Below, one piece after another: positions 1-50,266 of a DNA stretch of 50,266 nucleotides. The stretch lies in the NCBI GenBank assembly GCA_903874975.1, contig CAIQUL010000075.1, positions 1 through 50,266 on the forward strand, written 5' to 3'. The translations under genes and the position numbers were made by a program. Below the pieces are notes generated by a model. It ran no database searches and was not told where the DNA came from. It saw nothing but the letters and a program-made list of their open reading frames with translations. The stretch comes from an uncultured Chthoniobacter sp. (GTDB taxonomy: Bacteria; Verrucomicrobiota; Verrucomicrobiia; Chthoniobacterales; Chthoniobacteraceae). Position 1 is the first letter of the stretch, and each line of letters begins with the position of its first letter.

Positions 1-55
1 CCCGCATTTTCAAAAGCACTTCCCGCGTGGTGTTCTGGCTCATTTTTGATGACAT
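1..55 (-). CDS. 5' end of an unidentified gene, running off the window
   Basis: Reading leftward from an ATG at 55-53, with a second in-frame ATG at 43-41, the frame is open to the window edge. It begins MSSKMSQNTTREVLLKMR. The gene would be divergent from purL. Eighteen residues are too few to assign a family, so this is only a possible gene start. Confidence 0.3.
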   Translation of the reverse strand, partial: MSSKMSQNTTREVLLKMR

Positions 56-218
56 CGCCCCGGTGTCATCAGTTGTGAGGCAACGTATCAATTACGCCCG
101 CACCCTGATTCCTCCTCCGGTGTCATTTCATTTGAGTCAATTCGGGCTGCTCGCGCCGCCAACGATTTCCTTGTCGCCCTCCGGGTGAGTCGCGAGGATG
201 CGCGACTCTTTTCCACAC

Positions 219-2465
219 ATGACCGAACCGCAAATCACACCCGCCCTCATCGAAAAACACGGCATCACGCCCGACGAATACGCACGCATCCAGAGCATCC
301 TCGGGCGCGATCCGAACTTCACCGAGCTGGGCATCTTCTCCGTCATGTGGAGCGAGCATTGCTCGTATAAAAACTCCAAGCGCGAGCTGCGGAAGTTTCC
401 CACCACCGGCCCGACCGTGCTCGTGAAGGCGGGCGAGGAAAACGCGGGCGTCATCGACATCGGCGACGGCTGGGCCATCGCGTTCAAGATGGAATCGCAC
501 AACCACCCCAGCGCCATCGAGCCGTTCCAAGGCGCGGCGACCGGCGTGGGCGGCATCATTCGCGACATCTTCACCATGGGCGCGCGGCCTGTGTTCTCGC
601 TGAACTCCCTGCGCTTCGGGCCGATCACCGGCGACGGCGCGAACGTCAAAACCAACCGCCGCCTCTTCGCCGGCGTGGTCGCGGGCATCGCGCATTACGG
701 GAACTGCATCGGCATCCCCACCATCGGCGGCGAGGTCTATTTCGACGAAAGCTACGACGGCAATCCGCTCGTGAACGTCTTCAATCTCGGCATCCTCCGC
801 CACGAGCAGATCGCGCGCGGCGCAGCGCGCGGCATCGGCAACCCCGTTTTCTATGTCGGCGCCGAGACCGGGCGCGACGGCCTCGCGGGCGCGGCCTTTG
901 CCTCGCGCGAGCTGACCGAGGAGAGCAAGCAGGACCGCCCCGCCGTGCAGGTCGGCGACCCTTTCAAAGAAAAGCTCCTCCTCGAAGCCTGCCTCGAACT
1001 CCTCGCCACCGACGCCGTCGCCGGCATCCAGGACATGGGCGCGGCGGGCCTCACCTGCTCGACCTGCGAGACCGCCAGCCGCGGCGGCACCGGCGTGGAG
1101 ATCGACCTCGCGAAAGTGCCCAAGCGCGAGACCGGCATGACGCCTTACGAGATCATGCTCAGCGAGTCGCAGGAGCGCATGCTCATCATCGTGAAAAAAG
1201 GGCACGAGCAGACCGTCGTGGACATCTTTGAAAAGTGGGACCTGCCCTACGCCGAAGTCGGCGTGGTCAAAGACGACGGCATGATGCGCGTGCTCAACCA
1301 CGGCGCCGTCGTCGCCGAAATCCCCGCCCGCCAGCTTGCCGACGAAGCCCCGCTTTACTCCCGCGAAGCCACCCCGCGCCCCGCACCCGCGCCGCTCGAT
1401 CTCGCGAAGCTGCCCGCGACCGATTGCCGCGCCGCGCTGCTTACGCTTCTCGCGCATCCCAGCATCGCGTCGAAGAACTGGGTCTGGCGTCAATACGACC
1501 ACATGGTCCGCGCCGGCACCATGGTCCTGCCCGGCTCCGACGCCGCCGTCTTCCTCGTCCGCGAGGCCAATAAAATCCTCGCCGCCACCACCGACTGCAA
1601 CGCGCTCTACTGCGCCCTCGATCCCCGCGAAGGCGCGCGCATCGCCGTCGCCGAAGCCGCGCGCAACCTCGCCTGTGCCGGCGCCGTCCCGCTCGCCACC
1701 ACCGACAACCTGAACTTCGGCAACCCGCACAAGCCCGAGAATTTCTGGCAGCTTCGCGAGTGTGTCGAAGGCCTCGCCGAAGGCTGCGTCTTCTTCAACG
1801 CGCCCGTCACCGGCGGCAACGTCAGCCTCTACAACGAAAGTCCCGCCGGCTCCATCGACCCCACGCCCACCGTCGGCATGGTCGGCCTCATCGAGGACGA
1901 GCGCCACGTCACCACGTCGCATTTCAAAATCGCCGGCGACGCCATCATCCTCGTCGGCGATCTCGGCGACGAACTCGGCGCGTCGCACTTCCTCCGCGCC
2001 ATCCACGGCATGAAAGTCGGCCCCGTCCCGCGCATGGACTACCCGCGCGAACTCGCCGTCCAGGATGCCGTCCGCGCGCTCATCCGCTCCCGCCTCGTGA
2101 AAAGCGCGCACGATTGCAGCGAAGGCGGCCTCGCCGTCGCCCTCGCCGAGTCCTGCATGGGCGGAGAAAAGCACCTCGGTGCCACCATCGACCTCGGCGA
2201 AATAAAAACGGCCAATGGCCGCGGCCTGCGCCTCGATCAGGCGCTCTTCAATGAAACGCAATCCCGCATCGTCCTCAGCGTCGCCGACACCAATGCCAGC
2301 GCCGTCCTCATGCTCCTCGAACTCCGCGGCCTCCCCGCCCGCCGCCTCGGCACCGTTGGCGGCCCGGACCTGAAGATCACCGCCGACGGCGAAACGCTCA
2401 CCTGGCCCCTCGCCACCCTCCACGACACTTGGCACGGAGCCATCGCCCGCGCGATGGAGGGGTAA
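219..2465 (+). CDS. purL: Phosphoribosylformylglycinamidine synthase subunit PurL
   Basis: This is the large synthetase subunit of FGAM synthase. It makes FGAM from FGAR, ATP and glutamine-derived ammonia in the fourth step of de novo purine synthesis, in the cytosol. The protein has 748 residues, the small PurL type that works with separate PurS and PurQ subunits, neither of which is in this window. Family hallmarks are visible: the N-terminal [13 protein letters not shown] segment with the conserved histidine, [19 protein letters not shown], the ATP-binding GDGWAIAFK region, and a C-terminal [15 protein letters not shown] chose the ATG at 219 because the product then starts [15 protein letters not shown], as relatives do. 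An in-frame ATG at 198 would add seven residues, but its GAGG lies directly against the start codon and cannot act as a normal ribosome-binding site. The gene stands alone, with no other purine gene beside it. Confidence 0.96.
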
Positions 2466-2539
2466 TATCGCGCCGGGGTTGCCTCGCGCGAACGGCAGTT
2501 CCCGCTGGACGACGCTTGAGCCGCGCTTATTTTCCGACC

Positions 2540-3112
2540 ATGTCTGCCGCATCCGCGCTGCTTGATCTCCCCGAAGTCCGCGCCCGGATTTCGCCGATCA
2601 CCGTGGCGCAATACCGGCAGCTTGCCGAGTTCAATGAGAACGGCCGGCGCACCGAACTCGTTCACGGAGTCATCATCGAGAAAATGTCCAAGTCCCCCCT
2701 TCATTCTTCGATCGCCCGCCGGTTGTTCAAGCTGCTGCAAGCCGGTCTGCCCGCGCATTTCACCCTGCTCCGCGAAGACCCTCTCACCCTTGCGGATTCC
2801 GAGCCGGAACCGGACCTGGCCATCGTCCGCGGCGACGAAACAAACTTTGCCCAGCAGCACCCGACGACCGCCGCCCTGGTCGTCGAGATCGCCGTTACCT
2901 CCGCCGCGGAGGACCGCTCCCTCGCCACTCTCTACGCCTCGGCCGGGGTGGAGGAGTACTGGATCGTCCTGCCGATGGAGCGTCGCATCGAAGTCTATCG
3001 CCGTCCCGAGAGCGGCACTTACCTCGATCAAAGCCATGTCGAAGGCGACGCCACCCTTGAGTGCGGCAGCCTTCCCCGCATCCACGTCCGCCTCGTGGAG
3101 TTATTCGGCTAA
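2540..3112 (+). CDS. Uma2 family (DUF820) putative endonuclease
   Basis: The 190-residue product has the usual length and layout of Uma2/DUF820 proteins, which carry a PD-(D/E)XK nuclease fold and are of unknown cellular role. Visible features are the acidic EPEPDLAIVRGD strand, the VVEIAVTSAAEDRSLA segment that supplies the next acidic residue, and the family-typical YASAGVEEYWIVLP. The ATG at 2540 is preferred. An open frame upstream from 2429 overlaps the end of purL and encodes arginine-rich sequence unlike the family. The gap to purL is about 75 bp. These genes often occur as many paralogues in cyanobacteria and PVC bacteria. No partner gene is visible here. Confidence 0.85.
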   Translation: MSAASALLDLPEVRARISPITVAQYRQLAEFNENGRRTELVHGVIIEKMSKSPLHSSIARRLFKLLQAGLPAHFTLLREDPLTLADSEPEPDLAIVRGDETNFAQQHPTTAALVVEIAVTSAAEDRSLATLYASAGVEEYWIVLPMERRIEVYRRPESGTYLDQSHVEGDATLECGSLPRIHVRLVELFG

Positions 3113-3150
3113 AAGCGAAACGCGCCCCTCGCGCCCGTCTTCGCGTCTCC

Positions 3151-3321
3151 TTCCCAAAGTTGATCGCAGCGTTTTGGGAACGGCGACGTGTGGCAAAACT
3201 CTGTTTCCGTGGCGGGCGGGTGAGCCCGGGGGGCGCGCTCGAAGCCGTCGTTCAACGGAAGGGAGACAGAGTCTCGCTGGCGGGGCGGCGTTCCCAAAGC
3301 GCTGCGATTAACTTTTGGAAC
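3151..3321. repeat. Imperfect long inverted repeat (MITE-like hairpin)
   Basis: The segment at 3151-3185 and the reverse complement of 3287-3321 are nearly identical over about 35 bp. Both contain the core ATCGCAGCG followed by TTTGGGAACG. Inside these arms, ACTCTGTTTCCGT near 3200 partly pairs with ACGGAAGGGAGACAGAGT near 3255-3272. The whole 171 bp can fold as one long hairpin. No coding frame is convincing. It looks like a dispersed non-autonomous element between the Uma2 gene and the peptidase gene. Confidence 0.6.
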
Positions 3322-3416
3322 GACAGACGAACGAGAGGTAAACCGTCCATGGGCGCGGGATGAACGCCCCTGCACCCAGCACGGCAAGGGAGGAAGCGCG
3401 GAACGGGACCCGGAAT

Positions 3417-3473
3417 GTAGCTTGGACTTTAGTCCAAACGCTCCGGGTTCCTTTGGACTAAAGTCCAAGCTAC
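3417..3473. repeat. Perfect 22-bp inverted repeat
   Basis: GTAGCTTGGACTTTAGTCCA plus AA at 3417-3438 is the exact reverse complement of 3452-3473, separated by a 13-base loop. Each arm also contains its own small palindrome (GGACTTTAGTCC). It lies between the convergent Uma2 and M16 genes, four bases beyond the M16 stop codon. It has no proper T-run on either strand, so it may act as a bidirectional transcription barrier or RNA-stabilising hairpin, or it may simply be a REP-like repeat. Confidence 0.8.
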
Positions 3474-3477
3474 TTTC

Positions 3478-6042
3478 CTACCCCGCCGGGCGCACGATGG
3501 CGGTGATGGCGGGCTGCTGGAAGTAGCGGCGGGCGGCGGCGGCGACTTGCTCGGTGGTGAGGTCTTCGAGCTGGCGGCGCTGGGTGAGGTGGTAGCTGTG
3601 GCCGAGGCCGTAGAGTTCGTTGAGGGCGGCCTGGTAGGCAAAGGCGCCGTTGCTCTGGTGGCGGATTTCCATTTGGCCGAGGCTCTTTTCGCGGGCGCGG
3701 GAGACCTCCTCAGCGGTGAGGCCGTCGCGCGCGAGCTTGGCGATCTCGTCGTGGAGGGCGGCTTTGACGTCGGTGAGCTTCGCGGGGTCGGTGCCGAGGT
3801 AGAAGACGAACATGCCGCGGGCGAGGCCGCTGAGGTGGCTGCTGCCGACGAAGTAGGCGAGGCCCATTTCCTCGCGGATGCGGAGGAAGAGGCGGGAGCC
3901 GAGGTCGCTGCAGGCTTCGTCGAGGAGGTCGAGCGCGGCGGAGTCGGGGCTGTGGATGTCGATGCCGGGGAAGCCGACCATGAGGACGGCCTGCTCTTTT
4001 TCCTCGATCAGCTCGACTTCGCGGGAGGCGGGGAGCGCGGGGGGCTCGGGGACGGTGGTGAAGGCGGGCTCGCCGGCGGGGAGCGGGGCGAGGGCGTCTT
4101 CGACGAGGGCGCGGATTTCGTCGGCGCGGACGTCGCCGAAGATGGCGAGGACGCCGTTACGGGCGCAGAGGTGGCGGTCGCGGAAGGCGAGGAGGTCGTC
4201 GCGGGTGAGGCGGGCGACGCTTTCCGGCGTGCCGGAGCCGCGGAGGCCGTAGGGGTGCGTGCCGAAGAGGTTTTCGCGGAGGAGGTGGCGGGCGATGACG
4301 GTGATTTCTTCGTCCTCGGCTTTGATGCCGGCGAGCTGGGCGTCCTTTTCACGGGCGAGGGCTTTTTCGGGGAGGGTGGCGTGCAGGAGGACGTCGGCGA
4401 GGAGGCCGAGGCCGGCGCGGAGGTCGGGGCGCATGACGCTGACGGAGACGCTGAGGCTGTTGTTGCCGGCGTCGCTGCCGAGGGCGCCGCCGAGTTCTTC
4501 GATCTCGTCGGCGAGCTGCTCGGCGGTGCGGGTGTGGGTGCCTTTGACGAGGACGCGCGCGAGGAGGCGGGTGATGCCGTTGTCGGCGGCGGTCTCGGCG
4601 AGGAGGCCCGCTTTGAACGAAGCGCACATGGAGACGAGCGGGAGGCGCGGGTCTTCGCGGACGAGGAGGCGGAGGCCGTTGGGGAGGTCGAATTTTTGGA
4701 TGTCGCCGGCGGTGCGGACGTCGGCGGCGGCGCCGGCTTGGGCGAGGGAGCCGGTGGGGTTGACGGAGACGACGGTGAGGTTGCGGTCGGTGAGGTGGGT
4801 GGCGAGGACGCGGCGGAGGTCGTCGGCGGTGACGCGCTGGACGGCGTCGAGGTAGTCGCGGGAGAAGTCGAGGTTGCGGGCGAGAAGCCAGTTCGAGCCG
4901 AGGTCGGAGGCGCGGCCACGCATGGTGGTGACGCTCTGGAGCTGGTGGCTGAGGGAGGCTTTGCGGGCTTTGGCGAGTTCGCGCTCGGTCACGCCGCCGT
5001 CGCGGAGGTCGGCGATGAGGCGGTGGAACTCGGCCTCGACCGCGGGGCGGTGGGCGGGGTCGAGGATGGCATCGACGCCGAAGAGTCCGCATTGGCCGGG
5101 CGCGTAGCACCAGGCGTCGGCGGAATGGACGAGCGCGAGGTCTTCGCGGAGTTTTTTGTAAAGGCGGGAGCTGCGTCCGCTGCCGAGGACCATGGCGGCG
5201 ACATCGAGCGCGGGGATGTCGGGATGCGCGGCGGAGGGAATGTGCCAGGTGAGATGGAGGCGGGTGAGTTCGGTGGCGAACTCGGTGTGCGCCTCGCGGC
5301 GCCCGAGCTGGGCGGGCTCCGCCGGGATGAAAACGGGCGGCAGCGAAACGCGCGGATGTTTCGCAAAAATCTCCGCGAGCTGCGCGCGGACGGCGGCGGC
5401 GTCGACGTCGCCGACCACGACGAAGAACATGTTGTTCGGGACGTAGCGGGCTTTGTAGTAGGCCATGACTTCGTCGCGGCTGAGGGCGTTGAAGACGTCG
5501 AGGTGGCCGATGATGGGATGGCGATACGGATGCTCGCGGAAGGCGGTGGCGAAGAGCGTCTGGCTGGCGACGCGGTCCGGGTCGTCGTTGCCCATGGCGA
5601 ATTCGCGGCGGATGACCTCCTGCTCCTTGACGTATTCGTCGGGCGGGAGCGTGGAGTTCATCACGGCGTCGGAGAGCAGGTCGAGCGCGGTGGCGACGCC
5701 CTTCGCCGGGATGTCGATCCAGTAAACGGTGCGGTCGAAGGAGGTGTAGGCATTGATGTAGCCGCCGGCGGCCTGGATGCGCTGGGCAAACTCGCTCGCG
5801 CCGCGGGTGGGCGTGCCTTTGAAAAGCATGTGCTCGAGCAGATGCGAGATGCCGCCGCCGAGGTGGCGGTCCTCGTGGATGCTGCCGGTTTCGATCCAGA
5901 CCTGCACGCTCGCCACGGGCGCGCTGCGGTCCTCCTGGACGATGATGCCGAGGCCGTTCGGCAGCGTGGAGGTGGTGGCGGTGACGGCGGGGAAAGTGAG
6001 CGCGGCAGTGGTATCTGCGGAAGGTGTGGAGTGGAGATGCAT
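3478..6042 (-). CDS. Two-domain M16 (pitrilysin/insulinase) family zinc peptidase
   Basis: The 854-residue product carries two M16 halves. The first half has the inverted zinc motif HLLEH at residues 67-71, followed by the expected downstream glutamate region EQEVIRREFAMG. This half should bind zinc and cleave peptides. The second half starts near residue 420 with a repeat of the fold (FDLPNGLRLLVREDPRLPLVSM). At the equivalent site it reads LLARVLVKGT, so it lacks the HXXEH motif and is probably the non-catalytic partner, as in other M16 proteins. The ATG at 6042 is chosen over an in-frame GTG at 6075 because it gives a clean start before the first strand. I see no signal peptide, so the location is uncertain. 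The gene stands alone on the minus strand. Confidence 0.9.
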   Translation of the reverse strand: MHLHSTPSADTTAALTFPAVTATTSTLPNGLGIIVQEDRSAPVASVQVWIETGSIHEDRHLGGGISHLLEHMLFKGTPTRGASEFAQRIQAAGGYINAYTSFDRTVYWIDIPAKGVATALDLLSDAVMNSTLPPDEYVKEQEVIRREFAMGNDDPDRVASQTLFATAFREHPYRHPIIGHLDVFNALSRDEVMAYYKARYVPNNMFFVVVGDVDAAAVRAQLAEIFAKHPRVSLPPVFIPAEPAQLGRREAHTEFATELTRLHLTWHIPSAAHPDIPALDVAAMVLGSGRSSRLYKKLREDLALVHSADAWCYAPGQCGLFGVDAILDPAHRPAVEAEFHRLIADLRDGGVTERELAKARKASLSHQLQSVTTMRGRASDLGSNWLLARNLDFSRDYLDAVQRVTADDLRRVLATHLTDRNLTVVSVNPTGSLAQAGAAADVRTAGDIQKFDLPNGLRLLVREDPRLPLVSMCASFKAGLLAETAADNGITRLLARVLVKGTHTRTAEQLADEIEELGGALGSDAGNNSLSVSVSVMRPDLRAGLGLLADVLLHATLPEKALAREKDAQLAGIKAEDEEITVIARHLLRENLFGTHPYGLRGSGTPESVARLTRDDLLAFRDRHLCARNGVLAIFGDVRADEIRALVEDALAPLPAGEPAFTTVPEPPALPASREVELIEEKEQAVLMVGFPGIDIHSPDSAALDLLDEACSDLGSRLFLRIREEMGLAYFVGSSHLSGLARGMFVFYLGTDPAKLTDVKAALHDEIAKLARDGLTAEEVSRAREKSLGQMEIRHQSNGAFAYQAALNELYGLGHSYHLTQRRQLEDLTTEQVAAAARRYFQQPAITAIVRPAG

Positions 6043-6123
6043 GGGAAAGGTGGAAGAGCGAAGGACTGGGCGCACGCTCAGACGCCAGCGGATCGATGAG
6101 CGTGTCTTGGCCGTGGCGTTCTA

Positions 6124-6230
6124 TTTTTTAACGCAGAGGACGCAAAGGAAGATTCCGGTCAGGCACGTTCGGGTGGGGCGGATCCTCAGTGAAGTCTCTG
6201 CGCTCTCCGCGTCTCTGCGTTCCAAAAGGA
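6124..6230. repeat. Dispersed 'aacgcagag' inverted repeat, copy A
   Basis: TTTTTTAACGCAGAGGACGC at 6125-6144 faces TCTCTGCGTTCC at 6211-6222. The arms are imperfect inverted repeats built of short ACGCAGAG units. Related copies are at 27551-27682 and 41136-41257, always between genes. It fills most of the gap between the M16 and Minf_1886 genes. Confidence 0.7.
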
Positions 6231-6255
6231 AGCTCCCCGACGCAGGGATGCGGCG

Positions 6256-6690
6256 TCAGAGCAATTCCTCCGCCGGAGCGGGGGCGGGGAGGCGGGTGTG
6301 GACGGGCGGTTTCTCCGGGAGAAAGGGCGCGACGAAGGCGTCGTGAAAGGTGTAGCCGCCCATGAAGTCATCGACGGAATCGGTGTCGGTTTTTCCAAAG
6401 ATGCCGACGCTGATGAAGTTGAAAACCATCGCGCCGAAATCCTCGCCGCGGCGCACGCCCCAGTATTCGAAAACCGTGGGCACCATCGGGCCGAACTGCT
6501 TCAGCGCGTACTGGCGGATGCCGTCGAGGAGCTGCTGGCCGGTGACGTGCTGGTCGAGTTCCTTGGCCTTGCGGCGGGCCTTGATCGTGAAGTCGAGCGC
6601 ATCGCGGAGAAAGAGGTAGGCCTCGCGGACGTAGCGGGGATCCTTCTGGACGATTTTTTCGAGCTGCTCACTGAAATCGAGTTGCTGCAT
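6256..6690 (-). CDS. Minf_1886 family protein
   Basis: The 144-residue protein matches the Minf_1886 family, a small cytoplasmic family almost confined to Verrucomicrobia and Planctomycetes and of unknown function. The characteristic stretches are PRYVREAYLFLRDALDFT, HVTGQQLLDGIRQYALKQFG and VFEYWGVRRGEDFGAMVFN. The C-terminal 45 residues, after GKTDTDSVDDF, are less regular. It starts at the ATG at 6690. It is divergent from the phosphofructokinase gene, with about 244 bp of shared upstream DNA. The gene is useful mainly as a marker of lineage. Confidence 0.88.
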   Translation of the reverse strand: MQQLDFSEQLEKIVQKDPRYVREAYLFLRDALDFTIKARRKAKELDQHVTGQQLLDGIRQYALKQFGPMVPTVFEYWGVRRGEDFGAMVFNFISVGIFGKTDTDSVDDFMGGYTFHDAFVAPFLPEKPPVHTRLPAPAPAEELL

Positions 6691-6934
6691 AAGTGGGTGA
6701 TTGGCGTCCGGGGAGGTCGGTGAAAAGGAGGGCTAAACTTGTAAGGCACAGCAACCTGCGCCCCGCCCCTCGCGATCAACCCGTCCTGCTCCGAAACTGC
6801 GGCGCGATACTAAACACGATGCCGGGAAGCGTCAACTGGCAGCGCCCGAAGTTTGCTGCGGGTCCGGACCGCGGCGGGCGAATACTTTTCCGCCTTGAGT
6901 TTTCGCCCGCGGCGCGGCTTTCATCTGCGCCTTC

Positions 6935-8233
6935 ATGGATACCACGATCTCGTCTCTCGGAACTCGGGAGTTTATCTCGCCGCTCCACCACCGCGGTGGC
7001 GTGGACGTGACTTTCAAACAGGATGATGAGCGCGTGCTTTTCGATCACCGGATGTCGCCGGGAGAAGTGCCCCAGCCGAAGCTCAGCTTCGAGGTCGCCG
7101 GCGCGCGGGAGCGCATCTATTTCAACCCCGCAAAGACCACGGCGGGCATCGTGACGTGCGGCGGACTTTGCCCCGGTCTGAACGACATCATCCGCGGCAT
7201 CGTCACGCAGCTCCACCTCCGCTACGGCGTGAGCAGAACCTACGGCTTCCGCTATGGCTACGAAGGGCTGATGCCCAAGTACGGGCACACCCCGATGCCG
7301 TTGAAACCGGAGAGCGTCTCGCAGATTCACAGCTTCGGCGGGACCATCCTCGGCACGTCGCGCGGCGTGCAGAATGTCGCCGAGATGGTGGAGTTTATGG
7401 AGGAGTTGAAGTGCGACATTCTCTTTGTGGTGGGTGGCGACGGCACGTTGCGCGGGGCGGAGGCGCTGACGAAAGAGATCGCCCGGCGCGGTTTGAAAAA
7501 GGCGGTCGTGGGCATCCCCAAGACGATCGACAACGACATCATGTATCTCGACAAGTCGTTTGGATTTGAGACGGCTTTTGGCGTGGCGGTGGAGGCGGTG
7601 AAATGCGCGCACAGTGAAGCGCTCGGATCGAAGAACGGGGTGGGACTGGTCAAGCTGATGGGACGCGACTCCGGGTTCATCGCCAGCTATGCGGCGCTGG
7701 CGGGGAGCAATGTGGATTTCGTGCTCATCCCGGAAGTGCCGTTCGCACTCGACGGTGCCCGCGGGTTGCTGGAGGCGCTCCGCTACCGGCTGGCCAAGCA
7801 CAAGAGCGCGGTCATCGTGGTGGCGGAGGGCGCGGGGCAGCAGTTTTTCGAGACCGCGGGCGAGGATGATCCGGCGCGCGACAAGACGGTGAACAGGAAG
7901 TTCGGCGACATCGGGATCTTCCTCAAAAATCGGATTAACGCGTTCTTTGAGGAGCGGAACATGGAGTGCAATCTGAAGTATATCGACCCGAGCTACATGA
8001 TCCGGAGTGTGCCCGCGAATGCGGCGGACAATTTCTACTGCTCCCAGCTCGCGCAGCACGCGGTCCACGCGGCGATGTCTGGCAAGACCGGGATGCTCGT
8101 GGGCCGCTGGCACGGGGCGTTCATCCACCTGCCCATCCCGCTGGCCACGCAGGGTCGGCGCAAGGTCGATCCGCAGAGCGAGCTGTGGCACTCAGTGCTG
8201 GAGAGCACGGGGCAGCCGGCGCGGCTGGAGTAA
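6935..8233 (+). CDS. 6-phosphofructokinase (long PFK type, predicted ATP-dependent)
   Basis: The enzyme phosphorylates fructose 6-phosphate to fructose 1,6-bisphosphate in glycolysis. In the 432-residue product the phosphate-binding glycine loop CGGLCPGLNDIIRG lies near residues 75-88, GGDGT at 167-171, the catalytic PKTIDND at 195-201 and MGRDSGFIA near 229. Glycine in GGDGT, where pyrophosphate enzymes have aspartate, favours ATP as donor. The lysine in PKTIDND is typical of pyrophosphate enzymes, but it is also found in ATP-using long PFKs such as that of Trypanosoma. The N-terminal 65 residues are longer than in the bacterial PfkA type. The pyrophosphate-dependent alternative cannot be fully excluded. 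The gene stands alone and converges on the exbD genes. Confidence 0.9.
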   Translation: MDTTISSLGTREFISPLHHRGGVDVTFKQDDERVLFDHRMSPGEVPQPKLSFEVAGARERIYFNPAKTTAGIVTCGGLCPGLNDIIRGIVTQLHLRYGVSRTYGFRYGYEGLMPKYGHTPMPLKPESVSQIHSFGGTILGTSRGVQNVAEMVEFMEELKCDILFVVGGDGTLRGAEALTKEIARRGLKKAVVGIPKTIDNDIMYLDKSFGFETAFGVAVEAVKCAHSEALGSKNGVGLVKLMGRDSGFIASYAALAGSNVDFVLIPEVPFALDGARGLLEALRYRLAKHKSAVIVVAEGAGQQFFETAGEDDPARDKTVNRKFGDIGIFLKNRINAFFEERNMECNLKYIDPSYMIRSVPANAADNFYCSQLAQHAVHAAMSGKTGMLVGRWHGAFIHLPIPLATQGRRKVDPQSELWHSVLESTGQPARLE

Positions 8234-8246
8234 ATCCGCAGCGGAG

Positions 8247-8693
8247 CTACTCCTCTTCGCTGACGGTAAAAGTCACGTTGGAGATCCCGGCGACGGCGAG
8301 GGCGTTCAGCACATCCACGGTGCGGCTGTATTTCGCCTGCTGCTCGCTGACGACCGTGACCAGGACCAGCGTCTTGGATTGATCGGCGGCCTGCTTCAGC
8401 CGGATGAGCGTGTTCTTGAGCGTGGGCAGTTCGTTACTGGTCGGCGTGTCCATCGGCTCTTCATTGAGCGACACCTCACCCGACTCAGTGATCGCGATGA
8501 CCATCTCATCCATCATCTCCGTGGCGCTCTGCGTCTCGGCGTTGCCGGGGAGTTGGGAGGGGAGTTCCTTTTCCACCCTCACTGATCCAGCCATGACCAT
8601 GAAAAAGAGCATGATCACGAAAACCACGTCGATCATCGGCGCGATCTGAAAGCCGATCATTCCCTCACCGGAACTAAGGTCGAGACGCTTCAT
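8247..8693 (-). CDS. exbD: ExbD/TolR-type biopolymer transport protein (second copy)
   Basis: The 148-residue protein is an ExbD/TolR family member. It has a short cytoplasmic start, one membrane helix (IAPMIDVVFVIMLFFMVMAG, about residues 16-35) and a periplasmic domain. The aspartate in PMIDV is the conserved proton-path residue. With ExbB it should form an inner-membrane, proton-driven motor that energises an outer-membrane partner. It is the last gene of the TPR-TPR-ExbB-ExbD-ExbD operon, starting four bases after the stop of the preceding exbD. Tandem exbD genes are common in Verrucomicrobia and Bacteroidetes. No tonB or receptor gene is nearby, so the partner is unknown. Confidence 0.92.
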   Translation of the reverse strand: MKRLDLSSGEGMIGFQIAPMIDVVFVIMLFFMVMAGSVRVEKELPSQLPGNAETQSATEMMDEMVIAITESGEVSLNEEPMDTPTSNELPTLKNTLIRLKQAADQSKTLVLVTVVSEQQAKYSRTVDVLNALAVAGISNVTFTVSEEE

Positions 8694-8697
8694 GCGG

Positions 8698-9156
8698 TCA
8701 GTCCTTATTCACCGCGGAAAAGGCGATGTCGCTCACGCCGGCTTCCGCCGCGGCGTTCATGACCCGCGAGACGCTGATCGCCGAGGCCTCGCGATCCCCG
8801 CGAATGACGACGCGAAACTCCAGATTGGCCGAGCTCGTCGCCTTCGTGGAACTCAGCTTCTTCGCGGCGACGATGGCTTTGGTGACAGCCTCGATTTCCG
8901 CATACACCCGGTCGTCCATGACGTACTGCGCTTTCTTTTTCACCGGATCCCAGCGGATGTTGACGATCGTTTCGTTGCGGGTGGTGTCTTTTTTCAAGGC
9001 ATCGGGAGCCAGCGGCAAGGTGATGGACTGATCTACTTTCAGCACCTGCGTGGTGGTGATGCTCATGAAAAAGATGAGCAGCACCAGGAGCACGTCGATC
9101 ATCGGCGCGATCTGGAACTCCGGTTCCCCTTCGGCTCCGCCTCCTCCTCCCGCCAT
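8698..9156 (-). CDS. exbD: ExbD/TolR-type biopolymer transport protein (first copy)
   Basis: The 152-residue protein starts with a short glycine-rich cytoplasmic tail. The membrane helix FQIAPMIDVLLVLLIFFMSI follows at about residues 14-33, with the conserved aspartate of the proton channel, and then a periplasmic domain. It differs considerably in sequence from the exbD gene that follows, so the two may form a mixed ExbD dimer in one ExbB pore. It lies 40 bp after the exbB stop in the same operon. Confidence 0.92.
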   Translation of the reverse strand: MAGGGGGAEGEPEFQIAPMIDVLLVLLIFFMSITTTQVLKVDQSITLPLAPDALKKDTTRNETIVNIRWDPVKKKAQYVMDDRVYAEIEAVTKAIVAAKKLSSTKATSSANLEFRVVIRGDREASAISVSRVMNAAAEAGVSDIAFSAVNKD

Positions 9157-9196
9157 GTCAGTGGATTCTCCCGTTCATCGCTAAAGTCCGGCGCGG

Positions 9197-10039
9197 TTAG
9201 TAAGTTTGACCGGCATCCCCATCGGGGCTTTGCGCTTCATTGCCGAGCCAGATCGGCGGAGCGGCGTAAAGTTCATCGGTGCCAATATTGGCCCCGGCCA
9301 GTTGCTCGTAAGGCATCTTGCGCAGCAGGCCGGCCATGGTGTCCTGGATGTGGTGAATGGTGCGGATCGCCCGGTTGCGCAGCACGTAGTAGCCAAAGAA
9401 GGCGGGAATCGCGATGAGCAGCCCGGCCGCCGTCGCCACGAGCACTTCGCCGATGGCCGCCGACAATTTCGAGGGATCGCCGATGCCCGAGCTGCCGAGC
9501 GTGGCAAAGGCCTTGATCATCCCGGTGACGGTGCCGAGTAGACCGATCATGGGCGTACAGACACCCATGACGGAGAGGTAGCTGATCCAGGTGTTCACCT
9601 GGGCGTTCTCCTTGCCCAGCTCGCCGATCAATCCCTCTTCGACCGCCTGCTTACCTTCGCCGAGGAGACTCACGGCCACTCCGCACACGTTGGTAAAGGC
9701 CGCGGGATGCGCCCGGCAGTAGTCGAACGCCGCGACGTAATCGCCCTGCCGGAAGCTGCTCCGCACGGCCTCGACATGCTGCTGCGGGAGCATCTTTTTC
9801 TCCCCGGTGCGAATCCAGCCGTCGCCGATGAGGTAAAGGGTGGCCACCGAGCAGAACCCGATGGGGAACATGACCCAGCCGCCTTCCACGATCGTTTCCC
9901 AAAGGGTCTTATTATGCACGGGCGGAGCCTCACCGCCCTTCGCGGCCGGTGCCGCCGGGGCTTGGGCCTGGAGGTTGGCCGCGATCAGAAACAGACTGAC
10001 GATGGCAAGAAAGAGGAGGTAGGCGTGTTTGAGCTTCAT
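9197..10039 (-). CDS. exbB: MotA/TolQ/ExbB proton channel family protein with signal peptide
   Basis: The 280-residue product has an N-terminal signal-like segment (MKLKHAYLLFLAIVSLFLIA, ending near AQA) and then three membrane helices. The helices lie near VEGGWVMFPIGFCSVATLYL, in the ISYLSVMGVCTPMIGLLGTVTG segment, and in LVATAAGLLIAIPAFFGYY. The last two form the ExbB/TolQ proton-channel core. Signal-peptide-bearing ExbB proteins are typical of Verrucomicrobia and Planctomycetes. An alternative ATG at 10087 forms a TAATG overlap with the stop of the upstream TPR gene and would add 16 residues before the signal. That overlap suggests translational coupling, but the signal peptide favours 10039. 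The protein energises an unknown envelope process together with the two ExbD proteins downstream. Confidence 0.93.
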   Translation of the reverse strand: MKLKHAYLLFLAIVSLFLIAANLQAQAPAAPAAKGGEAPPVHNKTLWETIVEGGWVMFPIGFCSVATLYLIGDGWIRTGEKKMLPQQHVEAVRSSFRQGDYVAAFDYCRAHPAAFTNVCGVAVSLLGEGKQAVEEGLIGELGKENAQVNTWISYLSVMGVCTPMIGLLGTVTGMIKAFATLGSSGIGDPSKLSAAIGEVLVATAAGLLIAIPAFFGYYVLRNRAIRTIHHIQDTMAGLLRKMPYEQLAGANIGTDELYAAPPIWLGNEAQSPDGDAGQTY

Positions 10040-10086
10040 GGTTGGATGGTTGAAAAAGTTGGCAGGAGCAGGAGCGGGTGTCTGCA

Positions 10087-10971
10087 TTATTTCGGGGGCG
10101 CGAGCGCTTTCTCCCGAGCGGCTATTTTTTCCAGCTCGGCGCGGGCCTCCGGGACTTGCGGCGACGTGGCGAAATCCGCCAGCAGTTCGTCGAGCGCAGC
10201 CTTGGCGCGCGGCAGGTCTTCCAGCCCGAAGTAGGCGCGACCGCTCCCGAGCACGGCTTGCGGCAGCAACATGCGCTGGCGGGGATAGAAGACCGGGATT
10301 TGCAGGAAGGAGAGCAGGGCGGAGTCGTATTGCTTCAGGGCGAGCTGGCTCTGGCCCAGGTTCACCGCGACGACCGCGAGCGTGGCTGGCTTGGTGGTGT
10401 CCTTGAGCACTTCCTCGAAAAGTTTGACCGCCTTGGCGTGGTCGCCGCGGCGGGTGAGTTGTGCGGCCACGAAGACCTTGGCCGTGCGCACCGCCTCCGG
10501 GTCGGTGGTCACGCGGGAGAGGTTGTCGATGAGCGGATCGGCCTCCTTGAAATTGCCCATCGCCTGCAGCGCTTCGATTTTCAGCAGCACGGCATCCACC
10601 CACCAGCTCCCCGGCGCATCGCGGAAGCCGCCGTAGTAGCGCACCACCGGCTCGATCTGCACGAGTGCCTCGGCCAGTTTGCCCGTGGCAATCAGGTCGG
10701 GCACGGTCTGGAGCTGCGCCGGTTCAGGGAAGTCGAGCTTGGCGATCAGGGGGAGCTGGTAACCGATTTCGCCGGAGAGGGTCTTGGCCGGCTCCGTGCC
10801 CCTGGCCGGGAGGATGGTTTCCACCGTGGCCATGATGGTGTCGCCCTGCCGCCGCAGTCCTTTGGTGACGATCGTCTTGCCGTCCTTGAGCAGGATGTTT
10901 TGCGCCGTGGCGGAGCCGGCCAGCGCGCCGCACAACACGAGACAGGCCGCGCTTTTCCACCGCGCCCTCAC
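10087..10971 (-). CDS. Exported tetratricopeptide-like protein of the ExbB/ExbD operon
   Basis: The 294-residue protein begins MRARWKSAACLVLCGALAGS, a clear signal peptide ending near ATAQ. A small beta-rich stretch (NILLKDGKTIVTKGLRR) follows, then helical pairs typical of TPR solenoids from about residue 85 onward. The GTG at 10971 overlaps the stop of the upstream TPR gene as GTGA, the classic four-base coupling, and this decided the start. The C-terminal end of the frame touches a possible exbB start. It is probably a periplasmic adaptor feeding the ExbB/ExbD motor. No enzymatic motif is visible. Confidence 0.82.
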   Translation of the reverse strand: MRARWKSAACLVLCGALAGSATAQNILLKDGKTIVTKGLRRQGDTIMATVETILPARGTEPAKTLSGEIGYQLPLIAKLDFPEPAQLQTVPDLIATGKLAEALVQIEPVVRYYGGFRDAPGSWWVDAVLLKIEALQAMGNFKEADPLIDNLSRVTTDPEAVRTAKVFVAAQLTRRGDHAKAVKLFEEVLKDTTKPATLAVVAVNLGQSQLALKQYDSALLSFLQIPVFYPRQRMLLPQAVLGSGRAYFGLEDLPRAKAALDELLADFATSPQVPEARAELEKIAAREKALAPPK

Positions 10972-13934
10972 GCCGCCACCCCCCACGCTTGCAGTCGCTT
11001 GCGGGCCTCTTCGGTTTCCGGAAATTTCGCCAGCCGCTCGTTGCGCAACATCTCCCGGAGATTCTCGATGGCGTCGCCGCGCTGGCCCATTTTTTCAAAG
11101 CAATCCGCCACTCCGAGATAGGACTTGGCCACCCACGGGAGGTATTTTTGGTAGGCCACAAAGACCCGCCGGTAGTAGGCGATGGCCTCCGGATATTTGC
11201 CCTGATCCGCTTCCGTCTGCCCCTGCATATAGACCGCCATGGCGGTGGCATCGCCGCGCCATTCCTTCACCGAGGCCACCTGCTCGAAAAGCTTCTTCGC
11301 CTCGGCATGGCGCTTCAGCGCGAGGAGCGCGTGAGCTTTGCCGATGGTCCCTTCCTTCGCCTTGGAGTTCGCCTCGACCTTGTCCAGCGCATCGGTGAAA
11401 AGCTCGAGCGCCTTTTCGTATTCCTTTTTCGCCAGGGCGATCTCGCCCAGCCCCACGTAGGCGTAGTCCAGAAAATCGCTTTTGGGATAGTGCTCCTTGA
11501 GTTGGGTGAAAAGGAGCGCGGCCTTTTCGCTGTCGCCGCGGAAATTCATGAAGTCGCCGAGCTGGGCGAGGAGATACGGGCTGAGGTCCGCGGGTCGGAA
11601 ACGCGTGGCCATCTCCGCATAGATCGCGTCGGCCTCCTCGGGTTTGCGGATCTGGCGGAGGAGTTCGGCCTGGGCGTAAAGCAGACGCGCTTTGGCCGTG
11701 ACGTTGGCGTCGGCCTCCAGCGGGCGCATCTGCTTGGTCAGCTCCGCGACCGCATCATACGGCGGCAATGGCGGAGGTTCCGGCGGCGCGGGCGCGGGTG
11801 GGGCTGTCGGGGCGCCTTGCTCTGCGGGGACGGGCGCGGGTGGGGGAGTGGCCGGTGGTGCGGGGGGAGTTTTCGGGCGGGGACGTTTCGCGCAGAGCTG
11901 CGCGAGCTGGAGCAGCAGCGGTTCCACGGCTTCACGCTTCGGCTCGGCGATGTATTTCTTCAGGTTGTCCACGAGGAAGGCCTTTGCCTCATCGGTCTGC
12001 CCCTGCTTGGCCCGGGCCTTGGCGATCCAAAACATCGCCGTGATCACCGCCGTATGATCCGGGCGGTCTTTGACGAAATCCTCGAACATCTGCGCGACCT
12101 CGGGCCACTTGCCCAGCTTCTGCAAATACTTGCTGCTTTCAAAAAGCCCGTGACTGAGAACCTCGTCGGTTTTCGCGACCTTGGCGCAGCGCTGGTAGGA
12201 CTGGATCGCGTCTTCCAGCTTTCCCGTCGCGGCCTGGCTGTCGCCGAGCAGGGCCAGCACCTCCGCCTCCTGATCGTGGCCGGCGTAATCGCGCAGCCAC
12301 GGCGCGGCGGACGCGATCACCGCTTCGTAGTTCATCTCCGCGTATTCGCAGATTAGCACCCGGTAGCGGGCGTCGCCGGTGTACGGCCCCGTCGGATTTT
12401 TCGCCACGAACTCGGTCATCACCGTCTTCCCTTTCGCGTAGTCGCTCGTGAAGATCGCGCACAGCCCGATGCGGTAGGCGACCTCGTCGAAGCGCTCCCC
12501 GCTCGGGTAGTCCGCGTGATATTTGATGTAGTCCTGCACCGCCTCGCCGAATTTTCCCTGCATGAAACGCGCGTTCCCCAGCAGATAGCGCATCTCCTCC
12601 TTGAACTCGCTCTTCGGCACTTTTTCCAACATGCGCACGAAGGCCTTTTCCGCGCCTGCGAAGTCCTGCACCTGCATGGCCACCGCGCCGCTCATGTAGC
12701 CCACCGTGCCCGCGCCCGGCCCCTCCGGGAACTCCTTGAAATAGTCATCGCACGCCGCCTGGCAGCGCCGCATCTGGAGGAGATCGTTATACGCGATGAC
12801 TTTCCCGAAGATCGCACCCTCCCGATCTTTCACCCCCGGCGGATATTTGGTCAGCAGCCGCTCATAAACCACGATCGCCTCCCAGCGCTTCTCCCATTCG
12901 TAATACGCCCGCGCCATCCTCAGCAGGAGCCCGGGACCGAAGTCGGGCAGCTTTTGAAACTCCTCAAACTGCTTCTTCGCCTCGTCGAGTTGCTCCTTGA
13001 GCTGGATATTGAGCATCTCGAGTTGCGCCGCGAGCGGCGGGTTGCCCACCGCAGCTTTCGTATTGGCCTCGATGGCGGCGACGGTGCGGCTCACCCGGTA
13101 GGTCTGAATCTTGATCACGTCTTCCCGCGGGCGCACCGTGCGATACGACGACAGCGCGTCGGCAAATTGCTTGTCCTCCAGAAACTCATCCCCCAGCCGG
13201 ACGGCCACCGCGTTCAAGCCCACGGGATTTTCCACCAGCCCCGGTTTTCTTTCGAGCAACTGGAGCACGATCACCGCTTTTTTGGAGGCCTTTTTCTCCG
13301 CGTAAAGCTCCGCCAGCATGATCCCGCCGCCCGCCTGGGCGACGGTCCGAATATCCGGGGTGATGAGCCGCACGAGCGCCGCGATCGCCTCCTCGAGTTT
13401 GGTCGTCTCGCGGTAGGCCTGGGTCTGCGAGAGCAGCGCCTCATCGCGCCACGCGGGCACGCCCTCGAGTTCTTTGAAAAGGGGGATCGCCTCATCGTAT
13501 TTCTTCGACCGCAGGGTCGCGCGCGCCAGCCCCAGCTTGACCTCCCACACCATGACCGCGTTGGGATACTTGGTGAGGTATTTTTTGAAATACTCGATGG
13601 CCTTGCCGTTGTCGCCCCCGTTGAAATACGCCGCGCCGGTCATGAAAACGAGCGGCGGAACCTGCGGCAGTCGGTCATCCAGGATCAGCTTCATCGTCGC
13701 CTCGAAACCGCTCGCCGCCTCCGACCACTTGCCTTCGGTGAAGGCTTTCAGCGCTTCATTATAGGCGATGGCCACGGCCTCCATGTCCGTCACCGGCGTC
13801 GCCGCGGGAGCCTGCGCCCAGCCCACGGCCCCGCCCAGGAAGCCCAGGTGCAAGGCCACGACCAGGCACACCCGTGCGCCACCGAAGACGGCGGCACGAA
13901 CGAAGGCAAGGAGAGGCGGAGGAAGGGCCGGCAT
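10968..13934 (-). CDS. Large exported tetratricopeptide repeat protein
   Basis: The 988-residue protein starts with a long signal-like segment (MPALPPPLLAFVRAAVFGG to AVGWAQA). It then consists almost wholly of TPR units, recognisable by repeated A-x-Y-x-x-G and W/Y-x-x-A-x-x patterns such as GAAYFNGGDNGKAIEYFKKY and ARAYYEWEKRWEAIVVYERL. A proline/alanine-rich linker at about residues 683-726 divides it into two solenoids. It is the first gene of the operon with the smaller TPR protein, ExbB and two ExbD proteins. The in-frame ATG further upstream (frame open from 14009) would put charged sequence before the signal and is not used. It is likely a periplasmic scaffold. Its partner is unknown. 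Confidence 0.88.
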   Translation of the reverse strand: MPALPPPLLAFVRAAVFGGARVCLVVALHLGFLGGAVGWAQAPAATPVTDMEAVAIAYNEALKAFTEGKWSEAASGFEATMKLILDDRLPQVPPLVFMTGAAYFNGGDNGKAIEYFKKYLTKYPNAVMVWEVKLGLARATLRSKKYDEAIPLFKELEGVPAWRDEALLSQTQAYRETTKLEEAIAALVRLITPDIRTVAQAGGGIMLAELYAEKKASKKAVIVLQLLERKPGLVENPVGLNAVAVRLGDEFLEDKQFADALSSYRTVRPREDVIKIQTYRVSRTVAAIEANTKAAVGNPPLAAQLEMLNIQLKEQLDEAKKQFEEFQKLPDFGPGLLLRMARAYYEWEKRWEAIVVYERLLTKYPPGVKDREGAIFGKVIAYNDLLQMRRCQAACDDYFKEFPEGPGAGTVGYMSGAVAMQVQDFAGAEKAFVRMLEKVPKSEFKEEMRYLLGNARFMQGKFGEAVQDYIKYHADYPSGERFDEVAYRIGLCAIFTSDYAKGKTVMTEFVAKNPTGPYTGDARYRVLICEYAEMNYEAVIASAAPWLRDYAGHDQEAEVLALLGDSQAATGKLEDAIQSYQRCAKVAKTDEVLSHGLFESSKYLQKLGKWPEVAQMFEDFVKDRPDHTAVITAMFWIAKARAKQGQTDEAKAFLVDNLKKYIAEPKREAVEPLLLQLAQLCAKRPRPKTPPAPPATPPPAPVPAEQGAPTAPPAPAPPEPPPLPPYDAVAELTKQMRPLEADANVTAKARLLYAQAELLRQIRKPEEADAIYAEMATRFRPADLSPYLLAQLGDFMNFRGDSEKAALLFTQLKEHYPKSDFLDYAYVGLGEIALAKKEYEKALELFTDALDKVEANSKAKEGTIGKAHALLALKRHAEAKKLFEQVASVKEWRGDATAMAVYMQGQTEADQGKYPEAIAYYRRVFVAYQKYLPWVAKSYLGVADCFEKMGQRGDAIENLREMLRNERLAKFPETEEARKRLQAWGVAA

Positions 13935-14015
13935 CGGAGCGAGGCACCTAATATCCGTTCCACGGCGGGTGACAAATCGTTTGTGGCGGCGGCGCCCAAA
14001 TTTCTGCACGGCCGC

Positions 14016-15416
14016 CTATGGCTTCGCCGCAAAGCGCGCGGCCAGGGCGCGGCGGGAGATTTTGCCCCGCTCGTCGGCGGGTATCTCGGCGACGATCCAG
14101 ACGACGCGCGGAACCTGCCAGGGGCTGAGGGTTTCGTGGCAAAACCGCTGCACCGCCGCCGCGTCCAACCCAGTCCCGGCCACGCAGGCCACCGGCTCCT
14201 CGCCGCGCAGCGCCGACGGCACGCCGAAGACCACGACCTGCGTCACGCCGGGACACCCGGCGATGCGGGCCTCCACTGCGAGCGGGTTCAGTTTGCGCCC
14301 GGCCACATTGATCACGTCCGACGTGCGGCCCGCGAGATACAGCCCGCGCGCGCCGCGCCGCACCAGATCGCCCGGCACGAATTGGCCGCCGCGCAGCGCC
14401 GCGTCGCCGTCGGCAGGAAAGTAGCCGTCGCCCACCGCCGCGCTCCGCACCGCCACCGCGCCGGCGCTTGCACCCGCCGGCACCACCTCCACGCCTGGCA
14501 GCGGCGTGCCCACGAAACCGTCCTCGCAGCGGAGATCAGCCCCGGCGTCGTAGCTGATCCCGCCGCACTCCGACGCGCCGTAGAAGACGTGGATCTTCCG
14601 CCCGAACCTCGCCGCGAACCGCTCCGCGGCGGCACTGGGCAGCGGCGCGCCCGCCGAGATGCAGAGCCGCAGCGCGGGAAGCGCCGGGAGCTGCTCCAGT
14701 TCCGCGAGTTTCTGGAAAAACACCGGCGTCCCTGGAAACACCGTGGCTCCCGTGGCGGCGAGGCCTGCGAGCACGGCCCGCGGCAACCGGTCGGCGCTGG
14801 CCACCAGGCGCACGCCGTGGGTCAGCAGCGGCGTGAGGAGATTGCTAAAACCGTAGCTGTGCGCAAAAGGGATGACCCCGAAGTTCACGTCGTCCGCCCG
14901 GATGCCCATCCCCGCGCAGATGTGGGCCGCGTCGGCCACGAGCTGCTCCGCGCGGAAGCGGATCGCCCGCGGCGCGCTCGTGGTGCCGGAGGTGAGCTTG
15001 AGTAAATCCGGCACCGGCCCCACCCACCGCGCGGCCTCCGCCGCGCCCGGGCCACGCTCGATGGATAGCTCTCCCGCCGCCAGCCCGACGACCGCCACTG
15101 CGCCGCTCATCGCCAGCGTCGCCGCCCGCTCCGTGGCCTCCAGGGATTCCGCCAGTGGCAGCGGGATCAGCCGCCGCCGCCACAGCGCCAGCAAGACCTC
15201 CGGCCAGCACTCGCTGTTGCCCAGCTGCAACGCCACCACCGCGCCCGGCGGGATGTCGGCCCAGCGCCGCGCGACCTGCTGCGCCGCGCTCTCGATGCCG
15301 GCAAACGTCCGCAGCGCCCGCCCGCCCGCGTCCATGATCGCGACCTCCGCTCCGCGTGCGGCGAGAGTCCGCCGCCACGCGGTCAGGAGGGCATTTTCAG
15401 CGGCAAAATCGGGCAC
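14016..15416 (-). CDS. AMP-binding (class I adenylate-forming) enzyme
   Basis: The 466-residue protein has the core motifs of acyl-CoA synthetases and related ligases. These are the phosphate loop LTSGTTSAPRAI at residues 141-152 (with arginine where lysine is usual), the substrate-pocket motif YGASECGG, LAGRTSDVINVAGRKLNP as the hinge (A8), and DERGKISR near the C-terminus carrying the catalytic lysine (A10). It should activate a carboxylic acid with ATP and pass it to CoA or a carrier thiol. The substrate cannot be told. It is short for a fatty-acyl-CoA ligase. The start is a GTG. Its stop is about 80 bp before the large TPR gene on the same strand, so cotranscription is possible but not shown. 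Confidence 0.85.
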   Translation of the reverse strand: MPDFAAENALLTAWRRTLAARGAEVAIMDAGGRALRTFAGIESAAQQVARRWADIPPGAVVALQLGNSECWPEVLLALWRRRLIPLPLAESLEATERAATLAMSGAVAVVGLAAGELSIERGPGAAEAARWVGPVPDLLKLTSGTTSAPRAIRFRAEQLVADAAHICAGMGIRADDVNFGVIPFAHSYGFSNLLTPLLTHGVRLVASADRLPRAVLAGLAATGATVFPGTPVFFQKLAELEQLPALPALRLCISAGAPLPSAAAERFAARFGRKIHVFYGASECGGISYDAGADLRCEDGFVGTPLPGVEVVPAGASAGAVAVRSAAVGDGYFPADGDAALRGGQFVPGDLVRRGARGLYLAGRTSDVINVAGRKLNPLAVEARIAGCPGVTQVVVFGVPSALRGEEPVACVAGTGLDAAAVQRFCHETLSPWQVPRVVWIVAEIPADERGKISRRALAARFAAKP

Positions 15417-15486
15417 GGGAAATAGTCAGAGTTTTTGATTGCCGGGAGCTTTTTTGCAGCTAGGCTCCTACTCCCTTTTCCAAGCC

Positions 15487-15708
15487 ATGAAAGCAGATAT
15501 TCATCCCGACTACCAACCGACCACCATCAGCTGCGCCTGCGGCACCACCTACCACACCCGCAGCACCAAGCGCGAGCTCAGGATCGGCATTTGCGCCGCC
15601 TGCCACCCGTTCTTCACCGGCGAGCAAAAGTTCGTCGATACCGCCGGCCGCATCGAGAAATTCTCCCGCCGCTACGGCACCGCTGCGCCGCGCAAAAAGT
15701 CCGCCTAG
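15487..15708 (+). CDS. rpmE: 50S ribosomal protein L31 (zinc-binding type)
   Basis: The 73-residue protein begins [19 protein letters not shown], as in bacterial L31. Four cysteines (C16, C18, C36, C39) form the zinc site of the C+ type, so this is the RpmE form and not the zinc-free RpmE2 paralogue. RHPFFTG-like and [11 protein letters not shown] segments complete the family signature. The ATG at 15487 is chosen over an upstream in-frame start at 15439. A strong intrinsic terminator follows within 25 bp, then prfA, a common neighbour of rpmE in many bacteria. Confidence 0.96.
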
Positions 15709-15728
15709 CGTTCCAGTTCCAACTTCCG

Positions 15729-15772
15729 AAACGGTGAAGATGCCCCGCGCGTCTTCACCGTTTTGCTTTTTC
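15729..15772 (+). terminator. Rho-independent terminator after rpmE
   Basis: AAACGGTGAAGA at 15729-15740 pairs perfectly with TCTTCACCGTTT at 15752-15763, leaving an 11-base GC-rich loop. The run TTTTGCTTTTT follows. The 12-bp stem and T-tract just after the rpmE stop make this one of the clearest terminators in the window. It means prfA needs its own promoter or read-through. Confidence 0.9.
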
Positions 15773-15855
15773 CGAATCAGCGAAAAGTCCGCGGGCTGAA
15801 GGCTGCAAACTAGGCCGCTGCCCGCTCTCTTTTCATCCTTCATCCTTTTCTTCCC

Positions 15856-16938
15856 ATGGACTTCGCTCCTCTCATCGCCCGCAAAGCCGACCGCTTCCGC
15901 GAACTCGAAGCTGAGATCTCCGCGCCGAATCTCTACGACGATCCGCGCAAAGCCCGCGAGACCCTGCGCGAACACACCCGGCTGAAACAGCTTCTTGCCG
16001 ATTGGGAGCTGCTGCAGAAACTCCGTAGCGAACTCACCGAAAACCAAACGCTCGCCAAGGGAGACGACGCCGAGTTTGCCGAAATGGCCGCCGCCGAAAT
16101 CCCCGATCTCGAAAACCGCATCGCCGCCATCGAGACCGCCGTGCAATACGCGCTCCTCCCCCCCGACCCGAACGAGGACCGCGACGCCATCGTGGAAATC
16201 CGCGCCGGCACCGGAGGCGACGAAGCCGCGCTTTTCGCCGCCGATCTCCACCGGATGTATACCCGCTTTGCCGAGACCCACGGCTTCAAGATCGAGCCGC
16301 TCGAAGCCAGCCCCGGCACGCTCGGCGGCCTGCGGGAAGTCATTTTCAAAGTCACCGGCGACCAGGTTTTCCGCACCCTGCGCTACGAGAGCGGCGTCCA
16401 CCGCGTCCAGCGCGTGCCGGCCACCGAGGCCCAGGGGCGCATCCACACCAGCACCGCCACCGTCGCCGTGCTGCCCGAGGCCGAGGAAGTCGATCTCGAA
16501 CTCAAGCCCGACGAAATCCGCATCGAAGTCTGCCGCGCCGGCGGTCCCGGCGGCCAGGGCGTGAACACCACCGACTCCGCCGTGCAGGTCATGCACATCC
16601 CCACCGGCACCATCGTCCGCTGCCAGGACGGACGTTCGCAGCAGAAGAACAAGGAGAAAGCCCTCACCATCCTTCGCTCCCGCCTGCTCGAGGTGAAACA
16701 GCGCGAGGAGCACGAGAAATACGCCGCCCATCGCAAAAGCCAGATCGGCACCGGTGACCGCTCGGAAAAAATCCGCACCTACAATTTTTCCGAGAACCGC
16801 ATCAGCGATCACCGCATCAAACTCACGCTCTACAGTCTCGACCGCTTCCTCAACGGCGACATCGCCGAGATGATCTCCGCGCTCCAGGCCGCCGACATGA
16901 CCGATCGGCTCGCGGAGGCGAATCTCGCCGCTCCTTGA
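15856..16938 (+). CDS. prfA: Peptide chain release factor 1
   Basis: RF1 recognises UAA and UAG stop codons and triggers hydrolysis of peptidyl-tRNA on the ribosome. The 360-residue product has normal length. It carries the codon-recognition tripeptide PAT at residues 188-190 (RVPATEAQGRIHTS), which marks RF1 and not RF2, and the catalytic GGQ at 232-234 in AGGPGGQGVNTTDSAVQ. The glutamine is the methylated residue in this family. No prmC methyltransferase gene is beside it. The upstream stretch contains a TTCATCCTTCATCC repeat and no clear Shine-Dalgarno sequence. Confidence 0.97.
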   Translation: MDFAPLIARKADRFRELEAEISAPNLYDDPRKARETLREHTRLKQLLADWELLQKLRSELTENQTLAKGDDAEFAEMAAAEIPDLENRIAAIETAVQYALLPPDPNEDRDAIVEIRAGTGGDEAALFAADLHRMYTRFAETHGFKIEPLEASPGTLGGLREVIFKVTGDQVFRTLRYESGVHRVQRVPATEAQGRIHTSTATVAVLPEAEEVDLELKPDEIRIEVCRAGGPGGQGVNTTDSAVQVMHIPTGTIVRCQDGRSQQKNKEKALTILRSRLLEVKQREEHEKYAAHRKSQIGTGDRSEKIRTYNFSENRISDHRIKLTLYSLDRFLNGDIAEMISALQAADMTDRLAEANLAAP

Positions 16939-16955
16939 CCCTCGCACCCGCCGCG

Positions 16956-18053
16956 TCAGCCTTTCAGCAGCGGCGCTTCCTTTCGCCGCCGGCGGAAAAT
17001 GCCGCGCGCCGCGGTGAGCGACAGCCCCTCGATGAAATACGCCGACGCCGCGCGGCCCATCGCGTAAGTGCCGGCGGCGGCGACCGCGCCGGAGACCGCG
17101 TGGCCCCAGAGCGGGACGAATTTCGCGAGGGCGCGCGCGCTTTCGCGCAGGACGAGCCCGACGCCGATATTCGCACCGAGCGCGGCCATGAATTCGCCCG
17201 CGAGCTTCACGCTCATCTCGCGCCCGCTGATGTGCATGATGCTCGCGACCATCGTGGCCTGGAGCGAGGTGAGGATCGGGAAATCCGCCAGCGGGATGGG
17301 CTGCGCGCCGATGGCGGCGGAGATGGCGGTGACGGACTTGATGACGACCTGCGCGATCTGCTGCTGCAGCGCGCGGTTGGCGGAAAGCCGCGCCATCTCG
17401 AGTTGCGCCTCGCCCGGCAGCTCGATGGCGATCAACTCCGCCAGACGTGCCCGCTCGGCGGCAGTGGTTAGCGCCAGCGTGCCGGCCATGCGGTCGCTGA
17501 GCGCAGCGTGGGCGTGCAGGGAGGCGTGCAGTTCCTGCCGCGCGCGCTCGGCGTCGGCGGTCCCGGCAGGGAGGAGCACCCCGAGCAGCTTCGGGCGGAC
17601 GCCGCTGCGCTGCTCGGCGCACGCCAGGATTTCCGCGGCGTGCGCGAGGTCGGCAGCATCGGCGGGGTCCAGCGCCAGCGCCGGACGCAGGAAGATGAAA
17701 AGGTCCGGCGTCTCCGCGGCGAGCGCGGCGCGGAGCATATTCAGCGAGGCGGGACGCCGGGCATCGAGCATTTGCAAGGTGCCGCGGCTCTTCCGGCCAA
17801 AGGTCTGCCACGAGCCGTCGCCGAGATTTTCCTCGCCGGTCCGCGCCACCTCCGCGCCAAAAAGCCCGAGGAGCAATTCCGCTTTTCCTGCGCCCGCCGG
17901 CCCGAGCAGCACGAGCCGCGGCGGACGCTGGAGCAGGAAGAGCGTTTTGATCGGCGTGATCTCCCGCAGAATCGGTTGCTGGAGCGAGTCCGGCAGCCGT
18001 TGGACGAGCTTCTCCAGTTTGTCGTAGAGCGAGAGAAAAGTGGATGGTTTCAT
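16956..18053 (-). CDS. GTPase-like membrane protein with C-terminal DUF697
   Basis: The 365-residue protein has an N-terminal NTPase-like part. Its loop reads GPAGAGKA at residues 51-58, with alanine in place of the usual Ser/Thr after the lysine. Residues from about 225 onward form a hydrophobic DUF697/YcjF-like region (QIAQVVIKSVTAISAAIGA, MVASIMHISGREMS, LGANIGVGLVLRESAR, VSGAVAAAGTYAMGRAAS) expected to associate with or cross the membrane. DUF697 GTPases are often linked to envelope stress. The altered P-loop may weaken nucleotide or magnesium binding. The ATG at 18053 gives a start at MKPSTFLSLYDKLEKL. An in-frame extension to 18101 is less likely. It converges on prfA with an 18-bp gap. 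Confidence 0.75.
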   Translation of the reverse strand: MKPSTFLSLYDKLEKLVQRLPDSLQQPILREITPIKTLFLLQRPPRLVLLGPAGAGKAELLLGLFGAEVARTGEENLGDGSWQTFGRKSRGTLQMLDARRPASLNMLRAALAAETPDLFIFLRPALALDPADAADLAHAAEILACAEQRSGVRPKLLGVLLPAGTADAERARQELHASLHAHAALSDRMAGTLALTTAAERARLAELIAIELPGEAQLEMARLSANRALQQQIAQVVIKSVTAISAAIGAQPIPLADFPILTSLQATMVASIMHISGREMSVKLAGEFMAALGANIGVGLVLRESARALAKFVPLWGHAVSGAVAAAGTYAMGRAASAYFIEGLSLTAARGIFRRRRKEAPLLKG

Positions 18054-18412
18054 GCGGCCAAGCGTGATGCGGGAGAATACGTTCGCGCACCGGGGTTGCA
18101 AGCGGAGGGAGTCCGTGGATAGCGACTTCGCGCTGGAGCCGGATCCCGACCGAGACAGCGCACCGCACCGCGCTGGCGTTGCCTAGTGCGCCAGTCCTCG
18201 GGCGCTCTCGGGGTGCGCACGGCCCGGCGCCGACCGTGAGTTCACCGAGGGCGGCAGCGATGGGCGGGATTGGCAGGTCGCGGTGGTCGCCACCCACGCC
18301 GTCGCCTGGAGGGTGGACGGTGCAGTCTGTGAGTTGAAGGTGGTGACCATTCGCCCGGCGGATACGTAGCCCGGGGCCGTGCTCCACAAACCGCCCGGGC
18401 GCTTTCGGGTCG
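18054..18412. other. Intergenic stretch with possible degraded coding sequence
   Basis: No intact gene is visible. On the plus strand a stop-free segment from about 18196 to 18395 ends in text that looks coding (TEGGSDGRDWQVAVVATHAV, then AWRVDGAVCELKVVTIRPAD). It has no start codon and is bounded by TAG stops. It may be a relic of a lost gene, and I do not recognise the family. The first 80 bases are the likely promoter region of the DUF697 gene. Confidence 0.35.
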
Positions 18413-18706
18413 TTACCCTTTCCCCGCCAGCCATCCGCGGTCCGGCGCGGCATACGGGCGGAAGGTTTCGAGGGTGCCTTCGTGCTCGTTGTAAAAGAGG
18501 GCGCGGTGGAGGCCGAGGTTGCTGGCTTTGGGGGAGTCGATGAGGCTGGCGGAGTCGTGGGCGCTCATCTGGAAAACGACGCGCCTGGCAAATTCCGTGA
18601 GCGCTTTGCGGCTCATGCCGCGGCCCACGTTGTTGCAGGTATCGACGCTGACGAGCAGGTGCAGGCCGTGGCTGCTGCCCTCGGTGAGGACCGCGCCGAG
18701 CGGCGC
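18413..18706 (-). pseudogene. C-terminal remnant of an FtsK/SpoIIIE-type ATPase
   Basis: The last 97 or so codons of this frame resemble the end of PVC/actinobacterial FtsK-SpoIIIE-like ATPases: LGAVLTEGSSHGLHLLVSVD, ALTEFARRVVFQMSAHDSAS, LIDSPKASNLGLHRALFYNE and LETFRPY. Everything upstream, including the Walker motifs, is missing. The homology stops near 18706, beside a REP-like GGAGTGCGGCGGCTCGCC stretch, and the frame beyond is compositionally different. A 91-bp part of this remnant is duplicated exactly at 20961-21051. It is probably non-functional. Confidence 0.7.
18493..18583. repeat. 91-bp perfect direct repeat, copy 1
   Basis: The 91 bases from AAAAGAGGGCGCGG to GAAAACGACGCG are identical to 20961-21051. 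This copy lies inside the FtsK-type remnant. The two copies flank the DUF885 gene in the same orientation. Confidence 0.95.
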
Positions 18707-18707
18707 C

Positions 18708-18735
18708 GGCGTTTTGGAGTGCGGCGGCTCGCCCA
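18708..18735. repeat. Half of a REP-like GC-rich palindrome
   Basis: GTTTTGGAGTGCGGCGGCTC followed by GCC resembles one arm of GC-rich palindromes that are dispersed in verrucomicrobial genomes, with a CAAAGCGGCGGC-type opposite arm. The opposite arm is not recognisable here. It marks the point where the FtsK-type remnant ends. Confidence 0.35.
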
Positions 18736-18812
18736 CCCGCCGACCCCCGCTGCTCCCTCCCGCCGCCCGTTCAAACGCTCCGGGAGAGATCCGCCCCCTC
18801 GCAGGACCCAAG

Positions 18813-20720
18813 TCACGGGTGCCGGAACTTCTCTGCGAAGCGCCAGTTCGTCTTATAATCGCGCGTCACCGGGACATCGGAGATCTCGATGCGCACCATC
18901 TCCACCGGGATGCGGTGCCCGCGAAGGATTCGGTCGTGGAAGTCTCTGGTCGTCATTTTCCCCGATTTTACCAGCTCGCGGTGGAGGACATAAAACTGCA
19001 TGGCGCCCAGCATGTAGGCGCTTTGGTAGAGCGTGGGCGTGCCCGGCGAGAGAGACCGCCGCACTTCGCCCTCGGCGTGGGTGCGCTCGTGGCCGACGAC
19101 ATCCACCAGCATGTCCACGCACGCCTGCGGCGTCATCTCCCCGAGGTGGTAGCCGAGGGAGAAGATGATCCGGGCGCATCGGTGCATGCGCCAAAAGAGG
19201 AAGCCCATCTTGTCCTCCGGGGACTTTGCGAATCCGTGGTCCCACAGCAGCAGTTCCCAATACAGCGCCCAGCCCTCGCCCCAGAAGACAGTCGCGTAGG
19301 GCGCGCGATGCGTGTTGTAGCGCGTGGTCATAAAGTCCTGCAAGTGGTGGCCGGGAATCAGTTCGTGGTGGACCGTGGCCGCAGAAAAGTGCGGATTGTT
19401 TCCCCGCATGCTCATCAGCTTGTCGGAGTGGTCCATCTCGTCGTTCGGGTAGGAGACGCTGATGGTCGAGCCCCCGGTGAAGAACGGGTTGTGGCGCTGG
19501 CGGCCCGCCGACATCATCCCGACGCGCCAACTGTCCTTGGCGAGTTGCGGGATGGTTACGAGATCGTGTTTCTCAAGGTACGCGATGGCCTCAAGGGCGA
19601 GGCGCCGGATGACGGCTGGCTGCTGGCCCGGCGGGACGTGGAGCGTCTTGACGTGTTCGAGCGCCTTGGCCGGATCATCGAAGCCCAGTTCCTTCGCGAC
19701 CTTCCGCTGCTCCTGCCGGCACCACTCCAGTTCGCGCTTGCCGAGGTCCACGAGTTCCGCGGCGGTGTAGGGGATCATCTCCTCGTGCAGGAGCTCGGCC
19801 AGGCGCTTGGCACCGACCGGCGATCCGTGGTGCTCGGCACTGAATCCCACCGCCTCCGGTTGCTCCCGGTGGGCCTGCTCTCCGCCGGACCCCCGGTTGC
19901 CCGGCGACGGCTTGAGCTGCTCCTTGCTTTCGGGTCTCGGCCGGCCTGTCCGGACATAGGGATCGCGGCTGAAAGCGTCGGCGTAAAACCCGATCGATGC
20001 GGCCAGCCGTTTGCTCGGGGCCGCCATCCACCAGGTAAACACAGGTTCGTAGCCTCGATAGAAGTTGAACCACTCTTCGACCAGCTTTTGGAGTTCGCGC
20101 GACGCATCTTCGGCGGTCTTCAGGACGTCCTCCGGGATGCGCTCCCCGCGTTCTTCGCCGCTTCCCGCGAGTGAGGCTTCGACGACGCTGAGCACCTTCC
20201 CTCGTTCCTCGACGATGCGGCGGGAGAGGGCCTCCAGTTCCGGCGCCAGCTTTTGAATGTCATAGGACTCGAGAGCCCGTTTTCGATACTCGAGGGCGAT
20301 GACTTCCCGGGCAAAGGGAACCAGCTTCCAAGCCCTGCGCAGGCGGTCCGCCTCTTGGGCGAAATTCGCCTGGTCGCGATCCAGCCGACGGCGAAAGAGG
20401 AGGTAATCGACCTTGCCCGAACGGTCCATCTTGTCGAAATCCATGTTCTTGAGCGTCTGCTGCCAATCCGCGTAGAACTTTTCGAGGCGGGTGATGCGCT
20501 CCGGTTCGATCCTTGATGGAAAGCAGCGCTCGAAGGTTTCCCGGTCCCGCGGGTAGCGGTCGAGGAGGTCGCGAAAACCGTTGGCGTGCGCCCTGACGAC
20601 CTCCGTGGCGTCAACGACTTCGGATCGCGGTCCGTTCGTCGAGACCTGAGCGCGGGCGCTTGGCGCCAAGGGCAAGAAGACCGCAAGAGTGAAAACGAAT
20701 ATCTGACGATTTTTGGCCAT
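18813..20720 (-). CDS. DUF885 family secreted protein (putative metallopeptidase-like)
   Basis: The 635-residue protein starts MAKNRQIFVFTLAVFLPLAP with a signal peptide ending near ARAQ, so it is exported or a periplasmic protein. The DUF885 core is clear: HHELIPGHHLQDF at about residues 451-463 (an HE-x4-HH arrangement suggesting metal binding), EGWALYWELLLWDHGF near 478, and the tail motif VVGHERTHAEGEVRR. Some members of this family are peptidases or have been annotated as X-Pro dipeptidyl enzymes. The activity here is unproven. Residues 255-290 are a Pro/Gly/Glu-rich insertion with little structure. The gene stands alone on the minus strand between the two copies of the 91-bp repeat. Confidence 0.85.
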   Translation of the reverse strand: MAKNRQIFVFTLAVFLPLAPSARAQVSTNGPRSEVVDATEVVRAHANGFRDLLDRYPRDRETFERCFPSRIEPERITRLEKFYADWQQTLKNMDFDKMDRSGKVDYLLFRRRLDRDQANFAQEADRLRRAWKLVPFAREVIALEYRKRALESYDIQKLAPELEALSRRIVEERGKVLSVVEASLAGSGEERGERIPEDVLKTAEDASRELQKLVEEWFNFYRGYEPVFTWWMAAPSKRLAASIGFYADAFSRDPYVRTGRPRPESKEQLKPSPGNRGSGGEQAHREQPEAVGFSAEHHGSPVGAKRLAELLHEEMIPYTAAELVDLGKRELEWCRQEQRKVAKELGFDDPAKALEHVKTLHVPPGQQPAVIRRLALEAIAYLEKHDLVTIPQLAKDSWRVGMMSAGRQRHNPFFTGGSTISVSYPNDEMDHSDKLMSMRGNNPHFSAATVHHELIPGHHLQDFMTTRYNTHRAPYATVFWGEGWALYWELLLWDHGFAKSPEDKMGFLFWRMHRCARIIFSLGYHLGEMTPQACVDMLVDVVGHERTHAEGEVRRSLSPGTPTLYQSAYMLGAMQFYVLHRELVKSGKMTTRDFHDRILRGHRIPVEMVRIEISDVPVTRDYKTNWRFAEKFRHP

Positions 20721-20884
20721 GGTTGTGGGACTAAGAGTCGGGCAGGGGAAATCCTGCGCCGGTCAGGTTGATGGCGGAGCACGCGACAAGTCGACTACGA
20801 ACCTCCCCACCCAGATGCAGCGAAACAAGCTCAGGGCAGGCCCCCAACTGCGCGAGCGCTCCACGGCAAGCGTCCGAAGTCAGA
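20721..20884. other. Intergenic DNA upstream of the DUF885 gene
   Basis: This stretch should contain the DUF885 promoter, which reads leftward, but no convincing -35/-10 pair stands out. No gene is supported. It runs into the RAYT-like tail at about 20885. Confidence 0.4.
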
Positions 20885-20960
20885 CCCCCTCACTCCCCGA
20901 CGCCCGTCCCCGTTCTGACCGTTTCCGCTGCGCCGGACGCGCAAGCAAATTCCTAGCAGC
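20885..20960 (+). mobile_element. 3' tail of a RAYT-type transposase element (remnant)
   Basis: The sequence contains TCAGACCCCCTCACTCC and ends in AAATTCCTAGCAGC (20947-20960). Translated, the end reads VPVLTVSAAPDAQANS before the stop. This matches in layout the end VLTVPGAAGVKVNS of the RAYT remnant at 41574-42161, which ends in the same AAATTCCTAGCAGC. Only the last few dozen bases are present. The 91-bp FtsK fragment begins at the very next base. Confidence 0.55.
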
Positions 20961-21051
20961 AAAAGAGGGCGCGGTGGAGGCCGAGGTTGCTGGCTTTGGG
21001 GGAGTCGATGAGGCTGGCGGAGTCGTGGGCGCTCATCTGGAAAACGACGCG
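20961..21051 (-). pseudogene. 91-bp perfect direct repeat, copy 2 (FtsK-type fragment)
   Basis: This is an exact copy of 18493-18583. It encodes on the minus strand RVVFQMSAHDSASLIDSPKA plus SNLGLHRALF, about 30 residues of the FtsK-type remnant. Its left edge abuts the RAYT-type tail. To its right, plus-strand sequence reads DLPIALAKWDDYVKGVLDRV and stops at 21135, another unrecognised relic of coding sequence. Confidence 0.85.
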
Positions 21052-21172
21052 ACTGACCTGCCGATCGCGCTGGCGAAATGGGATGACTACGTGAAAGGGG
21101 TGCTGGACCGCGTGGAGCGCACCGGGGGAACTTGACTTGGCGATGTCGGAGTGGCGTGCGTAAGCAGGCGAC

Positions 21173-21373
21173 ATGAGGACGCTAAATCCGAAAGCCGAAT
21201 ACATCGTGAAGAACGGCAAACCGACTGCGGTCATCATGCCGATCGCCGAATACGAGGAGTTGCTGGAGGATTTGCACGATCTCGGGGTGATCGCGCGCCG
21301 CAAGCACGAGCCGACGATCCCGCTGGCCGAGGTGAAGCGCCGGCTGAAGACGAATGCCGCATTACGCCGTTAG
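21173..21373 (+). CDS. Type II antitoxin, Phd/YefM-like
   Basis: The 66-residue protein begins MRTLNPKAEYIVKNGKPTAV, followed by IMPIAEYEELLEDLHDL. This is the usual Phd/YefM or RelB-like pattern in which an N-terminal DNA-binding part ends in the (E)YE-LLE helix. The C-terminal tail (ARRKHEPTIPLAEVKRRLK) would wrap around the toxin. The frame overlaps the start of the toxin gene by 20 bases, typical of a coupled toxin-antitoxin operon in which the antitoxin represses its own promoter. The antitoxin is intact while the toxin is frameshifted. Confidence 0.82.
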   Translation: MRTLNPKAEYIVKNGKPTAVIMPIAEYEELLEDLHDLGVIARRKHEPTIPLAEVKRRLKTNAALRR

Positions 21374-21615
21374 TTTTCGCCGCTCGGCGGAAAAGGAACT
21401 GCGCAGGCTCGACGCGACCGTGCATCGCCGGGTCCTGCGCGCGATCGCCGGACTCGTCGCAGGAACCGCGTCCGCCGGGTTGCCGCAAACTCGTGGGCGG
21501 CGAAGCTGCGTTTCGCATCCGTATCGGGGACTACCGGGTGATCTACACCGTGGATGATGCCATCCTCATCGTGGCCATCGAAAGCGTCCGCCACCGCCGC
21601 GAAGTTTACCGCTGA
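21354..21615 (+). pseudogene. RelE/ParE-type toxin with a frameshift
   Basis: The gene starts MPHYAVSFRRSAEKELRRLD with the RelE/ParE N-terminal strand and helix. After about AIAGLVA (near 21463) the homology moves to another frame, which continues EPRPPGCRKLVGGEAAFRIR, then IGDYRVIYTVDDAILIVAIE and ends SVRHRREVYR. The total length of 262 bases is 3 x 87 + 1, so one extra base in the GCAGGAA stretch at about 21459-21465 explains it. Restored, the protein would be about 86 residues, normal for an mRNA interferase or gyrase-poisoning toxin. In the unrepaired reading the product stops after 67 residues without the conserved C-terminal half. A sequencing error cannot be excluded. Confidence 0.78.
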
Positions 21616-21736
21616 CCCCACCGCACGGCTCTTCCTGGCGAACACTCCTGGCAGGAATTTGGGAAGGGGAGCGTTTGTGGGCAGCACTTACTGCGAGGGA
21701 TTTGTCACCGCCCCGCATCCCCGCTACGCTCGCGCC

Positions 21737-22285
21737 ATGACCACCGCCGAATCTCTCGACCCGCAACTCCCCATGAGCGCGCTGCTCCAGCGCTATCCCG
21801 GCGCGCAACGGGCGCTCTTCCGCCGCTACCACATCGGCGGCTGCGCGAGCTGCGGTTTTCAGCCCACCGAGACGCTGGCGGAAGTTTGCGCGCGCAATGA
21901 AAACCTGCCCGTCGGGGAGGTCGTGGCCCACATCCTCGCGAGCCACGAGGAGGACGAGAAAATCCTGATCTCGCCCGCCGACCTCGCCGCGGCGCTGAAG
22001 GCCGACCCGGCGGCGAAGCTCATCGACATCCGCACGCGCGAGGAGTTCGACGCCGTCCACATCGGGGGCGCGATCTTTTTCTCCCAGGAGCTGATGCAGG
22101 AAATCCTCGTCCGCTGGGACCGCGCGGCGCTCCTCGCGCTGATCGACCACACCGGCGCGCGGAGCATGGACGCGGCGGCGTATTTCGCCGGGCACGGCTT
22201 TGGCAACGTGCGCGCCGTGCGCGGCGGGATTGACGCGTGGAGTCAGGAAGTGGACCCCGCGCTGGCGCGTTACGAACTGGAATGA
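21737..22285 (+). CDS. Rhodanese-fold protein with N-terminal CxxC domain, catalytic Cys absent
   Basis: The 182-residue protein has two parts. Residues 1-75 resemble the small DUF1858-like redox-disulfide domain, with GGCASCGFQ giving C36 and C39. Residues 76-182 are a rhodanese fold (LIDIRTREEFDAVHIGGAIF and GFGNVRAVRGGIDAW). At the active-site loop, where CRxGxRS is expected, the sequence reads LIDHTGARS, so aspartate 137 replaces the sulfur-carrying cysteine. It should not be an ordinary sulfurtransferase. A binding or regulatory role, or redox chemistry through the N-terminal pair, is more likely. The ATG at 21737 is chosen; the open frame further upstream belongs to toxin DNA. It lies 68 bp before hisD on the same strand. 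Confidence 0.82.
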   Translation: MTTAESLDPQLPMSALLQRYPGAQRALFRRYHIGGCASCGFQPTETLAEVCARNENLPVGEVVAHILASHEEDEKILISPADLAAALKADPAAKLIDIRTREEFDAVHIGGAIFFSQELMQEILVRWDRAALLALIDHTGARSMDAAAYFAGHGFGNVRAVRGGIDAWSQEVDPALARYELE

Positions 22286-22353
22286 GGGCGTCCGGCGGGC
22301 AGGATTCGGCCTTGGCAAAATGTGGCGCGGGTCAATAGAACGACGGCCCTGCC

Positions 22354-23622
22354 ATGCGTATTCTCCGCCACTCCGATGCCGATTTTTCCACCACGCTCGC
22401 CGCGCTGAAACGCCACGCGGAGGCGCATCCACAGGTGCGCGACACGGTGGCGAAAGTGCTGCAGGCCGTGCGGACGGAAGGGGACGCGGCGCTGCTGGAA
22501 TTCACCGAGCGTTTCGGCGGACCGCGGCTGACGGCGAAACAACTGCGGGTGACCGGGCGGGCCAAGGTGGCCACGGCCACGAAGGACGCACTGGCGACCG
22601 CGCGGGCCAACGTGCTCGCTTTCGCCCGCAAGAGTCTGCGCGAAAGCTGGACGATGAAAAACGCGCAGGGCGGGGCGGTGGGCGAGCGCTTCGATCCGTT
22701 CCGGCGCGTGGGCATTTATGTGCCGGGCGGGACGGCTCCGCTCGTCTCGACGGCGGTGATGACGGTGACGCTGGCCGCGGCGGCGGGGGTGCCGGAGATC
22801 GTCGTCACCACGCCGAGCGGGCCGGATGGCAAGGTGAATGACGCGCTGTTGTTCGCGCTGGAGTTTTGCGGTGCCACGGAGATCTACCGCACGGGCGGCG
22901 CGCAGGCGGTGGCGGCGCTGGCCTACGGCACGAAGACGATCGCGCCGGTGCAGAAAATCTTCGGTCCGGGCAATGCCTACGTGGTGGAGGCAAAGCGGCA
23001 GGTCTTTGGACAGGTGGCCATCGACCTCCTGCCGGGGCCGAGCGAGATCCTCGTCCTCGCCGACGCCAGCGCGAACCCCGTGTGGATCGCCGCCGACCTG
23101 CTCGCGCAGGCCGAGCACGGGAAGGGGAGCGCGATCCTTTTCGTGACGAACTCCGCGAAGCTGCTCAAGGCCGTGGAGGCGCAGATCGCCGCGCAACTCG
23201 CGACCCTTTCCCGGCAGGAGCATCTCGCCGGAGTGCTGGCCGGCGACTGCGCGCTGATCCTGGTGAAAACGCTGCGCGAGGCCGTGGCCATCGCCAATGA
23301 CTTTGCGCCGGAGCACGTCTCGGTGGTGACGAAGGAGGACGAAAAGATCGCCGCGCAGCTCTCCAGTTCGGGCGCGATTTTTCTCGGCGGTTACTCGCCG
23401 GTGGCGGCGGGCGATTTCCTCGCGGGCCCGAGCCACACGCTGCCCACGGGCGGCGCGGGCCGCAGTTTTCCCGGCCTGACGGTGGACATGTTTCAGCGGC
23501 GGACGAGCATCGTGCAACTCAGCGCGCAGGCGCTGCGGAAGTCCGTGCCGACGATCTTGAAGTTCAGCGAGATCGAAGGACTCGATGCGCACGGGCGGAG
23601 CGCCGCGATCCGCTTCGAGTAA
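22354..23622 (+). CDS. hisD: Histidinol dehydrogenase
   Basis: The enzyme carries out the last two steps of histidine synthesis, oxidising L-histidinol to L-histidine with two NAD+. The 422-residue product is of normal length. Expected zinc ligands are present: Q252 and H255 in LAQAEHGKG, D354 in GDFLAGPSHTLPTGG, and the C-terminal histidine in DAHGRSAAIRF. The catalytic glutamate-histidine pair is E320-H321 in FAPEHVSVV. VGIYVPGGTAPL and IFGPGNAYVVEAKRQVFG are family signatures. No other his genes are nearby. It is followed by tRNA-Ala. Confidence 0.96.
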   Translation: MRILRHSDADFSTTLAALKRHAEAHPQVRDTVAKVLQAVRTEGDAALLEFTERFGGPRLTAKQLRVTGRAKVATATKDALATARANVLAFARKSLRESWTMKNAQGGAVGERFDPFRRVGIYVPGGTAPLVSTAVMTVTLAAAAGVPEIVVTTPSGPDGKVNDALLFALEFCGATEIYRTGGAQAVAALAYGTKTIAPVQKIFGPGNAYVVEAKRQVFGQVAIDLLPGPSEILVLADASANPVWIAADLLAQAEHGKGSAILFVTNSAKLLKAVEAQIAAQLATLSRQEHLAGVLAGDCALILVKTLREAVAIANDFAPEHVSVVTKEDEKIAAQLSSSGAIFLGGYSPVAAGDFLAGPSHTLPTGGAGRSFPGLTVDMFQRRTSIVQLSAQALRKSVPTILKFSEIEGLDAHGRSAAIRFE

Positions 23623-23703
23623 CGCGGCGCGGGGCGGAAAGGGGGCTGCGAAAAAGCGCTTGCAATCACGGGCCGGGCCACGCACTTTCCGCGCCTCGCA
23701 AAC

Positions 23704-23776
23704 GGGGAGTTAGCTCAGTTGGTAGAGCGCCGCAATGGCATTGCGGAGGTCAGGGGTTCGATCCCCCTACTCTCCA
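23704..23776 (+). tRNA. tRNA-Ala (anticodon GGC)
   Basis: The cloverleaf is complete in 73 bases. The acceptor stem GGGGAGT pairs with ACTCTCC and includes the G3:U70 wobble that identifies alanine tRNAs. The D arm contains TAGCTCAGTTGGTAGAGC. The anticodon stem CCGCA/TGCGG holds the loop ATGGCAT with anticodon GGC. The T arm is AGGGG-TTCGATC-CCCCT, and the discriminator base is A. The 3' CCA is not encoded and must be added after transcription. Confidence 0.97.
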
Positions 23777-23847
23777 TTTCTCCCCTCCAAGATTTCGCTT
23801 TCCTTGGAGAGCCGTTCGGCTTGGATGCGCGCTCGCCCGCACTTCTC

Positions 23848-24999
23848 ATGTTCTCCTTTTTCGCCTCGAAGCACGTCAAACAAGGTCGCCAGTTTGTGAA
23901 AGACGCGCGCAAGCTGCTGGCCTACAAGCGCGATCTCTGGAGCGCGGCGCAGGTCGCCGACTTCGAGGCCGGAATCAAGCGGCTGGAGCTGGCGTGCGGA
24001 GCCCGGGGAAAGGACGAGGTCGAGGCGGCGGTCAAGGCGCTCGACGAAACGTGCGGGAGGTTTCTCCCGCCGCCGAAGGACGCGGGCTGGCGGGAAAACT
24101 GTGAAGTTTTCCTCGTGGCGATCGTGGTGGCGCTGGGGGTGCGGACGTATTTTCTCCAGCCGTTCACGATCCCGACCGGCTCGATGTGGCCGACGCTCAA
24201 CGGCATCATTGGGCATCCGACAACGACCGAACCGCCGAACTTCGCCGTGCAGGTATTCGATCAGGCGGTTCGCGGACGCGGGTGGATCAATACGGTGGCG
24301 AACGACGATGAAACGGTCATCGAGATGAAGGAGGAGCCACGCTTTCGCATTTTCTCTTACGCCAAGGTGCAGACGGACAAAAACACTTACCTGATTCACG
24401 CCCCGGCACGGACCTTGGCCGAGGGATTCGGCGTGTATCCGGGGAAACTGTTCAAAAAAGGGGAGCCCATCGCGCGCGGGTATGTCGAGACGGGCGATCA
24501 CGTATTCGTGGATAAGTTCACCTACCATTTCCGCACTCCGCGGCGGGCGGACGTGTTTGTTTTCAACACGCAGAAAATCGCCAAGATGGGCAATCTCGGC
24601 CTGCCTCCCAAAGATCCGTCGCAGTTTTATATCAAGCGGCTGGTGGGCACGCCGGGTGATGAACTGCGCATCGCCCCGCCCGAGTTGTTCATCAATGGCG
24701 CGCGGGCCACGGGCCCGGAGTTTGCGCGGGTGATGGCTGCCCAGGACGGCTACCGCGGCTATTCCAACGTGGCGAACCACAACCATCCGAATGGCACGGT
24801 AACGCAGCGACCGATGGATCTCCTGAACAACCCGGAAGCCACGGTCAGCGTGCCGGAGAAGCGCTACTGGGCGCAGGGCGACAATAGCTATTACAGTTCC
24901 GACAGCCGCGATTGGGGGACGGTGCCACAGGAAAATATCATGGGTCGCGGCGTGTTTGTTTATTGGCCGTTCGGAGCCCATTGGGGGCGGATCAAGTGA
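23848..24999 (+). CDS. lepB: Signal peptidase I
   Basis: This inner-membrane serine protease removes signal peptides from exported proteins on the periplasmic side. The 383-residue protein has an unusual 85-residue charged N-terminal region before its membrane helix (VFLVAIVVALGVRTYFLQPF). The catalytic serine is S112 in FTIPTGSMWPTL. The catalytic lysine is K263 in FYIKRLVGTPGDELRI. The GDNSYYSSDSRDWGTVP box is near the C-terminus. A large insertion lies between the serine and lysine boxes (residues 125-250). The ATG at 23848 is preferred; the open frame begins inside the tRNA gene. Many neighbouring exported proteins would be its substrates. Confidence 0.95.
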   Translation: MFSFFASKHVKQGRQFVKDARKLLAYKRDLWSAAQVADFEAGIKRLELACGARGKDEVEAAVKALDETCGRFLPPPKDAGWRENCEVFLVAIVVALGVRTYFLQPFTIPTGSMWPTLNGIIGHPTTTEPPNFAVQVFDQAVRGRGWINTVANDDETVIEMKEEPRFRIFSYAKVQTDKNTYLIHAPARTLAEGFGVYPGKLFKKGEPIARGYVETGDHVFVDKFTYHFRTPRRADVFVFNTQKIAKMGNLGLPPKDPSQFYIKRLVGTPGDELRIAPPELFINGARATGPEFARVMAAQDGYRGYSNVANHNHPNGTVTQRPMDLLNNPEATVSVPEKRYWAQGDNSYYSSDSRDWGTVPQENIMGRGVFVYWPFGAHWGRIK

Positions 25000-25006
25000 A
25001 GGCGGA

Positions 25007-25122
25007 AGGTGGAAGGATGCAGGATGAAGACCCGGCGCCAGCAGGGATGACATCTGCTGCACCAGTGGCGCCCTTCTCCCTCGCGATCCTGCCCGAGTTC
25101 CCCTTCATCCTTCATCCTTCAA
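25007..25122. repeat. Inverted repeat of GGATGAAG / CTTCATCC units
   Basis: GGAAGGATGCAGGATGAAG at about 25010-25028 can pair imperfectly with TTCATCCTTCATCCTT at 25104-25119. The same TTCATCCTTCATCCTT occurs at 15832-15847 just before prfA. It lies between lepB and the next gene and may be a dispersed hairpin repeat. Confidence 0.5.
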
Positions 25123-25140
25123 CCCGCATCCTTTCCCCAC

Positions 25141-25533
25141 ATGGCCCGCCGCGCTAGCTCCTCCGCCCACCCTGTCTGGATCTTCATCGCCGCGGGCATC
25201 GTGCTCGCGGCGCTGGGCGGGGGATACGTGATTTTTGGCAAAGCCAGCGATCCCTACCGGACGATGACCGCACTGCCGGTCGCGGACTATTTGGAAAACT
25301 CGAACAGCCTCCGGGGCAACGAATACAAACTCGACGGGACGATCTCGAAGTCGCTGGAGTATTCGTCCGTGCATGGGCGGCTTTTTTCCGTGGAGGTGGG
25401 CAACGATCTGCTCCCCATTTTGGTGCCGCCGCAGTTCAAAGAGGTGAACATCGAGCGCGGGCAGCGGTTCGTTTTCAAAATCGAAGTCGGCGACAAGGGC
25501 ATCCTAAAAGCTAAGGATTTGAAAAAAATCTAA
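25141..25533 (+). CDS. Small single-pass membrane protein, function unknown
   Basis: The 130-residue protein has one N-terminal membrane helix (VWIFIAAGIVLAALGGGYVI, residues 12-31) and a beta-rich outer part. That part runs from NSLRGNEYKLDGTISKSLEY through GRLFSVEVGNDLLPILVPPQ to RGQRFVFKIEVGDKGILKA. This resembles a single OB-fold-like domain anchored to the membrane, but I cannot assign a family. It is followed after 19 bp by the next gene on the same strand, and probably shares a transcript with it. Confidence 0.7.
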   Translation: MARRASSSAHPVWIFIAAGIVLAALGGGYVIFGKASDPYRTMTALPVADYLENSNSLRGNEYKLDGTISKSLEYSSVHGRLFSVEVGNDLLPILVPPQFKEVNIERGQRFVFKIEVGDKGILKAKDLKKI

Positions 25534-25552
25534 TGCTGCTACCCTTCCGGTC

Positions 25553-27469
25553 ATGAACACCAAACTCCCCAGTCAACCCGCGAAGCAACTCCCGGTGGCG
25601 AACAAATTGCGCAGTTGGACCCTCGGTGCCGCCGGTTGGACCTTGGGCGCAGCACTGCTGTGTGCTCAAGTGCCGGATGCCCCCGCTCCGGCTGCGCCGG
25701 CGGCCCGACCGGCGGGGGGAGGCGCGCCTGGTGGCGCTCCGAAAAGCGGCAGCCCGGCCGGCACCGACATACCGATCTTCGATCCGGGAAGCGAAAACGT
25801 AACGTGGCAGGGCAAGACGTGGAATGTGAACAACAACCGGCTGTTCCAGGCGCGGTTTGAGAAATATCTGAACGCACCCGAGGCCACGGGGGCGGAAGAT
25901 CAGGCGTATCAGAAAGCCATCGACACGATCCTCCGGTGCCTCGCGCCAGGAAATGCCACGACGCAGAACATCGACCTAGCTTTCCGCTGGCTGCCAGTGG
26001 GATCGCGCTACGACATCGATGCACGACTCTGCGATGCGCTGGCCGATGCGGTTTTCAGTGCGTGGAAATCGCAGCAAAACCAGGAGCGCATGGTGGCGGC
26101 GACTACGGCTCTGGAGCAGGAGCGGAAGGACATTTACTGGCGCGCCGAACACGCTGGAAAGAGCGACAATGCAAAATCTTTGCCGAGCGGAGGAGGTGGG
26201 GGAGATGGAAAAAAGGGGGCCAAGGCGCCAGCGGGACAGAAGAGTTTCGAGGATGCGATGACCCAAACGAGGCACACCAAGGACGTGGCGGACGTGGAGG
26301 CGCAGATCAAGGCGACGCACCTGAAGAAGGAGTTGTCGCAGATTCAGGCCAAAGTGGAGTTTCAGGCGCTGATTTTGCAGTTTTTCATGCAGCGGCGCTT
26401 CCAGCACGTGCTCATGGCTACCCGCTTCTACCGCGCCATTTTTTCCGACGGCGATACGAAGCTCAACGTGGGCAAGGATACGAAGGACCTCTTTGAAAAA
26501 AGCGCGGGGATGCCGCCGACGGTCGGCACCTTGGATTCGATGGCGAATGAGGCGATGCGCGATGTGCGCGAGGGGGTGAAAGCCTTTGAGTTTCTGGTGT
26601 CCAAGCAGGAACTCGAAAGCGCTTCCAAACGACTCGGCGAGGCGGTGCTCATCGGCGAGTACGTGCCGGAGATCCGCACGCTGCCGCGGGAGAAAAAGCG
26701 GCAGGTGCTGGAGTTTGTGCAGAAGACGAACCAGCTCATCTCGGCGATCGACGTGAAGGACTACACGCTCGCGGAAACGGTAGTGAAGCACCTTGAGAAA
26801 ATCGCCAAGGACTTCGATTCATCGAAACCGATGGCGGCGATTGAAACCTCGAAGCAAGTGGCGTCCATGCATTTGGCGAAGGCCCGCAATGCGGCGTTGA
26901 AGGGCGATGAGGTGACCCTCCAGGCGGAACTGACCAAGGCCACCGAACTTTGGCCGCGCAACCCGGAACTGGCCGAAATGGCGAAGAAAATTTCTGGAAT
27001 TGGTAATTTGCAGGCTCAGGCGGCGCTCGATTTCGATCAGCTCCTCGGGCAGAAAAACCATCGCCAAATTTTCGAGAAGCGCGTGACTTTCATCAGCATG
27101 CTGGCGCTCGATACCGTGCGGAGCAAACAACTCGAGGGGGTGCTCAAAAACATGCAGACCATCGAGACGGCGCTCGGGACGGCCAGCGCCATGGCGGTGC
27201 AGGCCAACTATGCGGGGGCTTGGGAAAGCGTGGAGAAGATCGCCGGCGAGTATCCGGACGACACAAAATTGAGTCAGACCCGCGCCGACCTGACCGTCAA
27301 GGCGTCGGACTTCGTTCGCACGCTCCAAGGTGCGCAGGAATTGGAAAAGAAAGACCAGGTGGGATCGGGCCTCGCCTGGTATCTGAAAGCCCAGAAACTT
27401 TACCCGCAGAGCGATTTCGCGAAGGATGGCGTCGATCGGCTGGTGAAGAAAATCCTGCCTCAAGAGTAA
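25553..27469 (+). CDS. Large exported helical protein, function unknown
   Basis: The 638-residue protein carries an N-terminal hydrophobic export segment (WTLGAAGWTLGAALLCAQ, about residues 23-40). A Pro/Ala/Gly-rich linker to about residue 75 follows, then a mainly helical body with TPR-like pairs toward the end (YAGAWESVEKIAGEYPDDTK and GSGLAWYLKAQKLYPQSDFA). A lysine/glycine-rich stretch at about residues 207-227 (GGGGGDGKKGAKAPAGQK) interrupts the body. No catalytic motif is seen. The layout resembles other exported TPR-type proteins in Verrucomicrobia that serve as envelope scaffolds. It probably forms a two-gene unit with the small membrane protein upstream. Confidence 0.72.
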   Translation: MNTKLPSQPAKQLPVANKLRSWTLGAAGWTLGAALLCAQVPDAPAPAAPAARPAGGGAPGGAPKSGSPAGTDIPIFDPGSENVTWQGKTWNVNNNRLFQARFEKYLNAPEATGAEDQAYQKAIDTILRCLAPGNATTQNIDLAFRWLPVGSRYDIDARLCDALADAVFSAWKSQQNQERMVAATTALEQERKDIYWRAEHAGKSDNAKSLPSGGGGGDGKKGAKAPAGQKSFEDAMTQTRHTKDVADVEAQIKATHLKKELSQIQAKVEFQALILQFFMQRRFQHVLMATRFYRAIFSDGDTKLNVGKDTKDLFEKSAGMPPTVGTLDSMANEAMRDVREGVKAFEFLVSKQELESASKRLGEAVLIGEYVPEIRTLPREKKRQVLEFVQKTNQLISAIDVKDYTLAETVVKHLEKIAKDFDSSKPMAAIETSKQVASMHLAKARNAALKGDEVTLQAELTKATELWPRNPELAEMAKKISGIGNLQAQAALDFDQLLGQKNHRQIFEKRVTFISMLALDTVRSKQLEGVLKNMQTIETALGTASAMAVQANYAGAWESVEKIAGEYPDDTKLSQTRADLTVKASDFVRTLQGAQELEKKDQVGSGLAWYLKAQKLYPQSDFAKDGVDRLVKKILPQE

Positions 27470-27550
27470 AGAGGCCGGCGTCGCCGGGGAGGACTGCGCG
27501 GGCCGCCGCGCGACGCCTGACCGGCTTGATCTTCTAGCTACGGCGAGAGG

Positions 27551-27682
27551 ATGAAAGTCGCAGAGTCGCAGAGACGCAAAGAGCGCAGAGGAATGGAAAA
27601 AAGTCCGCTGCTCCACAGGTGCCCCCAGCAAGTGCACATTTTCGCCAGCGCGATGACTCTGCGTCCTCTGCGTTAAAATCTC
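27551..27682. repeat. Dispersed 'aacgcagag' inverted repeat, copy B
   Basis: GTCGCAGAGACGCAAAGAGC at about 27565-27584 faces ACTCTGCGTCCTCTGCGTTA at 27656-27675, with about 70 bases between. It is related to copies at 6124-6230 and 41136-41257. It lies between two convergent genes and could end transcription in both directions, though no T-run follows. Confidence 0.7.
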
Positions 27683-27740
27683 ACACCCCGGGGCTATGGA
27701 TGGGCGGTATTTTCCAACAGCCTGCCGGCTGCCGCCGGGC

Positions 27741-28325
27741 TCACCAAGGAGCCAGCCCGTCCACCAGCGCGGGGCGTTCCACCCGATGCGCCTGCCAAGT
27801 CATGCAACCGACGAAAAGGAGGGTGAAGAAGAGATCGCCGAGCAGCGTATTCCGATAGAAGGACCAAGTCGGGGGAAATCCGGGGAGGCCGGTGGTCAGC
27901 GCTTGGATCCAGCCCGCGAAGCTCTTGGCGTAGGCGGGTTCATGGAGCCACGAGCCCGTATTGGTGATGACGTAAAACGCGAGTGAACCGACGACGCTGG
28001 TGGCCAGCAACGAACCGATCTGCGCCTTTCCGCGGAGCGCGACGCCCAGCCCCGCGATCAGGAGCAGGGCGAGATAGCGGGGGAGCATTTCCATGGTCAG
28101 CAGCGGCTGGTGATAGTGGAAAACATTGAGCACCACATCGCTCAGGAAAAGCATCGCCAGTGGCAGGGCGAGGGCCGCGCGCCGGGGGAGATAGACTGCG
28201 CCGCAGAGGGCGACGGCGGCGACTGGGGCGAAATTGTGGAGCCAGGAAAAATTGTCGCTTCCAACGCATCCGGACACGATGCGATAGGCGACGACGATGA
28301 TCAGGAGGGAGATGGCAGCGAACAT
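27741..28325 (-). CDS. DUF6580 family putative membrane transport protein
   Basis: The 194-residue protein is very hydrophobic, with about six membrane helices. Among them are ISLLIIVVAYRIV, LALPLAMLFLSDVVLNVF, LALLLIAGLGVAL and LLGDLFFTLLFVGCM. FAPVAAVALCGAVYLPRR and the NTGSWL element match the DUF6580 family, whose shape recalls the substrate-binding S components of ECF vitamin transporters. No ECF ATPases are in the window. It is divergent from the B12-riboswitch operon and starts about 100 bp from it, so a role in uptake of a cobalamin-related compound is an attractive but unproven inference. Confidence 0.75.
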   Translation of the reverse strand: MFAAISLLIIVVAYRIVSGCVGSDNFSWLHNFAPVAAVALCGAVYLPRRAALALPLAMLFLSDVVLNVFHYHQPLLTMEMLPRYLALLLIAGLGVALRGKAQIGSLLATSVVGSLAFYVITNTGSWLHEPAYAKSFAGWIQALTTGLPGFPPTWSFYRNTLLGDLFFTLLFVGCMTWQAHRVERPALVDGLAPW

Positions 28326-28424
28326 GAAAATACGGTGAAGAGGTTTCGCGCGACGGGCAATAGGGAAAAAGGGAGCCGCTCAGAAAATAAACTTGTCAGG
28401 ATTGTGGTCCGCGTAAAGTATCCG

Positions 28425-28620
28425 GGCAGTTCTTTGCGAGTTTTACGTCAGTGGATCGCAGGCAGGAATTCCGTGAAAATCGGAAACAGTTGCGCTGCTG
28501 TAACTGGATACGACTCCCCAATTTGCCAATCTCCCGTCCAACGGAGGTGAAGGCGGGGAGAAGGTTGGCGGGCGAAAGCCCGCCGAGAATCCAGAAGTCA
28601 GAACACTCCTTCGATCCGCT
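28425..28620 (+). promoter_or_regulatory. Cobalamin (B12) riboswitch
   Basis: The conserved core is clear on the plus strand. GGAATTCCGTGAAAATCGGA at 28465-28484 is the GTGAAAATC segment, TGCGCTGCTGTAACTGG at 28491-28507 is the (C)GC..CTGTAAC segment, and AGTCAGAACACT at 28597-28608 is the B12 box. GTGGATCG at 28451-28458 pairs with CGATCCGC at 28612-28619 to close the domain. A variable arm GGCGGGC-GAAA-GCCCGCC sits at 28567-28584. It should sense adenosyl- or another cobalamin and repress the downstream genes. The first gene downstream is the PEP-CTERM gene at 28765. Exact 5' and 3' limits are estimates. Confidence 0.9.
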
Positions 28621-28628
28621 CTCATTCG

Positions 28629-28650
28629 GACCACCGCTGGTGCGGTGGTC
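28629..28650 (+). promoter_or_regulatory. Hairpin directly after the riboswitch
   Basis: GACCACCG at 28629-28636 pairs with CGGTGGTC at 28643-28650 around a six-base loop. No T-run follows, so it is not a textbook terminator. A second weak hairpin (CTTCTT/AAGAAG, 28660-28678) follows. They may form part of the expression platform. Confidence 0.5.
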
Positions 28651-28728
28651 GCGTCAAAACTTCTTCGCAAAAAAGAAGCAATGAGGGATCAGTCCGCTCG
28701 CCGCGGCGCTCTCGCGCTGTGTCGTGTT

Positions 28729-28760
28729 CTGGTTTCTCACCAACCCAAATAAGAAACCAG
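28729..28760 (+). promoter_or_regulatory. Hairpin masking the translation start of the riboswitch operon
   Basis: CTGGTTTCT at 28729-28737 pairs perfectly with AGAAACCAG at 28752-28760. The 3' arm ends four bases before the ATG at 28765, where a ribosome must bind. This suggests control at translation start, possibly linked to the riboswitch upstream. Confidence 0.55.
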
Positions 28761-28764
28761 TAAC

Positions 28765-29769
28765 ATGAAAAAACTACTCATCACCTCCGCGGCGTTTTTC
28801 GCCGCATCCACGGCGCTTTTCGCGCAATCCCTCACCGTTTCCGCTCCCGGCTACTCGGGCGCGAAACTCTTCGATGCCTCGCCCGGCTTCACGATTGGCG
28901 GGCTGGCGGCGTCTCCCGCCGGCGACCTGTTTTACATCGAAAGCGACAGCGCTTTCACCGCTCCCAGCCAACTCTACCGGCGTATGGCCGGCGGCGGCTA
29001 CGCCACGGCGACCCCGCTCTTTAGTTTCGGCGCGTCCATCTTCGGTTCTTTTGTGCGGTGGGAAAGCGGGACCGTCTTCTTCGGCGAGAACAGCACCGGA
29101 GTGATCCGCGCGCTGAATCCGAACCAGACCATCGACCTGCTCGGGACGGTTGCGGGCAACTACGATGCGGCGTTTTCGGGTGGGGTGCTCCATCTCAGCC
29201 ACAACGCGGGTGGTTTCACCCCGCTCAACAAAGTCTCGCGCTTCAATTTCCTGCCGGATGGCGGCGGCGGGCTGATGCTCGATGCGGCGGACCTGATCGT
29301 GGACACGCCCAGCGACTATTCTGGGCCGCTCGTGTTCGATGCGGGCGGCAATCTTTTTTACGGCGGGTCGGGTGATTATGGGCAGCCGCACCTGCACCGG
29401 TTTAGCGCCGCCGAGGTGGCTGCGGCGGCGGGTGCGGGCCCCGCGCAGACGCTCGATCTGGCGCACCAGTACCTCGCGAATGGCGCAAACGCCTACCTCG
29501 CCTACGACGGCGCAGGAAAGATCTGGCACTCGAACTTTGGCACGCTCAGCCGCATCGACACGACGGTGCCGGGCAGCGTCGCGATCGGCAGCAGCCCGGA
29601 CTTCGGCATTGGCCACCTCGATGTCGCCGATGGAACGCTCTTCGTGGCGGTGACGAATTCCGCCTATACCCAGTCGTCCGTCTATGCCGTGGTGCCGGAA
29701 CCTGGCACCGCAGGCTTGCTGGCGCTTGGATTCGCGGCATTGACTGGCCGCTTGCGCCGGGAAGATTAG
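28765..29769 (+). CDS. PEP-CTERM surface protein, beta-propeller-like
   Basis: The 334-residue protein starts MKKLLITSAAFFAASTALFA, a signal peptide. It ends with VVPEPGTAGLLALGFAALTG and RLRRED, a PEP-CTERM tail (motif, helix, basic end) that exosortase would process for delivery to the cell surface. The body repeats short beta-strand units such as LAASPAGDLFYIESD, LVFDAGGNLFYGGSGD, YLAYDGAGKIWHSNFG and HLDVADGTLFVAVTN. These suggest a beta-propeller of the NHL/YncE kind. It is first in a three-gene operon beneath a cobalamin riboswitch. Bacteroides BtuG, a surface beta-propeller that binds B12, is a functional analogy but not demonstrated homology. No exosortase gene is in the window. Confidence 0.85.
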   Translation: MKKLLITSAAFFAASTALFAQSLTVSAPGYSGAKLFDASPGFTIGGLAASPAGDLFYIESDSAFTAPSQLYRRMAGGGYATATPLFSFGASIFGSFVRWESGTVFFGENSTGVIRALNPNQTIDLLGTVAGNYDAAFSGGVLHLSHNAGGFTPLNKVSRFNFLPDGGGGLMLDAADLIVDTPSDYSGPLVFDAGGNLFYGGSGDYGQPHLHRFSAAEVAAAAGAGPAQTLDLAHQYLANGANAYLAYDGAGKIWHSNFGTLSRIDTTVPGSVAIGSSPDFGIGHLDVADGTLFVAVTNSAYTQSSVYAVVPEPGTAGLLALGFAALTGRLRRED

Positions 29770-29773
29770 CGCC

Positions 29774-31054
29774 ATGCGCCCCTCACGGTTCCGTCGCCCG
29801 CTTTGCGCCTGCTTGCAGGCTGCGGTGCTGTGTCTGGACGGCGCGCTGCTCGCCGGCCCGTACTCTGCCGGGCTGAACGACCCCGGGAGCGCGACCGACG
29901 CGCCGATCCCGGGATTCGTCGGCCCGGACGGGCAGGGGATGGCACGGATCGACGATGGCTTCGGCATCATCAATGACCGCAACTATGTGAACCCGCTTTT
30001 CTTTGACTGGGCGAACGCGGTGACCAGCTATGCGCCGGCCCCCGGAGTTGCGGGGGCATGGGCAAATTCGAGTTTCACCCTCGGAGCGGTATCCGGGGAT
30101 CACTTCGATGTCGCGTCGCTGGGCGACTTGGCGAGCGGTGGCACTCCGGGCCAGCTCACGCTGCATTTTGCGAATCCCATCCGCGATCTCAGTGGGGCCG
30201 ATTTCACGGTCTTTGAAAACGCGTTCTTTCAAGGAACGGGTGCGGCATCGCTGTTTGCGGAGTTCGCCTACGTGGAGGTCTCGGCGGATGGCGTGAACTT
30301 CGCGCGCTTCCCCGCGCGCTCGCTCACTGCCGCCGCCGTCGGGCAGTATGGCTCCATCGACCCGACGGATGTCTTCAACCTCGCGGGCAAGCACGTGAAC
30401 GCCTTTGGCGCTTCGTGGGGCACGCCGTTCGATCTGGCGGACGTGGGCCTGGCCAGCGTGAGCTACGTGCGGTTCGTGGACATCCCCGGCAACGGCACGT
30501 CTCTCGACAGCTTGAACCAGCCGATCTACGACGCTTGGGTGACCATCGGTTCGGGCGGCGCGGACATCGAGGCCGTCGGCGCGATCTCGAGGTTGATGAC
30601 CTTCCCGGCCTGGCCGGGCCTCGGTGCGCTGGCCGTCGCGGACCGGGGTCCCGGGGCCGACCCGGATGGCGATGGCGTGAGCAATCTACTCGAGTACGCC
30701 TTTGCCCGCCTGCCGCACCTGCCCGACGCCGCAGCCAGTCCCGTGCAGGTGGAAAGCCACGCCGACCGGCTGGAGATCATCTTTTCCCGGGACGAGCGGG
30801 CGACCGATCTGACCTACGACGTGCAGGTGCGCGACGCGCTCGGGAGCGGTCAGTGGACGACGATCGCCCGCAGCGTGGCCGGCCAACCGGTCGCCCCGGT
30901 GGCGAGTTTCACGCCCACGATCACCGAGACCAGCGCCAGTGCGATCACGAGCGTGCGGGTCAGTCGCAAAGTGCGGGTCGCCGACGTGCAGGCGATGGCC
31001 GGCCACGGCTCGCGCTTTTTGCGCGTGCTCGTCACGCAGACGACGGTGCCATGA
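29774..31054 (+). CDS. Secreted surface protein of the B12-riboswitch operon
   Basis: The 426-residue protein starts four bases after the previous stop. It begins with an export segment (ACLQAAVLCLDGALLAG, about residues 12-28). The main domain, about residues 29-275, contains PIPGFVGPDGQG, LSGADFTVFENAFF, FAEFAYVEVSADGVNFARFP, SIDPTDVFNLAGKHVNAF and NQPIYDAWVTIGSGGADIEA. I recognise this pattern from unnamed cell-surface proteins but know no function. At about 295-310 a calcium-type motif GADPDGDGVSNLLEYAF leads into a C-terminal beta domain. No PEP-CTERM tail is present. The gene overlaps the next by four bases (ATGA). Co-regulation by cobalamin suggests a role in binding B12 or a precursor outside the cell. 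Confidence 0.78.
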   Translation: MRPSRFRRPLCACLQAAVLCLDGALLAGPYSAGLNDPGSATDAPIPGFVGPDGQGMARIDDGFGIINDRNYVNPLFFDWANAVTSYAPAPGVAGAWANSSFTLGAVSGDHFDVASLGDLASGGTPGQLTLHFANPIRDLSGADFTVFENAFFQGTGAASLFAEFAYVEVSADGVNFARFPARSLTAAAVGQYGSIDPTDVFNLAGKHVNAFGASWGTPFDLADVGLASVSYVRFVDIPGNGTSLDSLNQPIYDAWVTIGSGGADIEAVGAISRLMTFPAWPGLGALAVADRGPGADPDGDGVSNLLEYAFARLPHLPDAAASPVQVESHADRLEIIFSRDERATDLTYDVQVRDALGSGQWTTIARSVAGQPVAPVASFTPTITETSASAITSVRVSRKVRVADVQAMAGHGSRFLRVLVTQTTVP

Positions 31055-31839
31055 ACCCTCGCAGGCGGCGCGGTTTCACGCTCATCGAGCTGCTGGTCGT
31101 GGTCGCCATCATCGCGGTCCTCGCCGCGCTGCTGCTCCCCGCTTTCCACAATGCGAAGATCAGCTCCATGGCCGTCAAGAGCAGCCAGAACCTGCGCTCG
31201 CTCGTCGCGGCCAACCTCTCCTTCGCGGCCGACCAGGGATTTTATGCACCGGCCGACGATAAAAAGAACCACCGGCGCTGGCACGGGGCGCGGACCTCGG
31301 CGGGCGGACGCTTCGATCCCACGAAAGGCTTCCTCGCGCCGTATCTCGGGAAATCCGGCGAAGTGACGAAGTGCCCGCTGTTTACGCAGATGATCGCGGG
31401 CAAGAGCAGCTTTGAAGACGGGACCGGCGGCTACGGCTATAACGCCGCCTACATCGGCGGCATGCCGAGCGGGGCGTGGAATTCCGACGGCACCCGCGTC
31501 TCGGCCCAACCGCCGGGCATTGCCCGCCCTTCGCAGACGGTGATGTTTGGCACCACCGCCTATGCGGTCGGCAAGGGCGTGCAGGAGTATCCGTTTCTCG
31601 AACCGCCCTTTTGGGATTTTTGCACTGGTCCCAGCGGATCGCGCCCTTCGCCGAGTTTGCACTTTCGCTTTGGTGGCAAAGCGCTTGTCGGGTGGTGCGA
31701 CGGCCACACCAGCCTGGAGCAAAAGGGCACCCGCGCCGAGGGCGACAATCCCCACGGAGGGGATGCCGAGGCGCAAAATCTCGGATGGTTTGGTCCGGAC
31801 GAAAACAACGGCTACTGGAACCCGGAACGCGAACCCTGA
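31051..31839 (+). CDS. Prepilin-type (type II secretion pseudopilin-like) protein
   Basis: The 262-residue protein begins MNPRRRRGFTLIELLVVVAI, the N-methylation prepilin signal with cleavage after the glycine and the conserved +5 glutamate. The hydrophobic helix then runs to about residue 30. The rest is a verrucomicrobial prepilin-like globular domain ending in FGGKALVGWCDGHTSLEQ, close to the xxDGH tail seen in many PVC pseudopilins. A prepilin peptidase (PilD) elsewhere should process it. The ATG at 31051 overlaps the stop of the preceding gene, so the three genes are translated as a unit. It may help export or display the two surface proteins. Confidence 0.88.
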   Translation: MNPRRRRGFTLIELLVVVAIIAVLAALLLPAFHNAKISSMAVKSSQNLRSLVAANLSFAADQGFYAPADDKKNHRRWHGARTSAGGRFDPTKGFLAPYLGKSGEVTKCPLFTQMIAGKSSFEDGTGGYGYNAAYIGGMPSGAWNSDGTRVSAQPPGIARPSQTVMFGTTAYAVGKGVQEYPFLEPPFWDFCTGPSGSRPSPSLHFRFGGKALVGWCDGHTSLEQKGTRAEGDNPHGGDAEAQNLGWFGPDENNGYWNPEREP

Positions 31840-31945
31840 GCGACCGTTCTACCGGCGTGGAATCGGCTTGTGACCGAGGGGGATTCGGCTTAGGACAGAA
31901 AACTGCTTTGGAGAGTTTCTCCGCAGCACCACACGAAAGAGAAAT

Positions 31946-34900
31946 ATGGCCACACAAGCTGAAATCATCGTCCGAGATGGCGCGCGCGCACTCGGGCGAT
32001 ACGTCCTCGATCCGGGGGAGTATGTCATCGGCAGGGATTTGTCCTGCGATGTCCTGCTCGACTGCCACGGAATCTCGCGCCAGCACGCGAAACTCACCGT
32101 CACCCAAGACCACCTCACGGTCAGCGATCTCGGAAGCACGAATGGAACTTTTTACGGCGAAAGCCCGGTGCAGGGCTCGACGGCCGTCCGCTCGGGGGAC
32201 TCGATCCGCATGGGCACGGCAGGCACGGCGATCATTCGCCTGATTCAAAGTGCGAAGGGCACGAAAGGGAAGGGGAGCGGCAGTGGCAACGGGAACGGGA
32301 ATGGTCATCACACGGACGCACATCCGGCTTCCGCAGAGGAGTTGAAAAAGGCGCTCTCGGAGCGGGATGCCACGCGGAAAAAACATGACGAGCTGGCGGC
32401 ACAATTTGTGGCGGCTTCGCAGCAGCTCGCGTCGCTGAAGGCGGATCTGAACCGGAGCGCCGAGGCGTCCATGCAGGCGGCAAAGGATCTCGACGTGCGG
32501 ACGAAGGAATTGCTGGCGCTGAAATCGGCGCACAGCTCCGCGGCGGAGCAGAAAGCGCAGGCGCAGGCGCAGGTCGGCCAGCTCCAGGCGGAATTGCAAA
32601 AGCAGGCGGCAGCGCAGAAGTCCGGGCAGGACAAGAACGCGAGTGCGCAACTCGAACAGCTCTGCGCGGATTACGAAAAGCGCATCAAGGTGCTCGAAGA
32701 GGAGCGCACGGCGGCGCTCAAGGAGCGCGATGAATTGCAGGCGCGCTGGCAGCAGCGGGAAAAGGAGCAGCAGGAGCGGTCGGCGAAGATCGAGCAGGCG
32801 CAGAAGGCGCTCGCCGGCGAGAAGGACAAGGCGGTCGCGGAACTCGCGGCGGTGCGGGAGGCGCAGCAGAAGGAGATCAAAGCGGTTCGCGCGGAGGAGT
32901 CCGCCGCGGTGCAGGCGCGGGATCACGCGCTGGCCCAACTCGGCGAAGTGAAGAAGCAACAGCCGGCTGCGGACAAGATCGCGCAGATCGAAGAGGCGCA
33001 TCGTCAGCAGCTCGAAGCCGCCCAAGCCCAGCGCCAGACGGCGCTGCAGGAGCGCGACGAAGCGATCGGACGCGCGCAGGAATTTGCGGAGAAACAGAAA
33101 GCGGAGATGGGCGCTTTGACGAAAAAGCAGAACGAGGCCGTGCAGGAGAGCGCGCGGCAGATCGATGCGCTGACCAAGGCGCTCGAAGCGCAGAAGCGCG
33201 AAACCGCCGCCGTCGCGAAGCAGCGCGACGCGCTCGCCAAAGAGCAGGAGGCGCAGACCCGCAATCTCCAGGGCGAGAAGGCGAACGTGCGGAATCAGGC
33301 GCAAGCGCTCGCCGTGCAGCAGAGTCTCGCGACCGCGCGCGACCAGGCGCTCGCGCACCTCGAGGAACTCCGCGCGACCCATGAGCAGCGTCTCTCCGGC
33401 TTGCAAAACGAGCACGCCATCACGCTCCGCGAACGCGACGAAGCGCTGCACGGTCTGAACGCCCTCAATCTCGAGCAGAAGCAGCAGCTCGAAGCCGCCC
33501 TCCGCGAGCGCGACCAGGCCGCGGCCGATCGCGAGGCCGCGGGCGCGAAAGCCACGCCGATCGTGGCCGCGCAGCGCGAGCAGATCGCCTCGCTCGCCGG
33601 CGAGCGGGATGTCCTCGCCCGCGAGAAAGCGCAACTCGCGCAGCAGCTCGCCGGGGCGCAAAAAAGCGCCGAAGCCAGCAACGCCCGGCTGCACGAAGAC
33701 CGCACGAGGTTTGCCGCCGAGAAGCAGGCCGAACTCGCCGAGCTGCAAAACCTCCTCGAATCGCAGAAGGGCCAGCTCGCCTCCCTCGCGGAGCAGCGGG
33801 CCGTGATCGCGCAGGAGCACGGCGACGTTGTGGCCCGCGTGCAGGCGCTGCTCGCCGAGCATGAGAAAGAGCGCGCTGCCTTCGCCGAGCAGCGCGACCG
33901 GCTCATCTCCGAGCGTGACCAGGCCGCCGCGAAATTTGCCGAGCAGACCGAGGCGCACCGCCAGCACAGTGCGGCGAAGGACGACGAGCGGCAGAACCTC
34001 CTCGCCGCGCGCGACCAGGCGCTGGCCCATCTCGACGAACTGCGCGCCGCGCACGAGCAGCGGCTCGCCGCTTTGCACAGCGAGCACGCCATCACGCTCC
34101 GCGAACGCGATGAAGCGCTGCACGGTCTGAGCGCCCTCAACCTCGAACAGAAGCAGCAGCTCGAAGCCGCCCTCCGCGAGCGGGACCAGGCGACCACCGA
34201 CCGGGAGGCCGCCGTTGCGAGAGTCACACCCGTCGTGGCCGCGCAGCGCGAGCAGATCGCCTCGCTCGCCGCCGAGCGGGATGTCCTCGCTCGCGAGAAA
34301 GCGCAGCTCATCCAGCAGGCGGCCAGCGCCGAGAAAGCCGTCGAAAAGCGCGCCGCCCGGCTGGAGGAGGAGCGCGAAATATTCGCCGCCGAGAAACTCG
34401 CCGAGCTGACCGAACTCCAGAACCTGATCGAATCGCAGCAAGGCCAACTCGCCTCGCTCGCGCAGCAGCGCGCCGCGGTCGCGCAGGAGCACACCGACGC
34501 CGTCGGCCGCATCCAGGCGCTGGCCGCGGCGCAGGACAAGGAACGCCTCGCTTTCGCCGAGGAACGCGACCGCGCGACCGCGCACTTTGCCCAGCTCAGC
34601 GACGAGCAGAAGCGGCAGTTCACCGCGCTCTCGGAACAGCGCGACCGGCTCCTCGCCGAGCGCGATCACGGGATCGGGCAATTCGCGGAACTCACCGATG
34701 CCCACCGCCAGCACGCCAGCGCGAAGGACGCCGAGCGCCTGAATCTCGTCACCGCCCGCGATCTCAGCCTGGCCCATCTCGATGAAGTCCGCGCGGCGCA
34801 CGAAACGTATCTCACCGGTTTGAACGAGGCGCACGCCGTGGCCGTGCGCGAACGCGACCAGGCACTCCAGGCCGCGCAGGGGCTGACTTACGAGCAGAAG

Positions 34901-37900
34901 CAGCAGATCGAAACGCTCCTCCGCGAGCGCGACCAGGCCATCGCCGACCGCGAGGCCGCGGGCGCGAAAGTGACGCCCATCGTTTCCGCGCAGCGCGAGC
35001 AGATCGCCTCGCTCGCCGCCGAGCGCGACGTGCTGGCGCGGGAAAAGGCGCAGCTCGCCCACCAAGCCACCACCTCGCAGCAGGCGCTGGCTGCGCGGTT
35101 GCGGAGCATGGAGGAGGACTTGCAGAAAGCCGCCGCCGACCGGCAGGCGGAGGTGGCGGAATTGCACCGCGTGAACGCCGCCCAGCAGGAACAGCTCGCC
35201 TCGCTCACCGAGCAGCGCGCCCAGCTCGCCGCGGTGCGCGAGGAGCAGGAGGCCCACGCGGTCGCGCTGGCCGCAGGTTTTGAGAAAGAGCGCGCCGCGC
35301 TGGAGGCCCAGCGCCTCGGGCTGGTGCAGGAGCGCGACCAGTCCGCCGCGCAGTTTGCCAAGCTCAGCAACACCCAGAAAAAGCAGTTCAACAGCCTCGC
35401 CGTGCAGCGCGACCGCCTGCTCAAGGAGCGTGACGCCGCGCTCGCCCAAATCGCCCAGCTCGGCGAGCAGCACGAGGCCCGCGCCGCCGCGCACCTCACC
35501 GAGCGCCAGGAAATCGCCGCTTCCCGCGACCAGCTCGCGGCCGGCACCGATGAACTTCGCGCCACCTACGAGAGTCAGCTCGCGCCTTTGCAGGAAGAGC
35601 GCGACCAGGCGCTGCGCGACCGCGACGAAGCCCGCCGCCAGCTCACTGCCGTGGATGAAACCCGGCAGATGGAGATCGCCACTTTCAAACAGGAAGCTGA
35701 AAGCCAGGCCGCCGCCCTCGCCGAATCTGCCCGGCTCGCCGAGGCGCAAAAGACTCAGCTCGCGAGCCTCGCGGATGAGCGCGAGACCCTGGCCCGCGAG
35801 AAGGCGGATGCCGCCGAACGTTTCGCCGCTGAGCGCCAGACGCTCAACCAGCGCCAGCAGGCGATCGCCGCCGACCGGGAGAAGCTCATCGCGGACAAGG
35901 CCGCCGCGGTCACGGAACTGCACACCCTGATCGACAGCCAGAAGGCGCAGCACGAGGCGCTCAAGCAGCAGGCCGCGGCTCTCGCCAAAGAGCGCGACGA
36001 GGCGCTCGCGCTCGCCGCCGAGTACGACGAGCGCTGCCAGAAGCACGTCGCCGCCCTCGGTAGCTTCCGGGTCAGTTCCGAAGAGCAGCACGGGCAGTCG
36101 CTCGCGCAATTCAACACGCTGTCGGACGAGCTGAAGCTGCAGCTCGGCACCGTGTCCGAGCAGCGCGCGCAGCTCTTCGTGGAGCGCGACGCGGCGCTGG
36201 CGAAACTCGCCGAGCTCAGCGCGACGCACTCGAAACATGTCGCCGCCGCGGAGGCGGGAAAAAAGAAGCTGCTCGCCGCCCGGGCCCACACTGCGGGGCA
36301 GGTCATCGAGATCCGCGCGGCCTACAACCAGCAGGTCGCCGCCGCCAATGAACAGCACGCGCAGACCACCGCGCAATTCACGAAGTTCTCCGAAGAACTG
36401 CAGGTGCAGCTCGCCGCCGTCACCGAGCAGCGCGCCGCGCTGGTCATCGAGCGCGACGCTTTGCAGACCCAGTTCGCCGCGCTCTCCGAGACGCATGCGC
36501 AGCACACCGCCGCCGCGGAGGCCGAGCAGAAAAAACTTCTCGCCGCCCGCGAGCACGCCGTCGCGCAGGTCGCGGAAATCCGCGCCGAGTTTGACCGCCA
36601 GATCGCCACGCACGGCGACCAGAACACGCAGGCGCAGGCGCAGTTCACCGCGCTGGCCGGACAGCAGCAGGAGCAGATCGAGGCACTCGCCGGGCAGCGC
36701 GCCGCGCTCCTCGTCGAGCGCGATGCCGCCGTGGCGCAATTCGCCGCGCTGACCGAGACCCACCGCCAGCACCTCGCGGCGGCGGAGACGGAGAAAAAGA
36801 AGCTCCTCGCCGCGCGCGCCCACGCCATTGCCCAGGTCGGTGAAATCCGTGCGGCGTTTGAGCAGCAGTTTGTCGCCACCGGCGAGCAGCACGCCGTCAC
36901 ACTGCGCGAGCGCGACACCGCCCTCGTCCGTCATGGTGAGATCAATGCCGCGCTGCAAAAGCAGCTCGAGACGCTGACGGCGCAGCGCGACACGCTGGTC
37001 GCGGAAAACGCCGCCAATACCGGACGCACGACCAAGGAGATCAATGCGCTGCGCGCCGAGATTGCCGCTCGCGATGCCGACCAGACGCACGCGCAGGAGA
37101 AGGCCGCGGCCGCCGCGGAGTTCCAGCAGATCGTCGCCGGTCATCAGGCCGACATCGCCTCGCTGACCACTCAGCGGAACACGCTGGCCGCCGAGCGCGC
37201 CGGCGCACTGGCCCGCATCGAGGCGCTGACCGCCGCGCGGAAGCAGGAGTCCGCCGACCTCGCCGCGCATCGCTCCCAGCTCGTCAGCGAGCGTGAGGAA
37301 GCCGCCGGGCGTTTCGCCCAGCTCGCCGCCGAACACGCCGCGCACCTCGCAGACCTGACGACCCAGCGCACCGCGCTGGCCGCCGAGCGCGACAAGACGC
37401 TGGCCGACCTCGCCGCCCAGCGCGAAGCCGCGCTGGCGGAACTCACCGCCACCCGCGCCGCTCACGCGAATTCGCTGCGCGAGCGCGACGAAGCCACCGC
37501 CGCGCTGCGCAAGACGATCGAGGCGCGAGCCCAGCAAATCGTCGCGCTGAAGGAAGACCGCGAGATTTTTGCGAAGGATCGCCAGAAGCATCTCGGCTCC
37601 ATCGAGGCGGCGGCGGCGGCGACCCTCCTGGATCGCGAGAACACGCTCAGCGCCCTGCGCCAGCAGCTCGACGCGCAGCAGAAGCACAACGCCCAGCTCC
37701 AGACTCAGCTCGCCGCTTTGACGGAGGAAAAGGACAAGAGCAAACTCAGCCTCGCTGATCTCGTGGCCTCGCACGGCGGACAGATCGCCGCCTTTGCCGC
37801 CGAGCGCGCGGGACTCGTGCGCGCCCGGGAGGAGACGCTCGCCGAAGGGGCCGCGACCGCCGCCGCCCACGGGCAGCAGATCGCCGCGCTGACCGCGCAG

Positions 37901-40900
37901 CGCGATGACCTGCTCCGCCAGCGCGGCGAGATGACCACGCACTTCGGGGCGGTGGCCGTCGCGCAGAAGGCGCAGCTCGCCGCGCTCAGCCGCGAGCGCG
38001 ACAAGCTGCTCAAGGAACGCTCCAAGCCGTCGGTGCTTTTCTCGAACGTCAGCGATTCGCAGAAGAAGCAGATCGACACGCTCAGCCTCACCGCCGAGAC
38101 GCTGCGCAAAGAGCACGCCGCCGCGCAAGCCCAGCTCGCGGAGATCAATGCCGAGCAGCAGAAGCACATCGCCTCGCTCGTCGAGCAGCGCGACCAGCTC
38201 GTGCGGGAGCACGAGGCCGCTCACGCGCGCCTCGGTGAAACCAACGACGCGCAGAAAAAGCAGATCGAAAACCTCGGGCGCGAGCGCGCGGCGGTCTTGC
38301 AGGAAAGGGAGCTGGCTCTGGCCCGCCTGAACGAGGTCAACACCGCCCAGCTTCAGCAGATCGAAGCGCTCAACACGCAGCGCGCGGCGATCTTGAAAGA
38401 GAAGGAAGAGGCGCACGCCCGGCTGGCGCAGATCAATGCGGCCCAGCAGGCGCAGATCGCTTCGCTGGAGGAGGCGCGCGGCGCTTTCGCCGAGGAAAGC
38501 GAGCGCACCATCGCCGGGCTCCGGCAGGTTCACGAGGGGCAGAAAAAGCATGTCGAAACGGCCGACGCTGAGCGTCTCGCCGCGGTCCAAGCCCGCGAGC
38601 AGGCGACTGCCGAACTGAAGCGCATCAGCGACACCCAGCAGAAGCAGATCGGCGAACTCCAGCAGCAGCGCGCGCAGCTCACCAAGGAGCGCGACCGGCT
38701 CGCCGCGAATCTCGCCAAGGTCACGGAGACGCACACCGAGGAAATGGAGGTGCTTTCCGTCGCCAAAACCACGCTGGCGCAGGAGCGGGACCAGTCGTTC
38801 GCGCAGTTCACACAGGCCGACGAGGTACAAAAGCACCAGATCGCCGCCCTCACCGCGCAGCGCGACGAGGTCATCCAAGAGCGCGACACCGCCCGCGCCG
38901 AAGTCGCCAAGCTGGCCGCGGCGAGCAAGGTGGAGACGACGGAGCGCAATGAACAGCGTGCGGCTGTGATCGCCGAGCGCGACGCTGCACTGACGCGTTT
39001 CGCCGAGGTCAATCAGGCGCAGATCAAACAGCTCGAGTCGCTGACCCAGGAGCGCGAGGCTTTGCTGATGGAGAAGGATGCCGCCCTCGCCCGGCTCATG
39101 GCCATCACCAACGTGCAGAAGGCGCAGATCGAAACGCTCTGCAAGGAGCGCGACACCGTGGTGCGGGAAAAACAGACGACCGTGGCCGAGCTGACCCGCC
39201 TGAACCAGGCGCAGACCCACCAGATCGCCGAGCTCGAGCGGGATTCGCTCGGGATCATTCAGAGGCACGACGAAGCGCTCAAGCAGCTCCACTCCGTCAA
39301 CGCCACGCAACTCGACCAGATCGCCTCGCTGGACCGTCAGCGGCTCGAAGTGCTGGAACAGCGCGATGAGGCGCTGGCGCAATTCCAGCAGGTGAATGAG
39401 TCGCAGCTCATGAGCATCGCCCTTCTCTCCACCGAGCGCGACGGCCTGCTCCGCCAGCAGGAAGACGACGCCGCGAAGCGTGCGCAAATGCAGGAAAGAG
39501 ACAGCTCCGCGATCAAGGAACTCGACCGCGAGCGGGAGGAGATTTCCAAGAAAGTGGCCGAGGCTCAGGCCGCGCGGAACGCCATGCAGCGGGAGCGCGA
39601 CGAGGCGCTCGCCGTCCACGCCCGCGCGCGGGAAAATCACAAGCGCGAACTCGACAACCTCGCCCAGCAGCGCGAGACGCTGATCGACGAACGCGACCGC
39701 GCGCTCGTGAAATTGGAAACCATTTCCAACAACCGCGAAGGCGACCTCGCCGGCCTCGCGGAGATCAACGCCAAGCACAAGGAGGAGCTGGCCGGGATGG
39801 TCACGCAATTGAAGAAGACCGCCTCGGAACGCGACGAACTCATCGCCCGCCTCGACCGGCTCAAGGAAAGCCACAAGTCGCAAATCGACGAAGTCGTCCG
39901 CGAGCGGCTCAACGTCATCGAGGAGCGCGACAAGGCCACTGTCCGCCTGGAAAAGGCGCGCGAGGATTTGTCCACGAGCGAGGCGAACTTCGACACCGAG
40001 CGGCAGTATCTCATCAAGGAACGTGACAAGGTCTTTGCCCAGCTCGACGAAACCCGCAAAGCGCAGAAAGCGCTGGAGCAAACGCTCGACGAGAACTCCC
40101 CGCTCGCCCAGGAACTCGCCGTCGCGGAAAAAACGTGGCGCGCGCTCGACACCGGCAAAAACAAGGAAGCCGCGGCCAAGCTCGACAAGCTCTTTGGCAG
40201 CCTGCGGGCGCGACTGCGCGGCTCCCAGCAGCAGGTCACCGAGGTCAGCAAGCTCGAATCCTTCAAACTCACGCCGGCGGAGAAGCTCCTCGCCCGTCAC
40301 AAATACGAACTCGGCAGCGAAATCTCCCGCGACAAGTCCATCGTGCTCTACCGCGCGAAGGACATGAATATCTCCCGCGAGGTCACCATGAAGCTCGTTG
40401 GCGACGACGCCGCCTCGCGTGACGCCGCCATCGCGCAACTCATCGCCGAGGCGCAGATGATCGGTCGCCTCGAGCATCCCAATATCCAGCCGCTGCACGA
40501 ACTGAGCGTAGATGACTCGGGTCGCGCCTTCTACACGGCCAAGCCGATGAAAGGCTCCACGCTCGCCAAGATCCTCGACGATCTGCGCGCGAAAAAATCG
40601 AGCGCCCTTGTCGCCTTCGACCTGAAGAAAATCCTCTCCACCTTCCACGGCGTGTGCGATGCCGTCGCCTTTGCCCACTCGGAAGGAATCGTCCACGGAC
40701 GCCTCAGCGCCGAGCACATCCAAATGGGCGACTACGGCGAAGTCCTCGTCACTGGCTGGGAGATGGGCCGCAAAATCCGCGAAGGCAACGTCAACCACTA
40801 CGAAGCCGACGTCCGCGTGGACATCGCCGCCCTCGGCGACCTGCTCTACCACATCCTCACGCTCACTCCGCCGGCAGCGGACAAAAAGGAGGTTGCCAGC

Positions 40901-41101
40901 GCTCCGCACGCGAATTGGAAAATGCCGAAAGGCCTCTGGACGCTCACCCAGCAGATTCGCTCCAACCGCGGCGCCACCGCCTACCCGCGCGTCGCCAAGC
41001 TGCAAACGGAAGTCGAGGACTTCCGCGACGAACTCGGGCCACGCGGCGGCCGCGCCACCGCCTTCGACGTGCTCAAGCAGAGCGTGCAAAAGTGGCAGTA
41101 G
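31946..41101 (+). CDS. Giant FHA-coiled-coil-pseudokinase protein
   Basis: The 3,051-residue protein has three parts. Residues 1-100 are an FHA phosphothreonine-binding domain with GR (29-30), SRQH (44-47) and STNGT (64-68). Residues 140-2770 are almost continuous Glu/Gln/Ala/Leu/Arg-rich coiled coil built from long repeats: units of about 225-255 residues starting near 464, 690, 938 and 1194, then about 89-residue units near 1400-1650, then about 26-31-residue units. Residues 2786-3030 have a protein-kinase fold. K2816 (VTMKLV) and the following AEAQMIGRLEHPNI are kept, but the HRD motif reads HGR (2917-2919), the metal-binding Asn is H2924 and the DFG/DWG aspartate is G2937. It should therefore be a pseudokinase. 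There is no signal peptide, so it is a cytoplasmic scaffold, probably reading phosphorylation by another kinase. Confidence 0.9.
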   Translation: MATQAEIIVRDGARALGRYVLDPGEYVIGRDLSCDVLLDCHGISRQHAKLTVTQDHLTVSDLGSTNGTFYGESPVQGSTAVRSGDSIRMGTAGTAIIRLIQSAKGTKGKGSGSGNGNGNGHHTDAHPASAEELKKALSERDATRKKHDELAAQFVAASQQLASLKADLNRSAEASMQAAKDLDVRTKELLALKSAHSSAAEQKAQAQAQVGQLQAELQKQAAAQKSGQDKNASAQLEQLCADYEKRIKVLEEERTAALKERDELQARWQQREKEQQERSAKIEQAQKALAGEKDKAVAELAAVREAQQKEIKAVRAEESAAVQARDHALAQLGEVKKQQPAADKIAQIEEAHRQQLEAAQAQRQTALQERDEAIGRAQEFAEKQKAEMGALTKKQNEAVQESARQIDALTKALEAQKRETAAVAKQRDALAKEQEAQTRNLQGEKANVRNQAQALAVQQSLATARDQALAHLEELRATHEQRLSGLQNEHAITLRERDEALHGLNALNLEQKQQLEAALRERDQAAADREAAGAKATPIVAAQREQIASLAGERDVLAREKAQLAQQLAGAQKSAEASNARLHEDRTRFAAEKQAELAELQNLLESQKGQLASLAEQRAVIAQEHGDVVARVQALLAEHEKERAAFAEQRDRLISERDQAAAKFAEQTEAHRQHSAAKDDERQNLLAARDQALAHLDELRAAHEQRLAALHSEHAITLRERDEALHGLSALNLEQKQQLEAALRERDQATTDREAAVARVTPVVAAQREQIASLAAERDVLAREKAQLIQQAASAEKAVEKRAARLEEEREIFAAEKLAELTELQNLIESQQGQLASLAQQRAAVAQEHTDAVGRIQALAAAQDKERLAFAEERDRATAHFAQLSDEQKRQFTALSEQRDRLLAERDHGIGQFAELTDAHRQHASAKDAERLNLVTARDLSLAHLDEVRAAHETYLTGLNEAHAVAVRERDQALQAAQGLTYEQKQQIETLLRERDQAIADREAAGAKVTPIVSAQREQIASLAAERDVLAREKAQLAHQATTSQQALAARLRSMEEDLQKAAADRQAEVAELHRVNAAQQEQLASLTEQRAQLAAVREEQEAHAVALAAGFEKERAALEAQRLGLVQERDQSAAQFAKLSNTQKKQFNSLAVQRDRLLKERDAALAQIAQLGEQHEARAAAHLTERQEIAASRDQLAAGTDELRATYESQLAPLQEERDQALRDRDEARRQLTAVDETRQMEIATFKQEAESQAAALAESARLAEAQKTQLASLADERETLAREKADAAERFAAERQTLNQRQQAIAADREKLIADKAAAVTELHTLIDSQKAQHEALKQQAAALAKERDEALALAAEYDERCQKHVAALGSFRVSSEEQHGQSLAQFNTLSDELKLQLGTVSEQRAQLFVERDAALAKLAELSATHSKHVAAAEAGKKKLLAARAHTAGQVIEIRAAYNQQVAAANEQHAQTTAQFTKFSEELQVQLAAVTEQRAALVIERDALQTQFAALSETHAQHTAAAEAEQKKLLAAREHAVAQVAEIRAEFDRQIATHGDQNTQAQAQFTALAGQQQEQIEALAGQRAALLVERDAAVAQFAALTETHRQHLAAAETEKKKLLAARAHAIAQVGEIRAAFEQQFVATGEQHAVTLRERDTALVRHGEINAALQKQLETLTAQRDTLVAENAANTGRTTKEINALRAEIAARDADQTHAQEKAAAAAEFQQIVAGHQADIASLTTQRNTLAAERAGALARIEALTAARKQESADLAAHRSQLVSEREEAAGRFAQLAAEHAAHLADLTTQRTALAAERDKTLADLAAQREAALAELTATRAAHANSLRERDEATAALRKTIEARAQQIVALKEDREIFAKDRQKHLGSIEAAAAATLLDRENTLSALRQQLDAQQKHNAQLQTQLAALTEEKDKSKLSLADLVASHGGQIAAFAAERAGLVRAREETLAEGAATAAAHGQQIAALTAQRDDLLRQRGEMTTHFGAVAVAQKAQLAALSRERDKLLKERSKPSVLFSNVSDSQKKQIDTLSLTAETLRKEHAAAQAQLAEINAEQQKHIASLVEQRDQLVREHEAAHARLGETNDAQKKQIENLGRERAAVLQERELALARLNEVNTAQLQQIEALNTQRAAILKEKEEAHARLAQINAAQQAQIASLEEARGAFAEESERTIAGLRQVHEGQKKHVETADAERLAAVQAREQATAELKRISDTQQKQIGELQQQRAQLTKERDRLAANLAKVTETHTEEMEVLSVAKTTLAQERDQSFAQFTQADEVQKHQIAALTAQRDEVIQERDTARAEVAKLAAASKVETTERNEQRAAVIAERDAALTRFAEVNQAQIKQLESLTQEREALLMEKDAALARLMAITNVQKAQIETLCKERDTVVREKQTTVAELTRLNQAQTHQIAELERDSLGIIQRHDEALKQLHSVNATQLDQIASLDRQRLEVLEQRDEALAQFQQVNESQLMSIALLSTERDGLLRQQEDDAAKRAQMQERDSSAIKELDREREEISKKVAEAQAARNAMQRERDEALAVHARARENHKRELDNLAQQRETLIDERDRALVKLETISNNREGDLAGLAEINAKHKEELAGMVTQLKKTASERDELIARLDRLKESHKSQIDEVVRERLNVIEERDKATVRLEKAREDLSTSEANFDTERQYLIKERDKVFAQLDETRKAQKALEQTLDENSPLAQELAVAEKTWRALDTGKNKEAAAKLDKLFGSLRARLRGSQQQVTEVSKLESFKLTPAEKLLARHKYELGSEISRDKSIVLYRAKDMNISREVTMKLVGDDAASRDAAIAQLIAEAQMIGRLEHPNIQPLHELSVDDSGRAFYTAKPMKGSTLAKILDDLRAKKSSALVAFDLKKILSTFHGVCDAVAFAHSEGIVHGRLSAEHIQMGDYGEVLVTGWEMGRKIREGNVNHYEADVRVDIAALGDLLYHILTLTPPAADKKEVASAPHANWKMPKGLWTLTQQIRSNRGATAYPRVAKLQTEVEDFRDELGPRGGRATAFDVLKQSVQKWQ

Positions 41102-41135
41102 TGCACGCCTCACGCGCGGCCCGGAAGCGGGTGTG

Positions 41136-41257
41136 GGATTTTTAACGCCGAGACGCAGAGGCGCGGAGGACGCCGAGGAGAAAGTGGAGAGTTCACCGTC
41201 CGGTGAGTCGAAAACTCAGCGCCCGGGAACCTCTGCGATCTCTGCGTCTTTGCCTGA
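41136..41257. repeat. Dispersed 'aacgcagag' inverted repeat, copy C
   Basis: TTTTTAACGCCGAGACGCAG at 41139-41158 faces CTCTGCGATCTCTGCGTCTT at 41231-41250 as an imperfect inverted repeat. It is related to copies at 6124-6230 and 27551-27682. It lies just after the giant gene. Confidence 0.68.
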
Positions 41258-41277
41258 AACCCGAACGCCGCGCTTGG

Positions 41278-41520
41278 AGGCCAACGGCCTCATCCAGGCC
41301 AGCCCGGGGCAACGCCCTGGGAACGACATCCATAGCGAGCGAGCCCTGAACGGGCGGGACAAACTCGTGCGCCCCACTTTGGGTCGCCCTTTCAGAGCGG
41401 GCGCGTTTTTTCACGCTTTCCCAGAGCGTGGGCTCGCCCGCCCACCATCCCTCACAGGTCCCCTCCACCTCCTCGACCCTGGGCTGGCTTGCCGTCGCAC
41501 CTTTGGTGCTGAAATGCGGC
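41278..41520. repeat. GC-rich inverted-repeat element
   Basis: CCAGCCCGGGGCAACGCCCT near 41300 is partly mirrored by CGACCCTGGGCTGGCTTGCC near 41476-41495. An inner pair GCCCTGAACGGGCG/CGCCCTTTCAGAGC spans about 41345-41400. No coding frame is convincing. It resembles dispersed non-coding repeats seen in PVC genomes. It separates the giant gene from the RAYT remnant. Confidence 0.5.
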
Positions 41521-41573
41521 GTTCGGGTTGAAATCGCCTCAAGAAACGCGATCCCTGCCAGGCCGCGCTGACG

Positions 41574-42161
41574 GTGCGAGTTCTTACTGCCGCCGGACGG
41601 AGGCGCTGGGTGCAGCGGCTCGACGACCGGGCGCGCGCCGAGGCGCGGGACTGCTGCGGAGTCCCCGCACCGGGGCCGGAGCCGGATGGCCGGCGGAGCG
41701 ATCTGCGCCGGGGCTGGTATTGGGGCAGCCAGGCATTTGCGGAACGGATGCTCAAGGTGGGCGCGGCGGTGCTCAAGAAGCCGCGCCATCGCAGCGACCG
41801 GGCAAGCCCGGACCGGCGCGCGCACGGGGAACAGGAAGCCCGGCGGTTGCTGGCCGAAGGGACGGCGGTCGCCGGGTTGAGCGAGGCCGCCCTGAAGAAG
41901 CTGCCGGGAAGCGACCCACGGAAGGTGGCCATTGCGCGGTTGATTTGGGAGCAAACGGCCGTGGGCATGGCCTGGCTGGCGGCGCACCTTCACCTGCGCA
42001 GTGCAGCCAATGCCAGCCAGCAAATCCGCCGTCACCGCCAACAACCGCCCAAATTGTCAAAAGCCAGGCAACGATGGATGCTCCAGTCAAAAATGTTGCC
42101 TGCCCCCTATTTCCGCGTTCTCACCGTCCCCGGTGCGGCGGGCGTGAAAGTAAATTCCTAG
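41574..42161 (+). pseudogene. 3' part of a REP-associated tyrosine transposase (RAYT)
   Basis: The frame encodes the C-terminal half of a RAYT: VLTAAGRRRWVQRLDDRARA, RRGWYWGSQAFAERMLKVGA, GSDPRKVAIARLIWEQTAVG and MAWLAAHLHLRSAANASQQI. The N-terminal half, with the HUH histidines and the catalytic tyrosine region, is absent, and only a GTG serves as start. RAYTs are single-copy domesticated IS200-like transposases that move REP palindromes. The frame ends at TAG within AAATTCCTAGCAGC (42152-42165), a motif seen again at 20947 and 50124. It is most likely inactive. Confidence 0.75.
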
Positions 42162-42241
42162 CAGCAGCAGCAAGAATGCGGGTAAGACTTGATGCGGGTG
42201 CCATGAACCTGCTCCAATTTCTCGCGACTCGAATATCTGCC

Positions 42242-45200
42242 ATGAAAAGACTGATCCCATTGATTGCTGCGTTCGCACTGGCTGGTGCGTTCGCAACTGC
42301 CCAGAAGCCCGCCGCACCCGAAGGCGCCGAGCCCGCGAAGCGCGAAAATGCCGCGCCGAAAGAGAAGGAAGGCGAGGCGAAGAAAGCTCCGGAAAAAAAA
42401 GCCGCTTCGGATCGCCCGCACGCGCCGGAGGAGGAGCCTACGGAGGCGAAATCGGCGCGTTCGCAGAAGGTTGCTCCGCCGCAAAATGGGGAGCGGATTG
42501 TTTTCATCGGGAACGGGCTTGCGGAGCGCGATGTGTGGCTGAGCCGGATGGAGCCGGAGCTGCACCTCCGCTATCCGTCGCACGAGCTTTGGGTGCGCAA
42601 CATGGGCCGCTCGGGCGACACGCCGGGATTCCGTCCGCACCCTGCGCGCAATTCGCAGTGGGCTTTCCCGGGCGCGGAGAAGTTTCACCCGGACTTGCAG
42701 CAGCACAACGGCAAGGGGTTCTTTTCCACGCCGGACCAGTGGCTGACGTTCCTCAAGGCGGACACGATCGTGGCATTTTTCGGATACAACGAATCGTTCG
42801 ACGGGCCGGAGCGCGTGGCGAATTTCGAGGCGGAGCTGGAGGCGTGGGTGAAGCACACGCTGAGCAAGGCCTACAACGGCAAGGAGGCGTCGCGCCTCGT
42901 TCTCGTGTCGCCGATCGCGTTTGAGGATCTTTCCGCGAAGCGCGATTTGCCGGATGGCAAAAAGGAGAACGCCAATCTCGCGCTCTACGCGGACGCGATG
43001 GAGAGGGTGGCGAAGGCGAACGGGCTGACGTTCGTGGACCTCTTTCGTGCCACGCTGGCGCATTACCCGAAGGCGAAGACGCCTTTTACGATCAACGGTT
43101 TCGCGCCGACGGAGGCCGGCTATGAGCTGCTCGGCGCGATGCTTGCAGACGGCATCTATGGCAAGCAGGCGCGGGCGTCGAAGGCTGATCCCGCCCTGGT
43201 TCACGCGGCGGTGAAGGACAAGGATTTCTTTTGGAACAACGACTACAACCTCGTGAATGGCGTGCATACGCACGGGCAGCGTTACAATCCGTTCGGCCCA
43301 CAGAATTACCCGGACGAAGTCGCGAAGACGCGCGAGCTGGCGGCGCTCCGCGATGCGCTGATCCACGCGGTGGCGCAGGGTAAAAAGAAGGATCTCGCGG
43401 TGGATGATTCCAAGACACGCCCGCTGCCGCCGGTGCCGACCAATTTCAAACCGAAGGATGCGAAGACGGGTAGCGTGGAGTATCTCGAAGGGGAGGCGGC
43501 GCTGAAGAGTTTCACGATGGCGCCGGGGTATAAGGTCGAGCTGTTTGCGTCGGAGAACGAGTTTCCGGATCTGGCGAATCCGGTGCAGATGGCCTTCGAT
43601 GACAAGGGCCGCCTGTGGGTCGCGGTGATGCCGACTTATCCGCACTTCAAGCCCGGCGACGCGCGGCCCAACGACAAGCTGATCATTCTCGAGGATTCGA
43701 ACGGCGATGGGAAGGCGGACAAGCAGACGGTCTTCGCGAGCGGGCTGCATCTGCCCATTGGTTTTGAGATCGCGCCGGAGGGCGTGTACATTTCGCAGGA
43801 GCCGAATCTTTGCCTGCTCGTAGATGACAACAAGGACGACAAGGCGGACCGCATGGAGATCCTCGCGAGCGGCTTTGATTCGCACGACACGCACCACGCG
43901 ATCTCCGCTTACTGCGCGGATGCGAGCGGCGCGTTTTACCTGTCCGAGGGGCGCTTCCTGCACAGCCAGGTGGAGACGCCGTATGGCCCGCGCCGGTGCA
44001 ATGACGGCGGCACGTGGCGCTTCGATCCGAAGAGCGCGCGGCTTGAGCGGCACATCCAGACGGACGTGCACAATCCGTGGGGCTACTCGTTTGACCATTG
44101 GGAGCAGGGCTACCTTTCCGACGCGTCGAGCGGGGAGAATTGGTGGTCGCTCCCGATTGCCGCGAAAGTGCCCTATGGCGTCGAGATACCAAAAGTCGGC
44201 GAGTTTGCGCGGAAGCGTTCGCGGCCCACGAGCGGCGCGGAGTTTGTGTCGTCGCGGCATTTCCCCGACGACGCGCAGGGCGACTTCATGATCTGCAACT
44301 CGATCGGTTTCCTCGGGATCAGCTTCCACGATATCCACGAGGACGGCTCGGGCTTTTCCGGCAAGGTGCAGCGCACGGATTTGATGTCGTCGAACGATCG
44401 AAACTTCCGCCCCGTGGACCTCGAGTTCGCGCCGGACGGCTCGCTGTATGTCGCGGACTGGCACAACGCCCTCATCGGCCACATGCAACACAACGCCCGC
44501 GATCCGAGTCGCGACCGCAGCCACGGCCGCATCTACCGCATCACGTATCCCGAACGCCCGCTCGTGCAGCCCGCGAAGGTCGCCGGCGGAAGCATCCCGG
44601 AGCTTTTGGAAAATCTGAAGCTGCCCGAGTATCGCACCCGCTACCGCTCCCGCCGCGCCCTGCGCGCCTTCCCCTCGAGTGAAGTCATCCCCGCCGTGAA
44701 AGCGTGGTCCGCGAAGCTCGACATAGCCGACCCGCAGTATGAGCACCACCTTTGCGAAGCGCTCTGGGCCACGTGGGCGCAGGGCAAGCCGGACGCCGCG
44801 CTGCTCGCGCAGCTCCTTGCCGCGAAAGACCACCGCGCCCGCGCCGCAGCCGCCGAGGTGCTGCACTTCGACTTCCGCAAATTCCCCAACGCCACCGAAC
44901 TCCTCATGAAAGCCGCCAACGACGCGCACGGCCGTGTGCGCCTCACCGCCATCGTCACCGCCTCGTGGATGGACAACGCCGACGGTGCGCGCATCGCGCT
45001 CGAAGCGCTCAAGCACCCGCTCGACCGCTGGATGGGCCCGGTCACGAAGCTCGTCCTCACCACCACGCTCAAGGACGACATCGCCGCCGCGGAAAAAGCC
45101 GGCCAGCTCGCGCTCGCCGACAACCCGAACGCGCGCGACTTCCTTGCCGGGAAATTCATCATCGAGAACGCCGCGAAGTCCGATGCGGAGAAAGCTTTCG

Positions 45201-45649
45201 GCCCCACGCGCAAGCTCACGCCGGACGAGGAGAAGATCTACAAGCTCGGCAAATCCGTCTATGCGCGCGACGCGCACTGCGCCACCTGCCACCAGCACAA
45301 TGGCCAGGGCCTGCCGAAAATATACCCGACCCTCGGCAAGTCCGAGTGGATCGAAGACGACGAGCGCCTCATTAAAATCGCGCTCAAAGGCCTGTGGGGA
45401 AACATCACGGTGAACGGCGAGCTGTTCGACACCACCAAAGGCGTCCCACCGATGACCGGCTTCGCCGGCATGCTCAAGGACGAAGAAATCGCCGCCGTCC
45501 TCAGCTACGTCCGCCAGTCCTTCGGCAACGCCGGCAGTTTCATCACGCCCGAGGCCGTGGCCAAAGTGCGCGAGGCCACGAAGGACCGCGTGAACTTTTA
45601 CCTGGTGGATGAGATTCTAAAGGAGCACCCGCTGAAGCCAGCGAAGTAG
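42242..45649 (+). CDS. PVC-type haem-binding protein: SGNH-like + beta-propeller + HEAT + cytochrome c
   Basis: The 1,135-residue exported protein starts MKRLIPLIAAFALAGAFATA (signal peptide), then a charged Lys/Glu/Ala linker. About residues 80-310 are SGNH-like, but the catalytic serine block reads FIGNGLAERD and the usual DxxH block reads NGFAPTEAGY, so the hydrolase is probably dead. About residues 420-770 form the sugar/sorbosone-dehydrogenase-like propeller of PVC membrane-bound dehydrogenases (PNDKLIILEDSNGDGKADK, DSHDTHHAISAYCADASGAF, FAPDGSLYVADWHNALIGHM). HEAT-like helices follow. A cytochrome c domain has C1013-ATC-H1017 and a likely axial M1071 (PPMTGFAG). It probably oxidises a sugar or similar substrate and passes electrons to the haem. 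In-frame ATGs at 42176 and 42203 precede the chosen start. Confidence 0.88.
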   Translation: MKRLIPLIAAFALAGAFATAQKPAAPEGAEPAKRENAAPKEKEGEAKKAPEKKAASDRPHAPEEEPTEAKSARSQKVAPPQNGERIVFIGNGLAERDVWLSRMEPELHLRYPSHELWVRNMGRSGDTPGFRPHPARNSQWAFPGAEKFHPDLQQHNGKGFFSTPDQWLTFLKADTIVAFFGYNESFDGPERVANFEAELEAWVKHTLSKAYNGKEASRLVLVSPIAFEDLSAKRDLPDGKKENANLALYADAMERVAKANGLTFVDLFRATLAHYPKAKTPFTINGFAPTEAGYELLGAMLADGIYGKQARASKADPALVHAAVKDKDFFWNNDYNLVNGVHTHGQRYNPFGPQNYPDEVAKTRELAALRDALIHAVAQGKKKDLAVDDSKTRPLPPVPTNFKPKDAKTGSVEYLEGEAALKSFTMAPGYKVELFASENEFPDLANPVQMAFDDKGRLWVAVMPTYPHFKPGDARPNDKLIILEDSNGDGKADKQTVFASGLHLPIGFEIAPEGVYISQEPNLCLLVDDNKDDKADRMEILASGFDSHDTHHAISAYCADASGAFYLSEGRFLHSQVETPYGPRRCNDGGTWRFDPKSARLERHIQTDVHNPWGYSFDHWEQGYLSDASSGENWWSLPIAAKVPYGVEIPKVGEFARKRSRPTSGAEFVSSRHFPDDAQGDFMICNSIGFLGISFHDIHEDGSGFSGKVQRTDLMSSNDRNFRPVDLEFAPDGSLYVADWHNALIGHMQHNARDPSRDRSHGRIYRITYPERPLVQPAKVAGGSIPELLENLKLPEYRTRYRSRRALRAFPSSEVIPAVKAWSAKLDIADPQYEHHLCEALWATWAQGKPDAALLAQLLAAKDHRARAAAAEVLHFDFRKFPNATELLMKAANDAHGRVRLTAIVTASWMDNADGARIALEALKHPLDRWMGPVTKLVLTTTLKDDIAAAEKAGQLALADNPNARDFLAGKFIIENAAKSDAEKAFGPTRKLTPDEEKIYKLGKSVYARDAHCATCHQHNGQGLPKIYPTLGKSEWIEDDERLIKIALKGLWGNITVNGELFDTTKGVPPMTGFAGMLKDEEIAAVLSYVRQSFGNAGSFITPEAVAKVREATKDRVNFYLVDEILKEHPLKPAK

Positions 45650-45721
45650 GTTCCCATCGAAGGCGCAGCTCCTATTCGGCCGTCTCCTGTTTGGGCGAAA
45701 GGGGGCGCTGCGAGAATCTCG

Positions 45722-45890
45722 GTGCGCCCGTGAAGCGCGCCTCAACGCGGGTGAGAGCCCCGTCGGTGCAATTAGACGGTTCAGCACCGCAGACCGTGCC
45801 AACTGCGTCGCCGCGAGGCGGGGTGGGGAGTAGGCATGGAGTCGAACCGGCAGGTCGCAATGAAATTGAACCCCATCAATGAGCCTCGAA
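45722..45890 (+). mobile_element. 5' fragment of a group II intron
   Basis: The sequence starts GTGCGCCCGTGAAGCGCGCC, fitting the GUGYG 5' end of bacterial group II introns. It continues with intron-domain-I-like segments: GGGTGAGAGCCCC, CCGCAGACCGTGCCAACTGC, GAGGCGGGGTGGGGAGTAGG and GGCAGGTCGCAATGAAATTG. No reverse transcriptase frame, domain V hairpin or 3' end follows before the next gene, so it is a truncated relic. The right limit is approximate. The call rests on recalled intron patterns, not on a covariance search. Confidence 0.55.
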
Positions 45891-45965
45891 ATAGTACTCC
45901 CGCCGGAGTTGTTGCGAAAACTGGACCGGGCCATCGGAAAATGAACGAGCTTCTAAAGCTGACCC

Positions 45966-45987
45966 CGCTCTTCTCCAAAAAAGAGCG
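45966..45987. repeat. Small hairpin upstream of the glycoside-hydrolase-like gene
   Basis: CGCTCTT at 45966-45972 pairs with AAGAGCG at 45981-45987 around CTCCAAAA. AGCTGACCCC just before it resembles the TGACCCC motif found at RAYT element ends. A role in transcription of the next gene, 75 bp downstream, is possible but not shown. Confidence 0.4.
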
Positions 45988-46061
45988 CTCGTTTGGAGTA
46001 AATCAACGGTAGTTGTTGCCGGTGGCCGATCCATAAACCCGAACCAATACCCGTCCGACCG

Positions 46062-48260
46062 ATGAAACAAACTCTGAAAACCACCCTGGCCAGCCTGGCG
46101 CTTTTTGTCGCGGGTCCACTAGTGAGCACGCCGGCACGCGGCGCGGATTCCCCCGGTGCGGCGCCCCTTCCTTACCCGGGGGCGTTGCAAGAGGCCGGGG
46201 TGACGGTGTCGAAGATGTCCGACGGGCAAAGCGAGAGCCTCATTATTGGCAATGGTGATCTTTATGGGATTGCCTGGGAGAAGGAGGGCGGCCTGTTCCT
46301 CCGGATCACCAAGAACGATGTTTGGGATGCACGGGTGGATACATCCAAGGATGGCCCTATGCCCAAGGTGAATATCCGAACCAGGGCGGTGATTGGTTCG
46401 AAGGGGGCTCCTCCAAGCTACGATGCAAATTCATTTCCAGAGCCAGTGTGCGCGGCGGCGCTCCGTATCGGGAAGTCGCCCGTGGCCCAAGGAGCCTTGG
46501 ATTTGCAACGTGCGGTTGCTACCATCACTTCGAGCAACGGCGGGAAGACTGATCTGCGTGTATTGGCCGATAGGAACGTTCTCCTCATTAACACCAAGGA
46601 GTCGGTGAGCATTGATCCTGGCCGTGGGGGGCAAAGCGGAACGACCAACGGCGTTGCGTGGCTGCATGTCACATTGCCGGGCGACCTCGATTACAAGGGC
46701 ATGCAATACTGCGTGGCAGTCGCGAGTGAAGGCAGCACGAAAGTGGTCTCTTTGGTTACCTCATTTGACATCAGCACGGGAGATGTGCGTTCGGCCGCTA
46801 TCGCGCTGGCTGCCAAGGCTATGGCCGATGCGACTGGGTCACAGGAGCAGTTGATCGCCGGACATGAGAAGGCATGGCGCGAGTTTTGGGCACGCAGCGG
46901 AGTGGAGCTGGGTGACCGCGACTTGCAACACTGGTGGTATCGGATGCTGTATTTTGCGAGGACCATTTCCCAACCTGGCGGACGATTTCCGGCAGGGATC
47001 ATGCCTCCGCTGGCAACCGACAAGACCCCCTGGCACGCGGATTTTCATTTCAATTACAATTCATGGCAGCCCTTTTGGTCGGTCATTTCCCCCAATCATC
47101 CGGACCTTGCCGACCCCTGGATCTCGTATATCAACAGCTTGCTGCCGCGGGCCCAATGGCAGGCCAAAGAAGTCTTCGATTGCGAGGGAGTCTTTTACTC
47201 GATCAGCCAATTCCTGCATGAACCAGATCCTGCCGTTTGCAAGAGCGTCAACAAGCGGGCGCTCTTCATGAATCCCTGGGGAATGACCATCGGCATGGTC
47301 GGGATGACTGCGCAGAACCTGTGGCACAAGCATCTGTGTGATCCTGACCGTGCTTATCTGGAGGCGAAGATCTACCCGAGCCTTCGCGAAGCGGCGCGAT
47401 TCTATCTGTCGTTCATGAAACAGTGCGGCAAGGACGCCGCTGGGAGAATACGGCTCGGCCCGTCGTTCAGTCCTGAACATGGTGCCGTGGGAATTGACAA
47501 TTGTCCTTTTGACATTGCCTATGTGCATTACACCTTCAACGCCTTTGACAAGGCGTCGAAAGAACTTGGCAAGGACCGCGCCCTGGCTGCGGAGTGCCTG
47601 GCCATGAAAGCCCTGCTCGCGGATTATCCGGTGGCGCTTGATCCCAATGGCAAGCCGGTCGTGGTGGATTGGGCTGGCTGCAAGTACAAGGAGGTGGAAA
47701 AGCATAATCTCACCGTGCCTGTAGTGCCGGTATTTCCCGCGGAGCAGGTCACTTGGTTCTCTCCCGAGCCGATCAAGGACCTGTTTCGCCGCACCATCAG
47801 AGACATCACGTACGGCGACGCTAACTCACACGTTGTGTTTCCCATTGCCAAAGCGCGGCTCTCCATGCGGGAGGCAGTTCCGGAAATGAAGGCGTGGTTC
47901 AAAAGCCGGGAATTACCCAACGGCCTGTTTGTCTGGCAGGGACACGAGCACGGCACGTTCATGCCGGAGAGCATTGGCGTGGCGGCCGTTGTTACCGAAT
48001 TCCTGATGCAGAGCGTTGGCGACATCATCCGGGTCTTTCCCTGCTGGCCGAAGGAACAGAACGCGAAATTCACTAATCTGCGAGCCCAGGGCGGATTTCT
48101 CGTTTCGGCGGAACAGATGGACGGCAAGGTAAAGAAACTGAAAATCACCTCGACCGTCGGAGGGACACTTCGGGTGCTGAACCCGTGGTCGGGCCAAGTG
48201 GTCGAGCGTGCGACACAGCCGGGACAGCGAGTGACTTTCGACAGCCCGGAAGGAGCATAA
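46062..48260 (+). CDS. Secreted (alpha/alpha)6 glycoside-hydrolase-like protein (GH95-like)
   Basis: The 732-residue protein has a signal peptide (MKQTLKTTLASLALFVAGPL, ending near ARGA). An N-terminal beta domain follows with SLIIGNGDLYGIAWEKEGGL and FLRITKNDVWDARVD, then a helical barrel (LQHWWYRMLYFARTISQPGG, TPWHADFHFNYNSWQPFWSV, NPWGMTIGMVGMTAQNLWHK) and a short beta tail (LRVLNPWSGQVVERATQPGQ). This layout resembles GH95 alpha-fucosidase-type and DUF5703-containing enzymes acting on plant or algal polysaccharides. The substrate and catalytic acids cannot be fixed from sequence alone. Its base composition looks lower in GC than its neighbours, and it lies between an intron relic and an insertion sequence, so transfer is possible. 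Confidence 0.7.
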   Translation: MKQTLKTTLASLALFVAGPLVSTPARGADSPGAAPLPYPGALQEAGVTVSKMSDGQSESLIIGNGDLYGIAWEKEGGLFLRITKNDVWDARVDTSKDGPMPKVNIRTRAVIGSKGAPPSYDANSFPEPVCAAALRIGKSPVAQGALDLQRAVATITSSNGGKTDLRVLADRNVLLINTKESVSIDPGRGGQSGTTNGVAWLHVTLPGDLDYKGMQYCVAVASEGSTKVVSLVTSFDISTGDVRSAAIALAAKAMADATGSQEQLIAGHEKAWREFWARSGVELGDRDLQHWWYRMLYFARTISQPGGRFPAGIMPPLATDKTPWHADFHFNYNSWQPFWSVISPNHPDLADPWISYINSLLPRAQWQAKEVFDCEGVFYSISQFLHEPDPAVCKSVNKRALFMNPWGMTIGMVGMTAQNLWHKHLCDPDRAYLEAKIYPSLREAARFYLSFMKQCGKDAAGRIRLGPSFSPEHGAVGIDNCPFDIAYVHYTFNAFDKASKELGKDRALAAECLAMKALLADYPVALDPNGKPVVVDWAGCKYKEVEKHNLTVPVVPVFPAEQVTWFSPEPIKDLFRRTIRDITYGDANSHVVFPIAKARLSMREAVPEMKAWFKSRELPNGLFVWQGHEHGTFMPESIGVAAVVTEFLMQSVGDIIRVFPCWPKEQNAKFTNLRAQGGFLVSAEQMDGKVKKLKITSTVGGTLRVLNPWSGQVVERATQPGQRVTFDSPEGA

Positions 48261-48410
48261 AGGGAAAGACACATTTTTACTTTGCGCTCCCGCACCGCGA
48301 CGCCCCCTCCGTCTCGTGATCACCCGCCGTCCACCGAAACGGAGTTGCGCCCTTTCTCATTCACTCCAAATCCAAACTGTTGAGCATTTTGCACACATGC
48401 ACGGACTGAC
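48261..48410. other. Spacer ending in the insertion site of the IS
   Basis: No gene is visible. The last nine bases, CGGACTGAC at 48402-48410, recur after the insertion sequence (49965-49973) and again after the short relative (50058-50066), and so mark the insertion target. Confidence 0.6.
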
Positions 48411-49964
48411 CCGAATGGCACTAAGATAAGACGGATTTAGGATGGATTTATCTCGGCTGGCGGGGTGAAAAACGGTAGGTAAAAGCATGTCGAACAAGAC
48501 CCCGTTTTTCAAGGCCTTTGGACCCCTGCTTTTTGGCCGTCCGGCGCGGCGGACGTTGCAGAAACTAAGTCGGCTCAACTCCCTCCAAGAACTCTACGAG
48601 ATCTTTGGACACCTCTTGCCGGAGCGGTTGTTGGCGGCGACGGAGAACGGGGTGAATAGTCGGGATCGGCTCTTCAGCACCCAGGTGACCTTTTGGGCTT
48701 TTGCCGCGCAGATATTGAGTCCCGGAACGGCTTGCCGAGAGATGGTGCGCCGGGTGGAGGCGTGGTGGCAGGAGACGATGGGTTCGGAGCAGGCGCCGAG
48801 CGGTTCGACGAGCGCTTATTGTCAGGCGCGGGCACGGCTGGACCCGGTGGCACTGGAACTCATTGGTGCCGAGATCGCCTGGAACCTGGAGAAGAATGTC
48901 CTGAGCGAGGAGCGTTGGTTACAGGGGCGCTCCGTGAAGATCGTCGACGGCACGGGGATCAGCATGCCCGATACGCCGGAGAACCAGGCGCGGTGGCCCC
49001 AGTCCTGCGAACAACAGCCCGGTTGCGGCTTTCCCGCGATGAAGCTGGTCGGGCTTTTTTCCCTGGGCAGCGGAGCGCTCCTGCAGACGGCCACTGGCAA
49101 CAAACACGTCCATGAAAGCACGCTCTTCCGGACCCTGTGGAGCAAGCTGCAACCGGGCGACATTGTCCTGGCCGACCGTGGCTTTTCCTCCTACGCCGCG
49201 CTCGCCGGCCTCCTGGCACAGCGCGGGGTCGACAGCGTCATGCGGCTCCACCAGATGCGGAAAGCGGACTTTCGCACCGGGCGCCGTCTGGGTCCGGAGG
49301 ACCGGCTCGTCGTCTGGCAGAAGCCGAAACGCACCGAGGCCTGGAGCGAGGAGGAGTTCGCGGCCCTGCCCGAAACGCTGACCTTGCGCATGATCCGGCT
49401 GCGCGTCGCCACCCCAGGCTTCCGCACCCAGAGCGTCGTCTTAGTCACCACGCTCCTCGATGCGGAGGCTTACCCTGCCGAGCAATTGCGGGAACTCTAC
49501 GGACGCCGTTGGCAGGTGGAGTTACACTTTCAGCAAATCAAAACCCACCTGGCCATGGATGTCTTGCGGTGCAAAAGCCCGGCCCTCATCGAGCGCGAAG
49601 TGCGCATGCACCAGATCGCCTACAATCTGGTGCGCAGCCTCATGCAACGCAGCGCCCATCTCCATCGCGTCTCGCTGCGCCGCCTCAGCTTCAAGGGGAC
49701 GCTCGATACCTTACGGCATTGGTCCGTCCTGGTGGCCGCTGAGACCACCCCGCGCGCGCAGCAGACCCTCATCGATCACATGCTGGCGCGGATCGCGGGC
49801 GATCCGGTGCCGGAGCGTCCCGGACGGAGCGAACCACGCGCGAAAAAACGCCGCGGGAAAAACTATCAACTGCTCACCAAACCACGAGGCCAGACGGGCA
49901 ATTTGCCCCGCCGCAATCGAGCCAAGGTAAAACAGCCTAAAAGGGTCTTATCTTAGTGCCATTC
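48411..49964 (+). mobile_element. IS4-family insertion sequence
   Basis: The element is about 1,554 bp long. Its terminal inverted repeats share AATGGCACTAAGATAAGAC (left 48414-48432, right in reverse complement 49945-49963). Outside the repeats lies CGGACTGAC on both sides (48402-48410 and 49965-49973), a likely 9-bp target duplication. It carries one transposase gene that looks intact, so the element may be active. Exact outer ends are uncertain by one or two bases because the two tips differ (CCGAATGG against CCGGAATGG). Confidence 0.88.
48487..49956 (+). CDS. IS4-family DDE transposase
   Basis: The 489-residue protein catalyses cut-and-paste movement of its element. The three acidic residues of the DDE site are visible: VDGTGISMPDT (first Asp), VLADRGFSSYAA (second Asp), and YGRRWQVELHFQQIK, which supplies the glutamate within the Y-(2)-R-(3)-E-(6)-K signature of the IS4 group. 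A DNA-binding helical region precedes these (SLQELYEIFGHLLPERLL). The C-terminal tail is basic. The stop codon and the last few codons lie inside the right inverted repeat, so the element is compact. No frameshift is seen. Confidence 0.93.
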   Translation: MSNKTPFFKAFGPLLFGRPARRTLQKLSRLNSLQELYEIFGHLLPERLLAATENGVNSRDRLFSTQVTFWAFAAQILSPGTACREMVRRVEAWWQETMGSEQAPSGSTSAYCQARARLDPVALELIGAEIAWNLEKNVLSEERWLQGRSVKIVDGTGISMPDTPENQARWPQSCEQQPGCGFPAMKLVGLFSLGSGALLQTATGNKHVHESTLFRTLWSKLQPGDIVLADRGFSSYAALAGLLAQRGVDSVMRLHQMRKADFRTGRRLGPEDRLVVWQKPKRTEAWSEEEFAALPETLTLRMIRLRVATPGFRTQSVVLVTTLLDAEAYPAEQLRELYGRRWQVELHFQQIKTHLAMDVLRCKSPALIEREVRMHQIAYNLVRSLMQRSAHLHRVSLRRLSFKGTLDTLRHWSVLVAAETTPRAQQTLIDHMLARIAGDPVPERPGRSEPRAKKRRGKNYQLLTKPRGQTGNLPRRNRAKVKQPKRVLS

Positions 49965-49973
49965 CGGACTGAC

Positions 49974-50057
49974 CCGAATGGCGCTAAGTTAAGGCCTGTT
50001 TTCAGAGTAAACACCCCGAGCGGCTTATCTCAAAAGCTCCTTATCTTAGCGCCATTC
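49974..50057. mobile_element. 84-bp non-autonomous (MITE-like) relative of the IS
   Basis: AATGGCGCTAAGTTAAGG at 49977-49994 faces CCTTATCTTAGCGCCATT at 50039-50056, an inverted repeat with one mismatch that closely resembles the ends of the adjacent IS. There is no gene inside. It is bounded on both sides by CGGACTGAC (49965-49973 and 50058-50066), the same nine bases that flank the IS. It is probably an internal-deletion derivative mobilised by the same transposase. Confidence 0.78.
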
Positions 50058-50066
50058 CGGACTGAC

Positions 50067-50136
50067 CCCATTTTCGCTCCATTTGCGCTTCGGAAACTGG
50101 AGGGATGCCGATGAAAAGGAGCGAAATTCTAGCAGC
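50067..50136. mobile_element. RAYT-type element end (remnant)
   Basis: CCCATTTTCGCTCCATTTGC at 50067-50086, preceded by the TGAC of the repeat, gives the TGACCCC motif. AAATTCTAGCAGC at 50124-50136 is one base shorter than the AAATTCCTAGCAGC that ends the two other RAYT-type tails (20947, 42152). It is probably the original sequence into which the IS and MITE inserted. It abuts a truncated sulfite reductase gene. Confidence 0.5.
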
Positions 50137-50251
50137 GACCCATTTGTCCTTCGGCGAAATCAGCGGCGATGGTCCCGCGCAGGTTGTTCGAGGCGCGCTT
50201 GAGGCCTTCGTTGGCCACGAGCGGTTTGGTGGAGTCGGGTTGTGAGTTCAT
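50129..50251 (-). pseudogene. 5' fragment of a sulfite reductase hemoprotein (CysI-like) gene
   Basis: From the ATG at 50251 the frame encodes 40 residues. It contains PLVANEGLKRASNNLRGTIA, close to the N-terminus of ferredoxin/NADPH sulfite reductase hemoproteins (NEGLK...S..LRGTIA), and then AADFAEG. The homology then breaks at QMGRC and a TAG that lies within the RAYT-type end motif AAATTCTAGCAGC. The ferredoxin-like and sirohaem-binding parts are missing. It is a gene start cut off by the mobile element. The family call rests on about 25 residues. Confidence 0.55.
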
Positions 50252-50266
50252 GCTGCTTTGAGGGCG

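Follow-up and report, generated by a model that had tools for sequence, protein, structure and literature searches.

A giant FHA-coiled coil-pseudokinase protein of Chthoniobacter-like Verrucomicrobiota in which one arm of the rod keeps its length

Eukaryotic cells offer familiar examples of giant coiled-coil tethers that bear a recognition domain at either end, and to our knowledge such two-headed tethers are little known in bacteria. Scaffolds that pair a pseudokinase with an FHA domain have precedents in MviN with FhaA, where the pairing is phospho-dependent (PMC12599244), and in the YukC pseudokinase with YukB, where it is phospho-independent and the FHA domain is without its binding residues (PMC9600267). 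Coiled coils of conserved length but divergent sequence are regarded as spacers (PMC5082667), and for HMW2 a coiled-coil ruler in a bacterium has been proved by engineering (PMC8191905).

The gene described here lies on contig C75 of a Verrucomicrobiota, Chthoniobacter-like draft genome (3.86 Mb, 96% complete), within the window, by which is meant the whole stretch of 50,266 nucleotides that was analysed. It is an open reading frame without internal stop (Table 1), preceded by an AG-rich stretch gaaagagaaatATG, with gaaagagaaat directly 5' of the ATG, and its predicted product has a pI of 5.9 and no transmembrane or signal segment, the maximal 19-residue Kyte-Doolittle value being 1.17. The parts are of known kinds; their combination and the quantised, one-sided length-lock of the rod are new, and no earlier description of an FHA-rod-pseudokinase architecture was found in the literature.

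Table 1. Positions in the window of the giant gene and of the features that it encodes
Feature	Positions	Strand	Remarks
Whole gene	31946..41101	+	3,051 aa, 336 kDa
FHA domain	32003..32239	+	Pfam residues 26-90; R30, S44, N66 kept
Gly/Asn-rich linker past FHA domain	32252..32350	+	sequence
N-arm, FHA-side coiled coil of 32-residue units	32351..37975	+	length varies among orthologues
Conserved mid-rod hinge KPSVLFSNVSDSQKKQI, P2028	38009..38077	+	
C-arm, ~22 units of 32 residues, ~105 nm as straight helix	38078..40150	+	length-locked in orthologues
C-terminal pseudokinase domain	40268..41098	+	
beta3 (VAIK) lysine K2816, retained	40391..40393	+	
HGR in place of HRD (residues 2917-2919)	40694..40702	+	
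GWE in place of D[F/W]G (2937-2939), then activation-segment deletion	40754..40762	+	

A search of 40 genomes of the bacterial family found four orthologues with the same FHA-rod-pseudokinase plan, all of them in MAGs (three of the same genus and one of a sister genus, deposited as Chthoniobacter sp. or Spartobacteria), of which two are fragmented across contigs and one is interrupted by an in-frame stop. That of genome G003 is complete at 2,286 residues; that of G001 (2,787 residues) has its single stop at residue 1211 (L028 5505-5507), a real mutation or a MAG error; that of G011 comprises at least 2,600 residues and an FHA-bearing N-terminal part on a separate contig; and that of G002 is spread over three contigs. 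The gene is absent from G004, which is placed in the same genus. Nothing beyond the five genomes was matched by a C-arm query of the 40 family genomes at 1e-20, no further member by a pseudokinase profile run at 1e-50 on 388 genomes across the phylum, and in 197 genomes of the order (1e-40) the matches outside the family scored only as ordinary kinases do. The giant proteins form a real, conserved and narrowly distributed family.

At the N-terminus the FHA match is strong (Pfam E 5e-16, 59.4 bits against a cut-off of 20.7), and the phosphothreonine-contacting residues are in place, as the earlier note had claimed (GR, SxxH and SxNG), with R30, S44, R45, H47, S64 and N66 all present and invariant among the orthologues aligned. 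Phosphothreonine binding is predicted for this end.

The rod runs from about residue 111 to 2735 (~2,625 residues, near the ~2,650 first estimated), is rich in A, E, Q, L and R, contains 8 prolines, and amounts to a coiled coil in which a 32-residue unit is repeated ~82 times. In its autocorrelation the prevailing signals come at lag 32 (z 26-29) and the multiples of it, and the sustained hydrophobic period of 3.555, which equals 32/9 and lies in the 3.5-3.6 range of coiled coils, has a windowed power of 1.11 against 0.21 in shuffles. A cyclic 32-state model reaches 0.549 nats per residue, and the rival units of 7, 11 and the remaining lengths in the range 28-36, with 0.362 at most, were rejected. 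The unit consensus LTAERDALARERDEALAQLAELREAQKQQIAA is hydrophobic at positions 1, 8, 15/16, 19, 22 and 30 and favours Arg at 5 and 12, charged residues are fixed in unit phase (R5, E11 and R12 at 61-65%), and the core spacing of 3-4-3-4-3-4-3-4-4 is read as three heptads and one hendecad (7-7-7-11). The period of 32 recurs in the orthologues and in two shorter proteins, of genomes G007 and G012, that are considered below. As a monomer, a 300-residue piece of the C-arm was modelled by AF2 as helix throughout with a low-confidence break at 154-160; the C-arm had no match among solved structures, and the giant protein has no Pfam match to an ABC ATPase such as would indicate SMC-like heads.

Three T-P sites occur in duplicated modules of the N-arm (P538, P762 and P1011, at about nucleotides 33557, 34229 and 34976), each TPIV or TPVV followed by AQREQ and with 224 residues, or 7 units, between P538 and P762; these are possible kinks or phosphosites. 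Elsewhere in the family another giant rod, a separate 2,494-residue coiled-coil protein (G012:C58, L096 5500-12981, + strand), has a non-FHA N-terminal region with repeated short motifs and shows lags of 11, 54 and 43 ahead of 32; the long coils of this lineage therefore do not all follow the 32-residue rule.

The earlier note had pictured a rod of hundreds of nanometres, if continuous, and of this the coiled coil stands but the continuity does not, since the proline motif KPSVLFSNVSDSQKKQI is found mid-rod in all four rods that cover the region and separates, by straight-helix arithmetic at 0.1485 nm per residue, an N-arm of ~285 nm from the shorter C-arm. From the hinge to the start of the pseudokinase there are 747, 747, 748 and 814 residues. 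Aligned with G001 the C-arm runs over 781 residues with zero gaps at 65% identity, with G011 it has a single 1-residue gap at 44% identity, with G003 gaps of 32, 32 and 3, and over the 577 C-arm residues matched in G002 the query and subject lengths are equal. The C-arm register is no artefact of the repeats, because identity falls to ~0.30 when the ungapped alignment is shifted by 32 in either direction and to 0.05-0.26 at other shifts. The matching N-arm comparisons (G001 and G011) hold 17 and 44 gaps; if gaps were as frequent in the C-arm, it should show 8.1 and 32 of them (P 3e-4 and 6e-11). The N-arms that are complete measure about 1,918, 1,655 and 1,086 residues. Length kept while sequence diverges, as for coiled-coil spacers, is a property of the C-arm only, and the N-arm does not have it. 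The orthologues amount to a natural experiment on rod length, in which the N-arm drifts freely and the C-arm shifts by 32-residue units (32+32+3 in G003), and their rod lengths make the idea of a molecular ruler directly testable.

Read from sequence, the constancy of the C-arm through evolution suggests a molecular spacer or tether. We put at about one half the probability that the giant protein serves as a soluble coiled-coil tether or scaffold, most likely a parallel dimer, with partners docked by the FHA and pseudokinase domains and the C-arm acting as a length-selected spacer between hinge and pseudokinase. The FHA end would dock a protein phosphorylated on threonine by an active Hanks kinase of the cell, and the pseudokinase end would be a protein-docking module for a second partner and not an enzyme. 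Selection on C-arm length would hold the pseudokinase fixed ~105 nm from the hinge, and the FHA-side arm, joined via that hinge, would be a longer leash the exact length of which matters less. A scaffold on the scale of the cell, as first envisaged from the DNA, is plausible.

Constancy of C-arm length could alternatively reflect a need to pack in register within a filament or bundle and not a spacer role. Crescentin, an intermediate-filament-like protein, offers the parallel for in-register packing. A self-assembling filament, in which rods associate side by side or end to end, the 32-residue unit sets the stagger and the C-arm is locked by the packing, would account for the strict periodicity, the charged residues at fixed unit phases and C-arm insertions of exactly 32 or 64, but more than half of the rod, namely the N-arm, is free of any length constraint and has many phase jumps, and we regard such a filament as unlikely.

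Under the tether reading the C-terminal domain would serve in docking. The Pfam Pkinase match (E 1.4e-6) falls under the curated cut-off, and the AF2 model (mean pLDDT 81.5, pTM 0.75, from 30 aligned sequences) retrieves M. tuberculosis PknB first in Foldseek (probability 1.0, E 1e-13), in keeping with a bilobal Hanks-type fold and with the kinase fold proposed beforehand. Besides HGR for HRD, H2924 replaces the metal-binding Asn and G2937 the DFG Asp, these substitutions and the retained VAIK lysine being all as the earlier note had read them, and also gone are the whole activation segment through the SPE motif and the glycine loop (RGGMG to SRDKS). Kept in every copy covering those positions are beta3 K2816 and the alphaC Glu. 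The giant protein reads HGRLSAEH ... LVTGWEM where active relatives in the same bacterial family read HRDLKPEN ... LVMDWGL ... GTPxYxSPEQARG, and across the five copies (its own and the four orthologues) the motifs are HG[R/H/K], H, R or C for the metal Asn, and [T/S]GWE. None of the five has the HRD Asp, metal Asn, DFG Asp and activation segment of an active Ser/Thr kinase. Orthologues with intact HRD and DFG, which would have spoken for local decay, were looked for and the losses were met in every one instead; local decay is rejected on these common losses, and the domain is a pseudokinase with catalytic residues lost alike across orthologues. It is moreover the most conserved part of the protein, at 82% amino acid identity with G001 compared with 64% for the C-arm and 55% for the N-arm. 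Its invariant Thr residues (T119 and T227, A1 numbering) are mostly Thr in active kinases too, which leaves no special phosphosite candidate.

Nucleotide binding by the domain would be possible only in a metal-independent form, for which the kept Lys and Glu speak. The protein might then be a signalling sensor, its pseudokinase binding nucleotide or exerting allosteric control over an active kinase while the rod relays FHA binding. Such a sensor could draw on those two residues and on the active FHA-kinase relatives encoded in the same genome, but the domain has lost its activation segment, its glycine loop and both metal ligands, relay across ~390 nm of hinged coiled coil is implausible and no conserved kinase neighbour gene was seen, so that this reading appears distinctly improbable. 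By analogy with FhaA-MviN one might also picture a phospho-switchable cytoskeletal polymer, in which each FHA head would recognise a phosphothreonine in the pseudokinase tail of the following rod, an active kinase would control end-to-end assembly of ~390-nm rods and the C-arm would set the spacing; we hold this to be a long shot.

The family adds a group to the bacterial pseudokinases, and the active kinases closest to it are FHA-kinase receptors. Seven published bacterial pseudokinase families (ActPs1-3, GLW, CP1, DYD and DLHK) were considered by their text (PMC12599244), and GLW (GLW for HRD, beta3 Lys lost) and DLHK (HRD Asp kept), compared with the published descriptions only, do not fit. 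In a tree of 30 kinase domains, to be read with a long-branch warning, the five giant-protein copies and the G007 and G012 proteins (767 and 946 residues) share one clade with support of 100/98. The latter two have a coiled coil, pseudokinase and TM order and no FHA domain, with hydrophobic segments of 3.2 and 2.3 (Kyte-Doolittle). In the active FHA-kinases of the family the TM helix sits at the same place as in these two (LKQLALWAVRHK and then the TM), and the giant proteins stop at the matching pre-TM helix, ...FDVLKQSVQKWQ. An ancestral membrane receptor kinase may have become inactive first and shed its membrane anchor afterwards, acquiring the rod on the way, and repurposing of a receptor kinase into a soluble structural protein is likely. 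The active kinases of the family (loci L015-L027 and L034) have DWG instead of DFG, and some genomes give 20-30 kinase matches. A more distant pseudokinase is encoded in the same genome as the giant protein (G000:C123, L039 5873-6862, - strand) in a 341-residue frame where HCT stands in place of HRD and NNW in that of DFG (kinase domain in Pfam, 74 bits).

In the window a pseudopilin-like gene ends 106 bp upstream of the giant gene, and T2SSE (PilB/GspE) or T2SSF (PilC/GspF) genes adjoin the orthologue in G002, G003 and G011, and so in three of the five genomes. These adjacencies could make the protein a part of, or a tether to, type IV pilus or type II secretion-like machines. The adjacent component varies by genome, though, and G001 has a beta-lactamase-family gene beside the orthologue and neither T2SSE nor T2SSF; PilC and PilB are multi-copy (2-5 and 3-6 matches per genome) and the adjacency was spotted after the fact. 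With a varying component and multi-copy genes it is a weak lead, and we think such a link very unlikely. Downstream, the listed start of a GDSL/DUF7133/cytochrome c frame looks too early (41528-42050), the stretch before about 42100 reading as unrelated, possibly transposase-derived sequence, and an IS4-type transposase lies close to the contig end (48487-49956, +).

An antisense frame of 3,243 codons (31382-41113, -) mirrors the whole gene and is put down to high GC and codon choice. Its equivalent holds 4 and 10 stops in orthologues, and in each of the regions tested conservation against both orthologues is lowest at third codon positions (C-arm identities at positions 1/2/3 being, for example, 76/81/62%); the + strand is therefore the coding one, and the antisense frame was rejected as a gene. 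That the giant gene itself is a chance long frame or decayed pseudogene, to which GC-rich DNA able to hold the antisense frame open and the in-frame stop in the G001 copy could lend colour, has next to no likelihood and is refuted by the orthologues, given the domain homology, the third-position pattern, the common catalytic losses and the kept C-arm length.

Among known systems, the Mycobacterium pair of MviN (an ActPs3 pseudokinase) and FhaA resembles the giant protein in role, as a pseudokinase-FHA scaffold, but consists of two separate proteins with no giant rod. EssB/YukC with EssC/YukB of the T7SSb likewise docks a pseudokinase to FHA domains, although these are membrane secretion-system proteins in which the FHA phosphate-binding residues, kept in the giant protein, are lost (PMC9600267). 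HMW2 of Mycoplasma pneumoniae is a long bacterial coiled coil that determines a structure through its length, but has 1,818 residues and 11 separate coils, and no FHA or kinase domain is mentioned in its description (PMC8191905). For WbdD of E. coli O9a, a kinase/methyltransferase regulator of chain length, a coiled coil is discussed as molecular ruler (PMC3482155); this is an active enzyme of a polysaccharide pathway with no giant rod. Closer by descent, verrucomicrobial FHA-kinase-TM receptors (G000:C85 of the same genome, 568 residues, and others) share the kinase subfamily, N-terminal FHA domain and pre-TM helix, but are catalytically intact (HRDLKPEN, DWG) and have a TM helix and no giant rod, the giant protein ending just before the TM position. 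These active receptors are the wider family, and the nearest kin are the G007 and G012 proteins, which have the 32-residue rod period and the pseudokinase clade in common with the giant protein and differ from it in the missing FHA domain, a rod of only ~385-485 residues and a predicted membrane anchor.

Follow-up and report, generated by a model that had tools for sequence, protein, structure and literature searches.

Within the window (the whole 50,266-nucleotide stretch that was analysed, on contig C75 of an uncultured Chthoniobacter sp.), an insertion sequence (IS) of the IS4 subgroup and a MITE stand side by side, bounded and separated by three identical copies of an 11-bp target. To explain the pattern, two insertions into a single target are required, of which either the IS or the MITE may have come first, and we consider it very probable that the stack arose by IS4-subgroup cut-and-paste transposition, with reuse of a target that the transposition itself had duplicated. 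The short stretch shows target-specific stacking of transposons at a site renewed by their own insertion; the biology is mostly ordinary, and the record is unusually clear, with the reuse of the target evident.

Two elements between three copies of an 11-bp repeat

Table 1. Features of the stacked locus in the window, and loci elsewhere that are discussed in the text
Feature	Position	Strand	Description or basis
Repeat matching C194, about 130 bp	48282..48412	+	ends in REP-like hairpin TGCACACATGCA and tail CGGACTGACCC
Target-site duplication, copy 1 (CGGACTGACCC)	48402..48412	+	sequence reading, string count, comparison with C152
IS4-subgroup insertion sequence, 1552 bp	48413..49964	+	perfect 18-bp terminal inverted repeats GAATGGCACTAAGATAAG
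Transposase ORF, 489 aa	48487..49956	+	DDE D154, D230, E345; Y(2)R(3)E(6)K motif, residues 338-352
Target-site duplication, copy 2, common to IS and MITE	49965..49975	+	sequence reading, end-to-start gap scan
MITE, 82 bp	49976..50057	+	three identical genome copies: C75 (window), C152, C340
Target-site duplication, copy 3 (CGGACTGACCC)	50058..50068	+	sequence reading, string count
Right-hand remainder of interrupted RAYT-type end	50069..50088	+	alignment to the C194 empty site
Elements with inverted flanks	L175:1321-2875 (exact), L140:716-931, L134:1943-2200, L118:429-1980, L109:365-479, L211:475-780
Other stacked places	L109, L187, L190 (= L225 place), L204, L226		end-to-start scan

A window-wide string count revealed CGGACTGAC at 48402, 49965 and 50058, always on the + strand, with no further copy (three against 0.60 by chance; three were reached in 1 of 100 shuffles). 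Because these copies fit the element ends exactly, a chance occurrence is far less likely than the shuffle figure would indicate. An earlier note had described three 9-bp direct repeats enclosing an IS and then an 84-bp element. The positions and the arrangement were correct, but the identity runs two bases further, giving the 11-mer CGGACTGACCC, and with this repeat length the second element measures 82 bp. With the 11-bp boundary, both elements start with GAATGGC and finish with GCCATTC. Their ends are indeed nearly identical, as that note had it: over the first 18 bp, 16 or 17 positions are common to the MITE ends and those of the IS. The resemblance is confined to these outer ends, agreement dropping to 24-26 of 40 bp further in.

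The 82-bp element has the features by which a MITE is recognized: it is short, contains no ORF, carries IS-type terminal repeats and is present in several copies. A target duplication was found on both sides of the copies in C75 and C152, while that in C340 lies at the end of the contig, which stops exactly at the MITE end. In C152, the MITE lies between 11-bp copies of CCGACAGTCCC, identical on both sides, within a stretch that reads as coding (for what we take, judging from the letters, to be a GxxExxY-type protein). The MITE was probably moved by the transposase of the window IS itself; another IS4-type element may have been the mover, because the MITE ends differ from those of the IS at one or two of the first 18 bp and agreement drops further in; contig C47 has a fragment of a diverged IS.

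Because the identical C152 MITE sits between different 11-mers, the copies of CGGACTGACCC are target-site duplications and not element ends. That CGGACTGAC might instead be a constant piece of the element ends, the finding that the earlier note had named as refuting a target duplication, now has a negligible probability. The flanks of related elements do share a consensus, which makes 11-mers of separate copies resemble each other; however, among the 148 sites listed these vary widely, yet usually match across one element, and the C152 flanks rule the fixed-end reading out. The target-duplication reading survived this check.

The two ends of the IS agree at 18/18 bp. The product of its ORF matches Pfam DDE_Tnp_1 (E 4.6e-29) and, above the cut-off, NCBIfam transpos_IS4_1 (NF033592; E 1.2e-66). 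It contains the YREK motif YGRRWQVELHFQQIK at residue 338 and the catalytic spacing D154-75-D230-114-E345, in agreement with the IS4 family pattern Y(2)R(3)E(6)K plus D(60-110)D(100-150)E. There is one full copy of the IS in the genome, plus a diverged fragment at the end of contig C47. Elsewhere in the window, two giant open frames overlap on opposite strands (31382-41113, -, 3243 aa; 31946-41101, +, 3051 aa); the + strand frame reads as a coiled-coil protein, of which the - strand frame is probably a shadow.

The interrupted site and the origin of the stack

We found that contig C194 runs without interruption through CGGACTGACCCCTTTTCG, and that the window flanks, when joined, align to this site, a paralogous uninterrupted target. 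The exact sequence GGACTGACCCCATTTTCG, sought in the window's own genome, was found only in the window, and the C194 site has three mismatches. Contig C340 matches the final 39 bp of the left flank of the stack, in which the target is contained; its MITE is in the opposite orientation and therefore represents a separate insertion into a second copy of the repeat.

Among the 213 genomes of the order, with the window's own included, 6 contain the pattern TGCANNCNTGCANGGACTGACCCC at up to two mismatches, against one match in one genome for the reversed control. In the own genome it is present on C75, C340, C194 and C39, and in the relative G078 two copies lie head to head in a REPIN-like arrangement. 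The C340 copy falls on the stop codon of an ORF, and the C-terminal part of the encoded sequence gives matches to the C-terminal ends of Y1_Tnp/RAYT proteins from family relatives. The Pfam domain Y1_Tnp is present in a full-length example of such proteins, and the C340 fragment itself gave no match in Pfam or NCBIfam. From sequence comparison we therefore take the target to be probably the 3' terminus of a RAYT gene in decay, its tail being REP-like but without the canonical GTAG tag. The suggestion that a RAYT-type end had been hit is supported in this genome, with GCACACATGCACGGACTGACCC located at the 3' end of the C340 ORF with its RAYT-like C-terminus.

Another remnant resembling the C-terminal part of RAYT-type proteins is present at 41574-42161 (+) in the window; it matches the tail of the C340 sequence with E 3.3e-10, without a Pfam or NCBIfam match of its own. 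Just to the right of the last target copy, at 50072-50126, there is a 13-bp inverted repeat, TTTCGCTCCATTT / AAAAGGAGCGAAA. In a genome of the same genus, a RAYT-type gene (L224; about 429520-430525) has an IS-end remnant just upstream (G017:C61:430585-430619), beside TCGCCTGACCC.

In the proposed mechanism, an IS4-subgroup cut-and-paste transposase would mobilize both the IS and the MITE. The target that it prefers to cut would be a palindrome of 11 bp, GGGNCWGNCCC, of which the insertion makes a second copy. Because the recognized site would lie wholly within the duplicated 11 bp, every insertion would leave two intact targets, in one of which a second element could then land, giving the order target-element-target-element-target. 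Here the element that landed first would have found its target in the tail of the REP-like hairpin with which the decayed RAYT gene ends. Target immunity would appear to be absent.

Two successive insertions at one target, as put forward earlier, are still the best reading, given that the inner and outer 11-mers are equal and that the C152 flanks differ. The alternative raised with it, in which the IS and the MITE had become adjacent at another locus and were carried jointly into the window site via their outermost ends, is improbable. These ends would make a workable inverted pair, and at least one other target copy (C340) exists where the pair could have arisen; however, the equality of the inner and outer 11-mers requires that the donor site was the same repeat, the match otherwise being due to chance. 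Moreover, no second IS-MITE pair was found in the genome, where the IS is single and, as far as the sequence is assembled, neither of the two remaining MITE copies has an IS beside it. An assembly artefact, with two loci mis-joined at the repeated MITE, is more improbable still: the assembly is fragmented (348 contigs) and one contig breaks off at the very end of a MITE, but the three 11-mers of the window agree, and the right end of the MITE is followed by three different flanks (C75, C152 and C340), which makes the paths distinguishable.

Target preference and stacking in other genomes

Because a protein search of the genome contigs with the transposase found no relative, the end pattern GAATGGCRCTAAGWTAAG was taken as the query. 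Within the order it occurs in 27 of the 213 genomes; across many phyla it was found in at least 114 stretches, 10 of which contain, among the matches listed, a relative of the transposase (35-57% identity). Both ends were in view for 66 elements among the matches listed, and these were flanked by direct repeats (48 elements, against 2.7% of between-locus pairs), inverted repeats (6) or neither (12).

The palindromic target GGGNCWGNCCC was matched at 7 or more of 9 positions by 53 of the 148 sites listed (a non-redundant set, one per insertion), compared with 0.30% of background 11-mers. None of the 32 cyanobacterial sites listed reached this score. The cyanobacterial loci (e.g. L113, L125, L176, L196, L207) have the same terminal repeats, and several pairs have 10-bp duplications. 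The six elements with inverted, near-identical 11-mers (Table 1) compare with 2.6% expected from between-locus pairs; one explanation is recombination of oppositely oriented copies within one repeat family.

Recurrence of 11-bp stacking is a prediction of a self-renewing target. When the matches were scanned for the end of one element followed by the start of another, with gaps of 7-14 bp allowed, the arrangement came up in the window and, among the matches listed, at five further distinct places, and in each case the gap was exactly 11 bp. L190 is the only one of the five in which all three 11-mers are in view and identical. It consists of two 137-bp elements with three copies of AGGCCTGACCC, beside a RAYT fragment, and is the closest parallel among the matches listed; its two copies hardly differ, however, so that L190 could equally well have arisen by tandem duplication of a single element. 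The IS and the MITE of the window differ, and duplication therefore cannot explain their arrangement. In L204 the left side is one base off and the right side out of view, in L187 the left side is out of view, and in L109 and L226 the left outer flanks are inverted.

For an IS4 subgroup of broad distribution, and for its MITEs, these data define an 11-bp target precisely enough to be tested. The points of specialist interest, though not of astonishment, are the link to RAYTs and the repeated occurrence of stacking.

RAYT and REP ends as possible landing sites, and comparison with known systems

A preference for RAYT ends is well supported in this genome and weakly supported across phyla. We regard it as a tentative idea, with the balance against it, that a widespread IS4-subgroup lineage and its MITEs use RAYT/REP ends as renewable landing pads and pile up there in several phyla. 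If this were true, the 11-bp target would fit RAYT tails and be regenerated by every landing, so that one mobile system would systematically parasitize another.

A stricter form of the link, in which the elements recognize RAYT/REP ends as such (by the hairpin or its flanks) and the 11-bp consensus is a by-product, seems unlikely. In its favour, two of the three sites at which the MITE is inserted in this genome read as RAYT ends, and of the nine places with CGGACTGACCC, two of three at REP tails contain an element, compared with none of the remaining six (one-sided exact p ~0.08), an occupancy that is suggestive only. L111 and L117 also lie behind hairpins of the TGCA-N-TGCA type. Against it, the C152 insertion is outside such a repeat, any RAYT match was found in just 11 of the 114 loci listed, the cyanobacterial sites lack the consensus, and a flank test yielded 5 loci, compared with 1 among controls. 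An A-rich flank signal was strong against unrelated sites (p 5e-7), yet weak (p 0.086 and 0.017) against other flanks from the same data; this test was devised after the flanks had been seen, with 192 flanks at first, of which 185 were kept for the same-data comparison upon removal of those that were element ends.

As to proximity, a RAYT gene lies within 150 bp of an element end in 5 of the 11 RAYT-bearing loci listed, which was matched in 74 of 5000 circular shifts and favours recognition of RAYT ends. We relied on circular shifts alone. A first test with three query proteins had placed RAYT in 8 of the 114 loci listed, 3 within 200 bp (52/1000 shuffles) and 5 within 500 bp (4/1000), and a profile test against a single random position had given 5 within 150 bp (0/2000); both nulls were rejected as too lenient, because one locus can contain several element ends.

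A search of the literature at the level of bibliographic entries returned no description of IS4 elements in RAYT ends or of this stacked form. Tobes and Pareja (2006, PMC1525189) describe ISRm22 and other REP-targeting ISs, with an IS4-family IS inserted in a palindromic repeat. The type 1 elements defined there have all their copies in REPs, whereas one of the three MITE places here (C152) is elsewhere, and the usual GTAG tag is missing from the repeat. According to Nunvar (2010, PMC2817692), REP-like hairpins occur at the rayt stop codon or just past it; the present case would be alike in its hairpin at the stop codon of a probable RAYT remnant, but the tail is CGGACTGACCCC and not GTAG/GTGG. 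Unlike a canonical REP, the window-type motif TGCACACATGCACGGACTGACCCC has no GTAG or GTGG tag next to the hairpin.

Subgroup IS4 of the IS4 family, as characterized by De Palmenaer (2008, PMC2266710), has ends of the form -AATR--------WTW----, a length of 1400-1650 bp and direct repeats of 10-13 bp, and for some of its members insertion is strikingly specific with respect to the arms of the target. The window IS fits this description in its end signature (GAATGGCACTAAGATAAG at both ends), size (1552 bp) and repeat length (11 bp), and its transposase in the YREK motif and DDE spacing. It does not fit subgroup IS231, whose ends start with CAT, its own starting with GAATGG. IS231A prefers the target GGG(N)5CCC; the target described here has the same outer GGG/CCC spacing over 11 bp, but with an additional C-W-G core, and is used by elements with the ends of another subgroup.
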